Shown here piece after piece: positions 1 through 64,000 of a stretch of 64,000 bases of DNA. Below the pieces are notes generated by a model, which was not told where the DNA came from, did no database searches, and was given only the letters and a program-made list of their open reading frames with translations. The number at the start of each line of letters is the position of its first letter. Within the stretch, counting starts at the first letter, position 1. The DNA is from Serinicoccus chungangensis (GTDB taxonomy: Bacteria; Actinomycetota; Actinomycetes; Actinomycetales; Dermatophilaceae). The stretch spans positions 124,001 to 188,000 of the forward strand of contig NZ_LQBL01000022.1 of the NCBI RefSeq assembly GCF_001483745.1, written 5' to 3'. Position numbers and translations under genes: made by a program.

Positions 1-1
1 G

Positions 2-703
<702 letters not shown>

Positions 704-716
704 CCCCCGGCCTCCA

Positions 717-748
717 CCCCTGCGCCGGACACGCGTCCGGCGCAGGGG
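717..748. terminator. Bidirectional hairpin terminator between pgm and ybbN
   Basis: A perfect 14-bp inverted repeat (717-730 with 735-748) encloses the loop ACGC. It begins 13 bases after the pgm stop and ends 16 bases before the stop of the opposing gene, so it can end transcription from both sides. There is no clear T-tract, as is usual for actinobacterial terminators. Confidence 0.75.
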
Positions 749-764
749 CGTGCGGAGACCGAGG

Positions 765-1793
765 TCAGTAGAGGGCGCTCATGAGGGCCTGACGGGCCTT
801 GGTGACGCGCGGGTCCTGGGCGCCGACGACCTCGAACAGCCCCAGGAGGTGGGTGCGGGCCCGGTCGCGGTCCTCGCCCGAGGTGCGGCGGACGGTCTCG
901 ACGAGCCGGCCGAAGCCGTCCTCGACGTGCCCGCCGACGAGGTCCACGTCGGCGGCGTCCATCTGGGCCTGCACGTCGTCGGGCCGGTCGGCGGCGGCCT
1001 GCCGGACGGCGGCGAGGTCCATCCCTGAGGTGCGCTCCAGCAGCGTGACCTGCCCCAGACCGAGGCGGGCGAGCTCGTCGGAGGAGTCCTGGGCCAGCGC
1101 CTTCTCGTAGGCGCTGATCGCCGCGGTCCAGTCCCCGCGGTCGATGGCGTCGTAGGCCTCCTGGTGCAGCGGGGGCAGCTCGTCGGCCTGCTCCCCCTCG
1201 CCGTCCGCCTCCCCGGCCTCGCCCGGCATACCCGTGCCGTCGTCCGCACCGATCTCGACCCGACCGGTCACGGCGTTCTGCACCGCCGCCTCGAGGAACT
1301 TCTCCAGCAGCTGGTCGACCTGCTCCATCGGCTGCACGCCGAGGTAGAACGGCATGGGCTGGCCGCTGAGCAGGCCCATGACGACCGGCAGGGAGGAGAC
1401 CTGGCCGAAGACCTGCTGCAGCACGGGGGTCAGGGCCTGCAGGATGCCGGGGCTCCCGGCGACGTCCACCCCGGCCACCTGGAACCGGCCGCCCATGGTG
1501 CGGGCCCGCTCGGCCAGGTCGCGCAGGTGGGCGAGCGACTCCGGCAGCTGCGGCGTCCACAGCACCAGCACGACCGGCGTGGTCAGGCTGGCGTTGACGA
1601 CCGACTCGAAGGTGTCGTCGCTCACCTGGACGAGCGCGCCGCTGCGGCCGGGGACGCCGCCGGCAGGTGCCCCCGCCGGCGCACCGCCGGGCTGCTGCCG
1701 GGCAGCGGCGCCCGGGGCACCGGGCCGGGAGGAGAGCGCGGAGAGGTCGACGGCGCCGCGCAGGGCTGCGGAGGAGAAGGGCTGCTGGCTCAT
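765..1793 (-). CDS. ybbN: YbbN/CnoX-like thioredoxin-fold protein with TPR region
   Basis: 342 residues. The N-terminal ~55 residues are Ala/Pro/Gly-rich; a thioredoxin-like fold follows (about 55-165), then an acidic linker and helical repeats of the YbbN type (about 190-342, with the typical repeat around EAYDAIDRGDWTAAISAYEK). YbbN relatives are holdase co-chaperones that hand clients to DnaK or GroEL. The usual CxxC active site is missing: the protein has no cysteine at all, so a redox role is unlikely. The ATG at 1793 is chosen because the longer frame upstream runs into the next gene. In mycobacteria the homologue also sits near the thiolase, epimerase and nucS genes found further along this window, which supports orthology. 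Confidence 0.85.
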   Translation of the reverse strand: MSQQPFSSAALRGAVDLSALSSRPGAPGAAARQQPGGAPAGAPAGGVPGRSGALVQVSDDTFESVVNASLTTPVVLVLWTPQLPESLAHLRDLAERARTMGGRFQVAGVDVAGSPGILQALTPVLQQVFGQVSSLPVVMGLLSGQPMPFYLGVQPMEQVDQLLEKFLEAAVQNAVTGRVEIGADDGTGMPGEAGEADGEGEQADELPPLHQEAYDAIDRGDWTAAISAYEKALAQDSSDELARLGLGQVTLLERTSGMDLAAVRQAAADRPDDVQAQMDAADVDLVGGHVEDGFGRLVETVRRTSGEDRDRARTHLLGLFEVVGAQDPRVTKARQALMSALY

Positions 1794-1845
1794 GTCCCCA
1801 GCGTATGCCGTGGACGCCTGGGTCTCGAACGCCCCGGGCGCGGCC

Positions 1846-2949
1846 TCACTCGCCGGAGGCGTCCACCAGCTGCTCGGTCGCGGCCAGCATCTCCGGCTTG
1901 AAGTCGACGTCCTCCGACGGCGCCCGCATGCCCACGAAGACGGCGGTCCGCAGCGTGGCCTGCTCGGTGAGCACCTCGCTGTCCTGGAAGACGCGGAACT
2001 CGTCCGGGGTGGTGAGCTCGCTGCCCTCGTTGACGACGAACTGGGTGTCGCGCAGCAGCGAGCCCGTGACGAAGCCGCTGCCGTCCTCGAAGAGGAGGGT
2101 GACGACGTCGTCGGAGACCAGCCAGTTCTTCTCGCGCAGGCTCGCCTGCCCCGCGAGCGCCTCGGCCTGGTCCTCGGCGGCCTGACGCACCGACGGCGCG
2201 TAGCCGTGGGTGCGGTAGTCCGGCACCTCGTCCGGCTGCGGCCACTCGGTGTAGGCGCCCACCGACCGGAGCAGCTCGCGCGGCTCCATGGTGAGGTCGC
2301 CCTGGTCACCGTGCATCACCGGGCTGCCCTCGGAACGCGGGTCGAAGGTGGGGACCTGGGTGTCCGGCAGCATCGGCGCCTCCCAGGTGATCCGGAAGTC
2401 CTCGCTCTCGCCGCTCTCGCTGGTGAGCAGGTGCAGGACGGGCGCGCCGTCCTCGGGGACGGTCTGCACGAGCAGGTATGCCGCGTCTTGGTCGTCCTCG
2501 CGGCTGATCGCCAGCACGTTGGGCTCGACGGGGGTCTCCTCGAGGTCCACCTCCGCCGGCTCGCCGGTCACCGGCTCGAGCCGGTCGGCGGCCCGGTGGG
2601 CCCGCAGCACGCTGCCGGCCATGGACGCCTCCTGGGCCTCCGCGATCTCGTCACCGTCGCCCTGGTCGGCGCGGACCCGCTCGGTGAGCACCTCGGTGGC
2701 GACCTCCTCGGCCTCGTCCAGCGGCAGGGCGGCGGTCGCGGCGTCGGTGGTCATCTCCACCGTCTGGCCGGTCGCGTCGGCGGTGGCCGATGAGGCGTCG
2801 TCGGTCGAGGCGGCGTCGTCGGTCGAGGCGGCGTCGTCGGCGGTGGCGGCGTCCGTGGTGGCCTCGCCACCGGTGTCGTCACCGGAGCAGGCGGCAAGAA
2901 CGAGGGCCGAGCTCAGCGTGGCGGCGGCGGTGATCCTGGAGAACTTCAT
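1846..2949 (-). CDS. Secreted lipoprotein of unknown function
   Basis: 367 residues, not assigned to a known family. The N-terminus is a lipoprotein signal peptide: charged MKFSR, a hydrophobic stretch and the lipobox LAAC with Cys21 as the lipidated residue. Residues about 25-65 are a low-complexity Asp/Ala/Thr/Ser spacer containing the repeated unit DDAAST, coded by an 18-bp tandem repeat near 2795-2840; this probably forms a flexible tether on the membrane surface. The remaining ~300 residues are acidic and look like one extracellular globular region without recognisable catalytic motifs. The ATG at 2949 is chosen because it starts exactly at the signal peptide; the longer frame adds 22 residues that would bury it. 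No clear ribosome-binding site precedes it, so a leaderless message is possible. Confidence 0.8.
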   Translation of the reverse strand: MKFSRITAAATLSSALVLAACSGDDTGGEATTDAATADDAASTDDAASTDDASSATADATGQTVEMTTDAATAALPLDEAEEVATEVLTERVRADQGDGDEIAEAQEASMAGSVLRAHRAADRLEPVTGEPAEVDLEETPVEPNVLAISREDDQDAAYLLVQTVPEDGAPVLHLLTSESGESEDFRITWEAPMLPDTQVPTFDPRSEGSPVMHGDQGDLTMEPRELLRSVGAYTEWPQPDEVPDYRTHGYAPSVRQAAEDQAEALAGQASLREKNWLVSDDVVTLLFEDGSGFVTGSLLRDTQFVVNEGSELTTPDEFRVFQDSEVLTEQATLRTAVFVGMRAPSEDVDFKPEMLAATEQLVDASGE

Positions 2950-2986
2950 AACGATATGGTAAACATCGAGGACAGGCAGGGGGAAA

Positions 2987-3754
2987 TCAGCGATCTCCCA
3001 GGCTCGTGCCTGCATCAGCGGCCCGGCGGTCCCGCACCCGCACCCCGTCGTCGTCGGCCGGCCCGCTCACGAGCCGCTCCAGGACGAGGTAGAACGCGTA
3101 GATCGCCAGCAACGCCACGGTGACGTGCAGCAGCAGCGCCAGCGCGACCCCGACGATCACCCCGGCCAGCCAGTAGCGTCCCCAGGACACGGCGAGCACG
3201 CTGGGCACGACCACCGCGAAGAGCGCCCCGAGCGCCAGCTCGACGGGCCACGGACGGTCCCCCATCCACGGCACGACCGAGACGACGTCGAAGAAGTCGA
3301 GGGTGGCCGCCGTGCCGAGGAGGGCGACGAGCCCCAGCAGACCGACCAGCTGCACCCGCTTGCCCAGGTCACGGCTGGCCCAGAGGGTGCCGATGGTGAC
3401 GGCCGCCCACATCAGCCAGGCCCGCACCCGGCCGGTGCCCAGTCCGATCATCGCCGTCCGGAACACCCGGTCCGCCTCGTGCCGACCGATCTGGGGTCCC
3501 TCGAAGCTGCCGGGGCACACCAGGGCGTCGTGCAGGACGGCGGCCGGGAGGAAGTCACCGCTCTTGGGCACCAGCCAGGTGAAGAGGTGGGGCACCGACG
3601 CGAAGTCGGTGGTGAACCCGGCGGGCACGACGAAGGTGGCGCCGCCCTCCTCGACGTAGCCGACCGGCTGCAGGAGCACGAAGTCCCGCCCGTCCACGCT
3701 GCGCACCTCGAGGCGCAGCGGCCCCCCGGTCCGGCTGTCGAAGAACTCACCCAC
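2987..3754 (-). CDS. DUF1353 protein with C-terminal membrane segments
   Basis: 255 residues. The first ~130 residues match DUF1353 as often found in phage and bacterial proteins: an aromatic/Val-rich beta start, the pattern VPAGFTTDFASVP and the HDALV motif that could bind metal. About four hydrophobic segments follow (roughly 145-165, 178-195, 197-218 and 222-240), which is longer than stand-alone DUF1353 proteins, so this is a fused membrane-anchored form. The biochemical role is unknown. The gene starts six bases after the stop of the prolyl aminopeptidase gene in the same direction, so the two are probably co-transcribed. Confidence 0.75.
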   Translation of the reverse strand: MGEFFDSRTGGPLRLEVRSVDGRDFVLLQPVGYVEEGGATFVVPAGFTTDFASVPHLFTWLVPKSGDFLPAAVLHDALVCPGSFEGPQIGRHEADRVFRTAMIGLGTGRVRAWLMWAAVTIGTLWASRDLGKRVQLVGLLGLVALLGTAATLDFFDVVSVVPWMGDRPWPVELALGALFAVVVPSVLAVSWGRYWLAGVIVGVALALLLHVTVALLAIYAFYLVLERLVSGPADDDGVRVRDRRAADAGTSLGDR

Positions 3755-3760
3755 GGCGGT

Positions 3761-4744
3761 CTACCTCCTGCTGGTCGCGAACCTGTCGGTCGCCCGGACG
3801 AGGGCGTCCAGGGTGCCGGGCTCGGAGAACGCGTGCCCGGCGTCGGGGACCACCGTGAGCTCGGCGTCGGGGAGCCGCGCGGCGAGGTCGAAGGCCGTGC
3901 GTGCCGGCGTGCACATGTCCAGGCGGCCCTGGACGATCACCGTGGGGATGTGGGCCAGCGCCGGGGCCTGGTCGAGCAGCGAGCCCTCCCGCAGGAAGCC
4001 GCCGTGGACGAAGTAGTGGTTCTCGATGCGCGCGAAGGCCACCGCCTGCTGCGGCTCGGTCGCCTTCCGGAACCCGTCCTCGTCCGGTTCCACCGTGATG
4101 ACCCGCGACTCCCACCCGCTCCACGCCACGGCGGCGGGGACGTGGACCGCGGGGTCGGGGTCGAAGAGCAGCTCGTGGTAGGCCAGCTGCATCTCGTGCC
4201 TGCGCTCCGGGGCCACCGGCGCCACGAAGTCGGCCCAGTGGTCGGGGTAGACGTGCTCGAGGTGGCCCCGCTCGTACATCCAGGACAGCTCGGCCGGGCG
4301 CAGCGTGAAGATGCCGCGCAGCACCAGCTCGCTCACCCGGTCGGGGTGCGCCTGCGCGTAGGCCAGGGACAGGCAGGACCCCCACGACCCGCCGAAGACC
4401 TGCCAGGTCTCGATGCCGAGGTGCTCCCGGATGTGCTCCATGTCGGCGACGAGGTGGCCGGTCGTGTTGGTCGCCCAGACGGCAGGGTCCACCGTGGTCG
4501 ACGCGTGCGGGGTGGAGCGGCCGGCCATCCGCTGGTCGAAGAGGACGATGCGGTAGCGCTCGGGGTCGAACACGCGACGCTGCTTCGGGCTGGTGCCGCT
4601 GCCCGGGCCGCCGTGCACGAAGATCACCGGCTTGCCGCCCGGGTTGCCGGACTGCTCGACGTAGACCTGGTGGCCCTCCCCCACGTCCAGCATCTCGGTC
4701 CGGTAGGGCTCGATCTCGGGGTAGAAGGTGCGCCGCTGGCTCAT
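3761..4744 (-). CDS. pip: Prolyl aminopeptidase (proline iminopeptidase)
   Basis: Cytoplasmic alpha/beta-hydrolase that removes N-terminal proline from peptides; 327 residues is the normal length. Visible signatures are the oxyanion motif HGGPGSG, the nucleophile elbow GGSWGS, the VQGRLDMCTPA segment carrying the catalytic Asp region, and PDAGHAF with the catalytic His. The strongly conserved DQR-G-x-GRS segment reads DQRMAGRST, with Met where most homologues have Gly or Ser. The ATG at 4744 gives the expected N-terminus; the frame upstream only continues into repeats. It is followed closely by the DUF1353 gene and preceded by a repeat-containing gap. Confidence 0.93.
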   Translation of the reverse strand: MSQRRTFYPEIEPYRTEMLDVGEGHQVYVEQSGNPGGKPVIFVHGGPGSGTSPKQRRVFDPERYRIVLFDQRMAGRSTPHASTTVDPAVWATNTTGHLVADMEHIREHLGIETWQVFGGSWGSCLSLAYAQAHPDRVSELVLRGIFTLRPAELSWMYERGHLEHVYPDHWADFVAPVAPERRHEMQLAYHELLFDPDPAVHVPAAVAWSGWESRVITVEPDEDGFRKATEPQQAVAFARIENHYFVHGGFLREGSLLDQAPALAHIPTVIVQGRLDMCTPARTAFDLAARLPDAELTVVPDAGHAFSEPGTLDALVRATDRFATSRR

Positions 4745-4770
4745 CCCCCGACGGTAGCCCCTGGGACGCG

Positions 4771-4868
4771 CCTGAGCAGAGAAGCAGGCCCGGCGCAGGG
4801 GTCCCAGCACCTGCCTCGGGCACCCTTCTCTGCTCAGGTCCTGAGGAGGGCAGGGTTCTCTGCTCAGG
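4771..4868. repeat. Three copies of a 13-bp word in the gap upstream of pip
   Basis: The word TTCTCTGCTCAGG occurs at 4826-4838 and 4856-4868, 30 bases apart, and as its exact reverse complement at 4771-4783. The inverted pair could fold into a stem with a ~42-base loop. The copies fill the 157-base gap between two minus-strand genes. They could be operator sites for pip or a small dispersed repeat; the sequence alone does not decide. Confidence 0.6.
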
Positions 4869-4901
4869 TGCCGGGGGGTATGCCCGCGCGCGGGAGCAGG
4901 C

Positions 4902-5477
4902 TCAGGCCGGGTGGCGCACCATGCGCAGCTCGACGACCCCGTCGTGGCCGTCGAGGTTCTCCGCCCCGTCGAGGACGAACCCCTGCCGCTGGTAGAAGCG
5001 GACGGCCCGGTGGTTGCCCCGCGCCACCCAGAGGTATGCCGCCCGCTCGCCGAGGCTGCGGGCGAGCAGCTCCTGCGCCAGACCGGTCCCCTGGTGCTCG
5101 GGGGCGACGTTGAGCGACCAGACCTGGTGCGGGACCGGCGCGTCCTCCTCGCGCGCCGGCCCGTGCAGGCAGAAGCCGGCCGGCTCACCCCCGACGAGAG
5201 CGACGAGGAAGCCGCGCCCGTCGTCGGCGACCCGCCCCTCGGCATACGCCGCGGCGACCTGCTCCCACATCGGCCGGAACTGCTCGGCGTCCAGCGCGTC
5301 GACGACCTCGTCCGACATGATGCCGCGGTAGGTCTCCCGCCACACGCGGGCGTGCAGCAGCGCGAACGGCCCGGGATCGCCGACCTGCGGCTCGCGGAGC
5401 TCCCAGGACCCGGGCGACCCGTCCCTGGCCCCGACGTCCCGGGCGGGCGGGACGCCGTCGTCGTCCGGCCCGGTCAC
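4902..5477 (-). CDS. GNAT-family N-acetyltransferase
   Basis: 191 residues. The GNAT core is clear: [20 protein letters not shown] is the typical start of the Tyr-Arg-Gly-type subgroup, [19 protein letters not shown] is the acetyl-CoA-binding motif A (Q/R-x-x-G-x-G/A), and [19 protein letters not shown] is motif B. Substrate unknown. The first ~28 residues are a disordered Asp/Gly-rich tail. The GTG start overlaps the stop of the thiolase gene by four bases (GTGA), so translation is probably coupled and the start is well supported. Confidence 0.85.
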
Positions 5478-6679
5478 CGGGACGGCACGGTGACGAGGAG
5501 GGCGTCGCCCTGGCCCCCGCCCCCGCAGAGCCCGGCCGCGCCGGTGCCGCCGCCGCGGCGCTGCAGCTCGAGGGCGAGGTGCAGCAGGATCCGCGCCCCG
5601 GACATGCCGATGGGGTGGCCCAGCGCGATCGCGCCGCCGTTGACGTTGACCCGCTCCTCGTCGAGGCCGAGCTCCTGCACGGAGGCCAGCCCGACGGCCG
5701 CGAAGGCCTCGTTGATCTCGACGAGGTCCAGGCCGGCTGGCTCGATGCCCTGCTTGGCGCAGGCAGCGGCGATGGCGCGGGCCGGCTGGCTCTGCAGCGT
5801 CGAGTCCGGCCCGGCGACCATGCCGTGGGCGCCGATCTCGGCGATCCAGTCCAGCCCGAGCTCGGTGGCGCGGGCCTTGCTCATGACGACCACGGCGCAG
5901 GCGCCGTCGGAGATCTGCGAGGCCGAGCCGGCGGTGATCGTGCCCTCCGGCGAGAACGCCGGGCGCAGCCGGCCCAGGGACTCGACCGTCGTGTCGGCGC
6001 GGATCCCCTCGTCCTGGGAGACGACGACCGGGTCGCCCTTGCGCTGGGGGATGTGCACGGGCACGACCTCGTCGGCGAAGACGCCGTTCTCCCAGGCCGC
6101 GGCCGCCCGCTGGTGGCTGCGGGCGGAGAAGGCGTCCTGTTGCTCCCGGGTGAAGTGCCCGGCCGCGTCGGCCTGGTTGGCCCCCTCGGTGAGCCCGCCC
6201 ATCGCCTGGTCGGTGAAGGCGTCCCAGAGGCCGTCGTGGGCCAGGTGGTCACGCATGGTCACGTCGCCGTACTTGAACCCCGTGCGCGAGCGCTCGAGCA
6301 GGTGCGGTGCCTGGCTCATCGACTCCTGGCCGCCGGCGACGACGACGTCGACCTCCCCGGCGCGGACGAGCTGGTCGGCCAGGGCGATGGCGTCGATGCC
6401 GGACAGGCACACCTTGTTGATGGTGAGGGCCGGGACGTCCATGGGGATGCCCCCGGCGACGGCGGCCTGACGGGCCGGGATCTGGCCGGCACCGGCGGTG
6501 AGCACCTGGCCCATGATCACGTAGTCGACCTGGTCACCGCGCACACCGGCCCGCTCGAGCGCCCCGGCGATGGCGGCACCGCCCAGCTGGGCTCCGGACA
6601 GCGAGGAGAGCGAGCCGAGCAGGCGCCCCATGGGCGTGCGGGCGCCGGCGACGAGGACCGAGGTGGTGGGTTCTGACAT
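5474..6679 (-). CDS. Acetyl-CoA C-acetyltransferase (thiolase)
   Basis: Thiolase of 401 residues that condenses two acetyl-CoA or cleaves acetoacetyl-CoA, in fatty acid or ketone metabolism. Seen in order: the nucleophilic Cys in NKVCLSG (near residue 90), the NEAFA motif, [16 protein letters not shown] with the catalytic His, and the second catalytic Cys in LCGGGG near the C-terminus. The ATG at 6679 is preferred over an ATG 14 codons upstream because it follows GGAGGAG at a good distance and gives the standard N-terminus [12 protein letters not shown]. It heads a two-gene operon with the acetyltransferase. The mycobacterial neighbour of mce and ybbN is also a thiolase (fadA4), so this is probably its orthologue. 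Confidence 0.93.
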
Positions 6680-6757
6680 CTGGGCGGACTCCTCCAGCGA
6701 CGGTGACGGGTATGCAGCCACCCGCCACTGTAGCGGCGTGGCACCCCTTCCCCGGGG

Positions 6758-8272
6758 TCAGCCGCCGTGCACGACCTGGCCGTCCAGGACCGTCGCGCTG
6801 ACCACCGTGTAGCGGAACCGCCGCGCCCGCTCGGCGCTGGTGGACGCCTCCGCGAGCGGGTCGTGGTCGAGCAGCGCGAGGTCGCCCCGGGCGCCGGCCC
6901 GGACGCGTTGCCCGTCCACCGAGGCGGCCAGCGCCTCCCGGGCGCCGATCTCCTGCTCGGGGTGCCAGCTCTCCCCGTCCTCGGGACCGCGGTGCACCGC
7001 GGCGGCCATCGCCAGCCACGGGTCCAGGGGGGACACCGGCGCGTCCGACCCCAGGCTCAGCTCGATGCCCGCGTCGAGGAAGCTGCGCAGGGTGAAGGTG
7101 CGGTCGGTCCGGTCCGGCCAGCAGCGCTCGGTCACCGGGCGGTCGTCGAGGAGGTGGGCCGGCTGCACGCTCGCGACGACGCGCTGCGGCAGGGCGGCCC
7201 ACCGGCGCACGTCGGCCGGGGTGATGAGCTGGGCGTGCTCGACCGACCCGGAGGCCCCGGTGGCCTCGAAGGCGTCCAGGACGGCGCCGACCGCGGCGTC
7301 GCCGATAGCGTGCAGCGCCGCCTGCAGCCCCGCCCCGCGGGCGCGGCGCAGCAGGCTGATGAGCTCGTCGACCGGGTAGTTGGCGGCACCGGCCGGCTGG
7401 GCCAGCAGGTGGCCGTCGGCGTAGGGGTCGCAGCACCAGGCGGTGCGGGTGTTGAGGGAGCCGTCGGTGATGACCTTGAGCGGGCCCATCGTCACCAGGC
7501 CGTCGGTCGCCCGGATGGGGTCCCCGGTGCGCAGCCCGGCGCTGATGGCGTCCTCCAGGCCCTCGGGGTAGACGCCGGTGCGGGCGCGCAGCGGAGGCGT
7601 GCCCTCCGCGCTGCGCTCGCGCCACTGCTCCCACGGCCGCCCGAACTCCAGGTCGACGATCCCGACCACCCCCAGGGCGTGCGCGCCCTGGATGGCGCGG
7701 GTGACGGCATACTCCGACTCCTCCTGCGCGCCGTGCAGCCGCTGCAGGCGGTCGTAGAGCGGGAACCAGTCGGCCTCGGCCACGACCCCCTCGACGGTCG
7801 GGCCGCCGAGCAGCCGGAGGGCCGGCGTGTTGAGCCAGCCGTGGTGGCCGTCGCCGCTGATGAGGGCCACCGGCACCTCGCCCGTCACGGCGTCCAGCTC
7901 GGCCACCGTGGGCTGCTGGAGCCACCGGCCCGTGCGGTGGCCCCACCCGACGAGCACCCCGGTGGGGCTGTCGAAGCCCCAGGTCAGCCGGTCGACGACC
8001 CGGGCGAGCACCTCGGCGGGGCTGGCGGTGCCGGAGGTGTCGAGGCGGGTCTGCCCCAGCCCCCACTGCACCATGTGCACGTGGGTGTCCCACAGGCCGG
8101 GGACGACGTGCCGTCCGCCCCCGTCGAGCTCGGGCACGGCCGGGCCCTCGGGGCGCAGCCGTGGGCCGACCGCCGCGATCACCCCGTCCCGCACCAGCAC
8201 GTCCACCGGCTCGGTGGGCGCTCCGGCGTCGATCGCGACGACGCGCACGTCGCGCAGCAGCAGGTCGCTCAT
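6758..8272 (-). CDS. Amidohydrolase family protein (YtcJ-like)
   Basis: 504 residues, the usual size for YtcJ-type metal-dependent hydrolases. The N-terminal beta domain is followed by the metal-binding pattern GLWDTHVH, then SGDGHHGWLN, the LHAIGDAAV segment with another metal-ligand His, VEHAQLI, and LGSDAPVSPLDPW with the catalytic Asp. The substrate is not predictable; relatives act on amides, N-formyl or imine bonds. It is divergent from the epimerase gene, leaving 70 bases that must hold both promoters. Start ATG at 8272 has no competing upstream start. Confidence 0.88.
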   Translation of the reverse strand: MSDLLLRDVRVVAIDAGAPTEPVDVLVRDGVIAAVGPRLRPEGPAVPELDGGGRHVVPGLWDTHVHMVQWGLGQTRLDTSGTASPAEVLARVVDRLTWGFDSPTGVLVGWGHRTGRWLQQPTVAELDAVTGEVPVALISGDGHHGWLNTPALRLLGGPTVEGVVAEADWFPLYDRLQRLHGAQEESEYAVTRAIQGAHALGVVGIVDLEFGRPWEQWRERSAEGTPPLRARTGVYPEGLEDAISAGLRTGDPIRATDGLVTMGPLKVITDGSLNTRTAWCCDPYADGHLLAQPAGAANYPVDELISLLRRARGAGLQAALHAIGDAAVGAVLDAFEATGASGSVEHAQLITPADVRRWAALPQRVVASVQPAHLLDDRPVTERCWPDRTDRTFTLRSFLDAGIELSLGSDAPVSPLDPWLAMAAAVHRGPEDGESWHPEQEIGAREALAASVDGQRVRAGARGDLALLDHDPLAEASTSAERARRFRYTVVSATVLDGQVVHGG

Positions 8273-8342
8273 GCACGGATGCTAGGCGACATACCGCCCC
8301 GGCTCCGCAGGGTGGGTCCGCGCCAGCCCTACGGTGGACCTC

Positions 8343-8822
8343 ATGAGCGAGCCCAGCCACGAGACGGCGGGAGGCGAGGCCCTCGCGCCCTTCCTGCTGT
8401 CGGTCGACCACGTCGGGCTGGCGGTGCCCGACCTGGACGCCGCGATCGCCTTCCACCGCGACGTCCTCGGGCACCGGGTGGTCCACGAGGAGACCAACGC
8501 CGAGCAGGGGGTGCGCGAGGCGATGGTCGCGGTCGGCCCGGCCGACCCCCACGGCGGCGACCAGCCGACGATGCTGCAGCTGCTCGCCCCCACCGACCCG
8601 GGGTCGACGATCGCCCGGTTCCTCGAGCGCCACGGGCCCGGGCTGCAGCAGCTGGCCTACCGCGTGAACGACCTGGAGGCCGCCAGCGCCGTCCTCCGCG
8701 GCCGCGGGCTGCGGCTGCTCTACGACCAGCCGCGCCGCGGGACGGCGGGGTCGCGCATCAACTTCATCCACCCCAAGGACGCCGGTGGGGTGCTCGTGGA
8801 GCTCGTGGAGCCCGCCGGGTGA
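8343..8822 (+). CDS. mce: Methylmalonyl-CoA epimerase
   Basis: Converts (S)- to (R)-methylmalonyl-CoA, feeding the B12-dependent mutase in propionate and odd-chain breakdown. 159 residues of the glyoxalase/VOC fold: VDHVGLAVPDLDAAIAFHRDVLGH carries the first metal-ligand His, QLLAP and LQQLAYRVNDL form the central strands, and GVLVELVEP contains the last metal-ligand Glu. ATG at 8343 is used; a GTG three codons upstream is possible. The stop overlaps the next gene by four bases. The cobalamin adenosyltransferase gene about 10 kb away fits the same pathway. Confidence 0.9.
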   Translation: MSEPSHETAGGEALAPFLLSVDHVGLAVPDLDAAIAFHRDVLGHRVVHEETNAEQGVREAMVAVGPADPHGGDQPTMLQLLAPTDPGSTIARFLERHGPGLQQLAYRVNDLEAASAVLRGRGLRLLYDQPRRGTAGSRINFIHPKDAGGVLVELVEPAG

Positions 8823-10174
8823 CGACGCAGCGCACGCAGGACCCCCGGGCCCGGGCCGCGCGGCTGCGCGCCGCCGCGCGGGCCGTCCACCCGACGGCCG
8901 TCCCCCGGGCAGGGGTGCGGGCGGTCCAGCGCTGGCGCGACTTCCGGGTGCGTCAGCGCGAGCTGCTGGACGAGAGCAACCGGCTGCAGTCCGAGCTCTG
9001 GGCGCAGATCCACGCCGACCACCCGGAGGCGGCGGCCGCCGTCCACGCCGGCCCCGCCGCCGGCCCCCAGCCGTCGCTCCCCGCCGGCGTCGAGGGACAG
9101 CCGGCCCGGGTGGGCGGCCCGCCGCGCCGACCCACGCTGCTGTCGGCGTCGGCCTTCTCCATCGGCTTCACCGGGGCGCTCGGCGTGCTGCTGGCCTGGC
9201 TGCTGCTGCAGAACCTCACCCGGCTGTCCTCGGTGCTCACCTACCTGCTGGTCGCCGTCTTCCTCACCCTCGCGCTGAACCCGCTCGTCGAGTGGCTCAC
9301 CCGCCGTGGGGTGAGCCGGCCGAGCAGCGTCTTCTGCGTCTTCATGAGCTTCGTCACGGTCGTGGGCGTGAGCGCGGTGACCCTGCTGCCGGGGGTCGTC
9401 GGGCAGGCGGTGACCCTCGTCGAGCGGGCCCCGGTGGTCCTGGACGAGCTGTCCGGCACGCCGTGGATGGTCGAGCTCGACCGGCGCTACGCCGTGAGCG
9501 AGCGCGCCACGACCGAGGTCGACCGGCTGCTCACCGAGAGCGACACCTGGACCGCGCTCTTCGGAGGGGTGCTGGGCGCGGCCGGGTGGGTCGCCGGCAG
9601 CCTCGTCGGGCTGCTGACCTCCGCCATCCTCACCCTCTACCTCCTGGCGACGCTGCCCTCGGTCAAGGACGCGGCCTACCGGCTGGTGCCGAGCAGCCGC
9701 CGCCCGCGTGTCGTCCGGCTGGCGGAGGAGATCATGCGCCGAGTCGGCGGGTATGCCCTCGGCCAGGCCACCGTGGCGACGATCAACGCGGTGTGCTCGT
9801 GGCTGATGATGCAGGTCCTCGGCATCCCCTACGCCGCCATCCTGGCCGTCTCGGTGGGTCTGCTGGGCCTCATCCCGCTCATCGGCGCCACCCTGGGCGC
9901 CGTCATCGTGGCCGTCTCGGCCCTGACCGTGTCACCGACGGTGGCGTTGGTCGTGCTCGTCTACTACGTCGTCTACCAGCAGCTGGAGAACTACTGGATC
10001 GTCCCGCGCATCATGAAGCGCACCGTCTCGGTGCCGGGGGCCGTCACCGTGGTCGCGGTGCTCGCGGGCGGCACGCTGCTCGGGGTCCTCGGCGCCCTCA
10101 TCGCCATCCCCGTGGCCGCGGGTCTGCTCCTCATCTACGAGGAGGTCCTGGTCCCGCGCCAGGAGCGCCTCTAG
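8819..10174 (+). CDS. AI-2E family transporter-like membrane protein
   Basis: 451 residues. The first ~110 residues are a basic cytoplasmic region, then about eight membrane segments follow, with the long soluble loop between segments 3 and 4 typical of the PerM/TqsA/YtvI family. The signature block GYALGQATVATINAV, the segment LIPLIGATLGAV and YYVVYQQLENYWIVPRIM near the C-terminus are diagnostic. Characterised relatives export AI-2 or act as Na+/H+ antiporters; which applies here is open. The GTG start lies in a GTGA overlap with mce, so the pair is an operon. The array of 32-bp repeats begins seven bases after its stop. Confidence 0.87.
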   Translation: MTTQRTQDPRARAARLRAAARAVHPTAVPRAGVRAVQRWRDFRVRQRELLDESNRLQSELWAQIHADHPEAAAAVHAGPAAGPQPSLPAGVEGQPARVGGPPRRPTLLSASAFSIGFTGALGVLLAWLLLQNLTRLSSVLTYLLVAVFLTLALNPLVEWLTRRGVSRPSSVFCVFMSFVTVVGVSAVTLLPGVVGQAVTLVERAPVVLDELSGTPWMVELDRRYAVSERATTEVDRLLTESDTWTALFGGVLGAAGWVAGSLVGLLTSAILTLYLLATLPSVKDAAYRLVPSSRRPRVVRLAEEIMRRVGGYALGQATVATINAVCSWLMMQVLGIPYAAILAVSVGLLGLIPLIGATLGAVIVAVSALTVSPTVALVVLVYYVVYQQLENYWIVPRIMKRTVSVPGAVTVVAVLAGGTLLGVLGALIAIPVAAGLLLIYEEVLVPRQERL

Positions 10175-10180
10175 GACCCC

Positions 10181-10328
10181 ACCGAGCGCCGCGAGTGGTT
10201 GCCTGACACCCCACCGAGCGCCGCGAATGGTTGCCTGACACCCCACCGGGCGCCGCGAATGGTTGGCTGTCACCGACCGAGCGCCGCGAATGGTTGCCTT
10301 GTCACCGACCGAGCGCCACGAATGGTTG
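10181..10328 (+). repeat. Left array of 32-bp-period repeats (5 units)
   Basis: Five copies of a 21-bp core close to ACCGAGCGCCGCGAATGGTT plus G start at 10181, 10213, 10245, 10276 and 10308, so the period is 32 bp with one 31-bp step. Between cores lie 10-11 bases that are also related (mostly CCTGACACCCC or CCTTGTCACCG). The array lies between the stops of the convergent AI-2E transporter and acetyltransferase genes. Its mirror image is at 11322-11438 on the other side of the acetyltransferase gene. Confidence 0.9.
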
Positions 10329-10369
10329 CCTTCACCAACCACCCGCGACGACCGGTGAAGGAGCGTCGG

Positions 10370-11287
10370 TCAGGCGAAGGAGCCGCCGAGCGACTGAGGC
10401 TGGGGCTGGGGCTGGGGCCATGAGCGGTAGCCGAGCAGCTCGGCGTCCCGCACGTAGCCGAACCCCTCGTACAGCGCGACAGCCGTCGCATTGATCTCGT
10501 CGACGACGAGGTTGACCGTGCCCTGTGAGGAGCGGGCGAGCAGCTCGCGCGAGATCGCTGCCAGCAGGCCCGGCGCGAGCCCCTGGCCGCGGTGCCCTGG
10601 CGCGATGGCCAGGAAGTCGAGGTAGCCGGCGCCGTCGGCCTGGATCTCCCCCGAGGCGTAGCCGGCGAGCTCGCCGTCGTGCTCGAGCACCAGGGTGGCC
10701 CGCCCCTCGTCCGCCAGCAGCTGGCTCGCGGTGGCGTAGGTGCCGGGGAAGGCAGCGTCGTGCAGCGCGGTCATCGCGGGCAGGTCCCCGGAGGTGGCGA
10801 CCCTTGCGTCCGGCGCGTCGCCCGGCCAGCGGTGAGCCGTCGCAGGCGTGGCCTGGTAGGCAATGCTCACGCCCGTGGCGTGCCACCCCAGGTCAGCGGC
10901 GAGCCGCGCCATACCGGTGTGCGCCGGGGCCGCGCTCAGCTCGTGCTGCTCCACCCCCGGCGGTAGCTGGTCGATGGCCGCTCGTACGAGCGGGACGGCA
11001 TACGCCGACCAGGTCTGCTCGTCGAGGGTCCACGGACCGTGAATCCAGCTGCGCATCGTCTCCTCGGGGTCGGCGTCGTGCAGCACGGCGCCGACGACCC
11101 GGCCGGAGGGTTCGACCGCCACCCGCAGAGTCTCCTGCCAAGGCGTGTCGAGGTCGTCGAGCTCGGCCCGCACTCCGTCGGCCTCGGTGCCGAGGTAGGC
11201 GCACGCCGTCGTCGGCGAGCTCTGGGCCGTCACGATGAGCGCCAGTGCGGCATCCTGCTGGTCCGCGTCGGCCCTGGTGATGGTCAT
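10370..11287 (-). CDS. Tandem GNAT-family acetyltransferase
   Basis: 305 residues with two GNAT modules, about 1-140 (degenerate, without a clear acetyl-CoA loop) and 150-290. The C-terminal module has a full motif A, LDFLAIAPGHRGQGLAPGLL, and motif B NLVVDEINATAVALYEGFGY. Such tandem proteins resemble mycothiol synthase in layout, but the substrate cannot be read from the sequence. The C-terminus has a small PQPQPQPQ repeat and ends in GGSFA. The gene lies exactly between two inverted arrays of 32-bp repeats and is flanked by unrelated genes, which hints at a cassette, though its codon use looks like that of its neighbours. Confidence 0.83.
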   Translation of the reverse strand: MTITRADADQQDAALALIVTAQSSPTTACAYLGTEADGVRAELDDLDTPWQETLRVAVEPSGRVVGAVLHDADPEETMRSWIHGPWTLDEQTWSAYAVPLVRAAIDQLPPGVEQHELSAAPAHTGMARLAADLGWHATGVSIAYQATPATAHRWPGDAPDARVATSGDLPAMTALHDAAFPGTYATASQLLADEGRATLVLEHDGELAGYASGEIQADGAGYLDFLAIAPGHRGQGLAPGLLAAISRELLARSSQGTVNLVVDEINATAVALYEGFGYVRDAELLGYRSWPQPQPQPQSLGGSFA

Positions 11288-11321
11288 GAGGGCAGGCTAG
11301 CGACGGCCGGGGCGGCCGGGC

Positions 11322-11438
11322 CAACCATTTCCGACGCTCGGTCGCGCCGCGGACACCCATTCACGGCGCTCGGTGGGTGACAAGCCAACCATTCACGACG
11401 CTCGGTGGGTGACAAGCCAACCACTCGCGGCGCTCGGT
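11322..11438 (-). repeat. Right array of 32-bp-period repeats (4 units, opposite orientation)
   Basis: Four copies of the complementary core (CAACCATTCACGGCGCTCGG plus T) start at 11322, 11354, 11386 and 11418, exactly 32 bp apart. The spacers share GGGTGACAAGC in the last units. The array fills the gap between the start of the acetyltransferase gene and the stop of the small zinc-ribbon gene. Cores are about 80-95% identical to those of the left array but inverted. Confidence 0.9.
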
Positions 11439-11450
11439 GGGTGGGGGGCG

Positions 11451-11774
11451 TCAGGCGAAGGACCCGCCCGGGCGGCGGCGCTCGCGGGCGGACCAGCAGA
11501 CGGTATGCCAGTGGCGGCGGTTCTCGGCCTGCTGCATCCCCTCGGTGGGCCAGGCGACGGTGTGCGCCACGTCGGCGCGCACCTCCTGCTGGCACCCGGG
11601 GCACCGGTAGGCCCGGCCGCTGTCGTTGGGGCGCACCCGACGCACCGCCCACACCTGGCCGGCGTAGCGGACCTCCTCGACCCCGCGCCGCAGCGGGTCA
11701 CCCACGCCGACCGGCCCCCCGCCCTGCCGGGCCCGCGGCCGGCCGCCCCGCCGCGGGCGGTTGGACCGGGGCAC
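11451..11774 (-). CDS. Small basic protein with a Cys/His zinc-ribbon-like motif
   Basis: 107 residues, conserved in appearance with an actinobacterial family of unknown function. The N-terminus (about 1-35) is very Arg-rich and probably binds nucleic acid. The core has YRCPGCQQEV followed by HTVAWP and HWHTVCW, so a CxxC plus His/Cys set could bind one zinc ion. The GTG at 11774 is chosen because it opens the basic segment and lies five bases before the end of the dehydrogenase gene; the longer frame would overlap that gene. Like the neighbouring acetyltransferase it ends in GGSFA. Function unknown. Confidence 0.68.
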   Translation of the reverse strand: MPRSNRPRRGGRPRARQGGGPVGVGDPLRRGVEEVRYAGQVWAVRRVRPNDSGRAYRCPGCQQEVRADVAHTVAWPTEGMQQAENRRHWHTVCWSARERRRPGGSFA

Positions 11775-11778
11775 CGGC

Positions 11779-13440
11779 TCAGGCCGTGAAGGGCCGGTCG
11801 AGCAGGACGTGCTCGATGAGCAGCGGGGAGGGCGCCACGGACTCGCGCGGCAGCCCACCGGCCTCGGCCAGCTCCTCGCAGACGGTGAGGACCTCCTCGG
11901 CCCCGATCTGGTCGATCATCGCGAACGGCCCGACCGGGTAGCCCAGCCCGTACCGGAGGGCGGTGTCGATGTCCTCCACCCCCGCGTAGCCCTCGTCCAG
12001 CATCCGGACGGCGTCCATGAGGTGCGGCATGAGCAGCGCGTCGACCACCAGGCCGGGGCGGTCCCGGCAGACGACCGGCTCGGCGCCGATCGTCCGGACC
12101 AGGGCGCGCAGGATCTCGACGGTCTCCTCGTCGGTGGCGCTGGAGCGGCCGATCTCGACGACCTGGCCCTGGCCCGTGGGGGCGTGCACCCGGAGCACCG
12201 CCGCCCGCTCCGGCCGGCCGGAGAGCGCCCCGATGGCGACGGCGAGGTCCTCGCCGACGGTGGTGAGGACCGTGCGCTCCCCCACGACGTCGGCCAGCAC
12301 CTCCCACAGCTCCTCCTGGACCGGTGTCACCGGCTGCGGCTCGGCGTCCGCGAGCTCGCTCTCGGGCGTCGCCGTCCCCGCCTCGACCACGACGTCCACC
12401 CCCGCCAGACCGGCCAGGTCGTCGCGATCCGCGGGGTCGGGGACGTGGGTGACGGCATACCCTCCCTCGCGCAGGCGGGAGACCAGCTCGTCGGCGATCT
12501 CGCCGCCGCCCACGACGCCCACGGCACCGACCTCGGGCGCGCTCCCGCCCGCCTCCGGCGCGTCGACGACCTTCCCGCTGCCGGCCCGGGCGTAGGTGTA
12601 GAACCCCTCGCCGCTCTTGCGACCGAGCAGCCCCGCGGTCACCATCCGCTCCAGCATCGGGCTCGGGGCGTGCATGGGGCTGCGGCTGTGGGCGTAGATG
12701 ACGTCGCCGATGTGGTGGCAGACGTCGAGGCCGACGAGGTCCATGAGCGTGCAGGGACCCATCGGCAGCCCCGCCCCGACCCGCATGGCGGTGTCGAGGT
12801 CCTCCCGCGAGACGTGCCTCTGCTCGAGCATCCGCAGCGCCGACACGAAGTAGCCGAACAGCAGGTAGTTGGCGACGAACCCGGCGCGGTCGCCGACGAC
12901 GACGGGCCGCTTGCCGATGCGCCCGGCCAGCTCCACCACCGCCTCCCGGACGGCGTCGTCGGTGCGCACGGTCGTGATGACCTCCACCAGCTGCAGGACG
13001 GGAGCGGGGTTGAAGAAGTGCATACCCACGACGCGCCCGGGGTATGCCGTCCCGGCGGCGATGCTGGTGATCGACAGGCTCGAGGTGTTGGACGCGAGCA
13101 CGGCGTCGGGGGCGACGATGTCGTCCAGGGCGGAGAAGACCTCGTGCTTGAGGTCCAGGACCTCCGGGACGGCCTCGACGACGAGGTCGGCCGGCGCGAG
13201 GTCGGCCAGGGCCGTGGTGATGGTGACCCGGTCCAGGATCTCCTGCTGCCCGGCCTCGTCGAGCCTGCCCTTGGCGACCGCCCGGTCGGTGGAGGCCCGC
13301 AGGATGCCGCGACCCCGCTCGGCGAGCTCCTCGGTCGTCTCGACCCCGACGACCTGCACCCCTCCTCTCGCGAAGACCTCGACGATGCCGGCACCCATGG
13401 TGCCGAGCCCGATGACCCCGACGGTGGTGATCTGACGCAT
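11779..13440 (-). CDS. Duplicated 3-hydroxyacyl-CoA dehydrogenase
   Basis: 553 residues with two copies of the 3-hydroxyacyl-CoA dehydrogenase fold. The N-terminal copy is complete: NAD motif GLGTMG (11-16), VVEAVPE, SNTSSLS and catalytic His in [10 protein letters not shown], then the substrate domain ending near residue 285. The second copy (about 305-553) keeps a weak Rossmann start (VGVVGGGEI) and a full C-terminal domain, but its central region reads [11 protein letters not shown], so its own catalysis is doubtful. Likely oxidises 3-hydroxybutyryl-CoA or longer acyl-CoA in beta-oxidation. ATG at 13440 is preferred because GAGAGG lies nine bases upstream; an ATG three codons earlier directly abuts that motif. 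Confidence 0.87.
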
Positions 13441-13480
13441 ACCGGGCATCCTCTCATCACCCCCGGTTAGGGTGAGGCGC

Positions 13481-14176
13481 GTGCGTGTCGTGATCGCCCG
13501 GTGCTCGGTGGACTACCACGGAGCCCTCGAAGCCCACCTGCCCCTCGCCACCCGGCTGCTCATGGTCAAGGCCGACGGGTCGGTGCTCGTCCACTCCGAC
13601 GGCGGGTCCTACAAGCCGCTGAACTGGATGGCCCCGCCGTGCTCGATGGCGCAGACCGACCCGGACGAGGTGGAGGCCGAGCAGGGCGTCACCCAGGTCT
13701 GGCAGGTCTCGCACGGCAAGCGCGACGACACCCTGCGGGTGAAGATCCACGAGGTGCTCTCCGACACCAGCCACGACCTCGGCGTCGACCCGGGGTTGGT
13801 CAAGGACGGCGTCGAGGCCCAGCTGCAGGCGCTGCTGGCCGAGCACATCACCACCCTCGGCGAGGACTGGACCCTGCTGCGCCGGGAGTTCCCCACCGCC
13901 ATCGGCCCCGTGGACCTCCTGTGCCGCGACGCGGCCGGCACGACGGTGGCCGTGGAGATCAAGCGGCGCGGCGACATCGACGGCGTCGAGCAGCTGACCC
14001 GCTACCTCGAGCTGCTCAACCGCGACCCCCACCTCTCCCCGGTGCAGGGCGTCTTCGCCGCGCAGCTCATCAAGCCGCAGGCCAGGGTCCTCGCGACCGA
14101 CCGCGGCATCCGCTGCGTCACGCTCGACTACGAGGCGCTGCGCGGCATCGACGACGCGGAGGCGCGGCTCTTCTGA
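13481..14176 (+). CDS. nucS: Mismatch-specific endonuclease NucS (EndoMS)
   Basis: Actinobacterial and archaeal enzyme that cuts both strands at G-T, G-G and T-T mismatches and replaces MutS/MutL as the mismatch-repair pathway. 231 residues: N-terminal DNA-binding domain (VIARCSVDY to [10 protein letters not shown]) and a C-terminal RecB-like nuclease with GPVDLLCRD and [17 protein letters not shown], which contain the catalytic Asp and the E-x-K pair. The final residues EARLF look like the sliding-clamp-binding tail known in this family. GTG at 13481 is chosen because homologues begin MR-x-VIA; a GTG three codons earlier is also possible. It is divergent from the dehydrogenase gene with only 40 bases between them. 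Confidence 0.95.
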
Positions 14177-14191
14177 GCTAGCGTGACCGCC

Positions 14192-15178
14192 ATGACCGCC
14201 CTGTCCGTCGTGGTCCCGTGCTTCAACGAGCAGGGCACCCTCACCGAGCTGCACGCCCGCCTGGGCGACGTGGCGCGGGAGCTGGGCGTCGCCGACTCCC
14301 TCGAGATCGTGCTCGTCGACGACGGCTCGACCGACGACACCCTGCAGGTGGCCCGAGCGCTGGCCGCGCAGGACCCCCGGGTCGTCGTGCTGCGGCTGTC
14401 CCGCAACTTCGGCAAGGAGGCGGCGATGCTCGCCGGTCTCCGGCACGCCCGCGGCGAGAGCATCGCGATCATGGACGCCGACCTGCAGCACCCCCCGGAG
14501 CTGCTCACCTCGATGTACACCCTGCTGCGGACCACCGAGGTCGAGCAGGTCGTGGCCCGCCGCGACCGCGCCGACGACCCCTTCGTCCGGTCCCAGCTCT
14601 CCCGGCTCTACTACCGGCTCGTCAACGGGCTCATCGAGACGGTCCGCATCCAGGACGGGGTGGGCGACTTCCGGGTCACGAGCCGGCCGGTCCTCGACGC
14701 CCTGCTGGCGCTGCCCGAGCGCAACCGCTTCTCCAAGGGCCTGTTCTCCTGGGTCGGCTTCCCGACCGGCACGGTGAGCTACCGCAACGTGCAGCGCGGC
14801 AGCGGCCGCTCGGGCTGGACGCTGCGCTCGCTGCTGAACTACGGCATCGACGGGGCGCTCGCCTTCAACACGCGCCCCCTGCGTCTGCTCATGCACCTGG
14901 GCGGCTGGGCGGTGCTCGCCGCGCTGGGCTACCTGCTGTGGCTGCTCGTGGGCTACCTCCTCCACGGGGTCACCCAGCCCGGCTACATCACCACCATCGC
15001 GGTCATCACCGGGCTGTCCGGGGTGCAGCTGCTCGCCGTCGGGGTCATGGGCGAGTACGTCGGGCGGATCTACCAGGAGGTCAAGGCGCGGCCGAGCTAC
15101 CTCGTCCACGAGGTCATCCGAGGTGAGGAGGGGCAGGACCCCGGTCCGGGCGGGGCCGGGGCCGTCGGGCCACGATGA
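14192..15178 (+). CDS. Family 2 glycosyltransferase (polyprenyl-phosphate type, GtrB/DPM1-like)
   Basis: 328 residues. The N-terminal GT-A domain has SVVVPCFNEQGTL, LVDDGSTDDT, SRNFGKEAAMLAGL and MDADLQHPPE with the metal-binding DAD; two C-terminal membrane helices (about 235-260 and 270-295) follow. This is the layout of enzymes that move a sugar from a nucleotide donor to a polyprenyl phosphate at the inner face of the membrane. The next gene encodes a GtrA protein that overlaps it by ATGA, matching GtrA/GtrB pairs that flip and use the lipid-linked sugar. ATG at 14192 is chosen; a GTG at 14183 in frame is possible. Confidence 0.9.
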   Translation: MTALSVVVPCFNEQGTLTELHARLGDVARELGVADSLEIVLVDDGSTDDTLQVARALAAQDPRVVVLRLSRNFGKEAAMLAGLRHARGESIAIMDADLQHPPELLTSMYTLLRTTEVEQVVARRDRADDPFVRSQLSRLYYRLVNGLIETVRIQDGVGDFRVTSRPVLDALLALPERNRFSKGLFSWVGFPTGTVSYRNVQRGSGRSGWTLRSLLNYGIDGALAFNTRPLRLLMHLGGWAVLAALGYLLWLLVGYLLHGVTQPGYITTIAVITGLSGVQLLAVGVMGEYVGRIYQEVKARPSYLVHEVIRGEEGQDPGPGGAGAVGPR

Positions 15179-15558
15179 GGAGCCTGCTGCGCTTCGTCGT
15201 CGTCGGGGTGGCCAACACGGCCGTCTACTACCTCCTCTACCGCCTGCTGCTGCTCGGTATGCCGTACGTCGCGGCCCACCTGCTCGCCTGGTCCGGGGCG
15301 GTCGTCTTCTCCTTCCTCGCCAACAGCCTGTTCACCTTCGGGGTGCGGCCGACCTGGCGGCGCTTCCTCGCCTACCCGGCCACCACGCTGGTCAACCTGG
15401 CCTTCACGACGGTCGGCTCGGTGCTGCTCGTCGAGGCGGTCGGCCTGGACGAGCGATACGCGACCCTCGTCATGGGCGTCGCCGCCGTGCCGGTCACCTT
15501 TCTGCTCACCCGCACCGTCCTCACCGCCGGTCGGGAGCCTGCTCCGCCGCGCGGCTGA
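15175..15558 (+). CDS. GtrA family membrane protein
   Basis: 127 residues, four predicted membrane helices, with the family pattern FVVVGVANTAVYYLLYR in helix 1 and FLANSLFTF after helix 2. GtrA proteins are proposed flippases for polyprenyl-linked sugars that work with the GT2 enzyme coded just upstream. ATGA overlap with that gene indicates coupled translation. Its last 38 bases overlap the 3' end of the convergent membrane protein gene. Confidence 0.88.
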   Translation: MRSLLRFVVVGVANTAVYYLLYRLLLLGMPYVAAHLLAWSGAVVFSFLANSLFTFGVRPTWRRFLAYPATTLVNLAFTTVGSVLLVEAVGLDERYATLVMGVAAVPVTFLLTRTVLTAGREPAPPRG

Positions 15559-17164
15559 GGGTGCGCTGCCACGTCGTCTCGCACCCGGTCGTCGTGTCGG
15601 TGGTGCGGTCCTCGCGCCGCTCGGCGTCGGTGAGCACGACACCGTCGGGGAGGTCGTAGAACCGGCGCAGGTCGCAGGCGTAGCGCAGGAGGTAGAAGGC
15701 GCGACGGTAGGCATACCCCTCCTCGGGCAGCTCCGGGACGACCACCTCCCCGGCCCCCGCCGTGCGCGCCGCCTCCACCTCGGCGACGAAGGTGTCGTAG
15801 GCGGCCGCGTTGCGCGCGGCGTGCTGCGAGGTGACCGCCACGTAGCCGGCCGCGGCGACGAGGGTGGCGGCCAGCGTGGCGGCGGTGAGCGCGCGGGCCG
15901 CCCGCGCCGTGCACGGGCCCCCGTCGGCGAGCGCGCCGAGGACCAGGAGCAGGGCGCAGGCCACCGCGAGGACGAGCGCGGTGACCGGCAGGAAGAAGGC
16001 GCGCTGCCCGCAGACCGAGGCCACGATGGGCACCCCGGCGGAGACGACGCCCGCGGCGGTGAGCGCCAGCACGGGGTATGCGGCGGCCGCCCCCCACGCG
16101 TCCACCACCAGCACGAGCACGCCCACCACGAGCACCACCGCCGCGGCGACGACGGCGAGCGCCAGCAGGGTGGCCGGGACGGCCGTGTCGGCGTCCGCGC
16201 ACAGGTCGGCCAGACGCGGCCACCGGCGGCGGGCGAGCAGGAGCAGGAGCCAGGAGGCCGCGGCGGCCACCAGGGCGACCCGGCGGGGAGCCCGGCCGGA
16301 GAGCCGGACCGCGAGGAGCGCCAGGACCCCGAGGGCCAGCCACCACCCGAGGGTGAGGGAGGCGAACATGAGGGTGGTGCGGGACAGCGCCTGCAGCAGC
16401 GGCAGGGCGAGGTCCTCCTGGGCGGTGCGGCGCCAGAGGCCGGGGGCGGTGGCCAGCACGGCGAAGCCCAGCGCGGAGGCGACGATCGCCGCCCACGTGG
16501 ACCGGGCGCGCCCACCTGCCGGTCGCCGCAGCGCGAGCGCGAGCACGGTCACCACGAGGGTGGCCACCGCGGACACCTCGTGACCGAGGTGGGCGTACAC
16601 CACGACCGGCAGGGCCAGCCAGGTCACCCGGGGCGGGAGGGCACCGCTCACGGCTGCGCCGGCGACGAGGAAGGCCAGCGTGGCGAGCGGGTAGTTGGCC
16701 ATGCCGGACACCCAGAGCAGGCCCTCGCCGGTGAGCCAGGAGTGCGCCTGGACGGCGAGGAAGGGCACGCCCAGCCCGATCACCGCCCGGACCAGCGGCC
16801 GGGTCCGGGGCGCACCCGTCATCCGCAGCCAGGGCCAGGTCGCGAGCCCCGACAACACCATGATCGCCACCCCGACGACCAGGGCCCCGGGCCGGCCGCC
16901 GAGCAGCACGAGCCGGGCGGCGGCGTCCGCGGCCCGGCCGTTGCGGTAGGTGTAGTCGAACTGCCACGTCGCGAGCCACCCCCGCACCGTGCGGGCGTCC
17001 CCGGGCTGCTCCCCCGCCATGGCGTGCAGCCAGTCGTCGCCGTGCGGGAAGCCGTGCCGCAGCACGAGCGCCCACCCCACCGCCGCCAGGGCCACCGCGA
17101 GCACGAGCACCACCGCCGCGGACCGGGCAGAGGTGGCCGGTCGGGGCCGGGGGGCGGGGTTCAT
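15521..17164 (-). CDS. Large polytopic membrane protein (DUF6056-like)
   Basis: 547 residues, with about 11-12 hydrophobic segments and a soluble C-terminal part (about 455-547). An Asp-Asp pair in the first extracytoplasmic loop (FPHGDDWLHAM) and the pattern FDYTYRNGRAADA just after it resemble GT-C-type and DUF6056 proteins found near polysaccharide genes. This suggests a role in transferring lipid-linked sugars, perhaps with the neighbouring GT2/GtrA pair, but activity is not established. ATG at 17164 is preferred over an in-frame ATG nine codons upstream that lies too near the divergent ggt gene. Confidence 0.75.
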   Translation of the reverse strand: MNPAPRPRPATSARSAAVVLVLAVALAAVGWALVLRHGFPHGDDWLHAMAGEQPGDARTVRGWLATWQFDYTYRNGRAADAAARLVLLGGRPGALVVGVAIMVLSGLATWPWLRMTGAPRTRPLVRAVIGLGVPFLAVQAHSWLTGEGLLWVSGMANYPLATLAFLVAGAAVSGALPPRVTWLALPVVVYAHLGHEVSAVATLVVTVLALALRRPAGGRARSTWAAIVASALGFAVLATAPGLWRRTAQEDLALPLLQALSRTTLMFASLTLGWWLALGVLALLAVRLSGRAPRRVALVAAAASWLLLLLARRRWPRLADLCADADTAVPATLLALAVVAAAVVLVVGVLVLVVDAWGAAAAYPVLALTAAGVVSAGVPIVASVCGQRAFFLPVTALVLAVACALLLVLGALADGGPCTARAARALTAATLAATLVAAAGYVAVTSQHAARNAAAYDTFVAEVEAARTAGAGEVVVPELPEEGYAYRRAFYLLRYACDLRRFYDLPDGVVLTDAERREDRTTDTTTGCETTWQRTLSRAAEQAPDRR

Positions 17165-17235
17165 CACCAGGACACGATGCCAGAGCCGCACGCCGGCTCG
17201 TGCCTCCGGGCGGCGCGCTGCGGCAGAATCGTCCC

Positions 17236-18762
17236 GTGACCCGCTCCGCCGCCATCGCCGCGCCCAACACCTACGCCACCGAGGCGGCCGCGCAGGCCCT
17301 GGCGTCCGGGGGGAACGCGCTGGACGCCGCGGTGGCCGCGATGCTGACCGCCACGGTCACCGAGCCCGGCGTCATCTCCACCCTGGGCGGGTGCTTCGTC
17401 AACGTCTGGGCTCCCGGGGAGGACCCGGTCGTCGTCGACGGCAACGTCGAGATGCCGGGACGCGGCATGAGCGCCGACCGGCGGGGGCAGGGTCTCATCG
17501 AGGCCGCGTCGGACTACGGCGGCGGGATGGTGACCTGGGTGGGGCCGGGGTCCGTCGCCACCCCCGGGATGCTGGCCGCGATGGGCTGGGCCCACCAGCG
17601 CTACGGCCGGGCGCCCTGGGCCGAGCTGCTCCAGCCCGCCGCGGACGTCGCCCGGGCCGGCTACCCCCTCAGCCGCACCGCGCAGTCCTACCTCGTCCTG
17701 GTCACCGACACCATCCTGGCGTGGGACCCGGCCACCCGGGCCCTGCTCACCGTGGACGGCGCCGCCCCGGCCGTCGGCCACCGCGTGGTCGACCCGGTGC
17801 TGGCCGACACCCTCGAGCACATCGGGGCGCAGGGCGCCGGCACCGCCTACCACGGCGACGTCGCCCGGGCGATCGACGCGGACATGCGCGCCCGCGGCGG
17901 GCTGCTCTCGCTGGTCGACCTCGAGGCCTACCAGCCGGTCGTGCGGCGGGCGCTGCGCAGCCGGCTGGGCCCCTGGGACCTCGCCTGCAACCCGCCGCCC
18001 TCCATCGGCGGCCCCGTCCTCACCGCGCTGCTGCGGCTGCTGGGGGCGGTCGAGGGGCCGATCGACCCGGCGCAGGCGGCGCTGGTCATGCGGGAGGTCC
18101 TCGACATCCGCCTCGACCGGATCGACACCGCGCACGACCTCGAGGCGGCCGGCGCCGAGCTGCTGCAGACGCTGCACCACATCGGCGCCACCGGGCTGCC
18201 GACCTCTCCCTCGACCGCGCACGTCTCGGTGGTCGACGCCGACGGCCTGGCGTGCGCGCTCACCGCGTCGGCGGGCTACGGCTCGGGGATGACGATCGCG
18301 GGCACCGGCCTGGTGGCCAACAACTCCCTCGGGGAGCTGGAGCTCAACCGGCACGGGCTGCACGCCCTCGCCCCCGGCACCCGGCTGGCCTCCAACATGG
18401 CTCCGACCACGGCCCGCCGGGAGGACGGCGCGGTGCTGGCCATCGGCACGCCCGGCGCCGACCGGATCACCACGGCGCTGGCGCAGGTGCTCACCCACCT
18501 GGCCCGCCACGGCGAGGACCTGCAGACGGCCGTGGACCAGCCGCGCATGCACCCCCGCCGGCTCGAGGACGGCACGACGCGCATCGACCACGAGCAGGAC
18601 GCCCAGATCGCGGCCAGCCTGGACGCCGCCGGGCTGACCCGCCACGAGCACCCGCCGAGCTCGATGTACTTCGGCGGGGTGGGCGCGGCCCTGCGCGGCC
18701 CGGACGGCGCCCTCGGCGCCGCCGCGGACGCCCGCCGGGTGGCGGCCACGCTGGTCACCTGA
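17236..18762 (+). CDS. ggt: Gamma-glutamyltranspeptidase family protein
   Basis: 508 residues. The N-terminal part shows AAAQALASGGNALDAAVAAMLT and the PGSVATPGML segment, typical of the family. The self-processing site reads SPSTAHVSVVDADG; Thr327 aligns with the nucleophilic Thr of characterised enzymes, followed by GSGMT-type glycine motifs in the small subunit. No signal peptide is visible, so this may be a cytoplasmic member acting on glutathione analogues or other gamma-glutamyl compounds; actinobacteria use mycothiol rather than glutathione, so the true substrate is open. GTG at 17236 is chosen since it opens the conserved N-terminus. Divergent from the membrane protein gene. Confidence 0.85.
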   Translation: MTRSAAIAAPNTYATEAAAQALASGGNALDAAVAAMLTATVTEPGVISTLGGCFVNVWAPGEDPVVVDGNVEMPGRGMSADRRGQGLIEAASDYGGGMVTWVGPGSVATPGMLAAMGWAHQRYGRAPWAELLQPAADVARAGYPLSRTAQSYLVLVTDTILAWDPATRALLTVDGAAPAVGHRVVDPVLADTLEHIGAQGAGTAYHGDVARAIDADMRARGGLLSLVDLEAYQPVVRRALRSRLGPWDLACNPPPSIGGPVLTALLRLLGAVEGPIDPAQAALVMREVLDIRLDRIDTAHDLEAAGAELLQTLHHIGATGLPTSPSTAHVSVVDADGLACALTASAGYGSGMTIAGTGLVANNSLGELELNRHGLHALAPGTRLASNMAPTTARREDGAVLAIGTPGADRITTALAQVLTHLARHGEDLQTAVDQPRMHPRRLEDGTTRIDHEQDAQIAASLDAAGLTRHEHPPSSMYFGGVGAALRGPDGALGAAADARRVAATLVT

Positions 18763-18796
18763 GCGGGCACCGCCCGCGCATGGCAGCATGCAGGGC

Positions 18797-19423
18797 ATGG
18801 TCAACCTCACGCGGATCTACACCCGGACCGGCGACGACGGCAGCACCGCCCTGGGCGACAACGGCCGGACCCGCAAGACCGACCCCCGGCTGGCGGCCTA
18901 CGCCGACACCGACGAGACCAACGCGGTCATCGGGGTGGCCGTGGCCGGCGGCAACCTGCCCATCGAGGTGCAGGACACCCTCGCCCGCATCCAGAACGAC
19001 CTCTTCGACGTCGGGGCCGACCTGTGCATGCCGCTGCGGGCGAGCTACGAGTGGGAGCCGCTGCGGGTGAAGGCGGCGTGGGTGGAGGAGCTGGAGGCCG
19101 ACTGCGACCGCTACAACGCCGACCTGCCGGCGCTGCGCTCGTTCATCCTGCCCGGCGGCACCCCGGCCGCCGCCCTGCTGCACCAGGCGCGCACCGTCGC
19201 CCGGCGGGCCGAGCGCTCGACCTGGGCCGCCCTGGAGGCCTACGGCGACCAGCCGGCCGACGAGGGCGCGGACAAGGGCATGGGCGGGGTCAACCCGCTC
19301 ACCGCGACCTACCTCAACCGGCTCTCGGACCTGCTGTTCATCCTGGCCCGGGTGGCGGGTCGCAGCGGCGAGGGCGACGTGCTCTGGAGGCCCGGCGGCG
19401 GCCGGGAGCAGCCCTCGCGCTGA
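18797..19423 (+). CDS. pduO: PduO-type cob(I)alamin adenosyltransferase
   Basis: Transfers the adenosyl group of ATP to cob(I)alamin, making coenzyme B12. 208 residues, normal length. The ATP-binding N-terminus LTRIYTRTGDDGSTALGD and the K-T-x-x-RL-x-AYAD-x-DE segment are clear; RTVARRAER and YLNRLSDLLFILAR form the conserved active-site helices. The likely client is methylmalonyl-CoA mutase, whose partner epimerase is also in the window. ATG at 18797 is used. The gene is convergent with a DUF2550 gene; this pair next to atpC is the same as in mycobacteria. Confidence 0.92.
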   Translation: MVNLTRIYTRTGDDGSTALGDNGRTRKTDPRLAAYADTDETNAVIGVAVAGGNLPIEVQDTLARIQNDLFDVGADLCMPLRASYEWEPLRVKAAWVEELEADCDRYNADLPALRSFILPGGTPAAALLHQARTVARRAERSTWAALEAYGDQPADEGADKGMGGVNPLTATYLNRLSDLLFILARVAGRSGEGDVLWRPGGGREQPSR

Positions 19424-19429
19424 GGCGGA

Positions 19430-19447
19430 CCCGCCCCGTGGGGCGGG
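19430..19447. terminator. Hairpin between convergent genes
   Basis: CCCGCCCC (19430-19437) and GGGGCGGG (19440-19447) form an 8-bp GC stem around GT, six bases after one stop and eleven before the other. Probably a bidirectional terminator. Confidence 0.6.
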
Positions 19448-19458
19448 CCAGGGGGAGG

Positions 19459-19890
19459 TCAGGCGACGTGGGAGTTCCAGCCCGGCGGCACCGCCTCGAC
19501 CCAGGAGCGCAGGGCGGTGTAGTGCTGCTCCCCCAGCGCCAGCTCGAACCGGGCCGTGCCGTAGCTCACCGGCACCCGGATGAGGGCGGCCCCGCCCAGC
19601 GCGGCGGCGTCGGCGGTCTCGAGCGGCCCGGCCACCCCCAGGTCGAGGTTGCCCCGCATCCACGGGCCGACGGACGGACCGCCTCGTCCCCGCAGGGAGA
19701 GACGGTCCTCGGTGAAACGCAGGGTGCCCCGGCGCCAGGGGCGCTCGGCGTCCCGGTAGGCCGCGGGCATCGGCGGGCACATGCTCCCGCGCTCCCCGGC
19801 GATCCGGAAGGTGAGCAGCCCGAGACCCAGGATGACCAGGGCCCCGACCAGGGCCATGAGCACCAGGACGATGGCACCGGCGCCGGTCAT
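19459..19890 (-). CDS. DUF2550 membrane-anchored protein
   Basis: 143 residues: one N-terminal membrane helix (about 5-28), then a ~110-residue cytoplasmic domain with RRGTLRFTEDRLSLRGR and WMRGNLDLGV, typical of DUF2550. The family is found almost only in actinobacteria, directly downstream of atpC; its function is unknown. The spacing to atpC is 17 bases in the same direction, so it is probably on the same transcript. Confidence 0.87.
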   Translation of the reverse strand: MTGAGAIVLVLMALVGALVILGLGLLTFRIAGERGSMCPPMPAAYRDAERPWRRGTLRFTEDRLSLRGRGGPSVGPWMRGNLDLGVAGPLETADAAALGGAALIRVPVSYGTARFELALGEQHYTALRSWVEAVPPGWNSHVA

Positions 19891-19907
19891 GAACGGTGGT
19901 GTGCCCG

Positions 19908-20189
19908 TCAGCCGGCGGCGGGGGCGGAGAGCGACCCGGCGTCGACCCGGTCGGCCACCACGACGACCTTGTCCTCGTCGACGGAGAGGAAGCCCCCGTC
20001 GATGGTGACCGCCTGCGGCGTGCCCCCCGTGTGGATGGTGACGTCCCCCTCGACGAGCACCGCGAGGACCGGCGTGTGACCGGGCAGGATGCCCAGGTCA
20101 CCGTCGATGCTGCGGGCGCTCACCATGGAAGCCTCGCCCTCCCAGACCTTGCGGTCCGCGGCGACCAGCTCGACCTGCAGTGCACTCAC
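19908..20189 (-). CDS. atpC: ATP synthase F1 subunit epsilon
   Basis: Central-stalk subunit that couples rotation and inhibits ATP hydrolysis. 93 residues covers the N-terminal beta-sandwich (VELVAADRKVWEGEASMV, DLGILPGHTPVLAVL, GGFLSVDEDKVVVVAD) but the C-terminal helical hairpin is missing, as is common for the short actinobacterial form. GTG at 20189 is supported by AAGGGA seven bases upstream. Unusually, atpC does not directly follow atpD: a permease gene and ~220 bases with repeats and a hairpin intervene, so atpC may rely on the permease promoter. Confidence 0.93.
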   Translation of the reverse strand: MSALQVELVAADRKVWEGEASMVSARSIDGDLGILPGHTPVLAVLVEGDVTIHTGGTPQAVTIDGGFLSVDEDKVVVVADRVDAGSLSAPAAG

Positions 20190-20211
20190 GAGATGTCCCT
20201 TCGATGACGGT

Positions 20212-21537
20212 TCAAGGATCGAGTCTACCGGCCCGGCCCGAGGACCCGGAACGCGACCGGTCACGCTCCACCGGGGCGACCTCGACCGCCCCGGTGCGGC
20301 GGTTGATGGCCGACATGCCGTGGTAGACGAGCAGCGCCGCGCCGGTGCCGAGGGCGATCCCCTCGAAGCTCAGCGCGCCCGCGTCCCACGTGTAGTTGGC
20401 GATGCCCACGACCAGGGCCACCGCCGCGGTCGACAGGTTGATCGGGTTGCCGAAGTCGACCCGGTGCTCGACCCAGATGCGGACGCCCAGGACCCCGATC
20501 ATGCCGTAGAGCACGGTGGCGGCGCCGCCGAGCACCCCGGCCGGCACGGTCTGGATGAGGGCCCCGAACTTCGGCAGGAAGGCCAGGGCCACCGCCGTGA
20601 GGGCGGCGACCCAGTAGGCCGCGGTGGAGTAGACCCGGGTGGCGGCCATGACCCCGATGTTCTCGGCGTAGGTCGTCGTGCCCGAGCCGCCGCCGGCCCC
20701 GGCCAGGGTGGTCGCCAGGCCGTCCGAGAGCAGCGTGCGGCCCAGCATGTGGTCCAGGGCGTCCGCGGACTCCCCGGTCATCTGCGCCACCGACTTCACG
20801 TGCCCGATGTTCTCCGCCACGAGCACGAGCACGACGGGCACGAAGAGCCCGACGACGCCGAGGTGGAACTCGGGCGCCATGAGCGGCGGCGCGCCCAGCC
20901 ACCCCGCCTCGCCGACGACGGCCAGGTCGACCTCTCCGCGGGCCAGTGCCACGGCATACCCGACGAGCACGCCGAGCAGGATCGACAGCCGGCCCAGCAG
21001 CCCGCGGAAGAGCACGGTGCAGAGCAGGATCGCGGCGAGCGTGGCGAGGGCGGTGACCGGTGCCTGCTCCACGTTGCCCCACGCCGCCGGCGCGAGGTTG
21101 AGGCCGATGAGCGCCACGATCGCCCCGGTCACGGTGGGAGGCATGAGGCGGGCGATCCAGCCGTGCCCGACGAGCTGCACCAGGACCCCCACCAGGGCCA
21201 GCCCGACCCCGGCGATCACCACCCCGCCGAGCGCCCCCGCGGGCCCGTGCTCGGCCTGGGCCGCGGCGATGGGCGCGAGGAAGGCGAAGCTGGACCCCAG
21301 GTAGGACGGCACCTGGTTCTGGGTGACGAGGAGGAACAGCACCGTCCCCAGCCCGCTGAAGAGCAGCGTGGTGCTGGGCGGGAAGCCGGTGATGAGCGGC
21401 ACGAGGAAGGTCGCGCCGAACATCGCGACGACGTGCTGCATGCCGATGCCGATGGTCGGCACCCACGCGAGCCGCTCCCGGGGCCCGACGACCTCCCCCG
21501 GGGTGATCCGACGGCCGTCTCCGTGCACGGTCCACAT
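20212..21537 (-). CDS. uraA: Uracil/xanthine permease (NCS2 family)
   Basis: 441 residues, about 14 membrane segments, NCS2 nucleobase:proton symporter. Recognised from GIGMQHVVAMFGATFLVPLI, the QVPSYLGSSFAFLAPI block, VAENIGHVKSVAQ with the substrate-binding Glu, and GGGSGTTTYAENIGVMA with the second Glu, the usual pattern of uracil transporters. The gene is inserted between atpD and atpC in the same orientation. The stop is 22 bases from the atpC start, so atpC is probably read from this transcript. ATG at 21537 follows a GAGGAGA-like ribosome-binding site. Confidence 0.9.
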   Translation of the reverse strand: MWTVHGDGRRITPGEVVGPRERLAWVPTIGIGMQHVVAMFGATFLVPLITGFPPSTTLLFSGLGTVLFLLVTQNQVPSYLGSSFAFLAPIAAAQAEHGPAGALGGVVIAGVGLALVGVLVQLVGHGWIARLMPPTVTGAIVALIGLNLAPAAWGNVEQAPVTALATLAAILLCTVLFRGLLGRLSILLGVLVGYAVALARGEVDLAVVGEAGWLGAPPLMAPEFHLGVVGLFVPVVLVLVAENIGHVKSVAQMTGESADALDHMLGRTLLSDGLATTLAGAGGGSGTTTYAENIGVMAATRVYSTAAYWVAALTAVALAFLPKFGALIQTVPAGVLGGAATVLYGMIGVLGVRIWVEHRVDFGNPINLSTAAVALVVGIANYTWDAGALSFEGIALGTGAALLVYHGMSAINRRTGAVEVAPVERDRSRSGSSGRAGRLDP

Positions 21538-21576
21538 GGCTGGTCTCCTCGCTGGTCGTTCTGGCCTCCCTGATCC

Positions 21577-21676
21577 GCACCGGACGTGCGGTCAGCACGC
21601 ACCGGACGCGCGGTCAGCACGCACCGGACGCGCGGTCAGCACGCACCGGACGCGCGGTCAGCACGCACCGGACGCG
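21577..21676. repeat. Tandem 22-bp repeat (about 4.5 copies) upstream of uraA
   Basis: Units start at 21577, 21599, 21621 and 21643, each 22 bp, followed by a 12-bp partial unit at 21665. The unit is GCACCGGACGCGCGGTCAGC plus AC; only the first copy differs (T for C). Units 2-4 are identical, which indicates recent amplification by slippage or recombination. It lies between uraA and atpD, 40 bases upstream of the uraA start. Confidence 0.95.
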
Positions 21677-21694
21677 TCTGCGTCGCCGGGCGCA

Positions 21695-21736
21695 GTCAGG
21701 CCCCGGTGCCCGCGTCCGCGGGTGCCGGGGCCTGAC
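21695..21736 (-). terminator. Strong hairpin downstream of atpD
   Basis: A 19-bp stem (21695-21713 with 21718-21736; two G-T pairs) with the loop GTCC, starting 18 bases after the atpD stop. This should stop or strongly reduce transcription from the atp operon before uraA and atpC. No T-tract follows. Confidence 0.75.
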
Positions 21737-21753
21737 TCAGGCGACGGGCGTGC

Positions 21754-24127
<2,374 letters not shown>

Positions 24128-24183
24128 ATCTCGCCTCTCTCGTTGGCTCTGGTGGTCGGTCGGATCGCTGGGGCGTGCCCCGG

Positions 24184-25830
24184 TCAGCTGCGCTGGACGG
24201 TCAGCTGCTCCTGGTCGACCTCGTCGTCACCCATGGCGTCGACGGAGTCGTCCTCGGCGGAGCCGACACCGACCTCGGCGCTGTCGTCAGGGGTGAACTC
24301 GGACTGGAAGGCGCTCATGGCCTCGCCCAGCGCGGCGGCGGTGTCGTCCCCGAGCTTGCCGCTCTCGCGGATCCCGGCGAGCAGCCCGTCGTGCTCCCGG
24401 CGCAGGAACTCGACCCACTCCGACTCGAAGCGGCGCACGTCGCTGACGGGCACCTCGTCGATGTGGCCGTTGGTGCCGGCCCAGATGATGGCGACCTGGT
24501 CCTCCACCGAGACCGGGGAGGACTGCGGCTGCTTGAGGATCTCGACCATGCGCGCGCCGCGGGCCAGCTGGGCCTTGGAGGCGTCGTCGAGGTCGGAGGC
24601 GAACATCGCGAAGGCCTCCATCTCGCGGAACTGCGCGAGGTCGACCTTGAGCCGGCCGGAGACCGACTTCATCGCCTTGATCTGCGCGGCTCCGCCGACC
24701 CGCGAGACCGACACACCCACGTCGATCGCCGGTCGCACGTTGGAGTTGAACAGGTCCGCCTGCAGGTAGATCTGCCCGTCGGTGATGGAGATGACGTTGG
24801 TCGGGATGTAGGCCGACACGTCACCCGCCTTGGTCTCGATGATCGGCAGCCCGGTCATCGACCCGGCGCCCATCTCGTCGGACAGCTTCGCGCAACGCTC
24901 GAGCAGCCGGGAGTGCAGGTAGAACACGTCGCCGGGGTAGGCCTCGCGGCCCGGCGGGCGGCGCAGCAGCAGCGACACCGCGCGGTAGGCCTCGGCCTGC
25001 TTGGACAGGTCGTCGAAGACGATGAGGACGTGCTTGCCGTCGTACATCCAGTGCTGGCCGATGGCCGAGCCGGTGTAGGGGGCGAGGTACTTGAAGCCGG
25101 CGGCGTCCGAGGCGGGGGCGGCCACGATGGTGGTGTAGTCCAGCGCGCCGTTCTCCTCCAGGGTCCCGCGCACCGAGGCGATGGTCGAGCCCTTCTGGCC
25201 GATCGCGACGTAGATGCAGCGCACCTGCTTGTCCGGGTCGCCGGACTCCCAGTTGGACTTCTGGTTGAGGATGGTGTCGATGGCCACGGCGGTCTTGCCG
25301 GTCTGCCGGTCGCCGATGATGAGCTGGCGCTGCCCGCGGCCGATGGGGATCATCGCGTCGATCGCCTTGATGCCGGTCTGCAGCGGCTCGTGCACCGACT
25401 TGCGCGCCATGACCCCGGGGGCCTGCAGCTCCAGGGCCCGGCGACCCTCGGTCTCGATGTCCCCCATCCCGTCGATGGGCTGGCCGAGCGGGTTGACGAC
25501 GCGGCCGAGGTAGCCGTCGCCGACCGGGACCGAGAGGACCTCGCCGGTGCGCCGGACGTCCTGGCCCTCCTCGATGCCGGAGAAGTCGCCCAGCACGATG
25601 ACACCGACCTCGTGGACGTCCAGGTTCAGGGCCAGGCCGAGGGTGCCGTCGGCGAACTCGAGCAGCTCGTTGGTCATCACCGAGGGCAGGCCCTCGACGT
25701 GGGCGATGCCGTCGCTGGCGTCGACCACCCGGCCGACCTCTTCGCGTGAGGCCGAGCCCGGCTCGTAGGACTTGACGAACTGGTCCAGCGCGTCCCGGAT
25801 CTCCTCCGGACGGATCGAAAGCTCCGTCAT
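24184..25830 (-). CDS. atpA: ATP synthase F1 subunit alpha
   Basis: Non-catalytic nucleotide-binding subunit, 548 residues. Walker A GDRQTGKT (about residue 170), [13 protein letters not shown], and the arginine-finger region [15 protein letters not shown] are visible. The C-terminus carries an acidic ~35-residue extension (about 510-548), which actinobacterial alpha subunits often have and which in mycobacteria limits ATP hydrolysis. ATG at 25830 is preceded by GAGGAGA. Confidence 0.97.
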
Positions 25831-25899
25831 GATTCTTCTCCTCGTCGTGGCCCTGGCGTGTGGTCGGGCCGGTGCTGTGGGGTAGGTGGTGGGCTCTGG

Positions 25900-26721
25900 T
25901 CAGCCGGCCATGAGGCGGCGGGCCTGGTCGAGACGATGGCTGACGGTCCCGTCGATGACCTCGTCACCGATCTCGACCCGGATGCCGCCGACGACGTCGG
26001 GGTCGACGACCACGTTGGTGTGGACGGTGCGGGAGTACTGCCGGCTCAGCGTGGCGCGCAGGGTCTCCTCCTGCTCGTCGCTGAGCGGCACGGCGGTGGT
26101 GACGATCGCGGTGACCTGGTCCTGCACCTCCGCAGCCTGCTCGAGGTATGCCGCGAGCGTCCGCTCGACGCGGCTGCCGCGGACCCCCACGGCCGCCTGG
26201 GCGGCGAGGCGGACCGTCTCCGGGGCGGACTTGACCGAGAGCAGGCGCTCCACGAGCGCGCGCTTGGCGTCGGCCGGGGCGCGCCGGTCGGCCAGGGCCG
26301 CCTGCAGCTCCGGCGCGGACTGCACGATCCGGCTGAACCGGAACAGCTCGTCCTCCACCTGGCCCAACCGCTCGTGCCGATGGGCGTGGACCAGGTGCGC
26401 CTCGACCGAGAGCCGCTCGAGCGCGGTCGCGAGGTCGCCGGTCCCGGCCCACCGCTGCGCCACCACGGCCTTGACGACGTGCAGCGCCTCGTCGCTCACC
26501 TTGCCGCCGAGCAGGCGCTCGGCGATGGCCGCCCGCTCCTGCCCCTCGCGGGAGGGGTCGGCGAGGGTGCGCGCGAGGACCGCGTTGCCGTCCACCAGCC
26601 GGGCGACGGACCAGACCTGGTCACCCACCCGGGCCGGGTCGACCGAGCCGCCCTCGTGCTGGAGCACCTGCTCCAGGCCCTCGCGTGCCCCGTGGTAGGA
26701 CCGCCGGTAGGCGCTGTCCAT
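25900..26721 (-). CDS. atpH: ATP synthase subunit delta
   Basis: Peripheral-stalk subunit joining b subunits to the F1 head; 273 residues, close to the enlarged ~271-residue actinobacterial form rather than the ~180 residues of E. coli. The C-terminal half has the delta signature RLSVEAHLVHAHRHERLGQVEDELFRFSRIV and GGIRVEIGDEVIDGTVSHRLDQARR. Its start overlaps the stop of atpF by one base (TGATG), so translation is coupled. A separate b-delta fusion as in mycobacteria is not seen; atpF is complete. Confidence 0.93.
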   Translation of the reverse strand: MDSAYRRSYHGAREGLEQVLQHEGGSVDPARVGDQVWSVARLVDGNAVLARTLADPSREGQERAAIAERLLGGKVSDEALHVVKAVVAQRWAGTGDLATALERLSVEAHLVHAHRHERLGQVEDELFRFSRIVQSAPELQAALADRRAPADAKRALVERLLSVKSAPETVRLAAQAAVGVRGSRVERTLAAYLEQAAEVQDQVTAIVTTAVPLSDEQEETLRATLSRQYSRTVHTNVVVDPDVVGGIRVEIGDEVIDGTVSHRLDQARRLMAG

Positions 26722-27341
26722 CAGCGGACCTCGTCGCGGGCGCCGAGCTTCTCGGGGGCGATGGCACCGGAGTCCAGGTCGGCGAGGAAGCGGTCGACGA
26801 TCCCCCGCTGCCGCGCCTCCTGCTCCAGGGACTCACCGACGATCTTGCTGGCCAGCGCGGTCGAGATCTCGCCGACCTCACCACGCAGCTGGACGAAGGC
26901 CTGCTGGCGCTCGGCCTCGATCTGCTTGTGCGCGGTCTCGGTGATCCGGTTGGCCTCGACCTGGGCCTGCTCGCGCATCTCGGCGATGATCTGCGCGCCC
27001 TGCTCCTTGGCCCGTTCGCGGATCTGGGCGGCCTCGGCCCGCGCCTCACCGAGCTGGTCCTCGTACTTCTTCTTCGCGGCGGCTGCCTCGGCCTCGGCCT
27101 TCTCGGCACGCTCCATCCCGCCCTCGATGGCCGACGTGCGGTCGGCGTAGGCCTTCTCGAGGTTGGGGACGATCTTGCGCTTGACGAAGACGTAGAAGAT
27201 GCCGAAGACGATCAGCCCGAAGATGAGCTCCGGCATGTAGGGCAGGATCGGGATGGCTCCCTCACCGGCCCCGATGGGCTCGGAGTGGTCGTCCTCGGTC
27301 GCGGCCTTCAGCGCGCCCGCAACGATCGTGGTGTAGTCCAC
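26721..27341 (-). CDS. atpF: ATP synthase F0 subunit b
   Basis: Peripheral-stalk membrane subunit, 206 residues: short periplasmic N-terminus, one membrane helix (about 33-55, PELIFGLIVFGIFYVFVKRK) and a long charged coiled coil from 58 to about 190, rich in Ala, Glu, Lys and Arg. GTG at 27341 follows GAGGAG at eight bases. The stop overlaps the atpH start. Confidence 0.95.
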   Translation of the reverse strand: MDYTTIVAGALKAATEDDHSEPIGAGEGAIPILPYMPELIFGLIVFGIFYVFVKRKIVPNLEKAYADRTSAIEGGMERAEKAEAEAAAAKKKYEDQLGEARAEAAQIRERAKEQGAQIIAEMREQAQVEANRITETAHKQIEAERQQAFVQLRGEVGEISTALASKIVGESLEQEARQRGIVDRFLADLDSGAIAPEKLGARDEVR

Positions 27342-27418
27342 GAGCGGCTCCTCACGTGTGCGTGTCCGTCACCGGCGGACCGGTGCTGCGGACGGGTCTG
27401 GGGAAGGGGCAGGGCCGG

Positions 27419-27634
27419 TCAGCCGACGAAGAACGCGATGAAGAAGAGCACCAGGCCGAAGATGGCGAGGGCCTCGGCGAGCGCGAAGCCGAGGATGGCG
27501 ATCGGCTGCAGCTTGCCCTGCGCCTCGGGCTGGCGGGCGACGCCGTTGATGTAGGCCGCGAAGATCAGACCCACGGCGATCGCCGGGCCGATGGTCGACA
27601 CGCCGTAGCCGAGGAGGGTGATGTCACCAGACAC
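27419..27634 (-). CDS. atpE: ATP synthase F0 subunit c
   Basis: Proteolipid of the rotor ring, 71 residues with two membrane helices. Helix 1 has [22 protein letters not shown] including the polar-loop RQPE; helix 2 has the proton-binding Glu in [17 protein letters not shown]. There is no Na+-binding signature, so it is a proton-driven ring. GTG at 27634, with a purine-rich AAAGAGAA upstream. A hairpin lies 25-45 bases upstream in the atpB-atpE gap. Confidence 0.96.
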
Positions 27635-27658
27635 GTCAGTTCTCTTTCTGTTGAGGTC

Positions 27659-27679
27659 CCGGCGCCCGTCGGGCGCCGG
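27659..27679 (-). promoter_or_regulatory. Hairpin in the atpB-atpE intergenic region
   Basis: A perfect 9-bp stem (27659-27667 with 27671-27679) with the loop GAC/GTC inside the operon. Being between atpB and atpE, it may protect or set off the atpE message, which must be translated many times more than atpB. Stem and position are seen; the role is inferred. Confidence 0.5.
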
Positions 27680-27727
27680 AGGCTTCTAGTGCGTATTCAG
27701 TTGTGGTCGGGGATGGAACCGGGCAGG

Positions 27728-28546
27728 TCAGTGCTCGTCCGCCAGGGCCCCGCCGATGTAGGACGCGGCGAGGAGGGTGAAGACGTAGGCCTGCAGGAAC
27801 TGGATCAGGGCCTCGAAGACCGTGAGGAGGGCACCGAGGATCCAGGCGGGCAGGGCCACCAGCATCAGGCCCGGCTCGAAGGTCTTGAAGAGGTACCAGC
27901 CGCCGACGATGAAGACCACGAGCAGCATGTGACCGGCGAACATGTTGCCGAACAGTCGCAGCGCCAGCGTGAGCGGCCGGGTGATGAAGAAGGTGATGAG
28001 CTCGAGGAAGAGGATGAACGGCTTGATCCATCCCGGCAGCCCGGCCGGGAGCATGCCGCCGATGTAGCGGCCGACCCCGCCGGCCTTGCGCAGCCCCACC
28101 CAGTGGTAGACGACGTAGACGATGAGGGTGAGACCGATCGGGAAGCCGATCCGCGCCATCGTGGGGTTCTGGAACGGCGGGATGATGCCGAAGACGTTGT
28201 TGAGCAGGATGAAGACGAACAGCGAGAACAGGAACGGCACGAAGGGCATGAAGTCCTTGCTGCCGATCATGTCGCGGGCGATGCCGTTGCGGGCGAAGTT
28301 GTAGACCTGCTCGGTCAGCCACTGCCCCTTGCCCGGCACGATCGCGGCCCGGCGGGTGGTGACGAACAGCGCCACCATGAGCAGCCCCGTCGCGATGGCC
28401 ATGAGCAGCATGGGACGGGTGAAGTAGTACTCGGTCCCGGGGATCGCGAAGAGCGGCTGCCAGAAGTCGCCGGGGGTGGGGGGGAAGTGGCTCTCCTCAC
28501 CGGCCGTCGGCAGGTGCAGGCCAGCGGCCGTCATGGTCGCGTTCAC
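27728..28546 (-). CDS. atpB: ATP synthase F0 subunit a
   Basis: Stator proton channel, 272 residues, about six membrane helices. The essential Arg lies in LALRLFGNMFAGH; the C-terminal helix with EALIQFLQAYVFTLLAASYI carries the conserved Glu/Gln. GTG at 28546 is chosen because GGAGGAG lies five bases upstream; an in-frame ATG four codons later would be too far from it. Confidence 0.95.
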   Translation of the reverse strand: MNATMTAAGLHLPTAGEESHFPPTPGDFWQPLFAIPGTEYYFTRPMLLMAIATGLLMVALFVTTRRAAIVPGKGQWLTEQVYNFARNGIARDMIGSKDFMPFVPFLFSLFVFILLNNVFGIIPPFQNPTMARIGFPIGLTLIVYVVYHWVGLRKAGGVGRYIGGMLPAGLPGWIKPFILFLELITFFITRPLTLALRLFGNMFAGHMLLVVFIVGGWYLFKTFEPGLMLVALPAWILGALLTVFEALIQFLQAYVFTLLAASYIGGALADEH

Positions 28547-28619
28547 GCGTTCTCCTCCACACAGTCTTCGTCGGACGTCGAAGCCCCTGGGCAGACAGGG
28601 ACGGGACCCGGCTCCGAGG

Positions 28620-28853
28620 TCATGACCTACCGTACCTGAGCCAGATGACGTACATCGACGCCACCATCCCGAGGACCACGCCGACCGGGAGGGCCACGAC
28701 GGTCCCCCACCAGCGGTCCAGGGCGAAGCCGACCAGCCCGAAGCCGGCCGGACCCGCGAGGAGGTAGGCGAGCGCACCGTTGGCGACGTCGGTCTGGGCA
28801 CTCATGCCCTCGACCTCCGGCTCGTGCCCGCCGTGCGGTGACGGCACCCTCAT
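28620..28853 (-). CDS. atpZ: Small AtpZ-like ATP synthase assembly protein
   Basis: 77 residues with two membrane helices (about 25-45 and 50-70, GLVGFALDRWWGTVVALPVG and VVLGMVASMYVIW). The Asp-Arg-Trp-Trp-Gly pattern between the helices is typical of AtpZ/AtpI-type proteins coded ahead of atpB. The ATG at 28853 overlaps the preceding stop as ATGA; an ATG 16 codons later also has a weak ribosome site. AtpZ has been linked to c-ring assembly or Mg2+ supply, which is not proven here. Confidence 0.75.
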   Translation of the reverse strand: MRVPSPHGGHEPEVEGMSAQTDVANGALAYLLAGPAGFGLVGFALDRWWGTVVALPVGVVLGMVASMYVIWLRYGRS

Positions 28854-29287
28854 ACGCCACCTCCCGCGGTCGGCAGGGTCAGCGGGGACCGGGACCGCAG
28901 GTAGCCGACGACCAGCCCGGCCTGGAAGACCAGGCCCACCAGCACGAAGGCCACGACCAGCGGCACGATCTGCAGCCAGGTCGTCTGGGCCAGGGCCCAG
29001 ATGACCGCTCCCAGCGCCGCCATCTGCAGCACGAAGACCCCGAACGCCCCGGCCATCGTGCTCGCCGTGGGGCCGGCCAGGACACCGCGGATGCCGAGGA
29101 CCCCCAGGGCGAAGACCACCAGCGACAGCGCGCTGCCGACGAGGGCGGAGACCGCACCCCAGCCACCCACGGCGGCCCACGTCAGCAGTGGCACCAGCAG
29201 GGCCACCGGGACGCCTGCCACGAGGGCCCCAAGCATCATCGTGCGCGCCGCCGGTCGGGCGGTCGCGGTGGTCACGGTGGGGGTCAT
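28850..29287 (-). CDS. atpI: ATP synthase protein I (AtpI-like)
   Basis: 145 residues, four membrane helices, located as first gene of the atp operon. The sequence is hydrophobic and poorly conserved, so the call leans on position and topology; mycobacteria have a similar ~160-residue protein at this place. It overlaps the AtpZ-like gene by ATGA. A CRP-type palindrome sits 38-59 bases upstream of its start. Confidence 0.75.
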   Translation of the reverse strand: MTPTVTTATARPAARTMMLGALVAGVPVALLVPLLTWAAVGGWGAVSALVGSALSLVVFALGVLGIRGVLAGPTASTMAGAFGVFVLQMAALGAVIWALAQTTWLQIVPLVVAFVLVGLVFQAGLVVGYLRSRSPLTLPTAGGGV

Positions 29288-29324
29288 GGCGTCGAGGCTC
29301 CGGACGGGAAGAGGGGGTCGGGGC

Positions 29325-29346
29325 GCTTGTGAAAACTATCACAAGC
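29325..29346. promoter_or_regulatory. CRP/GlxR-type operator upstream of the ATP synthase operon
   Basis: GCTTGTGA and TCACAAGC form a perfect 8-bp inverted repeat around AAACTA. The inner part TGTGA-N6-TCACA is exactly the consensus for CRP-family regulators, including GlxR of corynebacteria and Crp of mycobacteria. GlxR is known to control respiratory and ATP synthase genes in Corynebacterium, so control of this operon by a cAMP-binding regulator is likely. The site is 38 bases from the atpI start and 65 bases from the wecA stop. Confidence 0.8.
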
Positions 29347-29410
29347 GGTGCGGTGGACCCCAATCCGCGTCACCGCGGTGGAGCCGCCACCAACCCTCGG
29401 GCCCCCCACG

Positions 29411-30517
29411 CTACCGCCGTCCGTCCGCGAGGTCCGGCGCCGCCCGCAGCGTGAGCGCCACGGCCAGGGCCAGCAGCCCCGCGATGCCGGTGAGGGACAC
29501 CCAGGCCGGCAGGTAGGCGAAGGACACGCTCCCGGCGGCGATGAGCAGGGACCACAGGTAGAGCAGGACGACCGCCCGGCGGTGGCTGTGCCCGATGTCG
29601 AGCAGCCGGTGGTGCAGGTGCCCGCGGTCCGGCTTCCACGGCAGCTGCCCGGCCCGGGTGCGGCGCAGGATGGCCAGCACCATGTCCAGGAAGGGCAGCG
29701 CCAGGATGGCCAGCGGGATGACGACCGGCAGCAGGATGGCGGTCACCGCCGAGGCGCTGGCCACCGAGGAGCTGGGGTCCACCGACCCGGTCATGGAGAT
29801 GGTCGCGGCGGCGAGCAGCAGCCCCAGCAGCAGCGCCCCCGCGTCCCCCATGAACAGCCGTGCCGGGTGGAAGTTGTGCGGGAGGAAGCCGAGGCACACC
29901 CCGACGATCGCCGCGCTGATGAAGGTCGCCTCGGAGAAGACGTTGGGCGGGTCGAAGCTGCGGCTCACCAGGTAGGTCCAGCTGAAGAACGCCCCGGCGG
30001 CGATGAGGACCACCCCGGCGGCCAGACCGTCCAGCCCGTCGATGAAGTTGACCGCGTTGGTCGAGATGACGACGACGAGGATGGTGAGGGTGACCATGAC
30101 CGGCTCGGGCAGGTAGGTGACCCCGAGGATGGGCAGCGAGAGGAGCCGGACGCCGTAGAACGCCATGATGCCGCCGGCCAGGATCTGACCGGCCAGCTTG
30201 GTCATCCAGTCCAGCTCACGGATGTCGTCGACGGCCCCGAGCGCGGTGATGAGGACGGCGGCGGCCAGCACGCCGAAGAGGCGGGGCGTCGCCTCGAAGA
30301 GCTGGCCGTGGTAGGGCAGCTGCGAGCCCAGGAGGACCGCCGCGGCGAAACCGGCGAGCATGGCCACCCCGCCCAGCCGCGGGATCGGCACGGAGTGCAC
30401 GTCGCGGTCCCGCACCGCCGTGATCGCGCCCACCCGCAGCGCGAGGCGCCGGACCAGGGGGGTCGCGAGGTAGGTCACGACCGCTGCGGTCAGCAGCACC
30501 ATGAGGAACTCGCGCAC
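29411..30517 (-). CDS. wecA: Undecaprenyl-phosphate GlcNAc-1-phosphate transferase (WecA/Rfe type)
   Basis: 368 residues, about 11 membrane helices. Starts the decaprenyl-linked GlcNAc chain used for arabinogalactan-like or other wall polymers. The aspartate-rich motif AVDDIRELDW, the NAVNFIDGLDGLA segment, FMGDAG and the cytoplasmic PDRGHLHHRLLDIGHSHRR loop are all diagnostic. GTG at 30517 (VREFLMVL). Its place between tsaC/glyA and atpI is the same as mycobacterial rfe. Confidence 0.93.
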   Translation of the reverse strand: MREFLMVLLTAAVVTYLATPLVRRLALRVGAITAVRDRDVHSVPIPRLGGVAMLAGFAAAVLLGSQLPYHGQLFEATPRLFGVLAAAVLITALGAVDDIRELDWMTKLAGQILAGGIMAFYGVRLLSLPILGVTYLPEPVMVTLTILVVVISTNAVNFIDGLDGLAAGVVLIAAGAFFSWTYLVSRSFDPPNVFSEATFISAAIVGVCLGFLPHNFHPARLFMGDAGALLLGLLLAAATISMTGSVDPSSSVASASAVTAILLPVVIPLAILALPFLDMVLAILRRTRAGQLPWKPDRGHLHHRLLDIGHSHRRAVVLLYLWSLLIAAGSVSFAYLPAWVSLTGIAGLLALAVALTLRAAPDLADGRR

Positions 30518-30591
30518 TGGTCTGTCTCACCCCTCCCGGCGGTCGGTCCCGTCGAGGTATGCCGTCGGCGGCGTCTCTGCCCCGCGGTCGG

Positions 30592-31893
30592 TCAGCCGGC
30601 CGTGGGCTCGGGGTAGGCGGGGTAGGCGGTGAGCAGCTCGCCGGCGGCCTCCCGGATCTGTCGCGCGACCGGGTGGTCCGGGCTGCCGTCGGTCTCGGTG
30701 ACCGCCCGGTGGATGAGGTCGGCGACGACCGACATCTGCTCCGGACCCATCCCCTGGGTGGTGACCGACGGGCTGCCCACGCGGATGCCGGAGGCGACGT
30801 TGGGCTTCTCCGGGTCGAAAGGGATGGCGTTCTTGTTGAGGACGATCCCGGCGGCGTCGCAGCGCGCCTCGGCGTCGACGCCGGTCACCCCGACGCCGCG
30901 CAGGTCGTGCAGGGACAGGTGGGTGTCGGTGCCTCCAGTGACCGGTCGGATGCCCCGCTCGTCGAGCGCTCCCGCCAGCGCGGAGGCGTTGGTCAGCACC
31001 CGCTGCGCGTAGTCCTGGTAGTCCGGGGTCATGCACTCGGCGAAGTTGACGGCCTTGGCCGCGACACCGTGCATGAGCGGACCGCCCTGCATCATGGGGA
31101 AGACCGCGCGGTCGATCTTCTTGGCGTGCTCCTCCCTGCAGACGATCGCGCCGCCGCGAGGCCCGCGCAGCACCTTGTGGGTGGTGAAGGAGACGACGTC
31201 GGCGTGCGGCACCGGCGAGGGGATGGCCTGGCCGGCCACCAGCCCGATGAAGTGCGCGGCATCCACCCAGAAGATCGCGCCGACCTCGTCGGCGATCGCC
31301 CGGAAGCGCGCGAAGTCGATGAGGCGGGGGATGGCCGAGCCGCCGGCCAGGATGATCTTGGGCCGGTGCTCCTTGGCCAGCGCCTCGACCTGGTCGTAGT
31401 CGATGTGCTCGGTGTCGGCGGCGACGCCGTAGTGCACGGCGTCGAACCACTTGCCGGAGAAGCTCACCTTGAAGCCGTGGGTGAGGTGACCGCCGTGGTC
31501 CAGCGACATCGCGAGGATCGTGTCGCCGGGCGAGGCGAAGGCGCCGTAGACGGCCTGGTTGGCGCTGGCCCCCGAGTGGGCCTGGACGTTGGCGTGGTCA
31601 GCCCCGAAGAGCTCCTTGGCCCGCTCGATCGCGAGCTTCTCGACCTTGTCGACCTCGGAGCACCCGCCGTAGTAGCGGGCGTCCGGGTAGCCCTCGGCGT
31701 ACTTGTTCGACAACGTCGACCCCAGCGCGGCGAGCACCGCCGGGCTCGTCTGGTTCTCGCTGGCGATGAGCTGGATGCCGGCCCGCTGGCGGTCGAGCTC
31801 GGAGACGAGCAGCTCGGCCACCTGCGGGTCCTGCTCGAGCAGGGCGCCGAAGGACGGGCCGTAGTAGGAGTCCGGGGTCACGCGCGTCGTCAT
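30592..31893 (-). CDS. glyA: Serine hydroxymethyltransferase
   Basis: PLP enzyme making glycine and methylene-tetrahydrofolate from serine; 433 residues. Visible: IASENQTSPAV, YAEGYPDARYYGG, VQAHSGASANQAVY, the PLP-lysine motif SFTTHKVLRGPRGG and the C-terminal RVGSPSVTTQGM. The segment usually read as AGWSAYPR is AGGSAIPR here, a mild variant. ATG at 31893 is used; a GTG three codons upstream is possible. Only ten bases separate it from tsaC. Confidence 0.96.
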   Translation of the reverse strand: MTTRVTPDSYYGPSFGALLEQDPQVAELLVSELDRQRAGIQLIASENQTSPAVLAALGSTLSNKYAEGYPDARYYGGCSEVDKVEKLAIERAKELFGADHANVQAHSGASANQAVYGAFASPGDTILAMSLDHGGHLTHGFKVSFSGKWFDAVHYGVAADTEHIDYDQVEALAKEHRPKIILAGGSAIPRLIDFARFRAIADEVGAIFWVDAAHFIGLVAGQAIPSPVPHADVVSFTTHKVLRGPRGGAIVCREEHAKKIDRAVFPMMQGGPLMHGVAAKAVNFAECMTPDYQDYAQRVLTNASALAGALDERGIRPVTGGTDTHLSLHDLRGVGVTGVDAEARCDAAGIVLNKNAIPFDPEKPNVASGIRVGSPSVTTQGMGPEQMSVVADLIHRAVTETDGSPDHPVARQIREAAGELLTAYPAYPEPTAG

Positions 31894-31903
31894 GCGGCCC
31901 ACT

Positions 31904-32752
31904 CTATGGGGTGGCCGCGCTCTCGTCGGCCCGCGGCGCGGCCACCGTGCGGACGGCGTCGGCCGGCACCCGCACCCCGCTCGGGGTGACCGAGCCGACC
32001 AGGCTCGCCCGCTCCCCCGGCTCCGCGGGCTCCGGCTCGTCGGCCTCGCCCGGGCCGGTCGTGGCGGCGTCCGCCGCCTCCGGGGAGTCGTGCAGGACGG
32101 TGGTGCCCAGCACCCCGCGGATCTCCTCGGTCCGCAGCGCGCCGAGCCGCAGGACGACCGGTTCCTCCCCCGTGCAGTCGAGGATCGTCGAGGGCTGCCC
32201 CCCGGTGCGCGGACCGCCGTCGAGGTAGGCGGCGACCGCTCCCCCGAGCTGCTCGAGGGCCTCCTGCGCCGTGGTGGCGGCGGGACGACCGGTGACGTTC
32301 GCGCTGGTCACCGCCAGGGGACCGACCTCGGCGAGCAGCTCCAGGGCGAGCCCGTCGTCCGGCATGCGCAGCGCGACGGTCCCGTTGGTCTCGCCCAGGT
32401 CCCACTGCAGCGACGGCTGCGCCCGCAGCACGAGGGTGAGCGGCCCGGGCCAGAAGTGCCGCATGAGGATGCGGGCGTACATGGGCACGTCGGTCGCCAG
32501 CCCGTCGACCGTCCGCGGGTTGGGCACGAGGACCGGCGGAGGCATCTCGCGGCCGCGGTGCTTGGCCGCGAGCACCATCGCCACCGCGACGACGTCGAAG
32601 GCGTCGGCACCGACGCCGTAGACCGTGTCGGTCGGCAGGACGACCACCTTGCCCTCGCGCACGACCGCCGCCGCCCGCGCCAGAGCCTCCTCCCGCTGCT
32701 GCTCGTCGACGCAGTCGAGCAGGCGGTCCTGCAGCGGCGCGGTGCCGGACAT
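31904..32752 (-). CDS. tsaC: L-threonylcarbamoyladenylate synthase (YrdC/Sua5 family)
   Basis: Makes threonylcarbamoyl-AMP for the t6A37 modification of tRNA; the tsaE partner is also in this window. 282 residues. The YrdC domain (about 15-210) has KVVVLPTDTVYGVGAD and VTSANVTGRPA. Residues about 215-282 are a low-complexity tail rich in Glu, Pro, Ala and Gly that is not the Sua5 domain, so the protein is longer than the ~215 residues usual in the group. ATG at 32752 has GGAGG four bases upstream, which decides against two earlier in-frame ATGs. Confidence 0.9.
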   Translation of the reverse strand: MSGTAPLQDRLLDCVDEQQREEALARAAAVVREGKVVVLPTDTVYGVGADAFDVVAVAMVLAAKHRGREMPPPVLVPNPRTVDGLATDVPMYARILMRHFWPGPLTLVLRAQPSLQWDLGETNGTVALRMPDDGLALELLAEVGPLAVTSANVTGRPAATTAQEALEQLGGAVAAYLDGGPRTGGQPSTILDCTGEEPVVLRLGALRTEEIRGVLGTTVLHDSPEAADAATTGPGEADEPEPAEPGERASLVGSVTPSGVRVPADAVRTVAAPRADESAATP

Positions 32753-32873
32753 GGGGCCTCCGTCGGGGTGCTCGGGGTGCTCGGTGTGGACGACGACCAT
32801 CTTCCCACGTCGGGCCCGCGGCGCTTCGACTTGCACGACGCCTGCGGAACCAGTTGGGTGAGGTGTTGCCCAC

Positions 32874-32897
32874 GGCGGGCGCACCCGCGCGCCCGCC
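32874..32897 (+). promoter_or_regulatory. Hairpin just upstream of the small membrane peptide
   Basis: A perfect 9-bp stem (32874-32882 with 32889-32897) with a 6-base loop ends eight bases before the AAGGAG ribosome-binding site of the next gene. It could be an attenuator or a 5' stabiliser. Only the structure is seen. Confidence 0.45.
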
Positions 32898-32920
32898 TCG
32901 ACACAAGGAGAGTGACCCGT

Positions 32921-32995
32921 ATGCGTGGTAGCGGCCTGATCTGGACCATCGTGGGCGTCCTGCTCATCATCGCCCTGCTGATCTTCATCTTCTGA
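32921..32995 (+). CDS. 24-residue single-span membrane peptide
   Basis: An ORF of 24 residues beginning MRGSGLIWTIVGVLL and ending FIF. After a short polar start (Arg2) almost the whole chain is one membrane helix. AAGGAG lies ten bases upstream, and similar tiny proteins with an MRG-x-G-L-I/L-W start occur in other actinobacteria, so I regard it as real. It is divergent from tsaC and followed by a strong terminator, so it is a single-gene unit. Function unknown; perhaps a regulator or partner of a membrane protein. Confidence 0.65.
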   Translation: MRGSGLIWTIVGVLLIIALLIFIF

Positions 32996-33052
32996 TCACC
33001 CTCGACCTCTGACGTCGGCGGCCCGACCAGGGCGCCGTCCGACGGACACGCA

Positions 33053-33083
33053 CGAGCCCCGGTGCCGCTGGCACCGGGGCTCG
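33053..33083. terminator. Bidirectional hairpin terminator
   Basis: A 14-bp perfect stem (33053-33066 with 33070-33083) and 3-base loop between the small peptide gene and the convergent prmC gene. Confidence 0.75.
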
Positions 33084-33163
33084 CGCATGTCCAGGGCCCG
33101 TCCGTGTCCGCGGCTCGCGCGCGTGCGGGTGCACCCCGCCCCCGGCCGACGGCGGGCCCGGCC

Positions 33164-34015
33164 TCAGCGACGGGTGGCGGAGACGACCCGCGGGCGCCCG
33201 GTGAGGTCCTCGTGGTCGGTGACGTCCGACCACCCGGCACGGGTGAGCAGCTCGACGACCGCCGCGGACTGGACGTCGGCGTGCTCCATGAGCAGCACCC
33301 CGCCCGGGCGCAGCAGGACCGTCGCCCGCTCGGCGAGCAGGCGCGGCAGGAGCAGCCCGTCCGCTCCCCCGCCGTAGAGCGCCAGCTCCGGGTCGTGGTC
33401 GCGGACCTCGGCGTCCACCGGCACCGCGTCGGGCGGGATGTAGGGAGGGTTGGTCACCACGAGGTCCACCCGGCCGAGCCGGTCCTCGAAGGACTCCTGC
33501 GCCGGGCCGAGCCGCAGGTCGACCGGGAGGCCGGTGCGCCCGAGGTTGGCCTGGGCGTAGCGGTGCGCGTCCGGGGACAGCTCGACCGCGCCCACGTGGG
33601 CGTCCCGGCGCCGGTGCGCCAGCGCCAGCGCGATCGCCCCGCTCCCGGTGCACAGGTCCACGACGGAGGGGCTGGGCCACGGCTCCAGCGCCGCCAGCGC
33701 CAGGCGGACGAGCGTCTCGGTCTCCGGGCGGGGCACGAACACCCCCGGCCCCACGAGCAGCTCGAGGCCGGCGAACCAGGCGGTCCCCGTGAGGTGCTGC
33801 AGCGGGACCCGGTCGGCACGACGCACCACCAGGTCGAGGAACGCGCCGTGGGCCTCCGGGGTCACCTGCTCGCGCATCACCCGGGCCCGGCGCAGCTCCG
33901 GACCGTCGAGCCCCATCACGTGGGACAGCAGCAGCTCGGCGTCCACCTCCGGGCTGGCGACCCCCGCCTCCCGGAGCCGGCCGGTGGCGGCCCGGACCAG
34001 CTCGTCGACGGTCAC
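33164..34015 (-). CDS. prmC: Release factor glutamine N5-methyltransferase
   Basis: Methylates the Gln of the GGQ motif in release factors RF1 and RF2, using S-adenosylmethionine. 283 residues: helical N-terminal domain (about 1-85), then a Rossmann methyltransferase with VVDLCTGSGAIALALA (SAM motif I) and the diagnostic NPPYIP near residue 188. GTG at 34015. It directly follows its substrate gene prfA (76 bases apart), the usual arrangement. Confidence 0.95.
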   Translation of the reverse strand: MTVDELVRAATGRLREAGVASPEVDAELLLSHVMGLDGPELRRARVMREQVTPEAHGAFLDLVVRRADRVPLQHLTGTAWFAGLELLVGPGVFVPRPETETLVRLALAALEPWPSPSVVDLCTGSGAIALALAHRRRDAHVGAVELSPDAHRYAQANLGRTGLPVDLRLGPAQESFEDRLGRVDLVVTNPPYIPPDAVPVDAEVRDHDPELALYGGGADGLLLPRLLAERATVLLRPGGVLLMEHADVQSAAVVELLTRAGWSDVTDHEDLTGRPRVVSATRR

Positions 34016-34091
34016 GACGCCGCCTCACCCCGGCTCCGGGCCGGGTGCGTGCCGTCGCGGCGCGGGGCCACCGCGGCACCCGGGGCCGGCC

Positions 34092-35171
34092 TCACTGCTC
34101 CCCCGCCGCCGCCAGCCGGGCGGCCTCGTCGGCCTCGACGGCGGACCGCACGACCGGGTCGAGGTCGCCGTCCAGGACCTGGTCCAGGTTGTAGGCCTTG
34201 AACCCGGTGCGGTGGTCGGCGATGCGGTTCTCGCCGAAGTTGTAGGTGCGGATCCGCTCGCTGCGGTCCACCGTGCGGATCTGGCTGCGCCGGGCCGCGC
34301 TCGCCGCCTGCTCCGCCTCCTCGACCGCGATCTGGTGCAGGCGGGCGCGCAGCACGCGCAGCGCGGACTCCTTGTTCTGGAGCTGGCTCTTCTCGTTCTG
34401 GCAGGAGACGACCAGGCCGGTCGGCAGGTGCGTGATGCGCACGGCCGAGTCGGTGGTGTTGACCGACTGGCCCCCCGGCCCCGAGGAGCGGAAGACGTCG
34501 ACCTTGAGGTCGTTCGGGTCCAGCTCGACCTCCGCCGGGTCCTCGAGGTCCGGCATGACCAGCACCCCGGCGGCGGAGGTGTGCACCCGGCCCTGGCTCT
34601 CGGTCACGGGGACGCGCTGCACCCGGTGCACGCCGCCCTCGTACTTCAGCCGCGCCCACGGCGCCTCGCCCGGGGCGGGCGTGCCGGGGGCGGTCACCGA
34701 GACCCGCGCCTCCTTGTAGCCCCCGAGGTCGGAGGGGGTGGCGTCCAGCAGCTCGGTGCGCCACCCGCGACGCTCGGCGTAACGGAGGTACATCCGCAGG
34801 AGGTCACCGGCGAAGAGCGCGGACTCCTCACCGCCCTCGCCGGCCTTGACCTCGAGGATGACGTCACGGTCGTCGTCGGGGTCCCGCGGCACCAGCTGGC
34901 GGCGCAGCTGCTCGGCGGCGTCCCGCTCGGCGGCCTCCAGGGCGGGCAGCTCCTGGGCGAAGCCCTCGTCCTCGGCGGCGAGCTCGCGCGCGGCCTCCAG
35001 GTCCCCCGTCGCGGCCTCCCAGGCCCGGTATGCCGTCACGGTCGCCGAGAGTGCGGCATACCGGGTGTTGAGACGGCGCAGGGCCGTCGGGTCGCCGTGC
35101 ACCGACGGGTCGGCGAGCCGGCGCTCGATGTCGGCGTGCTCCTCGAGCAGCGGCCGGGCGGAGTCGAACAC
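34092..35171 (-). CDS. prfA: Peptide chain release factor 1
   Basis: Recognises UAA and UAG and triggers peptide release; 359 residues. The catalytic GGQ lies in [19 protein letters not shown] (near residue 235). The stop-codon-recognition loop is in the segment [13 protein letters not shown] that precedes it. GTG at 35171 gives the normal N-terminus [12 protein letters not shown]. Located between rpmE and prmC. Confidence 0.96.
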
Positions 35172-35217
35172 CGTGTCCTCCTAGGGACGAGCCGGGGCCG
35201 GGACGACGAACGCCGGC

Positions 35218-35235
35218 CCCGCGAGCTCTCGCGGG
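35218..35235 (-). terminator. Hairpin downstream of rpmE
   Basis: CCCGCGAG and CTCGCGGG with a 2-base loop, 18 bases after the rpmE stop. Likely a terminator or partial terminator before prfA. Confidence 0.55.
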
Positions 35236-35253
35236 ACCGGCGGGACGTGGCTG

Positions 35254-35469
35254 CTAGTTGGCGGCCTTCTTGCCGTAGCGCTCCTGGAAGCGGGCGACAC
35301 GCCCACCGGTGTCCAGGATCTTCTGCTTGCCGGTGTAGAAGGGGTGGCACTGCGAGCAGACGTCGGCGCTGATGCGGCCCGACGTCGCGGTGCTGCGGGT
35401 GGTGAACGACGCACCGCAGGTGCAGGTGACCTGGGTCTCGACGTACTCCGGGTGGATGTCCTTCTGCAT
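35254..35469 (-). CDS. rpmE: Ribosomal protein bL31 (zinc-binding form)
   Basis: 71 residues. Cysteines in CTCGASF and [12 protein letters not shown] form the zinc site of the C+ type, so this copy is expected to dominate under zinc-replete conditions. ATG at 35469 has AAGGAG six bases upstream. Its position after rho is conserved among actinobacteria. Confidence 0.96.
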
Positions 35470-35579
35470 GTCTCTCCTTGGATGGCGTGATGTCCCCGGG
35501 TCGACCACGCGGGGGCGCGGTCGTGAACCGGTGGGCCAGCGGATCAGTCTACGCGACCGGGGCGGGTGCGGTGCACCGC

Positions 35580-37559
35580 TCAGTCGTCGTCGTCCAGCCG
35601 GACCGAGCTGGTCTGCTGGACCTGGGTGAGGAACTCGTAGTTGTGCTTCGTCTTCTTCAACCGGTCGAGGAGCAGCTCGATTCCCTGCTGCTGGTCGAGC
35701 GCGGACAGCACCCGGCGCAGCTTCCACATGATCTTGAGCTCCTCGGAGGACATGAGGATCTCCTCGCGTCGGGTGCTCGAGGCGTTGACGTCCACGGCCG
35801 GGAAGGTCCGGCGGTCGGCCAGGTGGCGGGAGAGCTTGAGCTCCATGTTGCCGGTGCCCTTGAACTCCTCGAAGATCACCTCGTCCATCTTGGAGCCGGT
35901 CTCCACCAGCGCCGTCGCGAGGATGGTCAGGGACCCGCCCTCCTCGATGTTGCGCGCGGCGCCGAAGAACTTCTTCGGCGGGTAGAGCGCGGCGGAGTCG
36001 ACACCACCGGACAGGATCCGGCCCGAGGCCGGGGCCGCCAGGTTGTAGGCGCGGCCCAGGCGGGTGATGCCGTCGAGCAGCACCACGACGTCCTGGCCCA
36101 GCTCCACGAGGCGCTTGGCCCGCTCGATCGCCAGCTCGGCCACCATCGTGTGGTCGCTCGCCGGGCGGTCGAAGGTCGAGGAGATGACCTCGCCCTTGAC
36201 GCTGCGCTGGAAGTCGGTGACCTCCTCCGGACGCTCGTCCACCAGGACGATCATCAGGTGGACCTCGGGGTTGTTGGTGGTGATGGCGTTGGCGATGGAC
36301 TGCATGACCATCGTCTTGCCCGCCTTGGGCGGGCTGACGATGAGACCGCGCTGCCCCTTGCCGATCGGCGTCACCAGGTCGATGACCCGGGTCGTGAGGT
36401 TCTTCTGCTCGGTCTCCAGCCGCAGCCGCTGCTGCGGGTAGAGCGGGGTGAGGCTGGAGAAGTCGGGGCGGCGCCGGCCCTGGTCGGGCTCCTGGCCGTT
36501 GATGCTGTCCAGCCGCACGAGGGCGCTGAACTTGCCCTTGTCCCGCTTGTTGCCGGTCGAGGAGACGGTGTGCTGCCCGACGTCGCTGCCGTCCTGCGGG
36601 GCCTTGATGGCACCCGTGACCGCGTCGCCCTTGCGCAGGCCGTGCTTCTTGACCAGGCCCATCGGGACGTAGACGTCGGTCGGGCCCGGGAGGTAGCCGG
36701 TGGTCCGGATGAAGGCGTAGTTGTCGAGCAGGTCCACGACGCCGCCGACGGGGACGAGCACGTCCTCCTCGGAGTAGCTCTCGGGGGCGTCCTGCTGCTG
36801 CTGGCCACCGGACGCGGGCTGGGCGCCACGGCCCCGCTTGCGGTCGCGGTTGCGGTTGCGGCTGCGCCGACGTCCGCGCCGCCCCCCCTCGTCGTCGCCC
36901 CAGTCGCCGTCGCCGTCGCGGCCCTGCTGACCCTGGCGGTCGTCCTGGGGGCGCTGACCGCCCTCGCGGCGGTCGTCCTGCCGACCCTGCTGACCCTGAC
37001 GGTCGTCCTGCCGGCCGTCGCGGCCCTGCTGACCCTGGCGGTCGTCCTGGGTGCGCTGGCCCCCCTCGCGGCGGTCGTCCTGCCGACCGTCGCGGCCCTG
37101 CTGACCCTGACGGTCGTCCTGGGTGCGCCGTCCGCCGTCACGGTGCTCCTCGCCGGTCGGCGCGGAGCCCTCGGCGACCGGGTCGCCACCGGAGCGGTCC
37201 TGCCCCTCGGTGCGCTCCTGCTGGTCGGCCTGCCGGTCCTGCTCGGTGCGGGGCGCGCCGGCGCTGGAGCCGCCGCGGCGGCTGCGCCGCGTGCGCGAGC
37301 CCCCGGCGGTGCCGGTGGTCTCCTCGCGCTCGGCCTGCGCGCGGTCCAGGGCTGCCTCGATGGCGTCCTGACGACCGGCGGAGCCGTTGCTGCTGGCAGC
37401 GCCCCCGCGCTGCTCCCGGATGGCGGAGACCAGGTCGGCCTTGCGCATCTTGTTGTTCACGGTAATGCCCATGCCCGACGCGAGCTCCTGGAGCTCGGCC
37501 AGACGAAGGGTGCTCAACGCGCCCGTGCGGGTCGCGCCGGCGTCGGTGATCTCAGTCAC
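35580..37559 (-). CDS. rho: Transcription termination factor Rho with long repetitive insertion
   Basis: Hexameric RNA helicase that ends transcription. 659 residues against ~420 in E. coli. Order: Rho N-terminal helical domain (about 10-55, [17 protein letters not shown]), an insertion of ~195 residues (60-255) rich in Arg, Asp, Gln and Gly with repeats such as [13 protein letters not shown] at about 143-213, the RNA-binding cold-shock fold (about 258-330), and the ATPase with Walker A PPKAGKT (about 404-411) and [12 protein letters not shown]. Basic disordered insertions here are known in actinobacteria and bind RNA; this one is strongly repetitive at the DNA level. GTG at 37559 with AAGGA upstream. 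Confidence 0.96.
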
Positions 37560-37809
37560 GTGGGATTCCTTCCCCCTCGGTCGCAACCGGTTCGGGGCCT
37601 AGGGTGTCGCGGTGCACGGACAGTGGCACCGCTGTCGGACTCGGCACGGGGACGACCGGTGCAGCGGCCTCAGTATCAGGACACGTCGCGAAGCCGACGG
37701 CCCGTGCGTGGAGTGCCTCGGAGCCGTTCACCGATGTGTCGGGCCGTGTCACGAGGCGTCCTCACGATAACACGGGGGCGGGCCCGGGCCATACCGGCCA
37801 CGAGGCCCT
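37560..37809 (-). other. Non-coding leader region upstream of rho
   Basis: 250 bases between hom and rho. Short open frames here have no ribosome site and no recognisable product. Rho messages often carry long leaders used for autoregulation, so this may be one, but no specific structure or promoter could be identified. No trace of thrC or thrB, which usually occupy this place, was found. Confidence 0.4.
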
Positions 37810-38802
37810 TCACCCCACCCGGGTCGCCCCGGCCGCCCGCACCAGGTCGCCGAGGACGGCCGAGGCGGTCTGGTCGCCGCCGGCCCCCGCGCCGGAGAGC
37901 CGCACGGCCCCCGCCAGCACGGCCTCGATCTCCACGACGTTGGTGCCGCCGCGAGCCTGGGCCAGGGCGTCGGAGGCGGGCAGCGCGGTGGGGGCGACCC
38001 GGGCCCGGACCCCGCCCTGGGGGTCCCGCCGCGCGTCGGCCACGAGCTTGAGCACCTCGCCCCGCCCGGCCGCGGCGGCGAAGTCGGCGTCGGTGAGGCC
38101 CGAGATGCCCGTGGTCGCGACCTCGTCGAGGGGCAGCGCCACCCCCCAGGCCATCCGGGCCAGGATCGCCACCTTGGCGGCGGCGTCCAGCCCCTCGAGG
38201 TCCTCGGTGGGGTCCGCCTCGAGGTAGCCCAGCTCGCCGGCCTGCCGGACGGCCTCGGCGAAGGGCACGCCCTCGCGGGCCACCAGGTCGAGCACGTAGT
38301 TGGTGGAGCCGTTGACGATCCCCCGGATCGCCGTGACCTCGTCGCCGGCCAGCGAGTCGCGCACGACGGACAGGACGGGCACCGCGGCCATGACGGCCGC
38401 CTCGTAGTGCAGCCCTCCCCCGTGCTCGCGGGCGAGGGCGTGCAGCTCCTCGCCGCGGCGCGCCACCAGCTGCTTGTTGGCCGTGACCACCTGCGCACCC
38501 CGCCGCAGCGCGGCCTCGACAAGCGACCCGGCCGGTTCGATCCCGCCCATGACCTCGACCACGACCTCGGTGCCCGGGTCCTCCGCGAGCGCCGTGGCGT
38601 CCGTGGTCAGCAGCTGCGCCGGTATGCCGTCACGCACCCGGGTGGTGTCGCGCACCGCGACCCCGGTGAGCTCGGGGCGCCGCCCCAGCGACGCGGCATA
38701 CCGGTCGGCGTGCTGCAGCAGGTGACGGGCGACGGCGGCGCCCACCGTGCCGCCGCCCAGCAGGGCGACGCGCAGGACGGATGAGGAGGCGGGTGAGGTC
38801 AC
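37810..38802 (-). CDS. hom: Homoserine dehydrogenase lacking the ACT domain
   Basis: Reduces aspartate semialdehyde to homoserine for threonine and methionine. 330 residues: NAD(P)-binding LLGGGTVGAAVA near the start, ANKQLVA, the catalytic region GIVNGSTNYVL and DLEGLDAAAKVAILA with the conserved Lys. The chain ends at the dehydrogenase core; the ~100-residue C-terminal ACT regulatory domain found in most actinobacterial Hom proteins (~430 residues) is missing, so threonine feedback at this enzyme may be absent. GTG at 38802 follows GGAG. Neighbours argS and rho are as expected, but lysA, thrC and thrB are not here. Confidence 0.92.
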   Translation of the reverse strand: MTSPASSSVLRVALLGGGTVGAAVARHLLQHADRYAASLGRRPELTGVAVRDTTRVRDGIPAQLLTTDATALAEDPGTEVVVEVMGGIEPAGSLVEAALRRGAQVVTANKQLVARRGEELHALAREHGGGLHYEAAVMAAVPVLSVVRDSLAGDEVTAIRGIVNGSTNYVLDLVAREGVPFAEAVRQAGELGYLEADPTEDLEGLDAAAKVAILARMAWGVALPLDEVATTGISGLTDADFAAAAGRGEVLKLVADARRDPQGGVRARVAPTALPASDALAQARGGTNVVEIEAVLAGAVRLSGAGAGGDQTASAVLGDLVRAAGATRVG

Positions 38803-38835
38803 GGGCGGCTCCAGGGGTCGGGGGCGGGGCGGTCC

Positions 38836-38863
38836 GGCGCCGGGACGGGAGGTGCCCGGCGCC
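38836..38863 (-). terminator. Hairpin downstream of argS
   Basis: GGCGCCGGG and CCCGGCGCC form a 9-bp stem with a 10-base loop, starting six bases after the argS stop and ending 33 bases before hom. Confidence 0.55.
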
Positions 38864-38868
38864 CTCGG

Positions 38869-40530
38869 TCACATGCGCTCGGGCGCGCTGACGCCGAGCA
38901 GGGTCAGGCCGTTGGCCAGCACCTGGCGGGTGGCGTCGTTGAGCCACAGGCGCGAGCGGTGCAGGTCGGTGATCTCCTCCTCGGCGCTCATCGGCCGGAC
39001 CCGGCACTCGTCGTACCACTTGTGGAAGTGGCTCGACAGGTCCTCGAGGTAGCGCGCCACCCGGTGCGGCTCGCGCAGCTGGGCGGCCTGCGCGACGACC
39101 CGCGGGAAGTCGCCCAGGGCCGCGAGCAGGACCGACTCGGTGGGGTGGTCCAGCAGACCGGGGTCGAAGCCGTCCTCGCGGCGCACCCCGTCCTCCCCGG
39201 CGAGCCGGGCGACGTTGCAGGTGCGGGCGTGGGCGTACTGGACGTAGAAGACCGGGTTGTCGTTGGATCGGCGGCGCAGCTCCTCACCGTCCAGGTCGAG
39301 CGGGGTGTCCGCGGGGAAGCGGCCCAGGCTGTAGCGGATGGGGTCGGTGCCGATCCACTCCAGCAGGTCCGAGAGGTAGACCGCGTTCCCGCGCCGCCGC
39401 CCCATCCGCTCCCCGCTGATGTTGATGAGCTGGCCGATGAGGACCTCGATGTTGGTCTCCGGGTCGTCCCCCGCGCAGGCGGCGATGGCCTTGAGACGCC
39501 CGACGTAGCCGTGGTGGTCGGCCCCGAGCATGTAGACCTTCTCGGTGAACCCGCGATCCTTCTTGGACAGGTAGTAGGCGCAGTCGGCGGCGAAGTAGGT
39601 CGGCTCGCCGTCGGACCGGATGAGGACCCGGTCCTTGTCGTCGCCGAAGTCGGTCGTGCGCAGCCACACCGCGCCGTCGGCGTCGAAGACGTGGCCCTGC
39701 TCCCGCAGCCGGTCCACGGCCTGCTCGACCGCCCCGGTGTCGTGCAGGCTCTTCTCGCTGAACCACACGTCGAAGGTCACGTGGAACGCGGTCAGCGTCT
39801 GCTCGTTGGCCGCGACCTGCAGCGCCATGCCGGTCTCCCGGCACACCTCGAGCGCCTCCTGCTCGGGCAGCGAGAGCAGGTCGGGGCGCGCCACCAGCAC
39901 CTGCTCGGCCAGCGCGTCGACGTAGTCCCCGGCGTAACCGCCCTCCGGGACCTCCTCGCCGCGCGCCCGGGCCAGGACCGAGGACGCCAGCCGCAGCGTC
40001 TGCGCGCCCGCGTCGTTGGTGTAGTGCTCGGCGGTGACGTCCGCGCCGCTGGCCGCGAGCAGCCGGTGCAGCGCGTCGCCGAGGGCGGCCCACCGGGTGT
40101 GCCCGATGTGCAGCGGCCCGGTCGGGTTGGCGGACACGAACTCGAGGTTGATGGTGCGCCCGGACATGGTGTCGTTGTGGCCGTAGCCGGCGCCGGCCTC
40201 GACGACGTCCCGGGCCAGCGCCCCCGCGCTCGCGGCGTCCAGCGTGATGTTGAGGAAGCCCGGCCCGGCGACCTCGACCCCGGCCACCCCCTCGGCCGCA
40301 CCCAGCCCGCCGGCGACGACCTCGGCGACCTGGCGCGGCGGCATACCCGCCCGCTTGGCCAGCTGCAGGGCGACGTTGCTCGCCCAGTCGCCGTGCTCGC
40401 GGCTGCGCGGCCGCTCCACCCGGAGCGCCTCCACGGCCGGCAGGTCGCCCTGCGCCAGGGGCAGGTCGCCGGCCTCCACGGCCTCGGTGAGCACGGCATG
40501 GATCGCTGCAGCGAGCTGTTCGGGGGTCAC
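38869..40530 (-). CDS. argS: Arginyl-tRNA synthetase
   Basis: 553 residues. N-terminal Add1 domain (about 1-100), then the class I core with the HIGH motif GPLHIGHTR, LGADHHGYVGRLKA, and the C-terminal DALR anticodon-binding domain. The second class I signature, often KMSK or MSKR, reads GERMGRRRGN here, so the usual catalytic lysine is not conserved; some ArgS enzymes are known to lack canonical KMSK. GTG at 40530. An arginine tRNA gene lies divergently 84 bases upstream. Confidence 0.96.
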   Translation of the reverse strand: MTPEQLAAAIHAVLTEAVEAGDLPLAQGDLPAVEALRVERPRSREHGDWASNVALQLAKRAGMPPRQVAEVVAGGLGAAEGVAGVEVAGPGFLNITLDAASAGALARDVVEAGAGYGHNDTMSGRTINLEFVSANPTGPLHIGHTRWAALGDALHRLLAASGADVTAEHYTNDAGAQTLRLASSVLARARGEEVPEGGYAGDYVDALAEQVLVARPDLLSLPEQEALEVCRETGMALQVAANEQTLTAFHVTFDVWFSEKSLHDTGAVEQAVDRLREQGHVFDADGAVWLRTTDFGDDKDRVLIRSDGEPTYFAADCAYYLSKKDRGFTEKVYMLGADHHGYVGRLKAIAACAGDDPETNIEVLIGQLINISGERMGRRRGNAVYLSDLLEWIGTDPIRYSLGRFPADTPLDLDGEELRRRSNDNPVFYVQYAHARTCNVARLAGEDGVRREDGFDPGLLDHPTESVLLAALGDFPRVVAQAAQLREPHRVARYLEDLSSHFHKWYDECRVRPMSAEEEITDLHRSRLWLNDATRQVLANGLTLLGVSAPERM

Positions 40531-40573
40531 CCGCTCCAGTCTAGGGCCGCCGCCGACCGCGCCAGCACGGGGA

Positions 40574-40603
40574 TTTCAGCCACCCCTGCGACGCTGCTAG
40601 AGT
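40574..40603 (+). promoter_or_regulatory. Probable promoter of the tRNA genes
   Basis: TTTCAG (40574-40579) and TAGAGT (40598-40603), 18 bases apart, resemble housekeeping -35 and -10 elements. Initiation near 40610 would give a 5' leader of about five bases before tRNA-Arg. Confidence 0.5.
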
Positions 40604-40614
40604 TGTCCGCTGTT

Positions 40615-40686
40615 GCCCCCGTAGCTCAGGGGATAGAGCACCGCCCTCCGGAGGCGGGTGCGCAGGTTCGAATCCTGCCGGGGGCG
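40615..40686 (+). tRNA. tRNA-Arg (anticodon CCG)
   Basis: Full cloverleaf: acceptor GCCCCCG/CGGGGGC, D arm GCTC/GAGC, anticodon stem CCGCC/GGCGG with loop CTCCGGA (anticodon CCG at 40648-40650), T arm GCAGG-TTCGAAT-CCTGC, discriminator G. CCA is not encoded. It decodes CGG, a frequent Arg codon in this genome. Length 72 with a 4-base variable loop. Confidence 0.95.
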
Positions 40687-40690
40687 CTCC

Positions 40691-40726
40691 CCTCCTTCGG
40701 GAGGAGGCGCAGGCAACACTCCTGCG
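40691..40726 (+). other. Two hairpins between tRNA-Arg and tRNA-Sec
   Basis: CCTCC-TTCG-GGAGG (40691-40704) is a stem with a stable UUCG loop; CGCAGG/CCTGCG (40708-40713 with 40721-40726) forms a second one. They may end the tRNA-Arg transcript or act as processing signals. No T-tract. Confidence 0.5.
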
Positions 40727-40728
40727 AG

Positions 40729-40822
40729 GGAGGTGTCAGGGTTCCTGGTGGGCCCCCCGGGTTTCAACCCCGCGGAACGGCGACCCGTCGTCGTTGGCAG
40801 GTTCGATTCCTGTCCGCCTCCG
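40729..40822 (+). tRNA. selC: Selenocysteine tRNA (anticodon TCA)
   Basis: 94 bases with the special shape of tRNA-Sec: acceptor GGAGGTG pairing with CGCCTCC (one T-G pair; an eighth pair T-C is mismatched), 6-bp D stem GGGTTC/GGGCCC with loop CTGGT, anticodon loop TTTCAAC with TCA at 40764-40766, an 8-bp variable arm (40776-40783 with 40788-40795, loop CCCG), and T arm CAGG-TTCGATT-CCTG. The anticodon stem has one C-C mismatch. CCA is not encoded. selA starts 57 bases downstream, which confirms the call. Confidence 0.88.
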
Positions 40823-40878
40823 CCGAGGCCCAGGGCCCGCGCCGGGCCACCACCTCCGAGCGACCGGGGAGGCCCGCC

Positions 40879-42336
40879 ATGGCCGTCGACCCACCCCGCC
40901 CCGCACCTGACGCGTCCGACCCGCGCCGCGGCATACCCCCGGTCGATGTGGTCCTGCGCGATCCCGCGGTGGTGGACCACGTCGCCCTCCTCGGTCGGCA
41001 GCGGGCGCTGGGGGTCGCCCAGGAGGTCCTGAGCCGGGCCCGCGACGGCGCCCTCCCACCCGCCGAGGTGGTCGACGAGGTCGCGACCCGGCTGGGCGAG
41101 CTCGTCGCGGCCCCCGGCACCCGGCCGGTCCTCAACGCCACCGGCGTGGTCGTGCACACCAACCTGGGCCGGGCCCCGCTCGGGGAGGCGGCCACCGCGG
41201 CGCTCGTCGCCGCCGCGGGGTATGCCGACATCGAGCTCGACCTGGCCACCGGTCGCCGGGGGCGTCGGGGCGGATCGGTGGTGGACGCCCTGCTGCGGGC
41301 CGTGCCCGAGGCGCAGGACGCCCTCGTCGTCAATAACGGCGCGGCCGCGCTGCTCCTCGCGATGACCGCGCTGGCCGCGGGCCGCGAGGTGGTGGTGAGC
41401 CGCGGCGAGCTCGTCGAGATCGGCGACGGCTTCCGGCTGACCGACCTCGTGGAGTCCAGCGGCGCCCGGCTGCGCGAGGTGGGCACGACGAACCGGACGC
41501 ACCGGGGCGACTACGAGCGCGCCCTCGCCGACCGCGCCGCCGGGGTGCCGGCCGAGCCCGGTCCGGACCGGGCGGCCGGTCCGCGCCCCGACGTGGCCGC
41601 CCTGCTCAAGGTGCACCCGGGCAACTACCGCGTCACCGGTTTCACCTCCGCCGTGCCGGTCGCCGAGCTGGCGCGGGTCGCGCGCGCCGCCGACCTGCCG
41701 CTGGTCGTCGACACCGGCAGCGGCCTGCTGGAGCCGGACCCCGCCCTGCCCGACGAGCCGGACGCCCGCACCGCCCTGCGCGACGGGGCCGGGCTGGTCG
41801 TCGCCAGCGCCGACAAGCTGCTCGGCGGCCCGCAGGCCGGGCTGGTGCTGGGCGACGCGGACCTCGTCGCCCGGTTGCGCCGGCACCCCGTGGCGCGAGC
41901 CCTGCGGGTCGACAAGCTCACCCTGGCCGCCCTGGGCGCGACGCTGCGCGACCCGCACCCGGCCCCGGTCACCGTGGCCCGTCGGGCCGAGCCCGACCAC
42001 CTGCGCACGCGGGCCGAGTCGCTGCGGGAGGTGCTGGCCCGGCAGGGGCTGGCCGCCGAGGTGGTGCCGCACGACGGACGGGTCGGTGGCGGCGGGGCCC
42101 CCGGCGTCCCGCTGGCCGGCTGGGCGCTGGCGCTCTCCGAGGGCCTGGCCGGCCCGCTGCGCCTGGGCGACCCCGCGGTGCTGGCGCGGGTGCACGACGG
42201 GCGCTGCCTGCTGGACCCGCGCTGCGTGCCGCCCGCGCAGGACGCCGTGCTGGCCCGGGCGGTCCTCGCCGCGGCCGGGCGCCCACCCGCGGGCGGCGAC
42301 ACCGGGACCCCGACGGGTGGGCGCCCGGCGCGATGA
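40879..42336 (+). CDS. selA: L-seryl-tRNA(Sec) selenium transferase
   Basis: Decameric PLP enzyme that turns Ser-tRNA-Sec into Sec-tRNA-Sec with selenophosphate. 485 residues. The N-terminal ~60 residues form the tRNA-binding part; TGVVVHTNLGRAPL and VNNGAAALLLAMTAL follow, and the PLP lysine is Lys313 in SADKLLGGPQAG. ATG at 40879 follows GGGGAGG at seven bases. The stop overlaps selB by ATGA, so the two are translationally coupled. Confidence 0.95.
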   Translation: MAVDPPRPAPDASDPRRGIPPVDVVLRDPAVVDHVALLGRQRALGVAQEVLSRARDGALPPAEVVDEVATRLGELVAAPGTRPVLNATGVVVHTNLGRAPLGEAATAALVAAAGYADIELDLATGRRGRRGGSVVDALLRAVPEAQDALVVNNGAAALLLAMTALAAGREVVVSRGELVEIGDGFRLTDLVESSGARLREVGTTNRTHRGDYERALADRAAGVPAEPGPDRAAGPRPDVAALLKVHPGNYRVTGFTSAVPVAELARVARAADLPLVVDTGSGLLEPDPALPDEPDARTALRDGAGLVVASADKLLGGPQAGLVLGDADLVARLRRHPVARALRVDKLTLAALGATLRDPHPAPVTVARRAEPDHLRTRAESLREVLARQGLAAEVVPHDGRVGGGGAPGVPLAGWALALSEGLAGPLRLGDPAVLARVHDGRCLLDPRCVPPAQDAVLARAVLAAAGRPPAGGDTGTPTGGRPAR

Positions 42337-44036
42337 GCGTCGTCGCCACCGCCGGCCACGTCGACCACGGCAAGTCGGCCCTGGTCCGCGCGCTCACCGG
42401 CATGGAGCCGGACCGGTGGGAGGCCGAGCGCCGCCGCGGCCTCACCATCGACCTGGGGTATGCCTGGACCACCCTCCCCGAGGTCGGCCCGGTGGCCTTC
42501 GTCGACGTCCCCGGGCACCGGCGGTTCATCGGCAACATGCTCAGCGGCGTCGGGCCGGCGGCGGGGGTGCTGCTGGTCGTGGCCGCCGACGGGGGCTGGG
42601 GCGCGCAGTCCGAGGAGCACCTGCGGGCCGTCCACGCCCTCCGGCTGCGGCACGGCGTGCTCGCGGTCACCCGCGCCGACCTCGCCGACCCCGGGCCGAC
42701 GCTGGCCGCGACCCGCGAGCGCCTGCGCGGGACCAGCCTGGAGGGCATACCGGCGGTCACGGTGTCGGCGCGCACCGGCGCCGGCATCCCACGGCTGCGC
42801 GAGGAGCTCACCGCGCTCGCCCGCCGGATGCCCACTCCCCCGGCCGACGCCCCCGTGCGGCTGTGGGTGGACCGCAGCTTCAGCGTGCGCGGCGCCGGGA
42901 CGGTGGTCACCGGCACCCTGTCCGCCGGGCGGGTGGGCAGCGGCGACACCCTGACCCTCCGCCCCGACCGGGGCGGGCGCGGGCGCCCGGTGGTGCTGCG
43001 CGGCGTGCACAGCATGGACCGCGCCGTCCCGGAGGCCCGGGGCCCGGCCCGGGTGGCCCTCAACCTGCGCGGCGTGGAGGTCGCCGAGGTGGGCCGGGGG
43101 CACGCGCTGCTCTCGCCCGACCAGCCGTGGTGGCCCGCGACCGGGGCCGACGTGCTCCTCGACGACGACGCGCTGCCGGCCGAGGTGACGCTGCACGTCG
43201 GCACGGCCGCGGTCCCCGCCCGTCTGCGGATGCTCGGCGGGTCCCACGCCCGCCTCTCCTGGGAGCCGCACCTGCCCCTCGTGCCGGGCGACCGGCTCAT
43301 CCTGCGCGAGCCCGGTCGCGAGGGGGCGCTCGTGGGTGCGCTGGTCCTCGATGCCGTCACCCCACCGCTGCGCCGCACGGGTGCGGGGCGGCACCGCGCC
43401 CACGCCCTCGGGGCGGCAGCGGGCCGGACCGTCGTGGTCGCCGGCCGCACGGTGTCGTCGGCCACCGCGAGCGCCTGGCGTGAGGCGCTGGTCGAGCTGG
43501 TCGCCCGGCAGGCCGCCCGCGACCCGCTCACCCCGTGGGTGGACGCCGACGTCGCGCTGGCCGAGGTGCGCCGCCGCGTCGGTATGCCGGACCTCACCAC
43601 CCTGCGCGCCGTCGCGGCGGACGCCGGGCTGACCGCGGAGGGCGGGCGCCTGCGCCGTGACGCCACGGCGCAGGCGGCACCGGACGGGCTGGCCGTGGTG
43701 CTGGCCCGGCTGCGGGCGGACCCGCTGGACTCCCCCACCCGCCCCGAGCTGGACCGGCTCGGGCTCGGAGCGCGCGAGGTCGCGGCCGCCGCCCGCGCGG
43801 CCGGCGTGCTGCGCCTGCCGGGGGACGTGCTGCTGGGCGTCCACGCGGTCGAGGAGACCCTGCGCCGGCTGGACGGGCTGGCGCAGCCCTTCACCGCCGC
43901 CCAGGCGCGGGCCGCGCTCGGCACCAGCCGTCGCGTGCTCATCCCGCTGCTGGAGCACCTCGACGCGCGGGGCCTCACCCACCGCGGCGCCGACGGTCGC
44001 CGCCGGGTCACGGGCCGGCCGGGGCTCCGGGGATGA
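42333..44036 (+). CDS. selB: Selenocysteine-specific elongation factor
   Basis: EF-Tu-like GTPase that brings Sec-tRNA to UGA codons marked by a SECIS hairpin. 567 residues: G1 AGHVDHGKS (7-15), switch II DVPGHRRFI, an NKxD-equivalent VTRADLAD with Arg in place of Lys (TRAD), domains 2 and 3, and C-terminal winged helices (about 385-567) that bind the SECIS. Length is a little short of the ~610 of E. coli. ATG overlaps the selA stop. Confidence 0.94.
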   Translation: MSVVATAGHVDHGKSALVRALTGMEPDRWEAERRRGLTIDLGYAWTTLPEVGPVAFVDVPGHRRFIGNMLSGVGPAAGVLLVVAADGGWGAQSEEHLRAVHALRLRHGVLAVTRADLADPGPTLAATRERLRGTSLEGIPAVTVSARTGAGIPRLREELTALARRMPTPPADAPVRLWVDRSFSVRGAGTVVTGTLSAGRVGSGDTLTLRPDRGGRGRPVVLRGVHSMDRAVPEARGPARVALNLRGVEVAEVGRGHALLSPDQPWWPATGADVLLDDDALPAEVTLHVGTAAVPARLRMLGGSHARLSWEPHLPLVPGDRLILREPGREGALVGALVLDAVTPPLRRTGAGRHRAHALGAAAGRTVVVAGRTVSSATASAWREALVELVARQAARDPLTPWVDADVALAEVRRRVGMPDLTTLRAVAADAGLTAEGGRLRRDATAQAAPDGLAVVLARLRADPLDSPTRPELDRLGLGAREVAAAARAAGVLRLPGDVLLGVHAVEETLRRLDGLAQPFTAAQARAALGTSRRVLIPLLEHLDARGLTHRGADGRRRVTGRPGLRG

Positions 44037-44059
44037 GCCCGGCCGCAGGCCCGGGGAGG

Positions 44060-44082
44060 AGCCAGCAGGGGGCCTGCTGGCT
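44060..44082 (+). promoter_or_regulatory. Hairpin in the selB-selD gap
   Basis: AGCCAGCAGG and CCTGCTGGCT form a 10-bp perfect stem around GGG, between a good GGGGAGGAG motif (44052-44060) and the selD ATG at 44094. Folding would bring the ribosome site near the start codon. It might also be a weak terminator. Confidence 0.5.
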
Positions 44083-44093
44083 ACGCTGACGGG

Positions 44094-45107
44094 ATGACGG
44101 GGAGCAGCAGCACCGCGCGTCCACGCCTCACCACCCTGGCGGCCGGTGGGGGCTGCGCCTGCAAGATCCCGGCCGAGCGGCTCGAGCGCCTCGTCGCCGG
44201 TCTGGAGGCACCGGCCGAGGAGTCGCTGGTCGTCGGGCTGGAGCACGGTGACGACGCCGCCGCCGTGCGTCTCGACGACGCCTCGGGCCTCGCGGTGCTC
44301 TCCACCGCCGACTTCTTCACCCCGGTCGTCGACGACCCTTTCGACTGGGGACGCATCGCGGCCGCCAACGCGTTGTCCGACGTCTACGCCATGGGCGGCC
44401 GGCCGATCCTCGCGATCAACCTGCTCGGCTGGCCGGCCGGGCTCGACGACGACCTGGCCCGCGAGGTGCTTCGCGGCGGCGCGGCGGTCGCCGCGGAGGC
44501 GGGGTGCCCGCTCGCCGGGGGCCACTCCATCACCGCCCCCGAGCCGACCTACGGCCTGGCCGTCACCGGCACCGCCCGGCTCGACGCGCTCATCAGCAAC
44601 GACGCCGCCCGGCCCGGCCTGCCGATCACGCTCACCAAGCCCCTGGGCACGGGCATCCTCAACAACCGGCACGGGCGCACCGGCGAGGCACACGCCGAGG
44701 CGGTCGCCACCATGACTGCCCTCAACCGGGAGGCCTCCGAGGCCGCGGTGGCCGCCGGAGTCCGGGCCGGGACCGACGTCACCGGCTTCGGCCTGCTCGG
44801 CCACCTGTGGAAGCTGCTGCGCGCCTCCGGCGTCGGTGCCGAGCTCGAGGTGGCCGCGGTGCCGACGATCCCGGGTGCCCGCGAGAGCCTCGCCGCGGGC
44901 TACCTGCCCGGGGGCAGCCGCCGCAACCTCGACTGGGTGCGCCCGCACCTGGAGGTGGGACCCGGCGTCGGCGAGGACGACCTGCTCCTGCTCGCCGACG
45001 CGCAGACCAGCGGTGGGTTGCTGCTCGTGGGCGAGCTGCCGCCCGGGGTCGGCACCGTCGTGGGCCGCACCCTCCCCTCGCCCCGCCCGACGCTCGCCCT
45101 GCGCTGA
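44094..45107 (+). CDS. selD: Selenide, water dikinase
   Basis: Makes selenophosphate from selenide and ATP. 337 residues. The active-site loop reads GGGCACKIP with Cys21, Cys23 and Lys24, so this is the Cys form and not a selenoprotein itself. Further on: GDDAAAV, STADFFTPVVDDPF and GGHSI, then the C-terminal half with TDVTGFGLLGHL. It completes the selC-selA-selB-selD module. Overlaps are absent; 57 bases with a hairpin separate it from selB. Confidence 0.95.
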   Translation: MTGSSSTARPRLTTLAAGGGCACKIPAERLERLVAGLEAPAEESLVVGLEHGDDAAAVRLDDASGLAVLSTADFFTPVVDDPFDWGRIAAANALSDVYAMGGRPILAINLLGWPAGLDDDLAREVLRGGAAVAAEAGCPLAGGHSITAPEPTYGLAVTGTARLDALISNDAARPGLPITLTKPLGTGILNNRHGRTGEAHAEAVATMTALNREASEAAVAAGVRAGTDVTGFGLLGHLWKLLRASGVGAELEVAAVPTIPGARESLAAGYLPGGSRRNLDWVRPHLEVGPGVGEDDLLLLADAQTSGGLLLVGELPPGVGTVVGRTLPSPRPTLALR

Positions 45108-45124
45108 CCACCGGCGTCACGCGC

Positions 45125-45184
45125 GACGGGCACCACGGGCCGTGGGAGCGGCATACCGTGAGAGTGAAGCCCGTGGTGCCCGTC
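45125..45184 (+). repeat. Perfect 16-bp inverted repeat downstream of selD
   Basis: GACGGGCACCACGGGC (45125-45140) and its exact complement (45169-45184) with 28 bases between them, starting 17 bases after the selD stop. Probably the terminator of the sel operon, though the loop is long; it could also be an operator for the aldehyde dehydrogenase gene. Confidence 0.7.
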
Positions 45185-45289
45185 CGACCGCACGGGGTAG
45201 GTCGCGGAGTCGCCCGGCGGGCGACATGTGCGCTGCAGTCGCGCACCGACGGACGGGACCGCCTGCGACGGGGACCTACGGTGGGGGGT

Positions 45290-46723
45290 ATGCCCGAGCT
45301 CACCCTCCCCCTCGTCGCCGGCTCCTCCCTCGCGGTCCGCGACACCTACGACAACGTGGACCCGGCCGACGGCTCGGTCCTCGGGCAGGTCGCCCGCGGG
45401 GGCGCCGAGGAGGTCGATGAGGCCGTCCGGGCGGCCGCGCAGGCCCAGCCCGCGTGGGCGGCGACCCCCACCGAGCAGCGGGCCGACGCCCTGACCCGCC
45501 TGGCCGACCTCGTCGACCGGGACCGCGAGCAGCTGGCCCACACCGAGTCCCAGGACACCGGCAAGCCGCTGTCCCAGGCCCGGGCCGACGCCACCGTGGC
45601 CGCCCGCTACTTCCGCTACTACGGGCGCGTCGTCGAGGCGGCCTACGGCGACACCATCCCCCTCGGACCGGACACCCACGTCTACACCCGGCGCGAGCCC
45701 TACGGCGTCGTGGGCAGCATCGTGGCCTGGAACTACCCCCTCCAGCTGGCGTCCCGCTCCATCGCCGCGGCCACCGCCACCGGCAACGCCGTCGTGCTCA
45801 AGCCGGCCGACGAGACCCCGAGGACCGCGGTGGCGCTGGCCGCCCTCGCCATGGAGGCGGGGCTCCCGGCGGGCGTCGTCAACGTCGTCCCGGGGCTGGG
45901 CGCGGAGGCGGGCGCGGCCCTGACCGCCCACCCCCAGGTGGCCCACCTCGGCTTCGTCGGGTCCACGCAGACCGGGCGGCAGGTGGCGCACGCGGCCGCG
46001 GAGCGGGTGGTCCCCGCGGTGCTGGAGCTGGGCGGCAAGTCGGCGCACGTCGTCTTCCCGGACGCCGACCTCGACGCCGCCGCCGAGGCCATCACCCGCA
46101 GCATCCTGCAGAACGCCGGCCAGACCTGCTCGGCCGGGTCGAGGCTCGTCGTGCACGAGGACATCCGCGCCGAGCTGGTCGCCGCGGTCGCCGAACGCTT
46201 CGGCGCGACCACCCTCGGCCCCGGCCTGGACGACCCCGACCTCGGGCCCCTCGTGTCCCGGCGCCAGCAGGACCGGGTGCGCGGCTACGTGGAGGGCGTC
46301 GCCAGCGGGGAGGTCGTCGTGGGCGGCACGGCCCCGCCGCAGGACGGCGACCTCGCCGCGGGGGCGTTCTGGCTGCCCACGCTCGTCGACGGGGTCGATC
46401 CGCGGGACCCGATCGCCCAGGAGGAGGTCTTCGGGCCGGTGCTCGTCACCCTGCCCTTCGAGGACGAGGCCCAGGCGCTCGAGCTCGCCAACGGCACGGC
46501 ATACGGGCTCATCGCCGCGCTGTGGACCCGCGACCTGTCGCGCGCGCACCGCCTGGCGGGGGCGCTCGAGGCCGGCCAGGTGTTCGTCAACACCTTCGGC
46601 GCCGGCGGCGGCGTCGAGCTGCCGTTCGGCGGGGTGAAGGCCTCCGGCTACGGCCGGGAGAAGGGGGTCGAGGCCCTGGCCGGCTTCACCCACACCAAGA
46701 CCGTGGTCGTCCGGCTGGGCTGA
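45290..46723 (+). CDS. Aldehyde dehydrogenase family protein
   Basis: 477 residues, NAD(P)-dependent oxidation of an aldehyde to the acid. Seen: IVAWNYPLQLASRSIAAA (the usual PWNYP is AWNYP), GFVGSTQTGRQV (cofactor loop), LELGGKSAHVVF with the catalytic Glu near 246, NAGQTCSAGSR with the nucleophilic Cys near 280, and EEVFGPVL. It is nearest to betaine- or aminobutyraldehyde dehydrogenases, but the substrate is not fixed by sequence. ATG at 45290 with GGGGGG upstream. It stands alone between the sel genes and an ABC exporter. Confidence 0.9.
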   Translation: MPELTLPLVAGSSLAVRDTYDNVDPADGSVLGQVARGGAEEVDEAVRAAAQAQPAWAATPTEQRADALTRLADLVDRDREQLAHTESQDTGKPLSQARADATVAARYFRYYGRVVEAAYGDTIPLGPDTHVYTRREPYGVVGSIVAWNYPLQLASRSIAAATATGNAVVLKPADETPRTAVALAALAMEAGLPAGVVNVVPGLGAEAGAALTAHPQVAHLGFVGSTQTGRQVAHAAAERVVPAVLELGGKSAHVVFPDADLDAAAEAITRSILQNAGQTCSAGSRLVVHEDIRAELVAAVAERFGATTLGPGLDDPDLGPLVSRRQQDRVRGYVEGVASGEVVVGGTAPPQDGDLAAGAFWLPTLVDGVDPRDPIAQEEVFGPVLVTLPFEDEAQALELANGTAYGLIAALWTRDLSRAHRLAGALEAGQVFVNTFGAGGGVELPFGGVKASGYGREKGVEALAGFTHTKTVVVRLG

Positions 46724-46765
46724 GCCCTCCCCCCGCAGGATGAGCCGGGGGTCCGCGCGGATCCC

Positions 46766-46777
46766 TCCACCGGTGGA
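46766..46777. promoter_or_regulatory. Palindrome upstream of the ABC exporter genes
   Basis: TCCACCGGTGGA is a perfect 12-bp palindrome 35 bases before the ATG at 46813, in the 89-base gap after the aldehyde dehydrogenase gene. Candidate operator for a dimeric repressor; the regulator is unknown. Confidence 0.4.
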
Positions 46778-46812
46778 TGTCCCGCCCGGTGCCGGCTGGT
46801 TGACTGACACCC

Positions 46813-47766
46813 ATGACGACACCACCTGCACCGTCGCCGTCGGGGACCGGCATCAGCGTCCGCGGCCTCACCAAGACCTTCGGCTCCTTCACCGCCGTCG
46901 ACGACCTCAGCTTCGAGGTCGCGCCCGCCCGGGTGACCGGCTTCCTGGGCCCCAACGGCGCCGGCAAGACGACCACCCTGCGCATGCTCCTCGGCCTGGT
47001 GCGCCCCACCTCCGGGGAGGCGCTCGTCGGGGGACGCCGGTATGCCGACCTGCCCGCCCCCATGGGCACCGTCGGGGCCGCCCTGGAGGCGACCGGCTTC
47101 CACCCCGGGCGCAGCGGCCGCAACCACCTGCGGGTGCTCGCGGCGAGCCACGGGATCCCCGACCGCCGGGTCGACGAGCTGCTCGAGCTGGTGGGCATCC
47201 CCGCCGCCGCCCGCAAGAAGGCCGGGGGCTACTCGATGGGGATGCGCCAGCGCCTCGGCCTGGCGGCCGCGCTGCTCGGCGACCCGGACGTGCTGCTGCT
47301 CGACGAGCCGGCCAACGGGCTGGACCCCGAGGGCATCCGCTGGATGCGGGGCTTCATGCGTCACCTGGCCCAGGAGCAGGGCAAGACGGTGCTGGTCAGC
47401 TCGCACCTGCTCGGTGAGGTCGAGCAGACCGTCGAGGACGTCGTCATCATCGCCAACGGGCGGATGGCCCGCCAGGGCACCATCGACGAGCTCCGCGGCG
47501 ACCCGGCGGTGCTGGTCCGGGTCGCCGACCCGGCCGGGCTGGCCCGGGTGCTCCAGGAGGACGGGCTGGACGTGCAGCCCGAGGACGGGGGCCTGCGGGT
47601 GACGGGGGCCGACGGGGCCCGCATCGGGGAGAGGGCGCACGCCGCGGGCCACGCGGTGCACGAGCTGCGCCCGCTGCGCACGGACCTGGAGCGCCTCTTC
47701 CTTGAGCTCACCGAGTCGCCCGAGCACCGCAACCGCAACCTCGCGACCGGGACGGAGGCCGCCTGA
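46813..47766 (+). CDS. ABC transporter ATP-binding protein
   Basis: 317 residues. Walker A GPNGAGKTTT, Q-loop region, signature YSMGMRQRLGLAAALLG (a variant of LSGGQ), Walker B VLLLDEPANGLDPEG and the H-loop VLVSSHLL, as in drug/antibiotic exporters of the DrrA/BcrA type. A C-terminal domain (about 225-317) follows. It overlaps the permease gene by TGATG and both form one exporter; substrate unknown. Confidence 0.92.
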   Translation: MTTPPAPSPSGTGISVRGLTKTFGSFTAVDDLSFEVAPARVTGFLGPNGAGKTTTLRMLLGLVRPTSGEALVGGRRYADLPAPMGTVGAALEATGFHPGRSGRNHLRVLAASHGIPDRRVDELLELVGIPAAARKKAGGYSMGMRQRLGLAAALLGDPDVLLLDEPANGLDPEGIRWMRGFMRHLAQEQGKTVLVSSHLLGEVEQTVEDVVIIANGRMARQGTIDELRGDPAVLVRVADPAGLARVLQEDGLDVQPEDGGLRVTGADGARIGERAHAAGHAVHELRPLRTDLERLFLELTESPEHRNRNLATGTEAA

Positions 47767-48605
47767 TGATCTCGCTCGTGCGCGCCGAGCTGCGCAAGTA
47801 CTCCACCACCCGCCTGTCCTGGTCGATGCCGCTGGCCATGGCCGTGCTGGGCGGCCTCTTCGCCGCCCTCCAGGGCCTGTTCCTCGCCGTCATCGGTGAG
47901 TTCCCCGGCCCGGACGGCTCGATGATCGTGCCGTCCGAGATGTTCGGCGAGGACGTCGTGGCGCGCCTCGTCTACACCGGCGGCGTGCAGATCGGCTACC
48001 TGCTCGCGCTCGTGCTCGGCATCCTGTCGATGAGCGGCGAGTTCCGGCACAAGACGATCACCGCCACCCTGCTCGCCGCCCCCCGCCGCGGCCAGCTCAT
48101 CGCCGCCAAACTCGCCTCGGTCGCCGTGATCGTCGCGGTCAACGCCGTGGCCTTCACCCTCGGCAGCGTGGTGGGCGGCGGTCTGACCCTCGCGCTCGGC
48201 GACGTCGCCCTCTTCCCGGACCCGGCCGGGCTGCTCGCCACCTTCGCCCGGATGATCCTCGTCCTGGTGCTCTGGGGGCTCATGGGCTTCGGGCTGGGGG
48301 TGCTCATCACCAACCAGGTGGTGGCCCTCTTCGTCGGCGTCGGCGTCACCCTCCTCATCGAGCCCCTGCTCGGGTTCGGCCTCACCTTCGTGGAGCGGCT
48401 GGCGGACGCCTCCAAGTTCTTCCCCAGCCAGGCGAGCACGAGCGCCCTCGACCTCTTCGCCGGGGTCGACCCGGGCATGGCCCAGTCGCTGGGCGGTGCG
48501 CCGGACGCGCTGTCGTGGGGCTGGGGCACGCTGGTGCTGCTCGGGTATGCCGCGTTGATGGCCGCCCTGGGCTGGCTGCTCACCTCCCGGCGCGACGTGG
48601 CCTGA
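47766..48605 (+). CDS. ABC-2 type permease
   Basis: 279 residues, six membrane segments, with a large first extracellular loop (about 45-75) and GEFRHKTITATLLAAPRRG after segment 2, typical of ABC-2 permeases that pair with BcrA/DrrA-like ATPases. The start overlaps the ATPase stop by one base. A hairpin terminator follows eight bases after the stop. Confidence 0.9.
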   Translation: MISLVRAELRKYSTTRLSWSMPLAMAVLGGLFAALQGLFLAVIGEFPGPDGSMIVPSEMFGEDVVARLVYTGGVQIGYLLALVLGILSMSGEFRHKTITATLLAAPRRGQLIAAKLASVAVIVAVNAVAFTLGSVVGGGLTLALGDVALFPDPAGLLATFARMILVLVLWGLMGFGLGVLITNQVVALFVGVGVTLLIEPLLGFGLTFVERLADASKFFPSQASTSALDLFAGVDPGMAQSLGGAPDALSWGWGTLVLLGYAALMAALGWLLTSRRDVA

Positions 48606-48612
48606 CCTCGCC

Positions 48613-48638
48613 CCTGCCCCTGCGGCCGGAGGGGCAGG
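48613..48638 (+). terminator. Hairpin terminator after the ABC permease gene
   Basis: CCTGCCCCT and AGGGGCAGG, 9-bp stem with an 8-base loop. TAGGCT at 48643-48648 just after it could be the -10 box of kgd. Confidence 0.6.
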
Positions 48639-48712
48639 AGGATAGGCTGGGCGGCGCACATGCAGCGGACGCATGCTGGTCGTCCCCGGACGTGAGATGA
48701 GGCGCTAACCCC

Positions 48713-51700
48713 GTGGCCAACCCGCCGAGCAGCGACACCACCACCGACTTCGGAGCCAACGAGTGGCTCGTGGAGGAGATGCGTGAGCAGTTCGACCAGG
48801 ATCCGGGGTCGGTCGACCCTGCCTGGCGACGATACTTCGAGAAGGGCGGCGGCGGCACCACCAGCAGCAACGGCTCGGGGCCGGACGGCGGCTCGGGGGG
48901 CGCGTCGGGCGGCCAGGACCGGGCCAGCAGCAACGGCTCGAGCTCCCGCGGCGGGTCCGCCCGGACCCGCCCGGCTCCCTCCTCCGGACCGAAGGTGGCC
49001 CCGGCGCCGCCCCGCACGTCCAAGGACCGGGGCGCCCGCACCTCGACGAGCAGCGACGAGGGCACCGCCGCCACGAAGCGCCGCACCACGAGCACCGACG
49101 GGGGCGGCACGGCCACCGACGGAACCCAGCAGTCGGACGCCGCGGCGTCCTCCCAGTCGGCCGAGGCCGGCAGCACCGAGCAGAGCACGAGCACGAAGGC
49201 ACCGATGTCCCGCGAGGCCCCCGCCCCCAAGAAGACCGGCCCCCAGGAGGACGTCACCCTCACCCCGCTGCGCGGCGCGGCGGCCCGGGTGGTGTCCAAC
49301 ATGGACACCTCGCTGGAGGTGCCGACCGCGACGAGCGCCCGCAACCTGCCGGCCAAGCTGCTCATCGACAACCGGACCGTCATCAACAACCACCTGGCCC
49401 GCAGCCGCGGCGGCAAGGTGAGCTTCACCCACATCATCGGCTACGCCATGGTCCGGGCGCTGCGCGCGATGCCGGCGATGAACAACGGCTTCGCGCAGGA
49501 GAACGGCAAGCCCCAGCTCGTCGAGCCGGCCCACATCAACCTCGGGCTGGCCATCGACGTGCCCAAGCCGGACGGCACCCGACAGCTCCTCGTGCCCAGC
49601 ATCAAGAGCGCCGAGAAGATGAGCTTCTACGAGTTCTGGAGCGCCTACGAGAAGGTGGTGCGCAAGGCCCGGGACGGCAAGCTCACCCTCGAGGACTTCC
49701 AGGGGACCACGATCAGCCTCACCAACCCCGGGGGCATCGGCACCCTGCACTCGGTGCCGAGGCTCATGAAGGGGCAGGGGGCCATCATCGGGGTCGGCTC
49801 GCTGGACTACCCGGCCGAGTGGCAGGGCGCCGCCACCGAGCGCATCCTCGCCAACGGGGTGAGCAAGATTCTCACGCTCACCTCCACCTACGACCACCGC
49901 ATCATCCAGGGCGCCCAGTCGGGGGAGTTCCTCAAGATCATGCACCAGCTGCTGCTGGGGCAGGAGGGCTTCTACGACGACATCTTCACCTCGCTGCGGA
50001 TCCCCTACGAGCCGATCCGCTGGAACCCGGACATCGCGGCCACCCACGACGACGACATCTCCAAGCCGAGCCGCATCCAGGAGCTCATCCACGCCTACCG
50101 GGTCCGTGGCCACCTCATGGCCGACACCGACCCGCTGGAGTACCGCCAGCGCCGGCACCCCGACCTCGCCATCGAGAACCACGGCCTGACGCTGTGGGAC
50201 CTCGACCGCGAGGTCCCCACCGGGGGCTTCGGCGGCAAGCCGCGGCTGAGCCTGCGCCGCATCCTCGGGATCCTGCGCGACACGTACTGCCGCACGGTCG
50301 GCATCGAGTACATGCACATCCAGGACCCCGAGCAGCGCGAGTGGTTCCAGAAGAAGCTCGAGGTGCCCTTCGAGAAGCCGGCCCCCGCCGAGCAGCTGCG
50401 CATCCTGCGTCGGCTCAACGCGGCGGAGGCCTTCGAGACCTTCCTGCAGACCAAGTTCGTCGGGCAGAAGAGGTTCAGCCTCGAGGGCGGCGAGTCGGTC
50501 ATCGCGCTGCTGGACAAGGTGCTCAACCGCGCGGCGGACGACGGCCTCACCGAGGTGACGATCGGTATGCCGCACCGCGGCCGGCTCAACGTCCTCGCCA
50601 ACCTCGCGGGCAAGTCCTACGGCCAGATCTTCCGCGAGTTCGAGGGCAAGCAGGCGGCCGGCTCGGTCCAGGGCTCCGGCGACGTGAAGTACCACCTCGG
50701 CACCGAGGGTGAGTTCACCACGGAGGACGGCAAGACCACCCGCGTCTACCTCGCGGCCAACCCCTCGCACCTCGAGGCGGTGAACCCCGTCCTGGAGGGC
50801 ATCACGCGGGCCAAGCAGGACCGCCTGGTGCGCGAGACCGACGCCGACCTGAGCACGGTGATGCCCGTCCTCATGCACGGGGACGCGGCCTTCGCCGGCC
50901 AGGGGGTGGTGCTGGAGACCATGCAGATGTCCGAGCTGCCGGCCTACCGCACCGGCGGGACCCTGCACGTCGTCATCAACAACCAGGTGGGGTTCACCAC
51001 CGCGCCGCAGCACTCGCGCTCCTCGGTCTACTGCACCGACCTGGCGCGGACCGTGCAGGCCCCGATCTTCCACGTCAACGGGGACGACCCCGAGGCCGTG
51101 GTCCGGGTCGCCGAGCTCGCCTACGAGTTCCGGCAGAAGTTCGGCAAGGACGTCGTCATCGACCTGGTGTGCTACCGGCGCCGCGGCCACAACGAGGGGG
51201 ACGACCCCTCGATGACGCAGCCGCTGATGTACGATCTCATCGAGGCCAAGCGCTCGGTCCGCAAGCTCTACACCGAGTCGCTCATCGGCCGCGGGGACAT
51301 CTCGGTCGAGGACGCCGAGGCGGCGCTGCGCGACTACCAGCGCCAGCTCGAGAACGTCTTCACCGAGACCAAGAAGGCGCTCAAGGGCGAGAGCGACGAC
51401 GGCGGCGGCGGGCTCGAGCGTCCGCACGCCCAGGAGGAGGGCGACGCGGCGGCCCGGCCGCGACCCACCGCGATCTCCGAGCAGGCGGTCCGGGACATCG
51501 GGGACGCCCTCGCCACCCCGCCGGAGGAGTTCACCGTCCACAGCAAGCTCGGCAAGCTGCTGTCCTCCCGCCAGCAGATGTCCCGTGAGGGCGGGATCGA
51601 CTGGGCCATGGCCGAGCTGATCGCCTTCGGCTCGCTGGTCACCGAGGGCACCCCGGTGCGGCTCGTCGGCCAGGACAGCCGGCGCGGCACCTTCGTGCAG

Positions 51701-52636
51701 CGGCACGCCGTGCTGACCGACAAGGACACCGCCGCCACCTGGACGCCGCTGGACCACCTCAGCGACGACCAGGCCCCCTTCGAGGTCTACGACTCCCTCC
51801 TGTCCGAGTTCGCCGCCATGGGCTTCGAGTACGGCTACTCGGTGGAGAAGACCGACGCGCTGGTGCTCTGGGAGGCCCAGTTCGGTGACTTCGCCAACGG
51901 CGCGCAGACGGTCATCGACGAGTTCATCAGCTCCTCGGAGCAGAAGTGGGACCAGCGCAGCTCGGTCGTGCTGCTGCTGCCGCACGGCTACGAGGGCCAG
52001 GGACCGGACCACAGCTCCGCCCGCATCGAGCGCTTCCTGCAGCAGTGCGCCGAGGACAACATGAGGGTCGCCTACCCCTCCACCCCCGCGTCCTACTTCC
52101 ACCTGCTCCGCTCGCACGCCGTCGCGCGGCCCCGTCGTCCGCTCGTGGTCTTCACGCCGAAGGCCATGCTCCGCCTCAAGGCGGCGGCCAGCGCGGTCGC
52201 GGACCTCACCGAGGGCACCTTCGAGCCGGTCCTCCCGGACCGGGCGGACCTCGACCGGGGCGCCGTGGACCGGGTGCTCATCGCCTCGAGCAAGCTGGTC
52301 TACGACCTGGAGGACGAGCGCACCAAGCGGGAGGACGAGCGGACCGCGATCCTGCGGGTCGAGCAGCTCTACCCCGTCCCCGGCAAGCAGCTGGCGGCGC
52401 TCACCGAGCAGTACCCCGACGCGGAGCTCGTCTGGGTGCAGAACGAGCCGAAGAACCAGGGGGCGTGGCCGTTCATGGCCCTCAACCTGCCGGACGCGCT
52501 GCGCCAGCACGGCGAGGAGCGCCCGCTGCGGGTGGTCAGCCGCCCGGCCTCGGCCTCACCCGCCACCGGGTCGGCCAAGGTCCACGCCGTCGAACAGGCT
52601 GCCCTGCACGACGCGGCCTTCTCCCGGCGCGCATGA
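48713..52636 (+). CDS. kgd: Multifunctional 2-oxoglutarate decarboxylase/dehydrogenase E1-E2
   Basis: Actinobacterial TCA-cycle enzyme fusing an E2-like acyltransferase domain to thiamine-dependent E1. 1307 residues. Order: E1-type N-terminal peptide FGANEWLVEEMREQFDQDP (about 13-31), a disordered Ser/Thr/Gly-rich linker (~45-160), E2-like catalytic domain (~175-410) ending in TYDHRIIQGAQSGEFL, and the E1 core with GMPHRGRLNVLAN (~617) and HGDAAFAGQG (~721). No lipoyl domain. In relatives the FHA protein GarA inhibits it, depending on PknG. GTG start. It overlaps the next gene by ATGA. Confidence 0.97.
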   Translation: MANPPSSDTTTDFGANEWLVEEMREQFDQDPGSVDPAWRRYFEKGGGGTTSSNGSGPDGGSGGASGGQDRASSNGSSSRGGSARTRPAPSSGPKVAPAPPRTSKDRGARTSTSSDEGTAATKRRTTSTDGGGTATDGTQQSDAAASSQSAEAGSTEQSTSTKAPMSREAPAPKKTGPQEDVTLTPLRGAAARVVSNMDTSLEVPTATSARNLPAKLLIDNRTVINNHLARSRGGKVSFTHIIGYAMVRALRAMPAMNNGFAQENGKPQLVEPAHINLGLAIDVPKPDGTRQLLVPSIKSAEKMSFYEFWSAYEKVVRKARDGKLTLEDFQGTTISLTNPGGIGTLHSVPRLMKGQGAIIGVGSLDYPAEWQGAATERILANGVSKILTLTSTYDHRIIQGAQSGEFLKIMHQLLLGQEGFYDDIFTSLRIPYEPIRWNPDIAATHDDDISKPSRIQELIHAYRVRGHLMADTDPLEYRQRRHPDLAIENHGLTLWDLDREVPTGGFGGKPRLSLRRILGILRDTYCRTVGIEYMHIQDPEQREWFQKKLEVPFEKPAPAEQLRILRRLNAAEAFETFLQTKFVGQKRFSLEGGESVIALLDKVLNRAADDGLTEVTIGMPHRGRLNVLANLAGKSYGQIFREFEGKQAAGSVQGSGDVKYHLGTEGEFTTEDGKTTRVYLAANPSHLEAVNPVLEGITRAKQDRLVRETDADLSTVMPVLMHGDAAFAGQGVVLETMQMSELPAYRTGGTLHVVINNQVGFTTAPQHSRSSVYCTDLARTVQAPIFHVNGDDPEAVVRVAELAYEFRQKFGKDVVIDLVCYRRRGHNEGDDPSMTQPLMYDLIEAKRSVRKLYTESLIGRGDISVEDAEAALRDYQRQLENVFTETKKALKGESDDGGGGLERPHAQEEGDAAARPRPTAISEQAVRDIGDALATPPEEFTVHSKLGKLLSSRQQMSREGGIDWAMAELIAFGSLVTEGTPVRLVGQDSRRGTFVQRHAVLTDKDTAATWTPLDHLSDDQAPFEVYDSLLSEFAAMGFEYGYSVEKTDALVLWEAQFGDFANGAQTVIDEFISSSEQKWDQRSSVVLLLPHGYEGQGPDHSSARIERFLQQCAEDNMRVAYPSTPASYFHLLRSHAVARPRRPLVVFTPKAMLRLKAAASAVADLTEGTFEPVLPDRADLDRGAVDRVLIASSKLVYDLEDERTKREDERTAILRVEQLYPVPGKQLAALTEQYPDAELVWVQNEPKNQGAWPFMALNLPDALRQHGEERPLRVVSRPASASPATGSAKVHAVEQAALHDAAFSRRA

Positions 52637-53685
52637 GCACGGCGACGCACGCGCCGGCACCCCTCCCCGAGGGCCTGTCGGCGTCGACCCCGACCGAGGC
52701 GGACCTGGACGACCTCGTCCGGCTGCTGCGCCGGCACGAGCGCGAGGCCCGCGGCTGGCCGGGGGCGCAGAGCGACTCGGTCCGCGCCGAGGTGAGCGGC
52801 CGGGGCGCCAGCACCCACCGCCACGAGATGGTGCGCGACGCCGACGGCACCGCCCGCGCGTGGCTCAGCCTGCACGACCGGGCCGCCGGGCGGGTGCTGG
52901 TGGGGGTCACGATCGACCCCGACCTGCCGGACGAGCAGGCGGACCCGTTGGCGGACTGGGCCTTCGACCGCGTCCAGGAGCTGGGGCGGGAGCTGCTGCA
53001 CGAGCGAGGTATGCAGCGCACCCAGCTGGACTCCGGTGCCTTCGCCGACGACGAGCGCCAGCAGCGGTGGTTGCGGGCGGCCGGGTACGAGCACGTCCGG
53101 GACTGGTGGCAGATGACCCGTCCGGTCGACCCGGACGAGGACGACGCGACCCCCGAGCTGCGCGAGGGCGTCGAGATCTTCCGGGTGCGCCAGGACGACG
53201 GGGTGGGGATGCCCGACGAGGACGACCTGCGGGCCGTGCACCTCGTCCTGGAGGAGTCCTTCGCCGACCACTTCAACTCCTACCGCGAGACCTTCGAGGA
53301 GTTCGTGGCGCGGCTGCGCGAGGACCCGGGCCACCGCTGGGACCACTGGTGGCTGGCCACGGTGGACGGTGAGCCCGCCGGGGCGGTCGTCGCCTCCATC
53401 AGCCGCGGCAGCATCGGCGCCGACGGCACGGCGTCGCCGGACAGCTCCTACATCGACTACATCGGCGTGCACCGTCGGGCCCGGGGCCGCGGGGTCGCCA
53501 AGGGTCTCCTGCGGACGGTCGTCGCGGATGCGGCGGCCCGGGGCCGTTCCTCGGTCGGTCTGGAGGTGGACGCGGACTCCCCCACCGGTGCCGACGGGCT
53601 CTACCGCTCGTTGGGCTGGGAGACCCGCTACGTCACGCAGTCCTGGCACCGCACGGTCACCCTCGACACGGAGGGCGAGCGGTGA
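52633..53685 (+). CDS. Tandem GNAT-family acetyltransferase coupled to kgd
   Basis: 350 residues in two GNAT modules. The first (about 20-165) lacks a clear acetyl-CoA loop; the second (about 180-345) has YIDYIGVHRRARGRGVAKGLL and VGLEVDADSPTGADGLYRSLGW. Tandem order, length and the mycothiol-synthase-like C-terminal motif suggest action on a small amine, yet mshD identity is not supported strongly enough to name it. ATGA overlap with kgd and GTGA overlap with the next gene mean one operon. Confidence 0.85.
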   Translation: MSTATHAPAPLPEGLSASTPTEADLDDLVRLLRRHEREARGWPGAQSDSVRAEVSGRGASTHRHEMVRDADGTARAWLSLHDRAAGRVLVGVTIDPDLPDEQADPLADWAFDRVQELGRELLHERGMQRTQLDSGAFADDERQQRWLRAAGYEHVRDWWQMTRPVDPDEDDATPELREGVEIFRVRQDDGVGMPDEDDLRAVHLVLEESFADHFNSYRETFEEFVARLREDPGHRWDHWWLATVDGEPAGAVVASISRGSIGADGTASPDSSYIDYIGVHRRARGRGVAKGLLRTVVADAAARGRSSVGLEVDADSPTGADGLYRSLGWETRYVTQSWHRTVTLDTEGER

Positions 53686-54353
53686 GCCCGGCCGACCAGG
53701 GCGGACGGGTCGAGCTGGAGTACGCCCCCAGCGCCGACTTCCAGGTGGCCGACGGGCCCCGGGACATCGGTCTGTGCTTCGTCGGTGACGGGTTCGTCGC
53801 CGGGTACGGCGACCCCAAGGCCCTCGGCTGGGTCAACCGCGTGGTGGGACGGACCGACCGCGGCGGGACGGACACCGACATCACCAGCTACAACCTCGGG
53901 GTCCGGGGCGCCAGCTCGGCCGACGTCATGAACCGGTGGAGGGGCGAGTGCCCCGCCCGGTGGCAGGGCCGCGGTGAGCGTCGGCTGGTCATCGGCGTGG
54001 GCGCCGAGGACGTCGACCAGGGGATCACCACCGCACGCTCGCGGCTCAACCTGGCCAACGTGCTCGATGAGGCGAGCTCGACCGGCATCGCGACCTTCGT
54101 CGTCGGCCCCACCCCCACCCTCGACGCGGAGGTCAACGCGCGGCTCCAGACGCTCGCCGACGCGCTGGCCGACGTGTGCTCGCGCCGGGGGGTGCCCTTC
54201 GTCGACTGCTTCACCCCGCTGCTGGGTCACGACCAGTGGCAGTCCGACCTCGCCGCCGGGGACACGGTCCACCCCGGTCAGGCCGGGTACGGGCTCATGG
54301 CCTGGCTGGTCCTCAACGGCGGCTGGGCCACCTGGTTGCAGCTGGACGGCTGA
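53682..54353 (+). CDS. SGNH-fold hydrolase-like protein with lost catalytic residues
   Basis: 223 residues. The fold is clear: block I FVGDGFVAGYGDP, block II YNLGVRG, block III VIGVGAED and block V DTVHPGQAGYG. The nucleophile that should follow GD is Gly37 instead of Ser, and the block III Asn of GxND is Glu109. Asp and His of block V remain. It is therefore probably not an esterase but a binding or scaffold protein. No signal peptide. GTGA overlap with the acetyltransferase gene. Confidence 0.82.
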   Translation: MSPADQGGRVELEYAPSADFQVADGPRDIGLCFVGDGFVAGYGDPKALGWVNRVVGRTDRGGTDTDITSYNLGVRGASSADVMNRWRGECPARWQGRGERRLVIGVGAEDVDQGITTARSRLNLANVLDEASSTGIATFVVGPTPTLDAEVNARLQTLADALADVCSRRGVPFVDCFTPLLGHDQWQSDLAAGDTVHPGQAGYGLMAWLVLNGGWATWLQLDG

Positions 54354-54410
54354 GCCCGGGGCGCGCCGCCGCCGGCCCGAGGGTGGTGCGACCAGGGGGG
54401 TGGACGGGCG

Positions 54411-55319
54411 TCAGAGCTCCTGCAGCCACGACCGCGCCTCGGCGTAGGCCTGCTCGTCGGCATGGACGGGGACCGGCCGGGCCTGACCGTCGGCCCGGGG
54501 GTAGGACCCCAGGAAGCGCACGTCCCGGCAGGTCCGGCGCAGTCCCAGCAGGGCCTCGCCCATCCGGGGCTCGGAGACGTGACCGTCGGCGTCGATCCAG
54601 AAGCAGTACTCCCCCAGCCCCTCTCCGGTCGGGCGGGACTCCAGCCGGCTGAGGTCGATGCCACGCACGGCGAACTGCTCGAGCAGCTCCAGCAGGGCCC
54701 CGGGACGGTTCTGCCAGATGAGGGCCACGAGGGTCGTGCGGTCGGCACCCGTGGGCGCGGCCGCCGGGGCGCCGTGCCGCAGCACGACGAAACGGGTGAG
54801 GGCACCGGCGCGGTCGGCGATGCGCTCGGCCGACGCTTCCAGGCCGTAGGACCGGGCCGCCTCCGTGGAGGCGATGGCCGCGTCGTAGGTCCCCTCCGCC
54901 ACCGCCTGCGCGGCCCGGGCCGTGGACGACTCCGGCACGAGCTGCGCCTGCGGCAGGTGCCGCGCCGTCCAGGCCCGGGTCTGGGCGGCCGCGTGGGGGT
55001 GGGTGGCCACGACCCGCACCTGGTCCTGGCTCGTCCCGGGGCGGACCAGGAGGTCGAACTGCACCTCGACGAGGACCTCCTCGACGATACGCACCCGCTC
55101 CTGGTCCAGCAGGGCCTGCAGGGTGGCGGGGACCGAACCCTCGACCGAGTTCTCGAAGGGGACCACGGCGGCGTGGGCCTCCCCCGCCACCAGCCGCTGC
55201 AGGGCCTCGGCCACGGTCGGCACCGGGGTCGCCTCGTGCTCCTGACGGGAGTCCCACTGCCGGACGGCCTGCTCGGTGAAGGTGCCGGCCGGGCCGAGGT
55301 AGGCGATGCGCGAGGTCAC
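54411..55319 (-). CDS. pheA: Prephenate dehydratase
   Basis: Converts prephenate to phenylpyruvate in phenylalanine synthesis. 302 residues, monofunctional (no chorismate mutase). AYLGPAGTFTEQAV at the start, VPFENSVEGSV, the catalytic TRF in LTRFVVLRHG, and a C-terminal ACT domain with the Phe-binding ESRP in LESRPTGEGLGEYCFWID. GTG at 55319. Convergent with the SGNH gene; 25 bases downstream of the glycosylphosphotransferase stop. Confidence 0.95.
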   Translation of the reverse strand: MTSRIAYLGPAGTFTEQAVRQWDSRQEHEATPVPTVAEALQRLVAGEAHAAVVPFENSVEGSVPATLQALLDQERVRIVEEVLVEVQFDLLVRPGTSQDQVRVVATHPHAAAQTRAWTARHLPQAQLVPESSTARAAQAVAEGTYDAAIASTEAARSYGLEASAERIADRAGALTRFVVLRHGAPAAAPTGADRTTLVALIWQNRPGALLELLEQFAVRGIDLSRLESRPTGEGLGEYCFWIDADGHVSEPRMGEALLGLRRTCRDVRFLGSYPRADGQARPVPVHADEQAYAEARSWLQEL

Positions 55320-55344
55320 CCCCGGAACCCTAGCCGAGCCGGCG

Positions 55345-56904
55345 TCAGTAGGCCCCGCTGTCCGTGCTCACCACCACGCGCGCCGTGCGCCACATGATCA
55401 TGAGGTCCAGGATGGGGTTCCAGTTCTCGACGTAGTACAGGTCGAGACGGACGGCCTCGTCCCAGGACAGGTCGCTGCGCCCGCTGATCTGCCACAGACC
55501 GGTCATGCCCGGCCGGACCAGCAGCCGGCGGTGGGTGTCCTCGGCGTACTCCGCCACCTCGCGGGGCAGCGGCGGCCGCGGACCGACGAGGCTCATCTCG
55601 CCGCGCAGCACGTTGAGCAGCTGCGGCAGCTCGTCGAGGGAGTAGCGCCGGATGAAGGCACCCACCTTGGTCACCCGCGGGTCGTGCTGCATCTTGAACA
55701 GCGGCCCCGCACCCTCGTTGGAGGCGGTCAGGTCGGCCAGCCGCTCCTCCGCGTCCAGCACCATGCTGCGGAACTTGAACATCGAGAAGCTGCGGCCGTC
55801 CTGGCCCACCCGCTCCTGCCGGAAGAGCACCGGACCGCGGTCCTCGATCTTGACGGCCAGCGCCACGGCCAGCATGACCGGGCCGAGGAGCAGGGTGACG
55901 GCCAGCGCGGCCAGCCGGTCCATGACGTTCTTGAGCACCCGCTCGGGGCCGACGAAGCGAGGAGCCTCGACGTGGATCAGCGGCAGCCCCTGCACCGGGC
56001 GGGTGAGCACCCGCGGGCCGGCGACATCCATGATGCCGGGCGCGACCACGAGGTCGATGTCGGTGGCCTCCAGGGCCCAGCCGAGCTGCCGCAGACCGGT
56101 GGTGCCCAGGCCCGCGGAGGAGGAGACCGCGACGACGTCGACGTGGTGCTCGAACGCCTTGAGCAGCACGTCCGACTCCGGACCCAGCACCGGCACCCCG
56201 GCCACCTCGCCGGTGGCGTCGTCGACGCAGGCGCCGAGCACCTGGTAGCCGGCGTCGGGCGCCCGGCGCAGCGCGCCCACGAGCCCGGCCACGTGGTCGG
56301 CGTCACCGACCAGGATGACCCGGTCGGAGAGCTCGCCGCTCTTGCGCCGGGCGACGAGCCAGCGGCGCGCGCCCCAGCGGCCGGTGAGCAGCAGCAGCGT
56401 GCCGAGCGGGTAGGCGAGCAGGACGAAGCCCCGGGCGAACTCGATCTGGAAGGCGAAGCCGAGGATCGCCAGCACGGCGAAGACCCACGTCGACCCCTGG
56501 AACACCTGCCGGTACTCTTGCACCCCGTGCCCGACGGTCCGCCCGTCGTAGGCGCGTTGAATGTTCAACGACAGCACCCAGGCGACGACCAGACCCAGCG
56601 CGACGTAGCCGTAGCCGATGCTGAGACCGCCCACCGACTGCTCGTCGAGCCCGAAGCGGGTGACGTAGGCGACCAGCACCGCCGACGTGACCAGCACGAG
56701 GTCGAGCGCCTTGAGGGTGGTGAGGTAGCCGCTGAGGTAGCGGCGCGCCCGGTGCGGGGCCTTGCGGCCGCCGTTCGGGAGTCTCTCGGACTGCCGGAGG
56801 GCGTCCGGGATGATGAACGGGCGCGCCTCGAACACGCGTGACACCGCGGTGTCCTGCGAGTCCCTGAAAGCTGTCCCTGATGCTGTGCCTGTGATCACGG
56901 TCAC
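55345..56904 (-). CDS. Polyprenyl glycosylphosphotransferase (exopolysaccharide initiation)
   Basis: 519 residues of the WbaP/CpsE type. N-terminal ~65 residues cytoplasmic, four membrane helices (about 66-185), a Rossmann-like domain (~195-310, RVILVGDADHVAG), and the C-terminal phosphotransferase with KIEDRGPVLFRQERVG, FRSM, YSLDELPQLLNVL and SLVGPRPPLP, ending RPGMTGLWQISGRSDL. Transfers a sugar phosphate to undecaprenyl phosphate. A low-GC leader and a protein tyrosine phosphatase gene nearby suggest regulated polymer production. GTG at 56904. Confidence 0.93.
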   Translation of the reverse strand: MTVITGTASGTAFRDSQDTAVSRVFEARPFIIPDALRQSERLPNGGRKAPHRARRYLSGYLTTLKALDLVLVTSAVLVAYVTRFGLDEQSVGGLSIGYGYVALGLVVAWVLSLNIQRAYDGRTVGHGVQEYRQVFQGSTWVFAVLAILGFAFQIEFARGFVLLAYPLGTLLLLTGRWGARRWLVARRKSGELSDRVILVGDADHVAGLVGALRRAPDAGYQVLGACVDDATGEVAGVPVLGPESDVLLKAFEHHVDVVAVSSSAGLGTTGLRQLGWALEATDIDLVVAPGIMDVAGPRVLTRPVQGLPLIHVEAPRFVGPERVLKNVMDRLAALAVTLLLGPVMLAVALAVKIEDRGPVLFRQERVGQDGRSFSMFKFRSMVLDAEERLADLTASNEGAGPLFKMQHDPRVTKVGAFIRRYSLDELPQLLNVLRGEMSLVGPRPPLPREVAEYAEDTHRRLLVRPGMTGLWQISGRSDLSWDEAVRLDLYYVENWNPILDLMIMWRTARVVVSTDSGAY

Positions 56905-56950
56905 GGGAGATGTCCGTCCTGTCCCTGCGCGAAGAATGCTCTCCCCAGAG

Positions 56951-57000
56951 CAAATCTCCTTGCCAAATCTTTACCTACTTCTCAGTTAAGCACTGAACGG
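56951..57000. promoter_or_regulatory. AT-rich regulatory patch with inverted repeat
   Basis: The 209-base gap between divergent genes holds a patch (about 56951-56996) with much lower GC than the surroundings. It contains the inverted repeat TCAGT-TAAGC-ACTGA (56982-56996). It lies 47-92 bases upstream of the glycosylphosphotransferase start and probably holds its promoter; no clean -35/-10 pair could be fixed. TTAGGTTAG at about 57100 may serve the S26 peptidase gene. Confidence 0.5.
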
Positions 57001-57113
57001 TCGGCACGTCTACCCCGAAACGCCCCCGATGTTCGCCCGCGCGACACCTGCTGGTCCCCTCAGGTCCGCCCTGACGTCGCGCCGGGCACCCCGATGACCT
57101 TAGGTTAGCGCCC

Positions 57114-57482
57114 ATGCCCCGCTCCCGGAACACCCAGCGCCGGCTCGGTCTGGCCCGTGTCTCGGGCAGCTCGATGTCGCCCACCCTCGAGGCCGGGGAC
57201 ACCCTCGTCGTCCTGCACGGGGGGCGCCCCCGCGTCGGCGCCGTCGTCGTCGTCCGGCTGCCGGCCGACGCGGGCGGCACGGCCCGACCCGTCGCCGTCA
57301 AGCGCCTCGCCTCGGTGCGCCCGGACGGCGCGCTCTGGGTCCGCTCCGACGGCACCGGCACGGACTCCCGCCAGCTCGGGCACCTCGCCCCCGGGGCGCT
57401 CGTCGCGGTGGCCCTCCTGCGGCTGCCCCGGTGGCGGCCGATGCGGCCACCGCGGGTGCTGCGGCGGGCCGCTCAGCCCTGA
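57114..57482 (+). CDS. S26/S24-type peptidase domain protein (signal-peptidase fold)
   Basis: 122 residues. The catalytic dyad is present: Ser20 in VSGSSMSPTL and Lys63 in VAVKRLAS. No membrane helix is seen, unlike type I signal peptidases; small soluble proteins of this kind include the protease that matures nickel superoxide dismutase (SodX), but no sodN gene is in the window, so the substrate is open. ATG at 57114. The last 10 bases overlap the convergent phosphatase gene. Confidence 0.8.
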   Translation: MPRSRNTQRRLGLARVSGSSMSPTLEAGDTLVVLHGGRPRVGAVVVVRLPADAGGTARPVAVKRLASVRPDGALWVRSDGTGTDSRQLGHLAPGALVAVALLRLPRWRPMRPPRVLRRAAQP

Positions 57483-58054
57483 CCGAGCGCCCGGGCCAGC
57501 GCGGGAAGAACCTCGCGGACCTGCTGCTCGAGCGCGGCATACACCTCGTCGGAGCGACGGTAGGGGTCCACGAGACCGGAGGACGAGGGCCGCCCCACCG
57601 TCCCCCGCTGTGCCCGCGCGGAGCGGGCGAGCCCGGCCAGCGCCTCCGCCGGGTCCTCCCACCCCGGCCGGTCCCGGGCCGGGACCGCGTCGGCCAGGGC
57701 GGCGAACTCGTGGACGGTGAAAGTGCGCCGCAGCGCCCGCGGGTCGAGCCGCACCACGTCCGAGCGGTGCTCGGGTGTCGCCGTGAGGACCAGGTCGGCG
57801 CCGGCCACCACCTGGTCGGTGAGCGACCGCGCCGCGAAACCCTCGGGGTCGCCCCCCAACCGCCGGAGCAGCTGGGCGGAACGGTCGTCCATGGCGGATC
57901 CCACCAGCGCCCGGGTGCCGGCCGAGCGGACCGCGACGGCACCCGCTCCGTGCGCCGCGTCGACCTCCCGCTGCAGCAGCCGCTCGAGCAGGGGCGAGCG
58001 GCAGACGTTGCCGGTGCAGACCACGAGGACCGTCGGGGTCGGTGCTGCGGTCAC
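57473..58054 (-). CDS. Low-molecular-weight protein tyrosine phosphatase
   Basis: 193 residues. The P-loop CTGNVCRS holds Cys13 and Arg19, and the general-acid loop appears as GLVDPYRRSDEVY. Related Wzb/Ptp enzymes reset tyrosine kinases that control capsule polymer export, and an exopolysaccharide initiation gene is 1.3 kb away. It could alternatively act on arginine phosphate. GTG at 58054 overlaps the tsaE stop (GTGA). Confidence 0.9.
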   Translation of the reverse strand: MTAAPTPTVLVVCTGNVCRSPLLERLLQREVDAAHGAGAVAVRSAGTRALVGSAMDDRSAQLLRRLGGDPEGFAARSLTDQVVAGADLVLTATPEHRSDVVRLDPRALRRTFTVHEFAALADAVPARDRPGWEDPAEALAGLARSARAQRGTVGRPSSSGLVDPYRRSDEVYAALEQQVREVLPALARALGQG

Positions 58055-58533
58055 CGGTCCTCCCCCTCCAGCACCCCGCCGGCCCACCGGGGTCCGTGGC
58101 CCCGCAGGACCGCCCGGCGCGACTGGTCCTGCGCCGCCTCGCTGCCGGACCGGTGCAGGAGCACCTCCAGCCGGTCCTGGGTCAGCACCTCGGCGAGCCC
58201 CTCGCCCCACTCGACCACGGTGACCGACTCCTCCAGGGAGGCGTCGAGGTCGAGGTCGTCGAGCTCGGCTCCGTCGGCGAGCCGGTAGGCGTCGACGTGC
58301 ACCAGCTCCGGTCCGCCGGTCGTCGAGGGGTGGACGCGGGCGATGACGAAGGTCGGCGAGGTCACCGGGCCCCTGACCCCCAGGCCCTCCCCCAGCCCCT
58401 GGGTGAGGGTGGTCTTCCCGGCGCCGAGGTCCCCGGTGAGGACGACGAGGTCGCCGGCCCGCAGCACGGCGCCCAGGCGGCGGCCCAGCGCACGGGTGTC
58501 CTCGGCGTCGGGCAGCTCGACGTGCTCGCTCAC
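58051..58533 (-). CDS. tsaE: tRNA threonylcarbamoyladenosine biosynthesis ATPase
   Basis: 160 residues. Walker A GDLGAGKTTL (34-43), SPTFVIARVH and the H-x-DAYRL motif in LVHVDAYRLAD. ATPase partner of TsaB-TsaD in t6A synthesis; tsaC is in the window, tsaB and tsaD are not. GTG start overlaps the alr stop (GTGA), and its own stop overlaps the phosphatase start. Confidence 0.94.
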   Translation of the reverse strand: MSEHVELPDAEDTRALGRRLGAVLRAGDLVVLTGDLGAGKTTLTQGLGEGLGVRGPVTSPTFVIARVHPSTTGGPELVHVDAYRLADGAELDDLDLDASLEESVTVVEWGEGLAEVLTQDRLEVLLHRSGSEAAQDQSRRAVLRGHGPRWAGGVLEGEDR

Positions 58534-59708
58534 CGTCCGGCCTCCCCGACGTACCGACGCGGCAGGCGGGGCCCGAACCTGCTGACGATCTCGTAGCTGA
58601 TCGTGCCGGCCGCGTCGGCCCACTCCTGCGCCGTCGGCGCCTCGTCGGCGTCCCCCAGGAGGACCACCTCGTCGCCGGTCGCCACCGCGACGTCGCCGAC
58701 GTCCACGACGAACTGGTCCATGCAGACGCGTCCGGAGACCCGGAAGCGCCGACCGGCCACCTGCACCGGCCCGGTGCCCGAGGCGTGGCGGGGCACCCCG
58801 TCGGCATACCCGATGGGCACGTCGACCACGGTGGTCGCCCGCTCCGGGGCGTAGGTGTGGCCGTAGGACACCCCCTGCCCGGCCGGGATCCGCTTGACCA
58901 CCGCCACCCGGGCGCTCACACCCATGGCCGGACGCAGCCCCAGGTCCGCGGCGGAGGCCAGCTCGGGAACGGGGGACAGGCCGTAGACCGCCAGCCCGGG
59001 GCGGACCATGTCCCAGGCCGCGGCCGGGGTGGTGAGGGTGGCGGCCGAGTTGCTCAGGTGGCGGACCTCGAGGTCCAGGCCGGCCCGTTCGGCCAGTCGC
59101 ACGGCGTCGGCGAAGGCCTCCTGCTGGGCCCGCACGGTGGGGTGCTCGGGCGCGTCGGCGTAGGCGAAGTGGGAGAACACCCCGACCACCCGGAGCGCCC
59201 CCTCGGCGCTCAGCGAGGCCGCGTGCCGGACGAGCGCGTGGAAGTCGGTCCGGGGGTCACCGGGCCGGACGGGGAGGGCGAAGGCCCCGCCCCGGGCGAG
59301 TCCGGTGTCGGCCTTGAGCTGCACCTGGGCGGTGCGGCCCGCGCGACGGGCGGCCGCCGCGAGCAGGTCCAGGGCCCAGGGCGCCGAGGCCGCCACCTGG
59401 ACGTCGGCCGCCAGCAGGGCGTCCGCGTCGACCGAGGGCGTCAGCAACCAGCACAGCAGCGGCGCCGCCACCCCCGCCTGCCGCAGGGCCAGCGCCTCGG
59501 CCGGCTGGGCCACACCCAGTGCTGCCGCACCCCCGGCGAGCGCCGCGCGGGCGCTGGGCACCAGCCCGTGGCCGTAGGCGTCCGCCTTGACCACCGCCAT
59601 GACGCCCGCCGACCCGGCGTGCCCGCGCAGGACGCCCACGTTGTGCGCGATGGCGTCCAGGTCGACCGTGACCTGCGCCGGCCACGGCGAGGTGCCCGCG
59701 TCGCTCAC
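58530..59708 (-). CDS. alr: Alanine racemase
   Basis: Makes D-alanine for peptidoglycan. 392 residues: PLP barrel with Lys41 in [18 protein letters not shown], and C-terminal domain with the catalytic Tyr in [12 protein letters not shown] and the GRVCMDQ motif. GTG at 59708 overlaps the leuB stop; the in-frame extension upstream lies in leuB. The alr-tsaE pairing is widespread. Confidence 0.95.
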
Positions 59709-60817
59709 GGGGACATCACCTGGGCGAGCTGGCTCATCAGGCTGTTCTCCACGGCCGGGCGCTGCGCCACGGCGGCGGCGATCCGCCCGCCCAGCTCGCC
59801 GGTGCTCGCGCCCATCCCCGCACCGGCCAGGGCCGGCAGCTCGGCGAGCACCTGCGCCGTCGCCCCCTCGACGGCGGCGGCCGCCTCCCCCTCGCCCAGG
59901 TGACCCAGCATCATGGCGAGCGAGAGGCAGGCGCCGGCGGGGTTGGCCCAGCCGCGCCCGGCGATGTCCGGGGCGGACCCATGCACCGGCTCGAACATGC
60001 TCGGCGCGCGGCCACCGAGGTGCAGGTTGCCGCTGGCGGCCACCCCCAGGCCTCCCTGGAGGACCGCCCCGAGGTCGGTGACGATGTCCCCGAAGAGGTT
60101 GTCCGTGACGACCACGTCGAACCGCTCCGGGCTGACCGGGAGGTGCATGCACATGGCGTCCACGTGGACGTAGTCGGTCTCCACGTCCGGGTAGCGCCGC
60201 CCGACCTCCTCGACGACCGCCGACCACAGGGCACCGGCCTCCACGAGGACGTTGGTCTTGTGGCACAGCGTCAGCCGCCCCCGACGGACCGACGCCAGGC
60301 GGAAGGCGAAGTCGACCGCCCGCTCCACGGCGTACCAGGTGTTGACCGACTCCTGCACGGCCGTCCACGCCGAGGTCCCGCGGTGCACCGCACTGCCCTC
60401 GGCGACGTAGGAGCCCTCGGTGTTCTCCCGGACGACCACGAGGTCGCACCGCTGCGGCGTGAGCCCGGCGACGGGCGTCGGCACCCCGGGGTAGAGACGG
60501 ACCGGTCGCAGGTTGACCGCCTGCTGCATCGCGCCGCGCAGCGCGAGGATGATCCCGCGCTCCAGGACCCCCGGAGGGGCCTGCGGGCTGCCGATGGCGC
60601 CGAAGAGGATGGCGTCGTGGGCCCGCAGCCGCTCGACGAGGTCCGGGGTGAGCAGCTCACCCGTCCGCAGGTAGTGCTCGGCGCCCAGGGGCACGTCGGT
60701 GCGCTCGGTCGTGAAGCCGAAGGCGTCCTGCGCCGCGTCGAGGACCTCCAGCGCCGCGGCGGTCACCTCGGGGCCGACCCCGTCACCGGGCAGGACTGCG
60801 ATGGAGTGGGAACGCAT
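59705..60817 (-). CDS. leuB: 3-isopropylmalate dehydrogenase
   Basis: Third step of leucine synthesis; 370 residues. [13 protein letters not shown], the loop [37 protein letters not shown], and the Mg-binding [13 protein letters not shown] are clear, with [10 protein letters not shown] following. Divergent from leuCD with a shared control region of 97 bases. First gene of the operon leuB-alr-tsaE-phosphatase, in which every junction is a 4-base GTGA overlap. Confidence 0.95.
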
Positions 60818-60833
60818 GAGTCGTCGGACCTCC

Positions 60834-60864
60834 GTGACGTCACGTCAAGGGATGGGCTTACAGT
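60834..60864. promoter_or_regulatory. Putative operator/promoter between leuB and leuC
   Basis: GTGACGTCAC (60834-60843) is a perfect palindrome, and TGACG-TCA-CGTCA (60835-60847) a second overlapping inverted repeat. TGACGT (60835-60840) and TACAGT (60859-60864) are 18 bases apart and could be the leuC promoter, so the operator would cover the -35 box. An IclR-type leucine regulator is plausible but not shown. Confidence 0.4.
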
Positions 60865-60914
60865 GGCGTCATTGTCTCGCACCGCCCCCACCAGCGAAAC
60901 GGAAGGGTCGACCC

Positions 60915-62351
60915 ATGTCCGCGTCATCCGGGCTGACGATGGCCGAGAAGCTCTGGGCCCAGCACGTCGTGCGCTCCGCCGACGGCGAGCCCGACCTCCT
61001 CTACATCGACCTGCACCTGGTCCACGAGGTGACCAGCCCCCAGGCCTTCGACGGCCTCCGGGAGAAGGGTCGCCCGGTGCGTCGTCCCGACCTCACCCTG
61101 GCGACCGAGGACCACAACGTGCCGACCACGCTCGGCCCGGTCACCGACCTCACCTCGCGCACCCAGCTGGAGGCCCTGCGCACCAACTGCGCGGAGTTCG
61201 GGATCGTCCACCACGAGCGGGGGCGGCGCGGGCAGGGCATCGTCCACGTCATCGGTCCCGAGCTGGGGCTCACCCAGCCCGGGATGACGATCGTCTGCGG
61301 CGACAGCCACACCTCCACCCACGGCGCCTTCGGCGCGCTCGCCTTCGGGATCGGCACCTCCGAGGTCGAGCACGTGCTGGCCACGCAGACCCTGCCGCTG
61401 CGGCCGTTCCGCACCATGGCGATCACCGTCGACGGGCAGCTCCCCGAGGGCGTGGGGGCCAAGGACATCATCCTGGCCGTCATCCACCGGATCGGGACGG
61501 GCGGTGGCCAGGGCTACGTCCTGGAGTACCGCGGGTCGGCCATCGAGGCGCTCTCGATGGAGGGCCGCATGACCATCTGCAACATGTCCATCGAGGCCGG
61601 GGCCCGAGCGGGCATGGTGGCGCCGGACGAGACGACCTTCGCCTACCTGCGCGGGCGCCCGCACGCCCCCTCCGGCGCCGACTGGGACGCCGCCGTGGCC
61701 GCCTGGCGGGAGCTGCCCACCGACGAGGACGCGGTCTTCGACGCCGAGGTCGTCATCGACGCGGCGACGCTCACCCCCTACGTCACCTGGGGGACCAACC
61801 CCGGCCAGTCCGTGCAGCTCGGCGAGGCCGTGCCCGACCCGGCCGCGGCCGGGGACGAGGACGCGCAGGACACCGCCCGTCGCGCCCTGGACTACATGGG
61901 CCTGGCCCCCGGGACCCCGATGCGCGAGATCGCCGTCGACGTCGTCTTCCTCGGCTCCTGCACCAACGGGCGCATCGAGGACCTGCGGCTGGCGGCCGAC
62001 GTCCTGCGCGGCCGGCAGGTCGCCGACGGGGTGCGGATGCTCGTCGTGCCCGGCTCGCACGCCGTGCGCCAGCAGGCCGAGGAGGAGGGTCTGGACGAGG
62101 TCTTCACCGGGGCCGGGGCCGAGTGGCGGCTGGCCGGGTGCTCGATGTGCCTCGGCATGAACCCCGACCAGCTGGCGCCCGAGGAGCGGTGCGCCTCGAC
62201 CTCCAACCGCAACTTCGAGGGCCGCCAGGGGGCGCGCGGGCGCACCCACCTGGTGTCCCCCGCGGTGGCGGCGGCGACCGCGGTCCGCGGCACCCTGTCC
62301 TCCCCGGCCGACCTCGAACCCGCCGACGCCCGACAGGAGGTGACGGTCTGA
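60915..62351 (+). CDS. leuC: 3-isopropylmalate dehydratase large subunit
   Basis: Aconitase-type Fe-S enzyme, 478 residues. Cluster ligands are Cys in FLGSCTNGR and the pair in [40 protein letters not shown]-type text (short form [12 protein letters not shown]) is conserved. ATG at 60915 follows AAGGG. Its stop overlaps leuD (TGATG). Confidence 0.96.
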
Positions 62352-62950
62352 TGGACCCCTTCACCACGCATACCGGGATCGGCGTGCCGCTGCGCCGCTC
62401 CGACGTCGACACCGACCAGATCATCCCCGCCCAGTGGCTCAAGCAGGTCTCCCGCACCGGCTTCGACCAGGGCCTCTTCTCCCGGTGGCGGGAGGACCCC
62501 TCCTTCGTGCTCAACACCGAGCCCTACGCGCGCGGCTCGGTCCTCGTCGTCGGCCCGGACTTCGGCACCGGCTCCAGCCGCGAGCACGCGGTGTGGGCGC
62601 TGCAGCAGTACGGCTTCCGCGCCGTGCTGTCCAGCCGGTTCGCGGACATCTTCCGCGGCAACTCGGGCAAGCAGGGGCTGCTCACCGCCCAGCTCGACCA
62701 GGGCGACATCGAGCTCATCTGGAAGATCCTCGAGGCCGAGCCCGGCACCGAGATCACCGTCGACCTGCCCGCCCGCTCGGTCACCTGCGGCGACCTCGTC
62801 ACGACCTTCGAGGTCGACGACTACGTCGCCTGGCGCCTGGAGAACGGGCTGGACGACATCTCGCTGACCCTGGGGCACGAGGAGGACATCTCCGCCTTCG
62901 AGCGCGACCGGCCGTCCTGGAAGCCGACCGTCACGCCGGCCGTCGGCTGA
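62351..62950 (+). CDS. leuD: 3-isopropylmalate dehydratase small subunit
   Basis: 199 residues, swivel domain that completes the LeuCD active site. [13 protein letters not shown] at the start, [17 protein letters not shown] in the middle. One-base start/stop overlap with leuC. Confidence 0.95.
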
Positions 62951-62951
62951 C

Positions 62952-62980
62952 CGACCGGCAGCCCGGGAGGCGCCCGGTCG
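62952..62980 (+). terminator. Hairpin after leuD
   Basis: CGACCGG and CCGGTCG form a 7-bp stem with a 15-base GC-rich loop, right after the leuD stop. Confidence 0.45.
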
Positions 62981-63016
62981 CCGCCGGCCGCAGCCCGGGG
63001 TGACGCGCCGGTCGCG

Positions 63017-63046
63017 TTGACACCCCGACCCCGGCGTTCCTATGGT
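63017..63046 (+). promoter_or_regulatory. Promoter of the terC leader
   Basis: TTGACA (63017-63022) is a perfect -35 box; TATGGT (63041-63046) is a good -10 box, 18 bases apart. Initiation near 63053 fits the riboswitch start. Confidence 0.8.
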
Positions 63047-63052
63047 GGTCCC

Positions 63053-63155
63053 ACCTCGAGGGGAGTATTTCCCGAATGTCGCGTCGGTCATGACGCGGGG
63101 CCCATGCCCCGCTCGGCGCGCGCCCTGCCGCCCAGGGTGAAAGAGACCTCGATCC
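63053..63155 (+). ncRNA. yybP-ykoY (manganese) riboswitch
   Basis: The leader has the conserved block GGGGAGTA (63060-63067) inside P1, whose TCGAGG (63056-63061) can pair with CCTCGA (63147-63152), the conserved GAGACC at the 3' side, and the internal hairpin GCGTCGGTCATGACGC. A TerC gene, the classic target, follows 30 bases later. The family senses Mn2+ and turns on export genes. AAAGG before the ATG could be masked when Mn2+ is low. Identified by eye, not by a covariance model. Confidence 0.82.
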
Positions 63156-63181
63156 GCGCCGTCGTGATCGAAAGGTCCCCC

Positions 63182-64000
63182 ATGACGCCCCTCCCCCTGG
63201 CCGCTGCCGACACCTCGTCGTCCACGAGCATCGCCGACCCGATGCTGTGGGCGCTGACGCTCGGCGGCGTCGTGCTGCTGCTGGCCTTCGACATGGTCCT
63301 GACCCGGCGGCCGCACGCGGTGTCGATGAAGGAGGCCCTCGCGTGGTCGGCCTTCTACCTGGCGCTGCCGCTGCTGTTCGGGGTGTACGTCTGGCAGCAG
63401 TTCGGGAGCCAGACCGGGCTGGAGTACTACACCGGCTACCTCGTCGAGAAGTCGTTGTCGGTCGACAACCTCTTCGTCTTCATCCTCATCCTCACCGCCT
63501 TCGCCGTGCCGCGCGAGCTGCAGCAGCGGGTCCTGCTCATCGGCATCATCGGCGCCCTCGTGCTGCGCGGCGTGTTCATCGCCCTGGGCGCCGCGCTCAT
63601 CGCCAACTTCGCCATCACCTTCCTCGTCTTCGGGCTCATCCTGCTGGCGACCGCGTGGAAGGTCCTCAAGGACGCCCGCGACGACAGCCACGTGGAGGTG
63701 GCCAAGCTGCCCGCCGTCCGGCTGACCCGGCGCTTCTTCGCCGTCACCGACGACTACCGCGGCACCCGCTTCACGGTGCGCGAGGGCGGGCGCCGCGCCC
63801 TCACCCCCTTCGCCCTGGTGGCCCTGGCGATCCTCGGGACCGACGTCGTCTTCGCCGTCGACTCGGTGCCGGCGGTCTACGGCATCACCGGCGACCCCTA
63901 CCTGGTCTTCGTCACCAACGCCTTCGCCCTGCTGGGTCTGCGCGCGCTCTACTTCGTCCTCGAGGGTGCCCTGGGCCAGCTGCGCCACCTCGGCTACGGG
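63182..64000 (+). CDS. TerC family membrane protein (Mn2+ exporter type), truncated by window end
   Basis: Open to the last base: 273 residues without stop. About seven membrane helices are visible so far. EKSLSVDNLFVFILI and LAILGTDVVFAVDSVPAV hold the paired acidic motifs of the TerC family, which likely bind metal. With the Mn2+ riboswitch upstream, the probable role is manganese efflux or delivery to exported enzymes, as for Alx and MeeF/MeeY. ATG at 63182 is the only start near the ribosome site AAAGG. Confidence 0.92.
   Translation, partial: MTPLPLAAADTSSSTSIADPMLWALTLGGVVLLLAFDMVLTRRPHAVSMKEALAWSAFYLALPLLFGVYVWQQFGSQTGLEYYTGYLVEKSLSVDNLFVFILILTAFAVPRELQQRVLLIGIIGALVLRGVFIALGAALIANFAITFLVFGLILLATAWKVLKDARDDSHVEVAKLPAVRLTRRFFAVTDDYRGTRFTVREGGRRALTPFALVALAILGTDVVFAVDSVPAVYGITGDPYLVFVTNAFALLGLRALYFVLEGALGQLRHLGYG

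Follow-up and report, generated by a model that had tools for sequence, protein, structure and literature searches.

Two opposed arrays of short repeats in a 64,000-nucleotide stretch of the Serinicoccus chungangensis genome (the window) belong to a genome-wide family of short sites in Serinicoccus. The sites have an asymmetric, bipartite core, ACCGRGCGYCG-N4-TGGTTG. They are dispersed over the genome, occupy mostly gene ends, and stand in a phased geometry, and between species their core has shifted genome-wide with varied spacers. We think the balance tips slightly toward the arrays being clustered asymmetric bipartite sites of a putative lineage-specific DNA-binding protein, laid out on a 32-bp lattice and perhaps serving as a boundary or roadblock at gene ends.

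At the window locus, the left array has five plus-strand units at 10181, 10213, 10245, 10276, and 10308 (10181..10328), and the right array has four minus-strand units at 11322, 11354, 11386, and 11418 (11322..11438). All nine are within 0 to 3 mismatches of ACCGAGCGCCGCGAATGGTTG, and they follow one another in steps of 32 bp with a single exception of 31 bp (10245 to 10276). Since the core matched a mean of 0 times in 100 dinucleotide-preserving shuffles, the nine units are beyond chance, and the opposed arrays with a 21-bp core and a 32-bp period that the initial annotation described are there at these coordinates. It missed a tenth unit, degenerate and opposed, at 10336..10356 (minus strand), which has one mismatch to the degenerate core. 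This unit lies 13 bp past the stop codon of the GNAT gene and 7 nt from the last plus-strand unit, with which it makes a convergent pair. The left array begins 6 bp past the stop codon of a called gene for an AI-2E family transporter (8819..10174, plus strand; PF01594, E = 6.7e-60). The right array begins 12 bp past the stop codon (11451) of a small conserved ORF, "ZN," of 107 aa (11451..11774, minus strand, by gene call), for which we found no Pfam family at an E value of 0.001. Each array is co-oriented with the gene whose stop codon precedes it, as had also been overlooked. Between the arrays only one gene is called, as first described: a GNAT-domain gene (10370..11287, minus strand; PF00583, E = 4e-15) encoding a single protein of 305 aa with the domain at its C terminus. 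Its 3' end (10369..10387, minus strand), which reads GGSFA-stop, is 95% like the small-ORF 3' end at 11450..11468, and units come after each of these shared ends. The two ends also match in G000 (the genome of the window), G029, G030, and G018; possibly the small-ORF 3' end was copied to the GNAT end together with its unit. Two other repeats were seen in the window. A 22-bp repeat at 21576..21676 (4.6 copies, 98% matches), unlike the 32-bp units, lies between permease-like and ATP synthase beta-like genes, and degenerate repeats at 36922..37165 encode an insert in a Rho-like protein (all three genes named by eye).

The initial annotation offered two readings of this locus: a mobile or recombining cassette, or a domain boundary with a protein bound every three helical turns. 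With the arrays as its ends and the GNAT gene as its cargo, a cassette would fit the framing of one gene by two opposed arrays, and it would fit the absence of GNAT from G022, G027, and the six outgroups examined. The comparison of genomes with and without the framed gene contradicts it. GNAT occurs at the locus together with arrays in G000, G029, G030, G018, and G011, but without them in G004 (checked also with its own core), G007, and G012. G022 has one unit there and no GNAT, G027 has neither GNAT nor arrays, and in the six outgroups the AI-2E gene and the small ORF are adjacent with no match to the window core. The gene and the arrays have thus not been gained or lost together. Neither a transposase nor a recombinase is encoded between the window arrays. 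Many arrays elsewhere frame no gene, and those that converge on one hold ordinary genes, such as those for an FKBP, an SDR, uroporphyrinogen decarboxylase, and a cyclophilin (names by eye); a single gene lies between neighboring arrays in 11 convergent, 5 tandem, and 1 divergent cases, several of them orthologues. An array-ended transposon or gene cassette was rejected on these grounds; in this form the cassette reading is refuted, and we give it next to no weight. The other half of the original suggestion, a protein every three turns at a boundary, agrees with the 32-bp tandem steps and with the phased gaps between opposed units described below.

The core is neither absent elsewhere nor confined to this gene; it is dispersed in the genome and in congeners beside varied genes. 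For counts across the genus we used the degenerate core ACCGRGCGYCGYNNRTGGTTG with at most 1 mismatch. There were 169 matches in G000, 321 in G011, 186 in G027, 153 in G030, 142 in G018, 118 in G029, and 105 in G022, with lower counts in G012 (39), G007 (16), and G004 (6) and 0 to 2 in the remaining 21 genomes of the genus. A reversed-pattern control matched once across the 31 genomes. Outside the genus, a stricter core had 1 match in 4 of 27 genomes and 0 in the other 23, and its control was not lower. This scarcity in other genera concerns this core alone, because G004, with 6 matches, has many arrays built on a different core. Named records bearing two adjacent units were from Serinicoccus (seven stretches; our own record was perhaps omitted). 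A viral origin was rejected after the degenerate core gave 0 exact matches in IMG/VR, and CRISPR was set aside on spacers of about 11 nt that resemble one another inside each array. Searches of a mostly open-access literature listed no account of such arrays.

We then related the arrays to genes called with a home-made codon-score caller. The statistics come from loci fetched around known units: 32 in G000 (which has further arrays), 38 in G022, and, in G011, a sample of 40 chosen among the 98 exact matches listed. L005 yielded no array, and it and L017 were left out of one comparison (30 loci kept). Among intergenic arrays with a gene on both sides, the ACC side faces a stop codon in 29 of 36 cases in G000, 35 of 52 in G022, and 41 of 64 in G011, mostly at a distance of 30 bp or less. 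Arrays lay between convergent genes 53 times and between divergent genes 17 times. In co-directional contexts, the array follows the direction of the upstream gene in 52 cases versus 30 against (P = 0.02), although the P values for co-orientation and context are optimistic because both arrays of each pair were counted. By genome the ratios are 16:5 in G000, 14:10 in G022, and 22:15 in G011, and neither G022 nor G011 shows the effect clearly by itself. The bias toward co-orientation is modest. One seven-unit array in G000 (L019, 2080..2291) lies 9 bp behind a tRNA-Gln gene; in G012 a few bases without any unit occupy the corresponding place.

Five arrays or units of G000 are in coding sequence. 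Their hosts, named by eye, are the linkers of two acyltransferase E2 proteins, a loop of an MFS transporter, a glycosyltransferase (antisense), and a CobQ-like protein. We rejected gene-caller errors as their source, since the translations are frame-kept linkers in the two E2 proteins and the MFS transporter. In G000, 8 of 10 in-gene steps measure 33 bp, compared with 5 of 96 intergenic steps (P = 2e-7). The corresponding in-gene counts are 0 of 6 in G022 and 1 of 4 in G011, so that this was seen in G000 only. Units in coding sequence are translated in more than one frame. The same MFS loop in G022 has 32-bp units that fall in successive reading frames, which means that the DNA, not the peptide, is kept. 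In-linker arrays of this kind were noted at L008, L012, L028, and L072, with a 33-bp period in G000 and a frame-shifting 32-bp period in G022.

The distances between opposed units are phased. With gaps of 0 to 30 nt allowed, all 28 convergent pairs from nine genomes, or about 19 loci after our own grouping of orthologues, had gaps of either 5 to 8 nt (13 pairs) or 16 to 18 nt (15 pairs), and all 24 gaps below 31 nt in the fetched loci fell into the same two classes (14 and 10). The classes are one helical turn apart. Divergent pairs were sought with a different pattern, and the seven found, in 6 of 9 genomes, come mostly from one orthologous locus; their gap is 15 nt in six and 13 nt in G029. 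The divergent gap is likewise 15 nt in G004, despite its different core. Measured from a reference point near core position 9, tandem, convergent, and divergent neighbors are all about 32 bp apart and the wide convergent class is 42 bp apart, which correspond to three and four helical turns. Longer gaps were mixed: among eight convergent ones (38, 82, 83, 96, 104, 125, 157, and 182 nt), a class plus a multiple of 32 fits 38, 82, and 104 but not the other five, and of two in G004 it fits 38 but not 124. Opposed neighbors less than 200 nt apart were convergent in 32 cases and divergent in 1. Gap sequences vary among loci, and the gap class differs among flank-matched loci (17, 7, and 38 nt at L001/L093/L193; 6, 16, and 5 nt at L016/L076/L175). 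Therefore, shared descent of a composite element fails to explain the phasing. The tandem period, for its part, could be inherited through duplication alone.

The core varies less than the spacer. Adjacent units differ by 0.078 in the core and 0.190 in the spacer (68 pairs), orthologous arrays of G000 and G029 by 0.101 and 0.227 (16), and unrelated arrays by 0.134 and 0.506 (24 arrays), with core conservation inflated because units were detected through their core. The core itself has shifted throughout whole genomes. AGA stands at positions 13 to 15 in 187 of 244 units of G011 and in 0 of 150 in G000 and 0 of 111 in G022, and C at position 20 in 121 of the 244, compared with 3 units in G000 and 4 in G022. 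In every comparison of flank-matched arrays, 22 against G000 and 26 against G022, the core takes the G011 type (A, then G or C, then A) by majority, counting rows that are doubled or possibly paralogous (L016 appears twice against L175; L103 and L192 share 71% flank identity). In G027, T is found at position 9 in 99 of 100 units listed among 148 exact matches. The G011 spacers are varied, with 117 distinct sequences among 168. One of them, CTCTCACCCCC, accounts for 10 of the 168 steps, at several different loci, a hint that whole units are sometimes copied.

Spacers of matched arrays were more alike than others between G000 and G022 (0.354 versus 0.473; P = 0.0016), a P value helped by the inclusion of L011-L084. 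At that locus the array flanks, arrays included, are about 97% identical between G000 and G022 (most others are 76 to 94%), and a recent transfer between species is its probable history. The corresponding values were 0.482 versus 0.535 between G000 and G011 (P = 0.06), and P was 0.13 between G022 and G011. Because the test is weak for these two comparisons, repeated insertion at the same gene ends is a possible account of their matched arrays.

One close relative, G012, lacks most of the arrays. At 31 regions orthologous to G000 arrays, units are present in 31 of 31 in G029 and in 9 of 31 in G012 (22 empty), at mean flank identities of about 92.6% and 91.5%, respectively; four regions in each of the two genomes hold degenerate units only. 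At 10 of the 22 empty loci, the more distant G022 or G011 has an array at the matching place, which makes loss in G012 the simpler history there. Of the arrays that G012 does have, those at L027 and L004 have the flanks of highest similarity, which recent import would produce, but those at L003 and L016 are well preserved between flanks of ordinary similarity. A search for remnants at nine of the 22 empty sites did better than shuffled sequence at two (L006 and L012) and was borderline at L008 (P = 0.09); at the other six it did no better. Decay is thus backed at few sites, and outright loss or replacement is no less common.

Arrays of other sequence also occur in the genus. In 204 kb of G004, made up of L049 and ten further stretches, two of which had been picked because they contained known hits, there are 11 arrays with 53 units; their core is ACCGRCCGCSTCNNGTGGTTG, and 42 of 42 steps are 32 bp. 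Such shifted-core arrays at L208, L209, L211, L212, L214, and L216 were mostly missed by the first pattern searches. A tandem-repeat search of 200 kb of G028 found no such array and one unrelated 30-bp repeat. In G008 and G010, an unrelated repeat, CCCCGCANNNNGANNNNGGTCTCG, with a period of 31 to 32 bp stands directly behind the AI-2E stop codon. In G010, three opposed units also reach into the end of the second gene along, and a single gene is thereby framed by two arrays, as it is in the window. These repeats were seen at L055 (2824..2886) and at L061 (2657..2712 and 3447..3534).

The main rival to a set of binding sites is a selfish, REPIN-like family, in which a copying enzyme would insert units or opposed pairs at gene ends and wherever else they are tolerated, and the arrays would grow by local duplication. 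Recognition by the enzyme would explain both a species-specific core and the disappearance of units after enzyme loss, for which the loss in G012 is a candidate. The copy number, which is high and differs by species (16 to 321 in nine genomes), the short and varied spacers of opposed pairs, the units in protein linkers, and the spacers common to several G011 loci would all be at home in such a family. REP, BIME, and REPIN sequences, according to PMC2817692 and PMC8049555, are high-copy, intergenic, regularly spaced, and species-specific in sequence, with opposed pairs around a short, diverse spacer; both the REPIN layout and the coevolution of RAYTs with REPs are published there. The Serinicoccus units are likewise high-copy, mostly intergenic, regularly spaced, and species-specific, and exceed 100 copies in G011, G027, G000, G030, G018, G029, and G022, but not in G012 or G007. 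However, a REP unit is a palindrome of 20 to 40 bp, whereas the core here is asymmetric and the arrays fold near shuffles. Inverted doublets are present as the 28 convergent pairs, yet most units stand in tandem direct arrays with a 32-bp period, and some are in coding regions. The Y1_Tnp profile for RAYT (PF01797) had no match in the 31 genus genomes, with 5 of 14 controls positive, and RAYT/REP membership was rejected on this absence. Furthermore, copying and insertion alone are not expected to give convergent gaps in two one-turn classes or to change the core at flank-matched arrays. We consider a selfish family possible but on the unlikely side.

An RNA element of the 3' untranslated region, acting in the transcript as a terminator, stability element, or series of protein-binding repeats, is improbable in our judgment. 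It would suit arrays that mostly begin a few bases past stop codons and are co-oriented with the upstream gene more often than not. It would leave the phased gaps and the antisense units inside genes unexplained. A hairpin or terminator was rejected: eight arrays fold close to shuffles (z of 0.43 to -1.53), Rfam gave 0 matches at an E value of 1 or less in 9900..11700 of the window, and no intrinsic terminator (a GC hairpin and then a T run) was found in 10000..11600. A shade more doubtful still is a neutral minisatellite family, tolerated where it is least harmful, with spacing and orientation as by-products of duplication. Such a family would account for unit numbers that vary at orthologous sites and for fewer arrays between divergent genes, but the 32:1 excess of convergence, two discrete gap classes despite unrelated gap sequences, the contrast of core and spacer, and the genome-wide core shift all argue against it.

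We therefore return to binding sites. A sequence-specific DNA-binding oligomer would be expected to leave phasing in every relative orientation, a two-part core in which some positions are free, and a core that changes at many loci together. The position of the arrays at gene ends, their low number between divergent genes, and their inward polarity point to a boundary or roadblock. From these sequence patterns we infer that a protein reads the sites and, more weakly, that the bound array may act as a polar boundary where transcription units end. The putative protein would assemble on DNA along a lattice of 32 bp, or three turns, and the bound array would stop or insulate RNA polymerase (or a replication fork) in a polar manner; convergent arrays would close off the DNA between them. 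The number of units would change through local duplication and loss. A change in the specificity of the protein would lead to a change of core throughout the genome, and loss of the factor would make the arrays vanish, which may apply to G012. It counts against binding sites that G012 and G027 manage without arrays at the window locus. A bolder proposal, which we advance only tentatively and would not be surprised to see fail, is a new kind of bacterial boundary system: arrays of mainly convergent polarity on a 32-bp lattice, formed at gene ends by an oligomeric DNA-binding protein, in which the recognition sequence would be swapped wholesale between lineages while lattice and placement are kept. 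The repeats of G004 (ACCGRCCGCSTC..TGGTTG) and of G008 and G010 would then be other specificities of this one system.

Known systems resemble parts of this model. Behind rRNA genes, the Sal boxes bound by TTF-I are arrays of short asymmetric protein sites that form a polar barrier to transcription and to replication forks. As site arrays downstream of a gene, they offer an analogy for how the Serinicoccus arrays might function, but they are eukaryotic, act on Pol I, and occupy one type of locus, whereas the Serinicoccus arrays are dispersed over ordinary bacterial genes. MIRU/VNTR loci and the long tandem repeats of cyanobacteria are also intergenic tandem units whose number varies between related genomes, as in Serinicoccus; phased opposed arrays and a coordinated genome-wide core change are not known among them. 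DNA-bound proteins such as LacI impede elongation by RNA polymerase, as described in PMC4132739 and PMC10310618. The proposed action of the arrays would be analogous, but these are a natural, genome-wide set, and both the protein and its action are put forward from the pattern of the sites.

If the units belong to a selfish family instead, that family lacks the RAYT enzyme that goes with REPs. If a protein reads the arrays, they would form a set of phased binding sites at gene ends that is natural, spans the genome, and can be dispensed with. Comparisons are at hand, with species that have at least 100 units, one close relative without most of them, and lineages in which the core has changed at many loci. 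Were this true, two processes would become open to test: the separation of neighboring genes in a GC-rich bacterium, and the joint change of specificity in a DNA-binding protein and its hundred or more sites.
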